DNA of 28,577 bases, taken from positions 1 through 28,577 of IMG/VR virus record IMGVR_UViG_3300023175_000160; one strand, written 5' to 3'. Each line of letters opens with the position of its first letter. Position 1 is the stretch's first letter. Positions 1 to 28,577 of the stretch are shown in pieces. Source of the DNA: a virus. The translations under genes and the position numbers were made by a program. The notes below the pieces were generated by a model. That model was not told where the DNA came from and did no database searches. It saw nothing but the letters and a program-made list of their open reading frames with translations.

Positions 1-7
1 CTTAAAC

Positions 8-30
8 TTTTTCATAAAAACTATTGACAT
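8..30 (+). repeat. 23-nt promoter-upstream repeat, copy 1
   Basis: This stretch (T-run, CATAAAAA, then CTATTGACAT) is identical to 2371-2393. Both copies end in the -35 box of a sigma-70 promoter. The shorter core CTATTGACAT also occurs at 402-411 and 881-890. Confidence 0.85.
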
Positions 31-52
31 TCATTCTCATATAGAGTATAAT
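24..52 (+). promoter_or_regulatory. Perfect sigma-70 promoter P1
   Basis: TTGACA at 24-29 and TATAAT at 47-52 are separated by exactly 17 nt and preceded by an A-rich stretch that could act as an UP element. It reads into the small gene starting at 85. It is one of four very similar promoters in the first 2.4 kb. Confidence 0.88.
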
Positions 53-84
53 ATACTAGTAAAATGAAAAAAGGAAAGGAAAAT

Positions 85-399
85 ATGACTAAATTTGATA
101 AAGAGTTGTTCACTTGGGACGGTATGTATTTGATGTATCGTGGTGATTATGTTGGTTCTAAAACGATGGACGAAGTTCATCCTGACTGTCACCCTTCTTG
201 GGTAGGTAAAGTAAAGCCTGCTTTTATTGCTAGGAACAAATATGGTTCCTTCCCTTACAAGTCATGGATTAACTGTTTGGTTGATAACTATACAGTTGAA
301 GAATATTTAAAAGTTTCTGAGGAAACGTCACCAAGAGAAGCTGTTTGCGCTGTAGGATACTCTGGTAGGGGTAGATACTATAGCAAAAAAGTTGCTTAA
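85..399 (+). CDS. Small phage protein of unknown function
   Basis: The protein has 104 residues from the ATG at 85. An in-frame ATG at 64 would add seven Lys-rich residues (MKKGKEN), but the purine-rich Shine-Dalgarno sequence AAGGAAAGGA (71-80) lies just upstream of 85 and falls inside the coding region if 64 is used, so 85 is preferred. It is soluble-looking and rich in Trp and Tyr (TWDGMYLMYRGDYV near the start), with a basic Ser/Gly/Tyr C-terminus (GYSGRGRYYSKK). There is no signal peptide or membrane segment. I do not recognise a family. The perfect sigma-70 promoter directly upstream suggests early expression, so a host-takeover or metabolic role is possible, but that is inference. Confidence 0.7.
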   Translation: MTKFDKELFTWDGMYLMYRGDYVGSKTMDEVHPDCHPSWVGKVKPAFIARNKYGSFPYKSWINCLVDNYTVEEYLKVSEETSPREAVCAVGYSGRGRYYSKKVA

Positions 400-404
400 A
401 ACTA

Positions 405-433
405 TTGACATTCTCTCATGAATAGTGTATAAT
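405..433 (+). promoter_or_regulatory. Perfect sigma-70 promoter P2
   Basis: TTGACA at 405-410 and TATAAT at 428-433 have a 17-nt spacer. It reads into the gene at 465 and onward into tRNA-Leu at 795, for which no closer promoter is visible. Confidence 0.87.
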
Positions 434-464
434 TGTTGTATAAATTGGAAAAAGGAAATATATT

Positions 465-740
465 ATGTTAACTAAAAATGAAATCGCGAAAATCAACACT
501 TTGTTCTCAAAGATGGAAGGTGGGGATTTTAAAACTGTTGCTTCTCTGTTCAAGCAACATCAAACTAACGTTGCTACTATGGCAACAGGAAACTTCTCGA
601 CAGGAGACTCTGTTTTCTTCATAAACAGGTCAGGAGAAAAAATCTCCGGTGTTGTTGAGAAAGTAATGCAAAAGAACATTAAGGTTTCGACTTCCCAAGG
701 TATTTGGAGAGTCCCAGCCACCATGCTTAACGCATCATAG
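465..740 (+). CDS. Small phage protein with KOW/SH3-like C-terminal half
   Basis: The protein has 91 residues and starts at an ATG behind AAAAAGGAAA. The N-terminal 40 residues look helical (LTKNEIAKINTLFSKMEGG). The C-terminal half (about residues 44-90) has a repeated small-barrel pattern: GDSVFF, then an RSGEKISGVVEKV strand pair, then KNIKVST and GIWRVPATML. This resembles short KOW- or Tudor-like beta-barrels common in phage proteins that bind nucleic acid. Family membership is inferred from pattern only. It is transcribed from P2 and followed by a hairpin and tRNA-Leu. Confidence 0.75.
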   Translation: MLTKNEIAKINTLFSKMEGGDFKTVASLFKQHQTNVATMATGNFSTGDSVFFINRSGEKISGVVEKVMQKNIKVSTSQGIWRVPATMLNAS

Positions 741-757
741 GTCGTTCTGACCACCTG

Positions 758-783
758 CAGAGCCTGTCGTCTGATGGGCTTTG
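758..783 (+). other. 11-bp hairpin before tRNA-Leu
   Basis: Bases 758-768 pair with 773-783 around the loop GTCT (769-772), including G-U pairs. No T-run follows (the next bases are CTCTATATG), so this is unlikely to be a classical intrinsic terminator. It may be a processing signal or a 3'-end stabiliser for the mRNA of the 465-740 gene, between that gene and the tRNA. Confidence 0.6.
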
Positions 784-794
784 CTCTATATGAA

Positions 795-880
795 GCCGCT
801 ATGGTGGAATTTGGTAGACACAAGAGACTTAAAATCTCTCGACTTCGGTCGTCCCGGTTCGAGTCCGGGTAGCGGTACCA
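795..880 (+). tRNA. tRNA-Leu (anticodon UAA)
   Basis: An 86-nt class II tRNA. The 7-bp acceptor stem GCCGCTA/TAGCGGT has one G-U pair. The anticodon stem AGAGA/TCTCT encloses the loop CTTAAAA, giving anticodon TAA. The variable arm is CGACTTCGGTCG-like, and the T arm CCCGG-TTCGAGT-CCGGG is clear. CCA is encoded at 878-880. It decodes UUA, a favoured codon in this AT-rich genome. The -35 box of the next promoter begins 4 nt after the CCA. Confidence 0.96.
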
Positions 881-883
881 CTA

Positions 884-912
884 TTGACATATGAGTAAAA
901 CTTTGTTATAAT
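884..912 (+). promoter_or_regulatory. Perfect sigma-70 promoter P3, abutting a start codon
   Basis: TTGACA at 884-889 and TATAAT at 907-912 have a 17-nt spacer. The expected transcription start falls at about 918-920, on top of the ATG at 920. The -35 box starts 4 nt after the end of tRNA-Leu. Confidence 0.87.
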
Positions 913-919
913 ATACACC

Positions 920-1483
920 ATGAATATTTTTAGATTAAACGACGACCCAGTAATAGCAGCACAAGACCAATGCGATAAGCATGTGGTTAAGATGATAGTT
1001 GAATCTGCACAAATGTTATCAACTGCTCATCGTATGCTTGACGGAATAATGGAACGTAGGCCGTCAAAATCTGGTCGTGTCATGGTACAATATTTTTATT
1101 TAGAAGATGAACGTGAAGATATCTTATACAAAGCCGTTCACTTCAATCATCCTTCAACCGTATGGACAAGAGAATGCAGTGCAAACTATAATTGGCATTA
1201 TGACCACTTTGTTGCACTCTGCGACGAATACACCTATAGGTATGGCAAGGTTCATGGAACCGACATAAAGCTGAGAGAGTACTTAAAGACTCCACCTAAA
1301 AACATTAAGAAACGGTTAACCGAAACACCATTCAAACTCGCAATGAAGGCAAATCCTGAATGCATGTTTGAAGACCCAGTGAAATCATATCGAGCCTTTT
1401 ATCATACAAAGCAAGATCGTTTTAGTATGATTTGGACAAAACGTGATATCCCTGAATGGTGGAACGGAACAGCAGTTGCGTAA
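920..1483 (+). CDS. Conserved phage hypothetical protein, probably leaderless mRNA
   Basis: The protein has 187 residues. The N-terminus (NIFRLNDDP, then QCDKHVVKMIVESAQMLSTAHR) matches my recollection of a conserved family in large phages whose start has the form MNIFxLxxDPxxAAxxxCDKHVVKM. I know no established function for it. The conserved Cys, Asp, Lys, His cluster (residues 18-21) and the later HFNHPSTVWTR and NWHYDHF motifs are rich in potential metal-binding or catalytic residues. The N-terminal match supports the ATG at 920, although no Shine-Dalgarno precedes it and the -10 box ends only 7 nt upstream, so the mRNA should have almost no leader. The next in-frame Met is at residue 25 and would cut the conserved motif. 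Confidence 0.85.
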   Translation: MNIFRLNDDPVIAAQDQCDKHVVKMIVESAQMLSTAHRMLDGIMERRPSKSGRVMVQYFYLEDEREDILYKAVHFNHPSTVWTRECSANYNWHYDHFVALCDEYTYRYGKVHGTDIKLREYLKTPPKNIKKRLTETPFKLAMKANPECMFEDPVKSYRAFYHTKQDRFSMIWTKRDIPEWWNGTAVA

Positions 1484-1500
1484 ATTATAATTAATTAATG

Positions 1501-1508
1501 TATAAATA
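1501..1508 (+). promoter_or_regulatory. T4-type late promoter, plus strand
   Basis: An exact TATAAATA octamer, the T4 late -10 element read by gp55, lies 16 nt before the ATG of the 1524 gene. AGGAG lies between them. Confidence 0.72.
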
Positions 1509-1523
1509 GGTTTAGGAGTCTAT

Positions 1524-1763
1524 ATGGAAAAGTTAGCAGAGCAATTACTCGAAGATGCACAAAAGAGGTTTATTCAAAAAGATGACCTTCTAATCGCATG
1601 CCTTGAAACTATGACTGAGGACCAGTTGTATGAAATGGCAATCAAGAATGAATTCATTAAAACGAAAGTTGAAGAAGACGATTATATTGTATTGGAACGT
1701 AATGAAGAAATGACTACTCCAGAAAAAATCATCGACGCAGTCCTAGCAAGATACGGAGAATAA
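1524..1763 (+). CDS. Small acidic phage protein, unknown
   Basis: The protein has 79 residues and starts at an ATG behind AGGAG, under the late promoter at 1501. It is charged and predicted helical (EKLAEQLLEDAQKRFIQKDDL), with a second helix-rich stretch after residue 30 and the C-terminal segment PEKIIDAVLARYGE. There is no membrane segment. I do not recognise a family. It heads a tight run of four genes (1524-2367) with spacings of 4, 1 and -4 nt, suggesting one transcript. Confidence 0.72.
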   Translation: MEKLAEQLLEDAQKRFIQKDDLLIACLETMTEDQLYEMAIKNEFIKTKVEEDDYIVLERNEEMTTPEKIIDAVLARYGE

Positions 1764-1767
1764 CATC

Positions 1768-1968
1768 ATGGAACAATGGATGTTTTGGACCACTGCAGTA
1801 ATTTTTACTGTCATTGGTTATTTTATGGGAATGAGAGAACCACCTTCATTCAACCAATCTAAAAGAATTACTCAAGAGACTATTGATACATTAATTGAAA
1901 TGGGTTATCTTAAAACTAAAGGTCTTGGAGAAGATACCGAATTAGTCAAATGGCACGAGGAAATTTAA
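1768..1968 (+). CDS. Small single-pass membrane protein, unknown
   Basis: The protein has 66 residues. Residues 4-21 (WMFWTTAVIFTVIGYFMG) form one clear hydrophobic membrane segment at the N-terminus. The rest is a soluble tail (KRITQETIDTLIEMGYLKTKG, then an acidic end). No signal-peptidase site is evident, so it is probably anchored with the C-terminus in the cytoplasm. It starts 4 nt after the previous stop. Function is unknown; a role at the host membrane is only a guess. Confidence 0.72.
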   Translation: MEQWMFWTTAVIFTVIGYFMGMREPPSFNQSKRITQETIDTLIEMGYLKTKGLGEDTELVKWHEEI

Positions 1969-1969
1969 A

Positions 1970-2158
1970 ATGGAAATCTCAGCATCGTACCCTACAACCT
2001 ACCCAAACTATTTTCCAAAAGTTGAATACGATACTCGTGTAGTTAAATCAACTGTTCGCATAAATGGAAACGAACAAGCAGAAACCATTTATACATATGA
2101 TAAACACGGAATGTTAATTTCGTCAGTAATCAACGCAAAAACTATTGCCGAAGTATGA
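1970..2158 (+). CDS. Small phage protein, unknown
   Basis: The protein has 62 residues and starts one base after the previous stop, behind the GAGGAAAT Shine-Dalgarno sequence inside the end of that gene. The N-terminus is rich in Tyr, Pro and Thr (SASYPTTYPNYFPKVEY); the rest looks like beta strands (TRVVKSTVRINGN, then ETIYTYDKHGMLISSV). The stop overlaps the next ATG (ATGA), so the two are probably translationally coupled. No family recognised. Confidence 0.68.
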   Translation: MEISASYPTTYPNYFPKVEYDTRVVKSTVRINGNEQAETIYTYDKHGMLISSVINAKTIAEV

Positions 2159-2367
2159 TAACAGATTTCACATTATTTAATGTTCACATTGTAAATACAC
2201 AGACAATGGAATATATTGACCAAGGTATTATGAGGGCAAAACACGCAATGGATCTTGTAAAAAAGATGGATGCTCAAGGAGTACCTTGCGTTGTTGAGGC
2301 AATTGATTCCCATTTGGATTACGATGCCGCTAGTTTTATGGAATATATGTACTCTAAAAATAATTAA
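2155..2367 (+). CDS. Small phage protein, unknown
   Basis: The protein has 70 residues and its ATG overlaps the stop of the 1970 gene by 4 nt. It reads as alternating strand and helix (DFTLFNVHIVN, MRAKHAMDLVKKMDAQG, PCVVEAID). That beta-alpha-beta arrangement would fit a small single-domain protein. No motif assigns a function. It is the last gene before the structured RNA region; the RNA's promoter begins 20 nt after the stop. Confidence 0.68.
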   Translation: MITDFTLFNVHIVNTQTMEYIDQGIMRAKHAMDLVKKMDAQGVPCVVEAIDSHLDYDAASFMEYMYSKNN

Positions 2368-2370
2368 GTT

Positions 2371-2393
2371 TTTTTCATAAAAACTATTGACAT
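2371..2393 (+). repeat. 23-nt promoter-upstream repeat, copy 2
   Basis: Identical to 8-30. It spans an A/T-rich upstream element and most of the -35 region of the promoter that reads into the structured RNA. Confidence 0.85.
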
Positions 2394-2415
2394 CATAATG
2401 AAACTATAGTATAAT
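2387..2415 (+). promoter_or_regulatory. Perfect sigma-70 promoter P4 for the structured RNA
   Basis: TTGACA at 2387-2392 and TATAAT at 2410-2415 have a 17-nt spacer. The start of transcription is expected near 2421-2423. No open reading frame of note follows until 3139. Confidence 0.88.
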
Positions 2416-2421
2416 AGTTGT

Positions 2422-3057
2422 ATATTGAGGGAAAGGCCCCACCGCGAAAGAGAAAATAGAATTCGCGATTCTATGATCCGGTGAGTAGATACCTTGAGTC
2501 GAGAAGAGGACTTTATCAATCCAAAGGCTCATAACAATAGGTCAAATAACCAGCCTCAGGTTCGCCTGAGACCGAGGAATCGGTTAAACACATGGTTAAA
2601 TTGCGAATCAATAGAGCGGGTGGGAAACCCTGTCCGAGCATGAAGAAACGCTCGATGCTATAGTCGGCTAGGAGCCGCGTACTGAGAACGAGATAGGTTT
2701 AGGTCGCAACCTAAACAACACAGAACGGCAGTTCAGGATCTTTCTTCTTTAGGTATAGGAGTAGTTTGCTACTCTCGAGACTGAAGTTAACAAGTATCAG
2801 GTAAATCCGAGACAGGTACCCGCGAATTTCTAAGTTTTTTAGATTGGAATATTACGATTAACAATTCCACATTATTTAACGAATTGCGTTAACACAATAT
2901 TTCCAATCACTAAGGTAGTTTGAAATCCCTGAGTAGTCATCAGGTCCTTTAGAAAGGCAGTAAGACCAAATGACGATTGTGACACTGAAGTTCAATACCT
3001 AGGCGGATCTTGTCATACCTTTGATAGGCGTATATGGAAGGTCCGCCGTTTTTTTAT
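2422..3057 (+). ncRNA. Large ornate structured RNA, about 635 nt, GOLLD/ROOL-like candidate
   Basis: This 770-nt gap between genes (2368-3138) is bounded by a perfect promoter and a strong terminator and has no credible reading frame. Helices visible directly: CACCG/CGGTG (2440-2444 with 2479-2483) enclosing ATAGAAT/ATTCTAT (2456-2474); CTCAGG-ttcg-CCTGAG (2555-2570); ACCGA-ggaa-TCGGT with a GNRA loop (2571-2584); CGAGC/GCTCG (2635-2654); CGGCT/AGCCG (2665-2677); GTTTAGGT-cgca-ACCTAAAC (2697-2716); GAGTAG-tttg-CTACTC (2759-2774), inside TTCAG/CTGAA (2732-2736 with 2781-2785); a 12-bp stem 2842-2853 with 2896-2908 carrying a one-base bulge; and CCTGA/TCAGG (2928-2944). Size, phage setting and an adjacent tRNA recall GOLLD and ROOL RNAs, which form large homo-oligomers. 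I cannot assign either class from memory. RNase P and tmRNA cores are not seen. Confidence 0.75.
3002..3057 (+). terminator. Intrinsic terminator of the structured RNA
   Basis: A 10-bp stem, GGCGGATCTT (3002-3011) with AAGGTCCGCC (3039-3048, one G-U), is followed by a run of seven or more T. It separates the structured RNA from tRNA-Glu. A weaker inner helix (CATAC with GTATATG) fills the loop. Confidence 0.85.
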
Positions 3058-3059
3058 TC

Positions 3060-3134
3060 GGCCCGTTCGTCTAGTGGTTAGGACACATGGTTTTCATCCA
3101 TGCAACAGGAGTTCGATTCTCCTACGGGCTACCA
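3060..3134 (+). tRNA. tRNA-Glu (anticodon UUC)
   Basis: A 75-nt tRNA. The acceptor stem GGCCCGT/ACGGGCT has a G-U first pair. The D stem GTCT/GGAC resembles bacterial tRNA-Glu. The anticodon stem CATGG/CCATG holds the loop TTTTCAT, giving anticodon TTC. The T arm AGGAG-TTCGATT-CTCCT is intact and CCA is encoded at 3132-3134. It begins only 3 nt after the terminator tail of the structured RNA; no strong promoter of its own is visible, so it may depend on read-through. Confidence 0.95.
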
Positions 3135-3138
3135 GATT

Positions 3139-3276
3139 ATGAAAGAGATGATACAATTAATAAGAGAAATCGTTTGGTGCTTTACGGCAATTACAATATT
3201 AGCAATGTTAATACTTTGGTGGGAAGGAGCTTTCACTAAAGGTTGCTTAAATTTATTATGGACAGCAATGGTATGA
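3139..3276 (+). CDS. Very small membrane protein, unknown
   Basis: The protein has 45 residues and begins 5 nt after the CCA of tRNA-Glu. Residues about 12-28 (TM-like, VWCFTAITILAMLILWW) form a single membrane helix. Upstream bases GATT offer no Shine-Dalgarno; a second ATG at residue 4 is preceded by GAAAGAG and may be the true start. The stop TGA overlaps the ATG of the next gene. Three overlapping membrane-protein genes in a row make it credible that this is expressed. Function unknown. Confidence 0.55.
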   Translation: MKEMIQLIREIVWCFTAITILAMLILWWEGAFTKGCLNLLWTAMV

Positions 3277-3407
3277 AAAGAATAACAGAATGGTTAGATA
3301 TTTGTAAAATACATTGGAAGGAAATATTTGCCTTATCTTTTATACTTCATTTCTTTATTGATATCTTTGTATTCTGGCTTGGATTTGTTGTAGGTAGGTA
3401 TTTGTGA
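3273..3407 (+). CDS. Very small membrane protein, unknown
   Basis: The protein has 44 residues. Its ATG overlaps the previous stop (ATGA). Residues 19-41 (FALSFILHFFIDIFVFWLGFVVG) form one long hydrophobic helix after a charged head (MKRITEWLDICKIHWKE). The stop overlaps the GTG start of the next gene (GTGA), so coupling is likely across all three. Function unknown. Confidence 0.58.
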   Translation: MKRITEWLDICKIHWKEIFALSFILHFFIDIFVFWLGFVVGRYL

Positions 3408-3628
3408 AAAAAGAAACTAAACGTATTCATAAAGAAACAGCAACTCAAATCGCAACTGGGTTAGCAATCAATTACCCTCTAAACCTTTTCCTATTGTATA
3501 TCTATATAGAAAAGTTTGGTATAACAGAACCTGTCATACTGGGCACTCTAGTGACCGCTGTAATGACGATCGTAGCATACACTCGTATATTCCTATTACG
3601 ATCTTATTTCTCTAAAAAATATAAGTAA
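3404..3628 (+). CDS. Small two-pass membrane protein, DUF7220-like
   Basis: The protein has 74 residues and uses a GTG start that overlaps the previous stop by 4 nt. It has a basic N-terminus (KKETKRIHKETATQIATG), two hydrophobic segments (about residues 17-36 and 42-65) and a basic end (RSYFSKKYK). The layout, with a charged head, NYPLNLFLL and then a second helix with AYTRIFLLRSYF, resembles a widespread phage family of small two-pass proteins (the DUF7220 type). That assignment is from pattern memory. The stop lies next to the A-tract of the terminator for the opposing capsid operon. Confidence 0.68.
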   Translation: MKKETKRIHKETATQIATGLAINYPLNLFLLYIYIEKFGITEPVILGTLVTAVMTIVAYTRIFLLRSYFSKKYK

Positions 3629-3659
3629 AAAAAAGAAGGACCCATTACTGAGTCCTTCT
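3627..3659 (-). terminator. Intrinsic terminator downstream of gene 23
   Basis: The 8-bp stem AGAAGGAC/GTCCTTCT (3634-3641 with 3652-3659) has an uninterrupted A8 on its left (3627-3634), which is a U-tract for minus-strand transcripts. It ends the capsid operon. The plus side has no T-run after the stem, so it is not clearly bidirectional. A further small inverted repeat, GATTCC/GGAATC, lies at 3664-3677. Confidence 0.82.
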
Positions 3660-3718
3660 CAATGATTCCGAGGAATCTCTTGTGGTTAGTTGACCTAACT
3701 CTTGTTATTAACTCGTTC

Positions 3719-5029
3719 TTAGAATAAGTTAGAAATTGTAACTTTTCTGTAGTACTTGTTAACGTCAGCAGTAAGTGCTCCAAGACCTTGGCTAGATACG
3801 TCACCTTGTGCGAATGGGTTAGCAACCATTCCGTAACGTGTCTTGAATCCAATTTTTGGTTGGAAGCTGTTCTCACCAACCGCACGAACCATTTGTAAAG
3901 GTACGTATGGGCAGTAGAATAAACCTGCATCAAATGCAGATGAACCCTTATAACCAACTACTAAGTAGTTAGCGCCTGCGAATGGGTCAACATATACTCT
4001 GAAACGTCCGTTAAGAACACCAGCAAAAGTATTGCCTGTGTCATCAACTTCAAGAGAGTTAGAATTAAGAGCAGGTGTGTAATCCAATACACCAGCCATT
4101 TGTAAAGCAGAGGCTACGTCAGAAGAACAAATAACAACGTTACCTTTTCCTCTTCTTGTTCCTTTAGCAATTGCGTTAGCTTCTTGCTCGATTTGGAACA
4201 TTAAACCTTTGAACTTCTCAACAGACCATCTACCGTTTGCATCAACGTCTAAGTCGAATGTACCCGGTGTAGCAGCGCCAGCAGCACCAGCAACAGCAGT
4301 ATCATAAATTGTTCTAATAACTTCACGGTTGATTTCTGTTAAGATTTCAGTTTGAAGAATATTAGCTAATTCAGTTTCTGCGTCTAGGCCGTGAACAGCT
4401 TTAAGATCCTGAGCAAGCTCAGTTGTGTATTCTGCTTTTAAAGCACGAGTCTTAGCAGCAACAGTTACTTTCTCGATAGAGAATGCCATTTCTGCATAGT
4501 TAGTACCATTACCGTCGCCTAAGGCTTCAGCAGCTGCAGTAGTCATACCAGTACCAGTTGTGACAGCGCCACCAGGTAAAGTATTTGCGTGAGTACCTGC
4601 ACCAGCAAAGTCTGTATCAGCTTCGTTGTACATTGCTTCTGCACCACCTTGTGAACCATATCTTGCACGCATTGCGAAGATAAGACCTGTAGGACCAGTC
4701 ATAGGCTGAACACCACAGATATCGTATGCGATTAAGTTAGGAACAGCACGTCTTACCAATGAGATAAGAATTGGATCATAACCTGCACCAGGACCTGCAG
4801 CAGCAGAACCACCTGTAAATCCACCGGTTGTACCGACGTCATTAGTAGGTGCTTCAGAAAGCAAGCTAGTCATGTTAGCAGATAAGTCACCAGTTTCAGC
4901 TAGTGCTTTTTCTGTGTTCTCAAGAATTGTAGCAGTAACTGCTTTTCTGTGAGAATCTTGAATAGGTGAAAAAGATTCGTGCGCTAAAATTGGCTCCCAC
5001 TTTTCCACTAGTCTTGTATAATTATCCAT
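3719..5029 (-). CDS. 23: Major capsid protein gp23
   Basis: The protein has 436 residues (T4 gp23 has 521). It forms the hexamers of the head shell. The N-terminus (NYTRLVEKWEPILAHESF) and the conserved core (DICGVQPMTGPTGLIFAMRARYG near residue 100, VIRTIYDTA, GKGNVVICSSDVASAL, KIGFKTRYGMVANPF near the end) are typical of T4-like capsid proteins. LSE at residues 57-59, followed by Ala, fits the gp21 protease rule (L/I)xE and marks the likely maturation cut before the Gly-rich stretch. The start follows AAAGGAG. It is the last gene of the head operon before the terminator at 3627-3659. No exact TATAAATA lies directly upstream; the nearest is before gene 22. Confidence 0.97.
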   Translation of the reverse strand: MDNYTRLVEKWEPILAHESFSPIQDSHRKAVTATILENTEKALAETGDLSANMTSLLSEAPTNDVGTTGGFTGGSAAAGPGAGYDPILISLVRRAVPNLIAYDICGVQPMTGPTGLIFAMRARYGSQGGAEAMYNEADTDFAGAGTHANTLPGGAVTTGTGMTTAAAEALGDGNGTNYAEMAFSIEKVTVAAKTRALKAEYTTELAQDLKAVHGLDAETELANILQTEILTEINREVIRTIYDTAVAGAAGAATPGTFDLDVDANGRWSVEKFKGLMFQIEQEANAIAKGTRRGKGNVVICSSDVASALQMAGVLDYTPALNSNSLEVDDTGNTFAGVLNGRFRVYVDPFAGANYLVVGYKGSSAFDAGLFYCPYVPLQMVRAVGENSFQPKIGFKTRYGMVANPFAQGDVSSQGLGALTADVNKYYRKVTISNLF

Positions 5030-5082
5030 TTTGGATCTCCTTTAATTAAAAAATTTAATTTTAAAACCAAAAATTAATTATT

Positions 5083-6069
5083 CTACTTCTTAGTGTTGAA
5101 AGCTTCAACTAAAGCGTTAATAGAAGAGTAATCAGAAGCTGGTTTAATTTCTTCCTGTTCTTCTAGAATAATTTCGTCGTTTTCCTCTTGAACGTCATGT
5201 GATTCCACAATCGGCTTGTCAGAGAAGAATGACTCCTTAATTACTTGAAGATTTTCTGCGTATGCATCAAGATCTTCAATATCAAGCTTTTCAGACAATA
5301 CTTTCAATCTCTCTACCTGATTCTCAGATAAACCTTCTGAAAGTTCGTCAAATTTTTGTCCTGCTTTGAAAGTTTGAATTTCTTTCTGTAATTCAATGTT
5401 CTCATTTACGAGATCATTTGCCTTACCTTCCAATTCAGAAACAGTTGTCTCTAAGTTTGCTACAACGTCAACTGATTCTTCATCAACTGATACGTTGTGC
5501 TCTACGAACAAGTTCTTAAGACCTGACATTAATGATTCTGCCATTTCAACCTTAATTCCAGATTCAATAGCAATTTCATTCTCAGACATCCACTCAGATA
5601 CAACGTAGTCTAAATACTTATCAACGTTTGTAGTAATAGTTTCTAATTTCTCAGATACTGCTTCTTCCAACGCTTCGTCTAAAGACTTAGTTAATTCTTC
5701 GCGAATTTCTTCAGTTCTTTTGTTTACTTCTTCGTTTAATGCGGCTTCAAATACAAGACTAATCTTGCCTTTGAATTCTTCAGATAAATCTTCGCCTTCG
5801 ATAATTGACTCAATTGAGGATTCTACTACAACCTCTTCTTCCACTGTTTCAACTTCAGCTTCAACTTCAGTTTCTTCAGCAGTAGGAACAGGCTTACCTG
5901 CATCTTTTTGGCCAGGAATTACTTTCTTACCATCAGCAGCGCCTTTAGGCTCGTCAGTAGTAGTCTTCTTCAACTTGTCCTTTTTGCCTTCACCACCCTC
6001 AGGTGCTACAGGCTCAGGTACTTCTGAGACTCCATCATCGGCAACGAATTTTTCTTCTATGTTTGCCAT
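5083..6069 (-). CDS. 22: Prohead scaffolding core protein gp22
   Basis: The protein has 328 residues (T4 gp22 has 269). It is the main internal scaffold on which gp23 assembles and is later cut up by gp21. It is very acidic, with a low-complexity Lys/Glu/Pro N-terminus (about residues 1-85) and a long helical, coiled-coil-prone middle (EEALEEAVSEKLETITTNVDKYL, later VSELEGKANDLVNENIELQKE). The C-terminal end (SDYSSINALVEAFNTKK) is similar to the conserved tail of T4-like scaffolds. The longer acidic N-terminus is unlike T4. It lies between protease 21 and capsid 23 as in T4. The start follows AAAGGAGAAAAATA, with a late promoter at 6133. Confidence 0.93.
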   Translation of the reverse strand: MANIEEKFVADDGVSEVPEPVAPEGGEGKKDKLKKTTTDEPKGAADGKKVIPGQKDAGKPVPTAEETEVEAEVETVEEEVVVESSIESIIEGEDLSEEFKGKISLVFEAALNEEVNKRTEEIREELTKSLDEALEEAVSEKLETITTNVDKYLDYVVSEWMSENEIAIESGIKVEMAESLMSGLKNLFVEHNVSVDEESVDVVANLETTVSELEGKANDLVNENIELQKEIQTFKAGQKFDELSEGLSENQVERLKVLSEKLDIEDLDAYAENLQVIKESFFSDKPIVESHDVQEENDEIILEEQEEIKPASDYSSINALVEAFNTKK

Positions 6070-6132
6070 TATTTTTCTCCTTTAAATTTGTTATAATTTA
6101 CAAATATCTTTTATAATAAACTTGACTGTTTT

Positions 6133-6140
6133 TATTTATA
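6133..6140 (-). promoter_or_regulatory. T4-type late promoter before gene 22
   Basis: TATTTATA on the plus strand is TATAAATA on the minus strand, 63 nt before the gene 22 start. It sits 5 nt beyond the gene 21 stop. Confidence 0.75.
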
Positions 6141-6145
6141 AAAAT

Positions 6146-6823
6146 TTAGTTTCTCAAAGTGCGGATAAATGTTTCAAACATTCTTGTTGCCGCAGCTTCA
6201 TCAATAGTCCTTACTACTCTGTTTACTTTTTTCTCCACTTCTTCTTGGATATTTTCGATAGCCTGTTGGGCTCTCCAATTACCAGAAGCAATGTCGTAGT
6301 AATATTCTACATTCTCCATGATACCATTTACGAATGCATTTGGTGCTGAAGGGTCAGTGACAATATCAACAGTAGCGAGGTGGAAATCCTTTTGTACTTC
6401 CATTACTCCGTCTCTACCTGCCTTGACCGAACCAAGACCTCGAGTTGAAACTCCGATCTTTACTCCTTCGTCTAATAGGCTCTTAACAATTTCACCCATT
6501 GGTGTGGAAAGAATTTTTGCCTTTCCATAGAAATCGTTTCCATCGCGTCTCATATCAGTAATCAAATGAGAGACACGATCCCCGTTGATTTGTGGACCAT
6601 CAGGGTGTCCTAGTTCTCCAAGAGCACGTTTAGTTTCGATGAAATCTTTTTGATATCTTTTCATCTCACCTTCTAACGTTGCGCTTGGATAAATTCTGCC
6701 ATTGCGATTTTTAATATCGCCTTGCATGAAAATTCCTTCGATGAAATAATTCTTCTTGCCGTCTTCCTTGGCTTCTGTAATTACTTCAACTGAATCATCT
6801 CTGTATTCTGAAATTAAGTTCAT
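6146..6823 (-). CDS. 21: Prohead maturation protease gp21
   Basis: The protein has 225 residues (T4 gp21 has 212). It is the serine protease inside the prohead that cuts scaffold, capsid and other head proteins after (L/I)xE. The fold pattern is clear: NRNGRIYPSATLEGEM near residue 40, LGELGHP with the catalytic-type His73, the following DRVSHLI, and GVSTRGLGSV with the nucleophile Ser126, then DIVTDPSAPNAFV near residue 155, as in the herpes-type assemblin/T4 gp21 clan. A helical C-terminal tail (NIQEEVEKKVNRVV, then TFIRTLRN) may carry the self-cleavage region. The start follows GAGGAAAG; a late promoter octamer ends 18 nt upstream. Confidence 0.95.
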   Translation of the reverse strand: MNLISEYRDDSVEVITEAKEDGKKNYFIEGIFMQGDIKNRNGRIYPSATLEGEMKRYQKDFIETKRALGELGHPDGPQINGDRVSHLITDMRRDGNDFYGKAKILSTPMGEIVKSLLDEGVKIGVSTRGLGSVKAGRDGVMEVQKDFHLATVDIVTDPSAPNAFVNGIMENVEYYYDIASGNWRAQQAIENIQEEVEKKVNRVVRTIDEAAATRMFETFIRTLRN

Positions 6824-6841
6824 ATTTCTTTCCTCAAAAAC

Positions 6842-6849
6842 TATTTATA
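6842..6849 (-). promoter_or_regulatory. T4-type late promoter before gene 21
   Basis: Exact TATAAATA on the minus strand. Its inner TAA is the stop codon (6847-6845) of the upstream Cys-rich gene. The expected start near 6836 leaves a short leader to the ATG at 6823. Confidence 0.78.
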
Positions 6850-7978
6850 TGTTTGTTTTAGCAAACTCGAGGATTTCGTTATAACCTGCTTCGTCAGCAA
6901 CGAATACGTTATACATTTCCTCTTTGTTAGTTTCGTTTAATTCGTCAAACATTTTATTTAGAATATCTGCATCTTCTTCTGAAATTTCAATTACTTCTTT
7001 ATTTTGTAATTGAAATTCACCTGCTTCAATTCCTTCATAAGACATCTTGAGGCTATAACCTGCTGATAAAGGTTTGCCATTCACCATTTGGTCTCCTTTA
7101 CTATAAGCATATAGAGACTTAACATTTGAGAATACTTCTGCTAATTTATTTTGCCACCATTCCTCTGGATCTTGTCCTTCCATTTTGAGGTATGATTGTA
7201 TTTCTTCTGACGCATAACATATGAAATGTAATTGCTTAAGCATCATAGGAATTTCTTGTTGGGGACTTTCAAGCAATTCTTCCTCGGTTGATACTTTTGC
7301 TAACATTTCTTTAAATGTCATTGATAGCGTTTTACCATTAGAATCTTTAATGGTAACAGATGTAGGACCTGCTTTAGGCTTGTCCTCACCTTTTAAAACT
7401 TTTTTCTTTTGTACTTCAGGTTCGATAGTTTTACCGGAATCAGTCTCAGGAGCATCTTCTTCCTTTTTCTTTCCAGGCTTTTTCTCTGCATTTAATTTGC
7501 TACCTGAACAACCACCTTCCTCAATACCTTCAATCTTATTACCGCAGCAAGAACAATCTTTACCGATTTCTTCAACCTTATGTTCTCCACCACAGTGTTC
7601 ACAAGATTCGTCGCAACCGCAAGAAGCCTTTAATTCTTCTTCCATTGATTCGTCATCTTTCTTTTCGTCTTCTTTTTTCTTGTTAACACCTAAGATTTCA
7701 GTAATTGATTTCTTTTCCTCAGCAACCTGTTTACCTGCACCTGCTCTTCCTGGTAATGTTTGAGCAACTTTAGTTTTGTATGCTAAGTCGTAACTTGAAT
7801 CGCCTTCTTGGTCAGCAGATCGCTTACCATTTACCATTCCTGGTATCTCACCTGTAAAAACGTGGTCAGGAGCAACTGGGTGTTTAATTACCTCAATCGT
7901 ATGTTGGTCCTTAAAGCGTCTTTCTTCAGGTGCCTTAGGTTGGGCAACTTCTGAAACGAGATCTTTAAATTTTTTCAT
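6845..7978 (-). CDS. Prohead-core-position protein with Cys-rich cluster
   Basis: The protein has 377 residues and lies between portal 20 and protease 21, where T4 has the small core genes 67 and 68, so a prohead-core role is likely. It is highly charged with Lys/Glu-rich low complexity (about residues 85-118 and 160-205). Between these lies a cluster of eight Cys (residues 120, 122, 126, 129, 142, 144, 145, 157) in the pattern CGCDESCEHCGGEH...DCSCCGNK, with a nearby His, resembling a zinc-binding knuckle; T4 gp67 and gp68 have nothing like it. The C-terminal 140 residues look folded and helical (MLKQLHFICYASEEIQSYL, DPEEWWQNKLAEVFSNVKS). The N-terminus contains DQHTIEVIKHPVAPDHVF. Sequence-level homology to gp67/68 is not evident. 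A late promoter lies at 8011. Confidence 0.8.
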   Translation of the reverse strand: MKKFKDLVSEVAQPKAPEERRFKDQHTIEVIKHPVAPDHVFTGEIPGMVNGKRSADQEGDSSYDLAYKTKVAQTLPGRAGAGKQVAEEKKSITEILGVNKKKEDEKKDDESMEEELKASCGCDESCEHCGGEHKVEEIGKDCSCCGNKIEGIEEGGCSGSKLNAEKKPGKKKEEDAPETDSGKTIEPEVQKKKVLKGEDKPKAGPTSVTIKDSNGKTLSMTFKEMLAKVSTEEELLESPQQEIPMMLKQLHFICYASEEIQSYLKMEGQDPEEWWQNKLAEVFSNVKSLYAYSKGDQMVNGKPLSAGYSLKMSYEGIEAGEFQLQNKEVIEISEEDADILNKMFDELNETNKEEMYNVFVADEAGYNEILEFAKTNI

Positions 7979-8010
7979 GTTTAGTCCCTAATTTATTTGT
8001 ATATTACCTT

Positions 8011-8018
8011 TATTTATA
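8011..8018 (-). promoter_or_regulatory. T4-type late promoter before the Cys-rich head gene
   Basis: Exact TATAAATA on the minus strand, 32 nt before the ATG at 7978 and 3 nt beyond the gene 20 stop. Confidence 0.75.
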
Positions 8019-8021
8019 TTA

Positions 8022-9548
8022 TTAGAACCCATCGTCCTCTTGGTGTCCACCTTGAGCCTTTTCATCAGCAATCTGGTCTTCCATATCCTGCGCATCTTGT
8101 TCAGACATCTGCAAGATATTTGATGTGATCCACTGATGAGAGAAATACTTTCCTGTATAATCTGATATATCTCTCAATGTGTTCAATCTTTCTCTCAGTA
8201 TTTCAGCTTCTTTTAACTCCTCAAAATAATTATCTTTAACGAAATCATAACGAATATCATTACGTATTTCATTAAATTCTTCAGGTGTTAAAATACCTTT
8301 TAATACTAACTGCTTCTCAAGAACCATATTAAATATCCATGAAAAGCGAGTACGAATCCTTCTAATAAATTTACCAAACTTCAATTCATCACGAGTAATT
8401 TCAGATGTTCTTCCAAACGTTGCCATTGCTTCTGGTTCTAAACGAGTTAAGGGTACCTTCAACGCCTTATATAATTTACGTTGAAAATACTCTAAGTTTT
8501 CGTTACCACTCAATCCTGGTGCATTACCTCCTGCGAGGGTATCAACTTCAGTTGACCTTTCTCCACCACGACGAGGGAACCAAAAGTCCTCAGTCATTGT
8601 CAGCATCTTACGAGAATCGGTAATCTGTCCCGTATCTGAGTTATACTGTAATTTATTTTTATGGCGAGCCATCATATCTCTCAAATACTGCTCTGCCTTG
8701 TTCTTAGGTAAATTACCTACATCAATATAAAATATCCTTCTTTCTGGTGCTCTTGTTAATGTATAAATTACAACAGCATCCTCCAACATTCTAAGCTGAT
8801 TTAAAGCTTTACCTGCTGGATGTAAATGAGATAATACTAAACTATTATTCTCATTCATCAATCCCGAAGTGACACGAGCAATCGCATCCTTCGCAATTTT
8901 GATTCCTGAAGTACTACTTGCTGGAGTAGTTGCTCCACCTGTACTTGTATTTTGAAAGCCAGTTTCTGAATACATATAATACTCATTCTTAACTTTCTTA
9001 ACAGGTATTCCTGAATGTTTGTCTTTTTGTTTTTTGTCAACTTCGCGAATTAATTTTAATTTACGAGGGTCAACATAACGTAATTCAACAACACCTTTCT
9101 TTACATCTTCAGGGTCGATAATAATATGATAGTTTAATCTTCCATCTACATAGAATTTATTAAACATATCATATGCATTGTTTGTAAAATCGAACAATGC
9201 AAGTATCTTATCAAACTCTTGTCCAATAGTCTTCTTTACTTTATCTGATAAATCCGTTTCTCCTAATGAGATATCAACAACTCTATCATTTGTATCAACA
9301 CTAATTGCTTCATTCACAATGTCATCAATTGCCTGAGAAACCTCAGGCTGCATTGCCATGTGACGATATCTTGTAATTAATTCCGATTCCGTTTTAGCGG
9401 AACCTTCCATATCCAATATCGTATTATAAAAACCACCGAGCGCATTACCAACCGTAATCGCTCCATCATCATTAGAGGGTTCGGCAAACGAGACCGGTAA
9501 AGTGGTCTCCTCCTCTGCCCTCTTTATATCAAAGCCAAAAATTTTCAA
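8022..9548 (-). CDS. 20: Portal vertex protein gp20
   Basis: The protein has 508 residues (T4 gp20 has 524). Twelve copies form the head vertex through which DNA enters and to which the neck binds. T4-type portal segments are plain: ESELITRYRHMAMQPEVSQAIDDIVNEAI near residue 58, then DGRLNYHIIIDPEDVKKGVVELRYVDPRKLKLIRE, LEDAVVIYTLTRAPERRIFYIDVGNLPK near residue 255, EDFWFPRRGGERSTEVDTLAGG near 320, and YKALKVPLTRLEPE. The start is TTG (9548-9546), with AGGTGA a few bases upstream and no ATG nearby; KIFGFDIKR directly after it fits the family start. The acidic C-terminus (DMEDQIADEKAQGGHQEDDGF) is common in this family. Confidence 0.96.
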   Translation of the reverse strand: MKIFGFDIKRAEEETTLPVSFAEPSNDDGAITVGNALGGFYNTILDMEGSAKTESELITRYRHMAMQPEVSQAIDDIVNEAISVDTNDRVVDISLGETDLSDKVKKTIGQEFDKILALFDFTNNAYDMFNKFYVDGRLNYHIIIDPEDVKKGVVELRYVDPRKLKLIREVDKKQKDKHSGIPVKKVKNEYYMYSETGFQNTSTGGATTPASSTSGIKIAKDAIARVTSGLMNENNSLVLSHLHPAGKALNQLRMLEDAVVIYTLTRAPERRIFYIDVGNLPKNKAEQYLRDMMARHKNKLQYNSDTGQITDSRKMLTMTEDFWFPRRGGERSTEVDTLAGGNAPGLSGNENLEYFQRKLYKALKVPLTRLEPEAMATFGRTSEITRDELKFGKFIRRIRTRFSWIFNMVLEKQLVLKGILTPEEFNEIRNDIRYDFVKDNYFEELKEAEILRERLNTLRDISDYTGKYFSHQWITSNILQMSEQDAQDMEDQIADEKAQGGHQEDDGF

Positions 9549-9564
9549 AATATCACCTATTTAA

Positions 9565-10098
9565 TTATGTAGTTGGAATACCAGTATTTCCTTCAACTGT
9601 CCACATATCGTAGTCGAAGTCAACTGTAAATTCCTGTATAGCATCAGCGCCATCCCAAGTCATAGCCATTGTACTGACTGATGTTGGGAATAACCCTTCA
9701 AACTTATATGATCTTAACGGATCTCCATTTTTACTGTAGTGTGTAATCAATGCATCAGTTTTATAATCCTGAGGCAAACCTGAAACATTACCCTCGTGTG
9801 AATTAATTGCATTCATCCAAGCTTCCATTGAGTTTCTGATTTGATAATCCTCATCATTAATAACTGTCACCTGCCAAGTGGCAAAGGTTCTTGTTCCTGC
9901 GTATGCAATCGTTCTTCCAAAATAAGTTGTTTTAAATGAACTTATGTCTGAAGAAGGAATGTTTGCTGCTTTAACCATAAATGGAACTTTAAAATCAGCA
10001 ACTGGGTCAACAGGGTTGAGAATTTGCACTTGGAAAAGGTTAGCACGAGCGCCACCGCCAGTTAACTGGGATTTGAACTCATTAATATTAAATGCCAT
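9565..10098 (-). CDS. 19: Tail tube protein gp19
   Basis: The protein has 177 residues (T4 gp19 has 163). It polymerises into the inner tube of the contractile tail. Family features include the N-terminus FNINEFKSQLTGGGARANLFQVQI, the PFMVKAANIPSS loop, the TYFGRTIAYAGTRTFATWQVTVINDEDYQIRNSMEAWMNAIN strand-helix block, and the closing AIQEFTVDFDYDMWTVE. It lies between sheath 18 and portal 20 as in T4. The start follows AAAGGAGAATAAGA, a ribosome site shared in form with genes 18, 22 and 23. A near-consensus late promoter lies at 10122. Confidence 0.95.
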   Translation of the reverse strand: MAFNINEFKSQLTGGGARANLFQVQILNPVDPVADFKVPFMVKAANIPSSDISSFKTTYFGRTIAYAGTRTFATWQVTVINDEDYQIRNSMEAWMNAINSHEGNVSGLPQDYKTDALITHYSKNGDPLRSYKFEGLFPTSVSTMAMTWDGADAIQEFTVDFDYDMWTVEGNTGIPTT

Positions 10099-10121
10099 TC
10101 TTATTCTCCTTTATTAAAAAT

Positions 10122-10129
10122 TATTTATT
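10122..10129 (-). promoter_or_regulatory. Possible late promoter before gene 19 (one mismatch)
   Basis: AATAAATA on the minus strand, one base from TATAAATA, overlapping the gene 18 stop (TAA at 10130-10128). It lies 23 nt before the gene 19 start. Confidence 0.5.
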
Positions 10130-12056
10130 ATGTTAGTGACCCAACAATTTCATCAAACTCAACTCCGCTTCTTGTTGCTACGAAGGTCAATTCAATTACA
10201 TTGATTGAACGTGCAGGCTTAATAAAGATATTAGCTCTGAACTTACCTTGGTCAACAATTGACGGTGTATTTACTGTAGAATCAGAAACTACTCTGAAAT
10301 CAACAATACCTCTCTTTCCTTGAATATCTCTCAAGAAAGGTTCAACGATTCCTTTGAATTGTGCTTGAGTAAACTCATCGTTCAATTCAAATAAGAATGA
10401 TTCAGCAGCATTGGCAATTGCCTTTTCAACTGCGATGAATAATCTTCTAACGTTGATACTATCAAATGCACTGTTAGCACCTAATCCTGTCTTATCACCG
10501 AATAGAACAATTCCTCGTCCTACTTGTGCCATGACTGGGTTAACGTTTGCACTGTATAGTTGGTCTCTTTGAGCTTTATTAGGATTGAAAGCAAGTTTAA
10601 CAACATTCTTGATTACACCCTTACGGAAACCGGCAGGAGATTCAAAAGGTTCAACTCTTGAAGAAAGACCTGCGATATCACCATTAAGTGGAGTATATCT
10701 ATATACATCGTTGTATCTGTCGTATCTATACTTATAACCTGAATCCATTACATAGTAAGAAGAACTTGGTAATCCGTTCTTAAATGCAATAATATTTGCT
10801 AATTTTGCTTCAGTTTTACTTTCATCAACAACATCAGATTTAGCAGGCGAAACAAACGCAACTGCATCTTTTCTGTAATCGGCAATATTTGAAATCAGAT
10901 ATGTGGCAAGATTACCATTGTCATCAGATTTACCACCTAACACAAACGATACATCAATTTCATTTGAAGATTTGAATAAATCGTATGCTGGTGCAAGGTC
11001 AGCCAATGTTGCTGCAGTTTCTGTTCTACCGTCTACACCATTTGCTAATACTTCATATTCAGAAGTTTGAGCCTCGAAGTGAGCGGTGTTGGCAACTTTA
11101 ACCCAAGAAGATTCTTGGTCAATTACATCTTTATAGTAATTTGTTTTGCCATTTGATAGTTTAGCGGATTGAGTAGTAGATACATCAGAATAAACTTCTA
11201 AGATTGAATCTGCCTCTCCAGTAATTCCGCCGTCATTATCAATAACTGCGATGTGATAGTTTCCTGTACTTGGAGCTCTTCCAAATACACCTGAATATCC
11301 CCATTTCTTAGTGATGCTTAATTTATTTAAATCAGTCTCTGCTAATCTATAAGCTTGTCCTAATGAAACGGTATATGCGTATGAAGTAGTTAATGAAGTA
11401 TTTGCTGTCTCATCGCCAACTGCATCCCTTGCTTCTTCTGTAATAGCGGAAACTGGGATTGATTGATAACCAACTGAATCGTTACCTACGACAAATAAAT
11501 CGCCAGCATCTACGGTTGTTGTATCAATTCTGTTAGCAGGTGCAACTTCAAACACCATTGAAGTACTGTTAAATGAAATTGTTTGTTCAGTAGCAAGTAT
11601 AGCACTGTTGGCACCTGTAATCCTTGTAGCAGGAATATCGCCAACTGCTTGTAAAGCACTTTCAAAATTTGCGTCATCAACATAAGCAATTTCTAATGAA
11701 TTACCTAATGCTCCAGGATATAATGCATCAAATGCACCAAATGTATGGAGTTGAGTATTTGCACTTGAAGTATCAGATGCAGAAGCAGCTACAGCGCCGT
11801 TATCTGCACGAGAAACCCATAATGCGTTTGCATATGAAAGATAATCTGCTGCGACAAAGAATGTTTCGTAGTTATCATCGGTTGGTTCACCGAAACGTTG
11901 AACTAATTCATTCTCTGAAGAAACAAGTACTGCTTCACCTACAGGACCCCATCTAAAAACACCAGCTACTGCTGCAGGCGGTGTTGCGATGGCAGGAACC
12001 GATGCTGATGCGTCCACCTCTCGAACAATTACGGAAGGACTTACGGAAAAAGCCAT
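10128..12056 (-). CDS. 18: Tail sheath protein gp18
   Basis: The protein has 642 residues (T4 gp18 has 659). It is the contractile outer sheath. The N-terminus (FSVSPSVIVREVDASASVPAIATPPAAVAGVFRWGPVGE) and the C-terminal domain (RRLFIAVEKAIANAAESFLFELND, FLRDIQGKRGIVDFRVVSD, RANIFIKPARSINVIELTFVATRSGVEF) are the most conserved parts of T4-like sheaths and hold the inter-subunit strands. Residues about 100-370 form the more variable surface domains. The start follows AAAGGAGAATAAT. Two late promoter octamers lie 41 and 62 nt upstream, fitting the very high copy number of this protein. Confidence 0.97.
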   Translation of the reverse strand: MAFSVSPSVIVREVDASASVPAIATPPAAVAGVFRWGPVGEAVLVSSENELVQRFGEPTDDNYETFFVAADYLSYANALWVSRADNGAVAASASDTSSANTQLHTFGAFDALYPGALGNSLEIAYVDDANFESALQAVGDIPATRITGANSAILATEQTISFNSTSMVFEVAPANRIDTTTVDAGDLFVVGNDSVGYQSIPVSAITEEARDAVGDETANTSLTTSYAYTVSLGQAYRLAETDLNKLSITKKWGYSGVFGRAPSTGNYHIAVIDNDGGITGEADSILEVYSDVSTTQSAKLSNGKTNYYKDVIDQESSWVKVANTAHFEAQTSEYEVLANGVDGRTETAATLADLAPAYDLFKSSNEIDVSFVLGGKSDDNGNLATYLISNIADYRKDAVAFVSPAKSDVVDESKTEAKLANIIAFKNGLPSSSYYVMDSGYKYRYDRYNDVYRYTPLNGDIAGLSSRVEPFESPAGFRKGVIKNVVKLAFNPNKAQRDQLYSANVNPVMAQVGRGIVLFGDKTGLGANSAFDSINVRRLFIAVEKAIANAAESFLFELNDEFTQAQFKGIVEPFLRDIQGKRGIVDFRVVSDSTVNTPSIVDQGKFRANIFIKPARSINVIELTFVATRSGVEFDEIVGSLT

Positions 12057-12096
12057 ATTATTCTCCTTTAATATTATCTATTTAAACCTATTTACT

Positions 12097-12104
12097 TATT
12101 TATA
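12097..12104 (-). promoter_or_regulatory. T4-type late promoter before gene 18, proximal
   Basis: Exact TATAAATA on the minus strand, 40 nt before the gene 18 ATG. It is the first of a tandem pair. Confidence 0.75.
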
Positions 12105-12117
12105 GTTATCACAGTTT

Positions 12118-12125
12118 TATTTATA
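12118..12125 (-). promoter_or_regulatory. T4-type late promoter before gene 18, distal
   Basis: A second exact TATAAATA on the minus strand, 21 nt further upstream and just past the gene 17 stop. The 21-nt spacing puts the two on the same helical face. Confidence 0.72.
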
Positions 12126-12137
12126 ATAATTCCATTT

Positions 12138-13757
12138 TTATATTTCAAAAGTTCTTTCGGGTCTGTATTCAATCCATCCATGCTCATCAGGCTGTGGATC
12201 TCCAGTATCTATAAAACCGAAAGGAAGTAATTCTGAGTCAAGTTGTTCTTCTGTTTTTTCTTTTAAAGCTGCTAAAGTATTAATGTCTGTTAACTCTCTA
12301 AAGAATCTTTGGTCTGATAACCACGCAAATAAAACTAAGTTCATTACGAGATCATCATTCCAGCCAGATTCAGCTTCATAAGAATTACCTTTTTTACTAA
12401 ATCGTGATAACTCCTGTATTGTATTATAATCTTGTACTATTAACTGATTTTGTTCAATTAATAGCTTCAAAATAGAACAACCTTTTGACTTTACTTGTCT
12501 TGTTGTTCTAATTCCATGATCTGCTCGCTTCCCTCCAAAACCACTTGAAACTTGTTTCCCGGCTCGGCCGGCGTTTTCAGTGAAGAGAAGATTCTCATAG
12601 CCGTAGTCCATTAAGAGTACATCAGAAACCTGCTCACCGATGTCATTGATTTCTACTAAGACTGCACTCTCATTATACATCAGCCCTATTCTATATATAA
12701 CCGATGCAAAGTCTACTGGACTTATTGTATTATCTTGGAAACAACATACTTGCTTATAAGGCATTTCTGTCACATCCATCATTGTAAATGTTGAATAGTC
12801 GAGACCTTTACCTCTCGATACATCAACCGTCATAACATATGAGTGACCTGGTATTGCTTTTTCATATTGCACAATACCTTCACTTTCATTAATGGCAATT
12901 GACGGAGCAAGTTCTTTGAGTTTGGCTCCACTTATTAGAGTACCTGAACTGCCTAAGAACTGACAACAATATTCCTGCTCAAACTTTTCTTGGTCAAAAT
13001 CCAACGCTTCTAACGTTTCATCTTTCCATTGTTCGTCTCTACCAGGAACGTCATACCACATAACCTCAACATATTCATAACCGTTTGTTCCTTCTTTGGC
13101 ACCTTTACAAGTTTTCCAAAAATGGTTCAATCCGTTTGGTGTTGAAGTCATCAATAATTTTGTACTTTGACCTGATGAAATTGTTGGATATACTGAAGCA
13201 AAGAATTCATCAAATCCTTCAATAAATGCAACCTCATCAAGATATAGGAACGAAATAGATTTACCACGAATTGCTGAACTTGTTGTTGTTCCTGCGTAAA
13301 TCTTACATCCGTTCTCTAATGTTATATTACCTTTATTCCATTCTTCAATACCTTGCTGCATCCATTTAGGTAAAGCTTCATAAGCAAGTTGTATTCTTCC
13401 AAGTACTTCTCTTGCTGCATCACCTTTGTTTGCCAATATCGCAACGGTCTTAAATTCATTAAATAAAATATAATGTAATATAACTGCAGTTGCTGTTGTA
13501 GTCTTTCCGCTCTGTCTTGCGGTTAATACAGCAACTCTTCTACTTTTTGTAATCTTTTCTGTAATTTCTTTCTGATAATCATACATGTCCAAATTGACTA
13601 AACCTTTATCAACATGAACAATCTTAATATAATTCTCAGCAAAATAAACTGGATCCTCGGCACACTTCATATACTCCTTAAGCATTTCAGGAGTGAACTC
13701 AATTTGTTCTCCTACCTTTTTGAGATATGAATTACCTAAGTATCCGCGGTCTATCAT
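12138..13757 (-). CDS. 17: Terminase large subunit gp17 (ATPase and nuclease)
   Basis: The protein has 539 residues (T4 gp17 has 610). It is the motor that pumps DNA into the head and cuts it. The ATPase has Walker A at about residues 79-87 (TARQSGKTT), Walker B at 170-175 (FLYLDE, with the catalytic Glu) and the coupling motif LLMTSTPNG at 201-209. The nuclease domain has Asp312 in MTVDVSRGKGLDYSTF, the VLVEIND strand near 367-372 and SGWNDDLVMN near 465-473, giving the expected acidic triad. It is shorter than T4 mainly in the N-terminus. The start ATG overlaps the gene 16 stop by 4 nt. No intein or intron interrupts it. Confidence 0.97.
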   Translation of the reverse strand: MIDRGYLGNSYLKKVGEQIEFTPEMLKEYMKCAEDPVYFAENYIKIVHVDKGLVNLDMYDYQKEITEKITKSRRVAVLTARQSGKTTTATAVILHYILFNEFKTVAILANKGDAAREVLGRIQLAYEALPKWMQQGIEEWNKGNITLENGCKIYAGTTTSSAIRGKSISFLYLDEVAFIEGFDEFFASVYPTISSGQSTKLLMTSTPNGLNHFWKTCKGAKEGTNGYEYVEVMWYDVPGRDEQWKDETLEALDFDQEKFEQEYCCQFLGSSGTLISGAKLKELAPSIAINESEGIVQYEKAIPGHSYVMTVDVSRGKGLDYSTFTMMDVTEMPYKQVCCFQDNTISPVDFASVIYRIGLMYNESAVLVEINDIGEQVSDVLLMDYGYENLLFTENAGRAGKQVSSGFGGKRADHGIRTTRQVKSKGCSILKLLIEQNQLIVQDYNTIQELSRFSKKGNSYEAESGWNDDLVMNLVLFAWLSDQRFFRELTDINTLAALKEKTEEQLDSELLPFGFIDTGDPQPDEHGWIEYRPERTFEI

Positions 13758-14281
13758 TCGTTATTATCGCCTTTAATCATCTTTAATAAATCGGCGGTTG
13801 ATACAATTAAGTTATTATTCGTAACCTGTGTGGAAGGACCTGCCTCTTCTTCTTTCGCATATCTTTTCTTTGTTGACATTTCAACATAATCTTTGTTTGC
13901 ATCAAGTAATGTTTTCATTAATGTAGATACAACTTCAAATGCTCGAGGAGATTCAGATTGTTTCGCAATTGATGTCATTTCTTTAACTGCATCATCACCA
14001 AGATTAATAATATTCTCAATGTTTTGTTTTGCTAATTCAATATCTTTTAAATTTTCTTCGGCTTCTTTACTTATAACAGCAGGAACTTGAGCTACACTTT
14101 CTTGCGGTAGATTCTTAACTGAATCTACACTTTCTTCAGCTTCGTCGTTTGTTGTGAAAGCATTCGCAGGTAAGTCAGGAAGTTTATCTGGATTTAATCT
14201 ATCCAACGCTTCTTGTCTTTCAGCTTCAACTTCTTCGAGAGGTCTCATATTTAATGCTTGTGCTATTTTATCATCTTTCAT
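13754..14281 (-). CDS. 16: Terminase small subunit gp16
   Basis: The protein has 175 residues (T4 gp16 has 164). It forms the ring that recognises DNA and stimulates gp17. The acidic N-terminus (RPLEEVEAERQEALDRLNPD) is followed by a helical hairpin core (LKDIELAKQNIENIINLGDDAVKEMTSIAKQ) and the family segment SESPRAFEVVSTLMKTLLDANKDYVEM near residues 108-134. The end (LIVSTADLLKMIKGDNNE) is also typical. It overlaps gene 17 by ATGA. Confidence 0.93.
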   Translation of the reverse strand: MKDDKIAQALNMRPLEEVEAERQEALDRLNPDKLPDLPANAFTTNDEAEESVDSVKNLPQESVAQVPAVISKEAEENLKDIELAKQNIENIINLGDDAVKEMTSIAKQSESPRAFEVVSTLMKTLLDANKDYVEMSTKKRYAKEEEAGPSTQVTNNNLIVSTADLLKMIKGDNNE

Positions 14282-14289
14282 AATACTAT

Positions 14290-14736
14290 TTATCCTTCCT
14301 CAGTCATCTTCCAATCGCCATCTTTATTTACCCAAGCACAAGATTTTCTTAAAGCTGATGTACTAAATCGGTGATCTCTTTTATTAAAAAATAGTTCAAT
14401 ACTTTTCTTTTGACAAACATCCTTTCCTGTAAATTCTTTATTACGATATTCTTCGCCTAGAATACGAACATCAATACGATATAATTCTAATATATCAATT
14501 AAGTCTCGTTCTGTTTTATAAGGAATGATTTCATCAACATAACTTATTGCTTTCAATTGAGTATATCTTTCAACGATAGTTTGAATAGGAGGGTTCTTTT
14601 CTTTCGGTCGGTCAATAGAAGGATCCATTTGTAATCCTACCATTAAATAATCGCACTGTTCTTTTGCGTCTCTTAGCATTTGAACGTGTCCTGCATGAAG
14701 TAGGTCAAAGCTACTACAAGTAAATCCAATTTTCAT
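14290..14736 (-). CDS. Cytidylyltransferase-like nucleotidyltransferase
   Basis: The protein has 148 residues. The alpha/beta nucleotidyltransferase fold is shown by the N-terminal strand KIGFTCSSFDLLHAGHVQML with the HxGH motif (HAGH at residues 14-17) that binds the nucleotide triphosphate, and by FSTSALRK near residue 123 in the place of the RTxGISTS motif. The substrate could be glycerol-3-phosphate, a sugar phosphate or similar; sequence alone does not tell. T4 has no gene here, but some marine T4-like phages carry one at this spot. It is co-oriented between 15 and 16 and so likely late. Its C-terminus ends WKMTEEG, 8 nt before gene 16. Confidence 0.88.
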   Translation of the reverse strand: MKIGFTCSSFDLLHAGHVQMLRDAKEQCDYLMVGLQMDPSIDRPKEKNPPIQTIVERYTQLKAISYVDEIIPYKTERDLIDILELYRIDVRILGEEYRNKEFTGKDVCQKKSIELFFNKRDHRFSTSALRKSCAWVNKDGDWKMTEEG

Positions 14737-14755
14737 AATATTGTATTCCTAAAAT

Positions 14756-15613
14756 TTAACTGGGTTCAGTGTCTGATATCTGTTCGACGTAATCCCAGTT
14801 GTCATCAAATTCAATTAAACTATAATCAACTGTTTGTGTTATATCTGTTGTTGGTTCGTTGTTTGCTGTCATACCAGGTTGAATAGTTTGGAACTCCTCA
14901 AACGCAGTATTCGCAAGAGTATCAGTTGCATACCTTGTATCAATAAACCTAATTGTATTCTTATCCTTCTCAGGACCGAAGAACCAACCTTTCATTGTAA
15001 AGTTTAGTGTATATACGATACTTCTTCTTGTCGTGAAGGCATCTTCATAAACATCTTCACTACTTACACTCGATAAAATTAAAGGTATATCCATCGGCTC
15101 CAATCCATCAATCAATCTTACTGTGCTTGTAAATTCTGGATTGAAGAAAGGTAAAATTTGTTCTAATAATTTAACAGCATCTTCATTATACTTTGCCATA
15201 ATGTATAAGCTGAATCCCATATTATATGGAGTACCTGAATATACAAATCTGCGATTTCCGTTTGCTTCATCAACTGCAGTCTTTCTTAATTTTCTTGTCG
15301 GGGCAACTTTTCTTTCAGCATCGTATTCAAAACTTGTAAGCTCAAATGCCATACGAGGTAATGTCATCGCATAAGGTTGACCTGCTGCTACATTTCCTTC
15401 TGCATCCAAACTTGCTCCACCTAATATGGCAGGGTCTTGGTCAAGTCTTACTAAAATCTTTTGATATGGACCATAAGAGATAGGTACAACCTGCCTCTGA
15501 TTGAGTGTCCCATCAGTACTTGTTCTTCTAACTTCTAACTGATTAAAATATGTACCAAATAAGGCAACATATTTACGAATCGTTGAATTGTAAAAATAAT
15601 TTGCTATTGCCAT
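14756..15613 (-). CDS. 15: Tail sheath stabiliser and terminator gp15
   Basis: The protein has 285 residues (T4 gp15 has 272). It caps the tail top and joins it to the neck. The N-terminus (AIANYFYNSTIRKYVALFGTYFNQLEVRR), then QRQVVPISYGPYQKILVRLDQDP and TLPRMAFELTSFEYDAERKV, match the family closely. Later MGFSLYIMAKYNEDAVKLLEQILPFFNPEFT and DIPLILSSVSSEDVYEDAFTTRRSIVYTLNFTMKGWFFGP are also diagnostic. The ATG overlaps the gene 14 stop (TAATG). Confidence 0.95.
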   Translation of the reverse strand: MAIANYFYNSTIRKYVALFGTYFNQLEVRRTSTDGTLNQRQVVPISYGPYQKILVRLDQDPAILGGASLDAEGNVAAGQPYAMTLPRMAFELTSFEYDAERKVAPTRKLRKTAVDEANGNRRFVYSGTPYNMGFSLYIMAKYNEDAVKLLEQILPFFNPEFTSTVRLIDGLEPMDIPLILSSVSSEDVYEDAFTTRRSIVYTLNFTMKGWFFGPEKDKNTIRFIDTRYATDTLANTAFEEFQTIQPGMTANNEPTTDITQTVDYSLIEFDDNWDYVEQISDTEPS

Positions 15614-16302
15614 TAGGTATCACTTATTTGTATATTTTCACTAAACGGATCCACTTCTGAGAAATCAATAATACTATCAGCTTCTAATTCAAAGTTGAGA
15701 TTTCCTGCGTTGTCATCAGTAGATGCGAGTGCGGTTAATGTTGCGTTGTTTGCATCAATAACGATATCAGTATTATATGCTTTAAAGTAATCATCAATCT
15801 CAGACCTTCCTGTATTGAATCTCTGATTACTGTATTCAATTAATTCGCAAGTCATATCAAATACTTGTGTCTTGCCCATTTGATAGAATACGCTTTCGTG
15901 TTCAACAAACTTAATTTCAAAAATCTTTTCGTTGAGAGGGAAATAAATTAAATCACCTTCTCGTGGTCGAATAAGTTCAACAACTTCTCGAGTCACATGT
16001 CTTTCAAAAGTTCTGTTAGCAACTGTAAGAGTTAATTGGTCTCGGATTTGTAAACCAAACTTGGATAGGAAATCGCCTTCACCTTCAAACCCTTCATTAT
16101 TTTTAACATAAGCTTCAAATTCAAATGTTTCGTTATATTCAGGAAAGTCATCTTCGTTAAAGATCTTATCACGACCTTTAATTGCTCTACTGATATAAAT
16201 GACATCAACACCATACTGCTTGATAGATTCAATAACTAAATCATCAATAAGTTCTTGCTCTGAGAATCTTGAGTAATTGTTGAAGAATACGTTAGTTGCC
16301 AT
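15613..16302 (-). CDS. 14: Neck protein gp14
   Basis: The protein has 229 residues (T4 gp14 has 256). Together with gp13 it completes the filled head and binds the tail. The start ATNVFFNNYSRFSEQELIDDLVIESIKQYGVDVIYISRA and the block LIRPREGDLIYFPLNEKIFEIKFVEHESVFYQMGKTQVFDMTCELIEYSNQRFNTG are typical of T4-like gp14. The C-terminus is acidic and Asp/Ser-rich. It lies 4 nt after gene 13 and overlaps gene 15. Confidence 0.94.
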   Translation of the reverse strand: MATNVFFNNYSRFSEQELIDDLVIESIKQYGVDVIYISRAIKGRDKIFNEDDFPEYNETFEFEAYVKNNEGFEGEGDFLSKFGLQIRDQLTLTVANRTFERHVTREVVELIRPREGDLIYFPLNEKIFEIKFVEHESVFYQMGKTQVFDMTCELIEYSNQRFNTGRSEIDDYFKAYNTDIVIDANNATLTALASTDDNAGNLNFELEADSIIDFSEVDPFSENIQISDT

Positions 16303-16306
16303 TTAC

Positions 16307-17050
16307 TTATCCAATATAGTTATAACTGAGAGGTTGTAAATTCTGCACTGCTTCTTCTTCCATTAATCTCCTCTCTTCCTTTGCATCGGAAAGTATTTGT
16401 TCTCCGTTAAATGATACGCCGCCTACAAGTTGCATACCTGTAAACTTAGTTAAATTTGAACCCCATTGTTCTTTGACTAAACAACTTGCATAATTCTGAA
16501 GCCAACGGTCACCCCAAACATCTGCATAAGTAGATGGGTCAATTACATCATATGCTTCAATAATAATGTATTCGCCAACAACGAGTAAACCTGGGTCTGT
16601 GTCAAGATATAATCTATTCACATGTTTATTATAACGAACCATTGGTTTACCTACAAGCATCTCTTGTAAGAATTCCAAATGAGACATGGACATATAATAG
16701 TTTGTAATATTATATCCTGTGATGTCTTCAAGATTATTTAAGACGAATTGGTATTGAACATTAAAGATACCTGAACCAGTAGAAATACTTGACTGCATAT
16801 TAAAGATACCTGAAATACCAAGTAATCCTGCTGGTAAATCAATGTATCCGTTATCTTTGTTTTCTTGTGTGATTTGATGTTTTAAATAAACAAGCTGACT
16901 TCCATTGTAATGATAATCTCTCCAGTAATCTACAGCTTCATCAATACGATCATCTATCTGTTCGTCTGACACATTGATGTCAATGACAGGTGCTCCTAAC
17001 TTACGGAGTACCCAATCTTTGAATTCTTGTCTTGTTGTAGGTTGTGCCAT
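16307..17050 (-). CDS. 13: Neck protein gp13
   Basis: The protein has 247 residues (T4 gp13 has 309). It is a head-completion/neck protein. The start QPTTRQEFKDWVLRKLGAPVIDINVSDEQIDDRIDEAVDYWRDYH is the conserved opening of the family. DPSTYADVWGDRWLQNYASCLVKEQWGSNLTKFTGMQLVGGVSFNGEQIL near residues 170-220 is the conserved core. It is about 60 residues shorter than T4 gp13. A near-consensus late promoter lies just upstream at 17070. Confidence 0.94.
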   Translation of the reverse strand: MAQPTTRQEFKDWVLRKLGAPVIDINVSDEQIDDRIDEAVDYWRDYHYNGSQLVYLKHQITQENKDNGYIDLPAGLLGISGIFNMQSSISTGSGIFNVQYQFVLNNLEDITGYNITNYYMSMSHLEFLQEMLVGKPMVRYNKHVNRLYLDTDPGLLVVGEYIIIEAYDVIDPSTYADVWGDRWLQNYASCLVKEQWGSNLTKFTGMQLVGGVSFNGEQILSDAKEERRLMEEEAVQNLQPLSYNYIG

Positions 17051-17069
17051 TTTATTTTACTCTTTTTAT

Positions 17070-17077
17070 TATTTATC
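17070..17077 (-). promoter_or_regulatory. Possible late promoter before gene 13 (one mismatch)
   Basis: GATAAATA on the minus strand, one base from TATAAATA, between the stop of the 17079 gene and the gene 13 ATG 19 nt downstream. Confidence 0.48.
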
Positions 17078-17078
17078 T

Positions 17079-17846
17079 TTAGTACGAAGCGCTAGCATAC
17101 GCAGCAACACTAAGCTCAGCCTTATATAGTAATGTATCGTTATAACTCCCAATTGCTTTTACCCAACATTCAATTGTATGTACTGTCCACTTTCTTGAAT
17201 CATTAGTTCCACCTGCTGAAGCAGAAGCATCATTGTTAATATTTACTTTTATTCCAACGCTATCGTTCGGTACATCAATTCCTGACTGACCACCAATATT
17301 ATGTAAACTAAACCAAGTATCATTTGTGTAAGTACCTAATGATTGAGGAGCACCTGATGATGCACCATTGTAATGATATTCTTGCATTGAAAGCGAATGG
17401 GCCCCATTACCAACTGTTTGAATAGTTGACATACTATGTTTAATTTTTATTTGGTCAGCAGGACCAGGATAAGATTGTCCTGATATAGCAGAATCGTTAA
17501 AGTAGTGTATTTTACTTCCAGTAGCTCCGTGAGCCTGAGCAACACCAGCAGTTGTGATAGAATCAAAATCTGTAGTTGTAGTATCACCGCTTGCGCTACT
17601 ACCATCATTGGTTGTCATAACTGTTAAACCGCCACCAATAGTATCATAGAAAAAATCAAAGTCAACGTTAACGTCAACTGAGCTCACAGTGTCTTGTCTA
17701 AATGCAAAGTAATCTACATCTACTGTTGTAGATGGGGCTTGTCTGTGATAAACATTTCCTGCTGGGTAATCGTTTCCTCCAACTCCACCTGAGCCTGCAG
17801 TATTTTGACCACCTGCGATTGTATTAAATGAATGTGATAGTGCCAT
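17079..17846 (-). CDS. Probable tail or fiber-associated structural protein, unknown
   Basis: The protein has 255 residues and is rich in Gly, Ser, Thr, Asn and Asp, with alternating hydrophobic residues that suggest beta structure (TVDVDYFAFRQDTVSSVDVNVDFDFFYD, then SVGIKVNINNDASASAGG, then WTVHTIECWVKAIGS). The N-terminus is Gly-rich (GGQNTAGSGGVGGNDYPAGN). No signal peptide or membrane helix. Composition and location next to gene 13, where T4 has wac and 12, suggest a surface-exposed virion protein. It does not share the N-terminal domain of the next three larger genes. No family recognised. Confidence 0.75.
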   Translation of the reverse strand: MALSHSFNTIAGGQNTAGSGGVGGNDYPAGNVYHRQAPSTTVDVDYFAFRQDTVSSVDVNVDFDFFYDTIGGGLTVMTTNDGSSASGDTTTTDFDSITTAGVAQAHGATGSKIHYFNDSAISGQSYPGPADQIKIKHSMSTIQTVGNGAHSLSMQEYHYNGASSGAPQSLGTYTNDTWFSLHNIGGQSGIDVPNDSVGIKVNINNDASASAGGTNDSRKWTVHTIECWVKAIGSYNDTLLYKAELSVAAYASASY

Positions 17847-17855
17847 GTTTTCCTC

Positions 17856-18716
17856 TTATGCCGTTCCGTTAACTTCCCAATAATAATAACCTGTTGCTAC
17901 AATATTTGAACCACTTGAGTCAGACGCAATTTCTATTTTCATTATTCCTTCTAATGTACCTACCGTGCTTCGTGGTCCATTAACTCTATATCTAAACTGC
18001 GGAGATCCTGTTAATGCAACCCACGTATTTATTGAAGCACTATCAGATCCTGATGTACTGAGAGTCATTGGGAAAGACAGATTTCCATTATCGTTTGATG
18101 CTCTGATATAATATGTTTGTGAAGGTGTAATATTATTCCACTTAGATGTACTAAATGTCCAATATCCAGTTTGTCCTTGAGCAGTACCGTTAGTATATTT
18201 TTCAATATTTCCATCAGCCAAAAACCTCATGCCAAAGATAGCATCTGCAGTCGGAGGCATAGATGTTGTTGTAGAGTTTGCTTGAGAACCTCCAGCAGCA
18301 TTACCTGTTCCATGCAATGATATTGATTCTGTTGGAGTTGAACCAGTAAATCCTACAGCAGTTCCACGAATATCATTTGTGTCAACATATAAGAAAGTAA
18401 TCTGCCAATGTTGATAACTACTCCATGTTGGTTCTGTATTGTTTATCCAATTAATATCAGAAGGCCATGTTGGTGCATAAGGAACCGAAGATGTATCTAA
18501 AAGCAACATACAACTTCTACCTGTTGCTCCACTTGATACCGTAAATGTTGTAGCAGCACTTAAAGTACAAGTCATAATTGGAGTTGTAAAATTAATGTTG
18601 TTTGTTGTTGCTGTAGCTATTGCGTGAAGATCATCATAGAATCCACTTGTGTCAGCGACATTACTTACTGTGAAGTCGTCATCAATTATAATTGTATTAC
18701 TTACTTTAATCGCCAC
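17856..18716 (-). CDS. Fiber-type structural protein, paralog A
   Basis: The protein has 286 residues. It uses a GTG start (18716) overlapping the end of the 18706 gene by 11 nt; AIKVSNTIIIDDDF after it matches the other two paralogs. Residues 1-125 form a shared domain with the landmarks PIMTCTLSAATTFTV, GRSCMLLLDTSS, EPTWSSYQHWQITFLYVDTN and GTAVGFTGS. The C-terminal half is different: after an Asn/Thr linker (GSQANSTTTSMPPTA) comes a beta-rich region (DAIFGMRFLADGNIEKYTNG..GQTGYWTFSTSKWN) reminiscent of a small carbohydrate-facing or structural beta domain. A swap of the C-terminal part is the likely way these proteins vary. Function as adhesin or decoration protein is inference. Confidence 0.78.
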   Translation of the reverse strand: MAIKVSNTIIIDDDFTVSNVADTSGFYDDLHAIATATTNNINFTTPIMTCTLSAATTFTVSSGATGRSCMLLLDTSSVPYAPTWPSDINWINNTEPTWSSYQHWQITFLYVDTNDIRGTAVGFTGSTPTESISLHGTGNAAGGSQANSTTTSMPPTADAIFGMRFLADGNIEKYTNGTAQGQTGYWTFSTSKWNNITPSQTYYIRASNDNGNLSFPMTLSTSGSDSASINTWVALTGSPQFRYRVNGPRSTVGTLEGIMKIEIASDSSGSNIVATGYYYWEVNGTA

Positions 18717-18897
18717 TTGATGCTCCTACTAATTTTTCTTTACATTTAGCAAATTCAGCTTGGTCTAATTCTTCATCACCATGATATGGTGCAAGCATCC
18801 ATACTTGTTCAAATTCATTGTCAATGGGGTTCCTTACAATGAACCCATAATTAATTACTCCGTTAGTTATGTAATCTTTTTTGAAATCAATTGCCAT
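18706..18897 (-). CDS. 63-residue protein following the Hint-domain gene
   Basis: Small, acidic and soluble (DFKKDYITNGVINYGFIVRNPIDNEFEQVWMLAP, then HGDEELDQAEFAKCKEKLVGASSGD). The ATG starts on the base after the Hint gene's stop codon, so it is probably translated by re-initiation. It has one Cys, near residue 52. The role is unknown. Its tight linkage to the Hint-ended protein makes a partner, chaperone or acceptor role conceivable, but nothing in the sequence proves it. Small fiber-assembly chaperones are another option. Confidence 0.7.
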   Translation of the reverse strand: MAIDFKKDYITNGVINYGFIVRNPIDNEFEQVWMLAPYHGDEELDQAEFAKCKEKLVGASSGD

Positions 18898-20616
18898 TTA
18901 GATATCCCCTCGCTTAGCGTAATCACCACTAACAGTAAATGTGGTATCTCCAGCTTCGTTAAACACCTCAAACGAACCGTGTTCAGTTTCAACATAAACT
19001 GTATTAACGTTTCCTTCGTTATATGTTTTACTTCCTTCATAATCTTCTGCCAATATCCATTCATTATTATCACCATCTTTATCAATTAATATTGGGTGAT
19101 CGTTTGTAATTTCCAACCAATCATCTAGTAAATAGAATCCTTCACGTGGATGGTCTTTAATAATATTTACAACTTTTGTCCAACCAGAATTTGACCAAAT
19201 CTTATCACCAATTTCAATATCGTAAACTCTTTCTAATGTGGCCGATGTTGTTTTATGTAATACTTTAACTAACATATCATTTGTTAGACAAACAGATGCA
19301 CTTCCAGTACTTGAAGCAGACGTAATTACGTGTATTCTTATTTCCTTAAGTAATGTATCGAGAGATGTTGCATCTCTACCATATATACTTAATGTTCCTG
19401 TTGTTATGTAAGTATGCGTTTCTTCATTATACGCAGTTGGCCCAGGATGATTAATTGCTAGAGTAATACCAGTGCTCATGGCAGATGATGTTGTTTTCCA
19501 ACCAGAATCAGTTGTCCCAGTACTAAACGCACCACCGTTAAAAGTTCTTAAAGGTAAAACTTGTCCAGATGCATTTGATGCCGCTGAGCAATCCCAAACT
19601 GCTCTGATTCCCGTTACATTATTTGTAGCAGTAAAGTCATAAAACTTTGTTGGTGGTGGAGTATAGGTTAAACGATAAGTCGCAGTACCGGCCCCATTAC
19701 CTTGAATGCTTCCTGTTGTTGATACCTGTGTACCCCTAGTATATGTATATCCATCACTTGGGTCTGGTGCATATTGTGAACCTGGGTATATAATTGTATT
19801 ATATCGTGTAGTTCCACCTCTTTTAATTGTATAAGTAACAAGATATACTCCTTCACCATCTGGAGCATCCCACGATTCATACCACTCATCCACACCGGCG
19901 CTATACGCATTAGTTACGGTGTCAACGTTATCTAACCAGCTGGTGATAGCATCTCCACTTACCCATCCTGGTGGGAATGCGGAGCAAGATGGATTATTTC
20001 CAGCAAGATTGCCGGTCATATCGGTACCTTTATCTTCTACTTCAACTTCTATTGATTTGGTTCCTGATAGGAATACTCTATATTCAGTCGAAGAATCACA
20101 TGTTACAGAGCTTGTAGCGTAATTACTTGCTAAACCACCTGAACTGAATCCAACTAAGTTACTGCCTCCGCCATCATCAGGACTACGAACATTATTCATT
20201 GTTGTAGTACCTGCTAAATTAGACTGAGCAGGTGCTTGCGAACCATCCCATGCAGTTGCGACCACTCTTACAGTATTTCCATCCCAAGCAGTAAGACCAA
20301 TTTGCCAATATCGTGTACCTGACCAAGTTGGTTCGGTATCTTCGGCAAACTTAAAACTTGAAGGAAATGTTGGTACGTTTCCGGCTGAACCGACGTCTAA
20401 AAGAAGAATCGCTGTTTTACCTGTTGCTAAATTAGTCGCAGTAAACGTTGTAGCTGCAGATAGTACGACTGACATAATAGGTATGTCCATATCAATAACA
20501 GTTGTGATGGTTTCAGCATTAGCATAAAAAGATGAATATATTCCAGACAAAGACCCAAAATTTTGAATCTTAAATGAATCTGTAATTACTTCTGTTGTTG
20601 CTATTTTAATTGCCAT
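18898..20616 (-). CDS. Fiber-type structural protein ending in a Hint domain, paralog B
   Basis: The protein has 572 residues. Residues 1-125 are the shared N-terminal domain (PIMSVVLSAATTFTA, GKTAILLLDVGS, EPTWSGTRYWQIGLTAWDGN). Residues about 150-440 are Gly/Ser/Thr/Tyr-rich and beta-like. Residues 443-572 read as a Hint (hedgehog/intein) domain: block A CLTNDMLVKV with Cys443 as the nucleophile, ERVYDIEIGDKIWS, block B EITNDHPILI with the TxxH motif (His507), and a final block VYVETEHGSFEVF. The C-terminal His-Asn of splicing inteins is absent and there is no C-extein, so cleavage or transfer of the N-terminal part at Cys443, as in Hog or BIL-type domains, is the expected chemistry rather than splicing. 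Activity is inferred. Confidence 0.82.
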   Translation of the reverse strand: MAIKIATTEVITDSFKIQNFGSLSGIYSSFYANAETITTVIDMDIPIMSVVLSAATTFTATNLATGKTAILLLDVGSAGNVPTFPSSFKFAEDTEPTWSGTRYWQIGLTAWDGNTVRVVATAWDGSQAPAQSNLAGTTTMNNVRSPDDGGGSNLVGFSSGGLASNYATSSVTCDSSTEYRVFLSGTKSIEVEVEDKGTDMTGNLAGNNPSCSAFPPGWVSGDAITSWLDNVDTVTNAYSAGVDEWYESWDAPDGEGVYLVTYTIKRGGTTRYNTIIYPGSQYAPDPSDGYTYTRGTQVSTTGSIQGNGAGTATYRLTYTPPPTKFYDFTATNNVTGIRAVWDCSAASNASGQVLPLRTFNGGAFSTGTTDSGWKTTSSAMSTGITLAINHPGPTAYNEETHTYITTGTLSIYGRDATSLDTLLKEIRIHVITSASSTGSASVCLTNDMLVKVLHKTTSATLERVYDIEIGDKIWSNSGWTKVVNIIKDHPREGFYLLDDWLEITNDHPILIDKDGDNNEWILAEDYEGSKTYNEGNVNTVYVETEHGSFEVFNEAGDTTFTVSGDYAKRGDI

Positions 20617-20628
20617 ATCTTATACCTC

Positions 20629-21561
20629 TTATACCGACTTCTGGGTTCCGTATTGTGCTTGTAATAACATTCCAGCACTCTTCGTAGTAGTTAATTCGCA
20701 AGTTGAATATAATGTTCCTTGGTCGCATATAATTCTAATGCGAAAATCCGGATTTGAACTATCAAATGCTGCAGCCGTGTTTGTGGATGTGGTTGTGCTG
20801 TTTGCTTCAGCAACCCACCAAAATCTTACGAACCCGTTATAATAAGTACCTGAACTATACCCATCGTCTGGAGGAGTAGGACCTGTACTATACCCAGTAC
20901 ACATTCCTGAGCAAGATTGACCAGAAACATTGTATTGGAACTGACACGAAGTAATATTTGTTAACCCAGTATAATTAACGTAGGTATATTGAGTGGCAGA
21001 CGCCGCTGTAGAATCACCACTCCACCAACCTACTTGAATTCTATTATTACTAGGTTGATGCTCAAATGATACCGCACACCAACATTGAGCACTTACACTT
21101 GAATTGACTACATTCCAAGTATCAAAGCTTGTATCTTGAGAAAATGTAGAAGGTAAGTTTGTTGAAGGAGTACCTGGGTCAGCATACCCAATAGCAGTTG
21201 CTCTTACATTAGTGGTATTCCAACATAAAAATGTAATAACCCAATGCCTATAAGTAGACCAAGTAGGTTCGCCGCCAGGAAATTCTACTGCAGAGTCAAA
21301 AGATGGTGTATGAGGAGTTGCTGTTGTATCTAAAATTAAAATTGCATCTCTGCCGAAATTTTTATCTGTAATTGTGAAAGCAACATTACCTGTCATATCA
21401 ACTTTTTGAATAGGAGTCAACATTGAAAAGTTAAGAGTTGCCGCAGATGTGATTGATGTTTCGGCTGGGTGAAAATTAGAAAAAGTCCCAGAGGCTCCGG
21501 ATAAATTTTCTAACTCATAAGAATTGTTAATGACGGAAACGCCGCCTACCTTGATTGCCAT
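20629..21561 (-). CDS. Fiber-type structural protein, paralog C
   Basis: The protein has 310 residues. The first 125 or so are the shared domain (AIKVGGVSVINNSYELENLSGASGTFSNFH, TPIQKVDMTGNVAFTI, GRDAILILDTTA, EPTWSTYRHWVITFLCWNTTNVRATAIGY). The C-terminal part is unrelated to A and B by eye: WCAVSFEHQPSNNRIQVGWWSGD, CQFQYNVSGQSCSGMCTGYSTGPTPP, FRIRIICDQGTLYSTCELTTT. It holds at least seven Cys, unusual for a phage virion protein. A late promoter lies 44 nt upstream. Adhesin or decoration role is inference from composition and position. Confidence 0.78.
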   Translation of the reverse strand: MAIKVGGVSVINNSYELENLSGASGTFSNFHPAETSITSAATLNFSMLTPIQKVDMTGNVAFTITDKNFGRDAILILDTTATPHTPSFDSAVEFPGGEPTWSTYRHWVITFLCWNTTNVRATAIGYADPGTPSTNLPSTFSQDTSFDTWNVVNSSVSAQCWCAVSFEHQPSNNRIQVGWWSGDSTAASATQYTYVNYTGLTNITSCQFQYNVSGQSCSGMCTGYSTGPTPPDDGYSSGTYYNGFVRFWWVAEANSTTTSTNTAAAFDSSNPDFRIRIICDQGTLYSTCELTTTKSAGMLLQAQYGTQKSV

Positions 21562-21604
21562 CTTCGTCTCCTGACTATTAGCAGTTAGTATAATTGTATA
21601 GTTT

Positions 21605-21612
21605 TATTTATA
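21605..21612 (-). promoter_or_regulatory. T4-type late promoter before paralog C
   Basis: Exact TATAAATA on the minus strand, 43 nt before the ATG at 21561 and just inside the 52-nt gap after the cupin fusion gene. Confidence 0.75.
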
Positions 21613-21614
21613 CA

Positions 21615-22370
21615 TTAATCGCGGCGTTCAATATCATCTTCTGACAATTTGTCTCCAAGCCATACTTCAATTACTTTCGCAGGTTCTGTTCCTACGTTTG
21701 TTGCTTTGTGCCAAACACCTTTTGGAATATCAATACTTTGCCCTGCCCAGTATACTCGAGATTCTTTCTTTCTCATACCGTAATCTAATTCCATAAGTAT
21801 AGCACCATCAACCACGTGCCAATGTTCTGACCTATGTTCATGTCTTTGGTCACTTAAAGAATTGCCTGGGTCAAAAGATAATTCTTTTACTTGCCATTTA
21901 CCGTTTGTATGTAATACAGTATAAGATCCCCATTGTCGGTTGACTGTAGGTTGTGACCATTCTTTTAATATCCAACTTGAGGAATTTCTTTTATCTTCAC
22001 CACCGATACCGAACTCAAAATCAACTCCCTCTACAGCCATTTCAGGAATGTTATCGGACGTTCTATCGCCACCATTTACAAATACAACAGTATCATTGGG
22101 GTATAGTGCTTTAACTTGTTCTAAACAGTGTATGGCGCTGCCATCTTTATCGTCAAATGATAAAACTTGGTCAACACAAGATAGTGCGCCAACAATAGAA
22201 GCGCGTTCTTCCCAAGGCATAAAGTATCTACCTTTCTTTCGTTTTAACCAAGAGTCTGAATTTACTCCGACAATTAATCTCATACCACAAGTAGCAGCTT
22301 CTTCGAGATATTTAATATGTCCTGAATGTATTGGGTCAAAGCCTCCTGTAGCAACTACTGTAATCATAAT
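21615..22370 (-). CDS. Cytidylyltransferase-cupin fusion (nucleotide-sugar type)
   Basis: The protein has 251 residues from the ATG at 22370, chosen because GGAGG lies 4 nt upstream; an ATG 21 nt earlier would place that site inside the gene. Residues 1-135 are a nucleotidyltransferase of the RfaE/TagD fold: TVVATGGFDPIHSGHIKYLEEA with HSGH at 14-17, and RNSSSWILKEW in the C-terminal motif place. Residues about 145-250 are a cupin like type II mannose-6-phosphate isomerase: HEHRSEHWHVVDGAILMELD, IDIPKGVWHKATN, KVIEVWLGDKLSEDDIERRD. Joined activities would suit making an activated sugar or polyol. It overlaps the preceding gene by 7 nt. The exact substrate is not visible. Confidence 0.86.
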   Translation of the reverse strand: MMITVVATGGFDPIHSGHIKYLEEAATCGMRLIVGVNSDSWLKRKKGRYFMPWEERASIVGALSCVDQVLSFDDKDGSAIHCLEQVKALYPNDTVVFVNGGDRTSDNIPEMAVEGVDFEFGIGGEDKRNSSSWILKEWSQPTVNRQWGSYTVLHTNGKWQVKELSFDPGNSLSDQRHEHRSEHWHVVDGAILMELDYGMRKKESRVYWAGQSIDIPKGVWHKATNVGTEPAKVIEVWLGDKLSEDDIERRD

Positions 22371-23584
22371 TCCTCCATAAAGTAATCCCATACAAAGTTT
22401 AAGTCTTTTGTTGTTTTCATTTCTTTTGGTAAATCAATAACGTCCGGGTGATAATACCAATCTTCGTATGGATGATTTGGAGCAAAGCTAACATTAGGTA
22501 CTGCTAATTCATAGCCGTGAGATTTTAGAAGTTTTCTTGCTTCATCTTTTCTTTCATTTCCTAAACGATAAGAATCATGTTCAAATGTAATTACACCAAA
22601 CTTATATCTGTGAAAAGGAATATTCTTTAAGATATCAATTGATACATCATCACAGTCAACTTGTAAATAATCAATCGTAGGTTCCATACAATGTTTACTA
22701 AATAAATCTTCATAATTAATTTGTGTTGCATCAGCACAAATAACTGTATTGTTTCTATTCTCTTTAAATTTATAACATAAAGCTTCTGATGCGTCAATAG
22801 AAATACCTTTCCATCCATATTCTTGTTCAAGCAATGCGGTATTGTTATGAACGAAAGGATCACCTGAACCAATTTCTAAATAAGTGCCATTCTTTTTACC
22901 ATCATACATTGATAAAATAAACATATCTTGAAAATGCTTTGAATGATTCTTATGAATTCTTTCTAAGTTTTTAAATAAAAATTTAAATCTTTCAAAATCA
23001 TCGGCACAATATTGAATTACATCAGGATAGAAAATATTACCTATGATTTCATCAACTTCTGCTTTAAGTGTAGGCTTTAATTTATGTCTATATTTTAAAT
23101 CAAAGAATAACTGTTTTCCGTTTTGCTGACCGCTAATATACCAAGTTGCTAATGCTTGATAATATAATAACCTTTCTTCTCCAGGAAATCCTAGTTCGCA
23201 ATTTTCTGAAAGATGCATATTTGTAAGAGCAGAATTTGCATGAGCTAAACAATGCTTCCAATAACTTCTCTCTGTATAATATTTACATAAATGATAATGG
23301 GCTTCAGGTCTTTCAGGAAGCAGAGCAACCGCATCAAGTAATGCACCTTCTACTGTAAATCCTCTATCTCTTTGTCTATTATAACAACGAGCAATACCTA
23401 TCATACATTTATATTGTAATTCTTTATTACCAATAAATTCTGACTCAGATAAATCAGCAGCCTTTAAATATAAGGATACTGCCATTGCTCCCTGTTCTAA
23501 TTTATCGTATTCTTGAGCTAAGTCATAACACTTGTAAGGATTCTTTCCATCATATATATGAGCTTCTAATAATTTCTGTAGCAC
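22364..23584 (-). CDS. TPR-like N-terminus fused to FkbM-type methyltransferase
   Basis: The protein has 406 residues from a GTG start (23584-23582) that overlaps the previous stop (TAGTG) and follows GGGGAGAGG. Residues 1-170 are helical pairs like tetratricopeptide repeats (CYDLAQEYDKLEQGAMAVSLYLKAAD, GIARCYNRQRDRGFTVEGALLDAVAL, HYHLCKYYTERSYWKHCLAHANSAL). Residues about 225-406 form an SAM-dependent methyltransferase: GTYLEIGSGDPFVHNNTALLE (glycine-rich SAM loop), GISIDASEALCYKF, VICADATQINYEDLF, IDYLQVDCDDVSIDILKNIPF, FEHDSY. This matches the FkbM family, which often methylates sugars. TPR-type N-termini occur on phage glycosyltransferases. It acts with neighbours in a glycan cassette. 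Confidence 0.85.
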   Translation of the reverse strand: MLQKLLEAHIYDGKNPYKCYDLAQEYDKLEQGAMAVSLYLKAADLSESEFIGNKELQYKCMIGIARCYNRQRDRGFTVEGALLDAVALLPERPEAHYHLCKYYTERSYWKHCLAHANSALTNMHLSENCELGFPGEERLLYYQALATWYISGQQNGKQLFFDLKYRHKLKPTLKAEVDEIIGNIFYPDVIQYCADDFERFKFLFKNLERIHKNHSKHFQDMFILSMYDGKKNGTYLEIGSGDPFVHNNTALLEQEYGWKGISIDASEALCYKFKENRNNTVICADATQINYEDLFSKHCMEPTIDYLQVDCDDVSIDILKNIPFHRYKFGVITFEHDSYRLGNERKDEARKLLKSHGYELAVPNVSFAPNHPYEDWYYHPDVIDLPKEMKTTKDLNFVWDYFMEEL

Positions 23585-24618
23585 TATCCTCTCCCCACAA
23601 AATCAAAGAATACCTTCTCAGGCATCTTCAATAAAAACGTTCCATTGTCTTGATATCCAAACGCGATAATAATTTCACCATTTAAAAATGTCATTCCTGT
23701 CGCAAATTCAATATTATATTCATATCCTGTCGTTGGGTCAATTTGTGTACCCATAAAATGGAAGTCACGAGTTTTATGAATCAGATTCCAATCCTCATCC
23801 CATACAATAACTCTATGATTATAATGACCGTCCTTTCTATTAAAAGTATCTCTTGTTAAATCTACTTCATGAGTAAGTGTAATTCGCTTTCCTTCACCGA
23901 TAGGATATACTTGTGTACCACCTCGCAGGTCTCTATGCATTGGTTCATAACTATCATTTTCATGATGGACTGTTTCGGTTGTTCCTTCTTCAATATCAAA
24001 CTTAACTACTTCAGTAGGATTACACCACTTTACAAAATGCCATGGCATATCAATAATTGGCATCCAATTCTTTTCGCAATAAGTTGAATCATCACCCGGT
24101 GCAGGAATAGGATGCCGAGCAACTTCTTTCCATTCACCATCTATAAATTCAATCTCTTGCATCTCCATACGACCTTTACCTTTATCGTCATAACAATCTC
24201 GACGAACACCACAAAGGAATAAACGATCATCCCAACTAAACAAACGACCGTCTTCAAGGCCGATAAAATTCCAAGTCGGTTTTGTATCTAATTCTGAAGT
24301 ATTGATTCTTCCTGCGTTCAAGATATTCAATTCGCTGTCTAACTCACACATAATATTGTAAGTAGTCAAACTGATATCGTTTTCAGGATGCAAGTATTGA
24401 AGTGGACCCCAAGTATGAGGAAAACGTTTACCTTCTGAATGGTAAAGCGTATAATTAACATGGCGAATATTGAGTAAAATTCTTCCATCGTGTATAAAGA
24501 TAGAAGGATTCATTATCCCAGTTTCGCCAGTTAATTCTTTAGGTAGTGTAATTGGATGGATACTTCCGCCACGTTTCAGTGCGTAGTGCACCAATCCGTG
24601 ATGACGCAAATCATGCAT
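23584..24618 (-). CDS. GH130-like five-bladed beta-propeller protein
   Basis: The protein has 344 residues. The repeated blade pattern of GH43/GH68/GH130-type propellers is visible: GIMNPSIFIHDGRILLNIRHV (residues 33-53), FIGLEDGRLFSWDDRLFLCGVRRD (118-141), the EKNWMPI motif near 182, LRGGTQVYPIGEGKRITLTHEV near 230, and NIEFATGMTFLNGEIIIAFGYQDN (305-328). These resemble the Asp- and Arg-rich sites of mannoside phosphorylases, but the family also includes uncharacterised and inactive members. A role in cutting, moving or binding a glycan is likely; catalysis is unproven. It is first in the cassette and overlaps the methyltransferase gene by one base. A near-consensus late promoter lies upstream at 24647. 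Confidence 0.68.
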   Translation of the reverse strand: MHDLRHHGLVHYALKRGGSIHPITLPKELTGETGIMNPSIFIHDGRILLNIRHVNYTLYHSEGKRFPHTWGPLQYLHPENDISLTTYNIMCELDSELNILNAGRINTSELDTKPTWNFIGLEDGRLFSWDDRLFLCGVRRDCYDDKGKGRMEMQEIEFIDGEWKEVARHPIPAPGDDSTYCEKNWMPIIDMPWHFVKWCNPTEVVKFDIEEGTTETVHHENDSYEPMHRDLRGGTQVYPIGEGKRITLTHEVDLTRDTFNRKDGHYNHRVIVWDEDWNLIHKTRDFHFMGTQIDPTTGYEYNIEFATGMTFLNGEIIIAFGYQDNGTFLLKMPEKVFFDFVGRG

Positions 24619-24646
24619 ATGAACTCCATTATATAAATCAAAATTT

Positions 24647-24654
24647 TATTTATT
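24647..24654 (-). promoter_or_regulatory. Possible late promoter before the glycan cassette (one mismatch)
   Basis: AATAAATA on the minus strand, overlapping the stop of the 24653 gene (TAA at 24655-24653), 28 nt before the ATG at 24618. Confidence 0.48.
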
Positions 24655-24985
24655 AATTCCAGGGAACGCCTTTCTCGACCTTGCCTATGGAATTAATATT
24701 CTTTGCTATCTTTGAATCGTATTTAGCAATTTGGTCGGCAGATATATTAGATTCTAACCAACCAATAACTTGTGCTTCAGTTAAATCAGCAAAAGGAGTA
24801 AAGTCAGCTTGAGCTACATCATCGGCATATACGTCCGTATGTCCGACAACCTTTGATGTTTTGCCGTCAGCATCAACTCCAATCCTTCGCCATTTAATTT
24901 CAACAACAGCATCCGTTAACGATACGCCATCAGCGTTCGTCACATCTCTTGTAGATAGCTTAACTATTGCCCATGAGTAATTCAT
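24653..24985 (-). CDS. Small virion-type protein, paralog of the 25000 gene (DUF7936-like)
   Basis: The protein has 110 residues. It shares a pattern with the 25000 gene: a strand YSWAIVKLSTRD, AVVEIKWRRIGVDADGKTSKVVG, then FTPFADLTEAQVIGWLES and a closing PW. This is the layout of a small family found beside fiber genes in marine T4-like phages (DUF7936 type). I recall no proven function; a structural or assembly role is inferred from location. It is 15 nt after the 25000 gene's end and lacks that protein's acidic tail. Confidence 0.75.
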   Translation of the reverse strand: MNYSWAIVKLSTRDVTNADGVSLTDAVVEIKWRRIGVDADGKTSKVVGHTDVYADDVAQADFTPFADLTEAQVIGWLESNISADQIAKYDSKIAKNINSIGKVEKGVPWN

Positions 24986-24999
24986 GTATTACTCCGAGT

Positions 25000-25434
25000 T
25001 TATTCTGGTGCTGATTCTTCAGCGCCTTCTTCTTCAACAGGGTCTGCTTCAGCGCCAGGATTTGGGGTGACCTCTTCAGGTGCCCAAGGCATCTGTGCGT
25101 CTTCAATATTAGTTTCATCAATTTGTAATGCAATTCTACTTGAAATATGATCTGCATAACCTTGGTCGCTATTTACGACATCTTGAATCCAACCTAAAAC
25201 TGTTGCTTCAGTTAAATCTTCAAAAGCAACAAAAGATCCTGCTGCGACATTAGCAGCACTGAAAGGAGTAGCTCCTGAGAACTCACCTTCATTACCGTTA
25301 GCGTCAACACCAACAACTTTCCAATATGTTTGGACAACAGCTCCGCTTAAAGAAGCGCCTTCAGAATTAACTTCGTCTTTCTTCTTCAATCCGGTGACTG
25401 ACCAAGTCCAAGTGTAATCTGTACTAAGTGCCAT
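25000..25434 (-). CDS. Small virion-type protein with acidic tail (DUF7936-like)
   Basis: The protein has 144 residues. Residues about 8-120 follow the same plan as the 24653 gene: YTWTWSVTGLKKKD, AVVQTYWKVVGVDANGNEG, FVAFEDLTEATVLGWIQD, ending in QMPWAPEE. An extra C-terminal tail of about 25 residues is almost all Glu, Pro, Ala and Asp. The two genes appear to be a tandem duplication that has diverged. A late promoter octamer at 25478 precedes it. Function unknown. Confidence 0.77.
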   Translation of the reverse strand: MALSTDYTWTWSVTGLKKKDEVNSEGASLSGAVVQTYWKVVGVDANGNEGEFSGATPFSAANVAAGSFVAFEDLTEATVLGWIQDVVNSDQGYADHISSRIALQIDETNIEDAQMPWAPEEVTPNPGAEADPVEEEGAEESAPE

Positions 25435-25477
25435 TTTAATTTTCTCCGTTATTAAATAACATTATAAGTTATAGTTT

Positions 25478-25485
25478 TATTTATA
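25478..25485 (-). promoter_or_regulatory. T4-type late promoter before the small virion-type genes
   Basis: Exact TATAAATA on the minus strand, directly after the stop of the 25486 gene and 43 nt before the ATG at 25434. Confidence 0.75.
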
Positions 25486-25920
25486 TTAATCTTCAGTACA
25501 CCCAGCATAATAATCTAAGCTCTTTAGATGATTATACGCTTGTACTAAATCTGTGTCAGCGGAATCCATATCTAACATGAATTCACACCTTTGGTCGAGG
25601 CCTGGTGTACCAATTGATAGCTCGGCTTCAACTTCTGTTGCGTCTAAACCGGCATAACCTATAGGTTTCATACCATCTAACCTTGCCTGTTTTGTTGCCC
25701 ACATGGTTACCCATACTCGACAAACATATCCTGCTTGCCAAAATAATTCTGTTCCTTCGTCCCTAACACCGTCGTTAGTCAACCCAGATTCTGTTGAATT
25801 ATCAGGCGGAAGTGGAATTTCCTGTGTTCTTTTATGAACTTTTAAATCGGTAATTACGTGATAAGCATCCGGCACTGTCACGCCAGTACCTTGTATTTCA
25901 TAATCTTTAATTAGTGCCAT
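25486..25920 (-). CDS. Small fiber-associated protein, unknown
   Basis: The protein has 144 residues. It has strands VITDLKVHKRTQEIP, then GYVCRVWVTMWATKQARLDGMKPIGY, then EVEAELSI and a helix VQAYNHLKSLDYYAGCTED. Similar small proteins follow S74 fibers in other T4-like marine phages, by recollection only. Its start overlaps the end of the fiber gene by 14 nt, suggesting coupled translation and a job in fiber assembly or attachment. Domain family not known to me. Confidence 0.75.
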   Translation of the reverse strand: MALIKDYEIQGTGVTVPDAYHVITDLKVHKRTQEIPLPPDNSTESGLTNDGVRDEGTELFWQAGYVCRVWVTMWATKQARLDGMKPIGYAGLDATEVEAELSIGTPGLDQRCEFMLDMDSADTDLVQAYNHLKSLDYYAGCTED

Positions 25921-28577
25921 TCTTACTATTCTCCATTATTGATTGCATATTATATACCATTTCTTTCAACATGTCAATATCTTTCTGCATATTATTTATT
26001 GTTTCTTCTTGAGTCTTAACAATTGAATGTTGGTCCTTAATACCTTCAACAAGTAAACCGACCATCTTCGGATAATCAAGACCGTATTGGTCAATTTCTT
26101 CAGCGTATGATACAACCTCAGGAACAATCTCTTGAACTTCCTGAGCAATCATACCTAACTGACGACCTTTATAAAGATCATCACGTTCATCAACTTTTGA
26201 TTCTTTTCTGTTATAATAAACACCACGTAATTGTAATACTTTATCTAATGCATTATCAATTGTAATGATGTTTTCTTTATTACGACGGTCAGAGTAAGCA
26301 ACCACGTTACCATTACAGTAAAGTGAACCGTTAACTCTCATACGATATCCAGAAACTGTACTTGATGAACCTACACCGGTACAGTTTCTGCTACGGCTAT
26401 GATATAATACCCAACGCCCTAGACCTTGTAAGTACCAACCACCATTACCACTACTATCCCACATTTCATGAGGATCATATCCTGCTTGAGGATAAGCAAC
26501 ACCATACCAACCACTTCTGCTTCCGTATGAAGCCCATGAACCATAAGATGTTTGGTTATTCGGGAACCAGTGAGCACCGTTATATCCATCATAGATACCT
26601 ACACCGCCACCACCAACTTGTAGCCATGTATTCGCAAATGTATAACTCGAGCTACCGTTAATTTGGAATCTAACAGTGTTTGAATTATAATCATTCATGA
26701 ACCTGAAGCCTTCGTAACTTGGATTTGCTCCTAACGAAATACCTGTATGATAGTTAATTCTTAAATCAGGATATGGATAACTCCAGCTTCCTGATGCCTG
26801 GAATAATTCGTAAGCGTTACCGATACTCTGTCCTGAGTTACCACCTGTTCCTCTAAATGCGTATCTGTTTGCCGCAGTTACATTAAACTGTGATGTGGAC
26901 GCGAAGTCACCGTAGTATGATGTACTATTTGAATCGTAATAACGCCCGGCATACATTGAACCACCGTTACCCTCGTTAATATCCAATACTGGAATAGTAC
27001 GCCAAGAGCGGAAACTACTCCACGTTGAACGGAAACGAAGGTTTTGGATTGGTCCACCAACCATTTGCCAACCATAGCGAGCTGAACCATTAGAATAGTG
27101 ATATGCCTGAACACCAACCCAGTGAGATGTACCTGAAGGCTGGTTAGGTGGGTTACTCCAAGAATCAATAAATCCTGAACCCCAATCAGCAACAGTGTTG
27201 GTCATATCTTGACGACCCCAACCCATCGCACCAGTCCAATAATCAGTATTACTTGTTATACGAGGTCTTGCTCTGTAATATTCACCACTATCTCTTGTAT
27301 GACCAGGCTGATTGAGCCAAGCCATTGTTCTATTACTTACACCTTCAAATCTTGTGCTATGAGCAGATGCACCATTGAAGTAGTAAGCAGTATTGTTTCT
27401 GTCGTAATAAATTGGAGCTCTTACGTCAGTTCCAACATAAAGATTTCTATAAATTTCAGCGTATGAATTTCCTGGGTTAAGTCTTAAACCCCAGTTTCCT
27501 GAACTGTTTAACAGACCGAAACCTGAACCATCATAATAGAGATAACCACGGCGGCCTGTACCTGAACCTTGAGAACCTTGATAACGGTCGTATATAATTA
27601 AACCACCAGAACCTGAAGCACCATCTAAGTGCCAATAACTTGAACCTGGGCTATAGAAATGTCGACCTGTAGATTGGTTATATAAACCTTGGCCTGCATT
27701 ATAGTTTCTGAACCATGCATCATTATAACATTCATTAACTCTTGTAGTTCTAAATCTTGCATCACCTGAACTTGAACCGAAGTAATAAGCTGTATTATTT
27801 CTGTCGTAGAAAATATTACTTCTTGTATCGTTCATCATAGAGATGCTATTACCATTCCAATAATAGTTTGTATCATCTCTATCGTAAATGAAGTTAACTT
27901 GTAGTGTACCGTTAATGTAAGTTGTTCCGCCTACATACCAGTTAATATATGTTCCGTATCCTGACCTTGCGTCAAGGTGTAAGTTACCGTTTGTAGCAGC
28001 AACAGAAGCATAAGAACCAGTCCAATGTCCGTTAGTACCAACTGCAAGATATGCTCCCCAAGTTGGGTTAGGTCCATATAATGTACCACCTCTAATACGC
28101 AATGCTGCGTTAGAAGTAGAGTGTGGATCCATGTAATACCCAGTATTATTTGAATCATAGAAGATTGGAGCACGATAAGAACCACGGGCCTCCATATATC
28201 CTGACTGAGCATATTCTTCCCAAGTACCATTGTGGAATATTTCAGTTCTGCCGTTACGACGCCAGATTGTCATCCATTCGTTATCAATGTCGTTGTAAAT
28301 ACCAACTTCATTATTATTGGCTGACATCAATACATAACGACCGTTAATTGAATAACCTTCCCAGCCGCCTTTACCGCCACCGTTTGTTTGGATTGAACCA
28401 TAATTACCAGAAGGCCAATCTAAATAAACATCACCAGCATTGTCGTAGCAAGGATAAAGTCGATTTGTTCTGAGTGTATTGAAACGCGAAGTACTTGCTG
28501 GGTCAGCATAATAACCTGTATTATTCCTATCATACATAATAGGAGTATCAAATCTTGACGATACTAATACATGACCA
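25907..28577 (-). CDS. Tail fiber with YDxNNTxYY repeats and C-terminal S74 chaperone (5' end off window)
   Basis: The frame is open to the right edge of the window: residues SSRFDTPI precede the first in-window Met (28537), so that Met is internal and the gene is partial. Numbering from that Met there are 876 residues. The motif YDxNNTxYY recurs at about residues 2, 127, 218, 244, 378 and 534, with variable Gly/Ser/Tyr-rich beta segments between. Residues about 748-876 are an intramolecular chaperone of the peptidase S74 type: SDRRNKENI carries the cleavage Ser749 and Lys754, followed by LRGVYYNRK, GRQLGMIAQEVQEIVPEVV and a C-terminal coiled coil. After trimer folding the chaperone would cut itself off before Ser749. 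Likely host-recognition fiber. Confidence 0.93.
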   Translation of the reverse strand, partial: GHVLVSSRFDTPIMYDRNNTGYYADPASTSRFNTLRTNRLYPCYDNAGDVYLDWPSGNYGSIQTNGGGKGGWEGYSINGRYVLMSANNNEVGIYNDIDNEWMTIWRRNGRTEIFHNGTWEEYAQSGYMEARGSYRAPIFYDSNNTGYYMDPHSTSNAALRIRGGTLYGPNPTWGAYLAVGTNGHWTGSYASVAATNGNLHLDARSGYGTYINWYVGGTTYINGTLQVNFIYDRDDTNYYWNGNSISMMNDTRSNIFYDRNNTAYYFGSSSGDARFRTTRVNECYNDAWFRNYNAGQGLYNQSTGRHFYSPGSSYWHLDGASGSGGLIIYDRYQGSQGSGTGRRGYLYYDGSGFGLLNSSGNWGLRLNPGNSYAEIYRNLYVGTDVRAPIYYDRNNTAYYFNGASAHSTRFEGVSNRTMAWLNQPGHTRDSGEYYRARPRITSNTDYWTGAMGWGRQDMTNTVADWGSGFIDSWSNPPNQPSGTSHWVGVQAYHYSNGSARYGWQMVGGPIQNLRFRSTWSSFRSWRTIPVLDINEGNGGSMYAGRYYDSNSTSYYGDFASTSQFNVTAANRYAFRGTGGNSGQSIGNAYELFQASGSWSYPYPDLRINYHTGISLGANPSYEGFRFMNDYNSNTVRFQINGSSSYTFANTWLQVGGGGVGIYDGYNGAHWFPNNQTSYGSWASYGSRSGWYGVAYPQAGYDPHEMWDSSGNGGWYLQGLGRWVLYHSRSRNCTGVGSSSTVSGYRMRVNGSLYCNGNVVAYSDRRNKENIITIDNALDKVLQLRGVYYNRKESKVDERDDLYKGRQLGMIAQEVQEIVPEVVSYAEEIDQYGLDYPKMVGLLVEGIKDQHSIVKTQEETINNMQKDIDMLKEMVYNMQSIMENSKNGTN
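26291..26293 (-). other. Predicted S74 self-cleavage codon (Ser)
   Basis: The codon TCT for the Ser in the SDRRNK motif of the fiber. By homology with the S74 chaperones of phage endosialidases and the T5 fiber, cleavage occurs just before this residue and leaves the C-terminal part as a released chaperone. Confidence 0.7.

Follow-up and report, generated by a model that had tools for sequence, protein, structure and literature searches.

A candidate new family of large structured non-coding RNAs with their own promoter and terminator in T4-like phages

The DNA analyzed here, referred to as the window, is a 28,577-nt (28.6-kb) IMG/VR virus record whose gp23 shares 65% identity with its Methylophilales phage Melnitz counterpart and 61% with the one in Pelagibacter phage HTVC008M, and on the basis of these identities the source virus is a T4-like phage without a close cultured relative, probably of marine origin. 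A non-coding RNA locus of ~633 nt lies at positions 2423-3055, and it and its flanks contain the following features.

2387-2415, plus strand: sigma-70 promoter, TTGACA-17-TATAAT
2423-2824, plus strand: core domain of ~400 nt, conserved in 58 entries, with covarying helices
2842-2908, plus strand: module B, a long variable stem under a conserved cap
2911-3001, plus strand: module C, a conserved domain with a hairpin bearing a UAGUC loop, and AAUGACGAUUGUGA
3002-3055, plus strand: structured rho-independent terminator, U-run at 3049-3055
3060-3134, plus strand: tRNA-Glu (UUC), the immediate downstream neighbor, outside the RNA

The original prediction was of a large structured non-coding RNA of about 635 nt with no credible reading frame, a perfect sigma-70 promoter and a strong terminator, and each of these elements is supported by the present analysis of promoter, terminator, fold and covariation. 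No ORF of at least 60 aa overlaps 2425-3055 on either strand. The promoter matches the consensus at 12/12 positions and would start the transcript at ~2422-2424; three further perfect sigma-70 sites are found in the first 1 kb of the window, and it is therefore the ordinary strong promoter of the source phage. The predicted fold has an energy of -171.4 kcal/mol compared with a shuffle mean of -156.3 (z -3.15), and 0/20 shuffles were as stable. The terminator is built of a 10-bp stem that covaries across homologs (p = 0.0015), a U7 run and a long structured loop, the length of which exceeds that covered by the automated terminator scan. The tRNA-Glu is also located where it was predicted to be, except that 4 nt rather than 3 separate it from the U-run. 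With no conserved reading frame, a promoter and terminator of its own, and a covariation-supported secondary structure, all hallmarks of large structured phage ncRNAs, the locus at 2423-3055 looks like a self-contained unit of transcription.

The window and 57 further viral-contig entries make up a family of 58, a number that counts near-duplicates and truncated contigs (the less redundant set is 29), and within it the ~400-nt core is 47-100% identical to that of the window in aligned columns. The family was built from the conserved motifs of one divergent homolog, L003, which lies next to a related gp23, through IMG/VR pattern scans and then nhmmer. Homologs with upstream sequence have TTGAC(A/T)-17-TATAAT followed at a fixed 8-9 nt by an invariant UUGAGGG, the same spacing as in the window, and such a fixed 5′ end should be expected of an independent RNA rather than of a drifting leader. 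Four family records searched whole contain one copy each, and none was found in Melnitz, HTVC008M, AG-345-F15, phiN3 and ten other viral records searched in the same way. A blastn search of a cultured-phage collection with the window and five homologs either returned no match or matched tRNAs or terminators alone, a search of plasmids with the family gave no match, and a bacterial-genome scan yielded no family member. A core motif matched bacterial genomes twice (Desulfacinum), in both cases over a short stretch, by chance and not in a family member. Among the collections searched, the family is known only from viral contigs.

The core is predicted to contain the following helices.

P3, 2440-2444/2479-2483, plus strand: encloses P3a
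P3a, 2456-2462/2468-2474, plus strand: hairpin with palindromic loop UCGCGA at 2463-2468
P4, 2494-2500/2526-2531, plus strand: accompanied by P4a, which has a conserved UUAUCAA loop
P5, 2547-2552/2593-2598, plus strand: three-way junction spanning 2547-2598
P6, 2555-2560/2565-2570, plus strand: UUCG loop in the lineage of the window
P7, 2572-2575/2580-2583, plus strand: conserved GGAA loop
PL, 2629-2634/2811-2816, plus strand: long-range helix
P9, 2637-2641/2655-2659, plus strand: loop with conserved GAAGAAAC
P10, 2665-2669/2673-2677, plus strand: helix
P16, 2682-2685/2797-2800, plus strand: closes domain 2682-2800, domain covariation
P11, 2690-2694/2738-2742, plus strand: domain covariation
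P12, 2697-2704/2709-2716, plus strand: domain covariation
P13, 2723-2726/2731-2734, plus strand: domain covariation
P14, 2744-2747/2783-2786, plus strand: domain covariation
P15, 2759-2764/2769-2774, plus strand: helix

Most of the clear helices noted originally are backed by covariation among homologs, the test that had been proposed for them, and the expected GNRA-type loop is the GGAA at 2576-2579 in P7. In our arm-swap test, native helices were compared with those formed by arms exchanged between sequences, with the best helix sought equally in both over 2000 permutations and relatedness ignored. P3, P3a, P4, P4a, P5, P6, P7, PL, P9, P10, P12, P13, P14, P15, and P16 each gave p = 0.0005, which indicates that 15 core helices, including the long-range closures PL and P16, have been kept by compensatory change. 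PL is arguably the most vivid case, as its arms are CCUGUC/GACAGG in the window, CCCAAC/GUUGGG in L112 and L100, GCGUCUC/GAGACGU in L091, and AUUGGUC/GGCCAAU in L086. P11 gave p = 0.12, a value that is little informative alone, and single P11 pairs do covary, while P2 and the UUGA/UCAA pairing of the 5′ end are nearly invariant in the arm-swap set. A candidate P8 pairing near 2611-2618/2678-2685 was rejected (p = 0.97).

For the P11-P16 domain, 87.9% of cells are paired, whereas slid structures reach no more than 50%. Its covariation score of 0.508 compares with 0.230 after shuffling (0/500) and no more than 0.128 after sliding, and its 64 double-change cells with 23 and no more than 14, respectively. 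Against a tree-based null, in which substitutions are replayed on the tree, 12/86 named pairs reached E < 0.05, a figure that is rough and if anything low as offsets were set by hand and P5, P9, and P13 are off register, and of the 20 column pairs that covary most strongly, 9 are helix pairs where 0.02 were expected. An earlier tree-based analysis of 19 sequences was low in power, with 2 pairs at an all-pairs E ≤ 0.05, and RNAalifold, run automatically on the 3′ half, produced a consensus of poor quality. A covariance model of P11-P16 (R1) recovered the insertion-bearing members L123, L238, L243, and L245, on which it had not been trained, at E ∼1e-22 and the truncated L014 at E 5e-7, and it had no match in the other gp23 relatives scanned.

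Comparison of the 3′ ends shows that the RNA is modular, consisting of the core and optional domains B and C. The 12-bp internal stem of the original prediction lies in module B (∼12 bp at about 2842-2853/2896-2908), where the stem varies freely under compensation and the cap, composed of ACGA, helices UUAAC/GUUAA and AAUUC/GAAUU, and the loop CACAUUAUUUAAC, is conserved. Module B is present in 39/59 sequences checked, in two sequence types, and the arm-swap test gave p = 0.0005 for its outer stem and p = 0.028 for its middle helix. Module C, which is possibly pseudoknotted, is present in 17 sequences, and compensations in its hairpin were identified by eye, the covariation windows being only approximate. 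In L086, L171, L205, and L223 a simple terminator comes straight after the core, other copies have the core and module B, and some have the core, B, C, and the covarying terminator, as in the window. L110 begins at a contig edge inside module B. There is also a natural deletion form, L103:2027-2450, that is without most of P5-P16 and retains the 5′ end, P3a, and modules B and C.

The genes downstream of the RNA are equally varied and include tRNA-Glu, hemC, a gp19-like tail gene and an hsp20-like gene (both named from reading their translations), and small ORFs. Many homologs thus carry hemC or another gene where the window has its tRNA, and a tRNA neighbor does not define the family. The hemC gene (porphobilinogen deaminase, PF01379, E 1.5e-58) was identified at L100:2206-3033, in an uncultured T4-like phage, and similar genes in L003, L091, L095, L099, L101-L106, L108, and L109 directly follow the RNA or tRNA-Glu; in the cultured-phage collection hemC matches are <36% identical, and several resemble host DNA in the records. 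In many bacteria tRNA-Glu supplies the tetrapyrrole pathway, to which hemC also belongs, and hence their pairing may not be chance.

Because the 3′ end is modular and the downstream neighbors differ, the RNA most likely acts in trans. We propose, with evenly balanced confidence, that it represents a new phage-specific family of independently transcribed, large structured RNAs that act in trans as an RNA particle. The sequences themselves show a strong sigma-70 promoter of the host type that keeps its distance from the invariant 5′ end, the ∼400-nt core with its 15 covarying helices, the terminator, and 3′ domains B and C that are optional and have been gained or exchanged between phages. The RNA would be made early, as judged from a promoter that is the same as those of the small genes around it, and plentifully, would self-associate through the palindromic P3a loop to form at least a dimer, and would act by binding or sheltering a host or phage factor. 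A role of this sort has also been suggested for GOLLD and ROOL.

The P3a loop is the only sequence signal found that bears on mechanism. It occurs in five independent classes, UUCGCGA, AAUGCAA, AAACGUA, AGUAAUUAA, and UGAAAGAGU, the first four of which hold a four-letter palindrome (CGCG, UGCA, ACGU, and AAUU; 4/5, P = 0.02 by shuffling) that lies at positions 3-6 in 3/3 seven-nt classes (P = 0.00012), both P values being weakened as the loop was picked after inspection. The letters of such a palindrome are adjacent and unable to pair inside one loop, which leads to the same kissing-loop argument as for OLE and GOLLD. In OLE the L9.3 loop switches palindromes, the basis for the symmetric kissing loop there, and in GOLLD the kissing loop L21a is likewise palindromic and symmetric (PMC12286853). 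Complementarity to more than 2/4 of the P3a palindrome classes is not found at any other site of the core. Dimerization by this route would not be universal, since P3a is without a palindrome in L086 and L014 and is missing from the L087/L091/L123 group. We regard self-association of the RNA as plausible but somewhat short of an even prospect, and a multi-subunit homo-oligomeric RNA particle as a tentative suggestion. An extra P10 hairpin, the loop of which contains a GUAC palindrome, is present in the P3a-less L123, L238, L243, and L245 and possibly stands in for the P3a contact; L123 and L238 have an additional hairpin in P6 too.

The alternative that has to be taken most seriously, although we consider it rather unlikely, is that the RNA is a monomeric scaffold or decoy for one protein or the ribosome, in which case the palindrome would reflect intramolecular kissing between P3a and P12, or chance. 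The P12 loop is complementary to the P3a tetramer in 9/20 sequences, some lineages do without P3a, and the raiA-motif RNA is a precedent for a large monomer (PMC12286853), but loops of the ACGU and AAUU classes do not allow P3a-P12 pairing, and L103, the deletion form, retains its UGCA loop without P12. It is improbable that the RNA acts in cis, as a leader or attenuator for tRNA-Glu or hemC downstream. Many homologs do lie directly 5′ of one of these genes, L091 has the RNA, tRNA-Glu, and hemC consecutively, and in L133, L144, and L225 a reading frame comes just 3′ of the core with no terminator seen, where a leader role is possible. The downstream gene varies across the family, however, and in L205, L171, and L222 an ordinary terminator closes the RNA and a new promoter lies beyond it. 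With differing neighbors and several copies that end in a simple terminator, the RNA is therefore probably not the leader of one gene.

The GOLLD or ROOL relationship envisaged in the original prediction is very unlikely, even as distant membership diverged too far for covariance models. Rfam searches of the window, L086, and L123 at E ≤ 10 gave nothing beyond tRNA and chance, the latter including preQ1, miRNA, and CRISPR-repeat signals (E 0.09-3.8, below threshold). Searches of nine family records by name with GOLLD (RF02032) and ROOL (RF03087; run without a positive control), for which the Rfam gathering cut-offs are 150 and 99.1 bits, respectively, gave nothing on the RNA, the only GOLLD signal being one of 6.1 bits elsewhere in G014. 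Like this family, GOLLD is a large structured phage RNA that is often near tRNAs, with marine examples, and ROOL is phage-borne, about 600 nt, and often near tRNA islands, and a variable end is a further similarity. However, many GOLLD RNAs are >800 nt with no sequence or structure match to this family, and the universally conserved part of GOLLD lies 3′ with the 5′ region less so (PMC12286853), whereas here it is the 5′ core that is conserved and the 3′ end that is variable or absent. OLE is likewise large and ornate, with palindrome switching in L9.3 that resembles that of P3a (PMC12286853), but it is bacterial and protein-associated, and no Rfam match to it was seen. Vibrio phage ICP1 makes an abundant ∼800-nt non-coding transcript, likened by its authors to GOLLD and ROOL (PMC7567579), and the cultured-phage blastn search with this family found no homolog of ours. 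The open-access literature searched describes GOLLD, ROOL, OLE, and the ICP1 transcript, which is unclassified, and yielded no description that matches this family. Hence, of the two options of a divergent member or a new class, the comparisons point to the second, a new family of large structured phage RNA that is absent from the searched catalogues and is not GOLLD or ROOL. A catalytic RNA, such as a ribozyme or self-splicing intron, might be suggested by the complex conserved core and long-range helices but is highly improbable: there was no match to group I, RNase P, tmRNA, or known ribozymes (group II peaked at 11.4 bits, E 4.6, and only in L086), no gene is interrupted, and the RNA has its own promoter and terminator.

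GOLLD and ROOL form RNA cages, a 14-mer and an octamer, respectively, the purpose of which is a standing puzzle. A separate family would be an independent and tractable case in which to ask if self-assembly is general among large phage RNAs, and its compact ∼400-nt core, many variants, L103 deletion, and detachable 3′ modules should help to locate the part that bears the function. It would also add to the catalogue, being absent from Rfam and the searched cultured-phage records. A more speculative form of our proposal, and one that we hold only loosely, is that this family is the third of its kind in phages, with no relationship to GOLLD or ROOL, and that its members assemble into a symmetric complex of RNA alone by way of a kissing loop with switching palindromes and have an interchangeable 3′ cargo or targeting domain (B, C) swapped between marine T4-like phages.

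Three observations concern other parts of these records. L086 contains a glutamine riboswitch (RF01739, 60.9 bits) at 1615-1667, some 490 nt 5′ to the core of its RNA. In the window, the ORF at 18898-20616 has a C-terminal part that by eye is Hint (hedgehog/intein)-like (CLTNDMLVKVLHKTTSATLERVYDIEIGDKIWSNSGWTKVV), and that at 21615-22391, in the phage structural region, is a fusion of cytidylyltransferase-like and mannose-6-phosphate isomerase/cupin domains.
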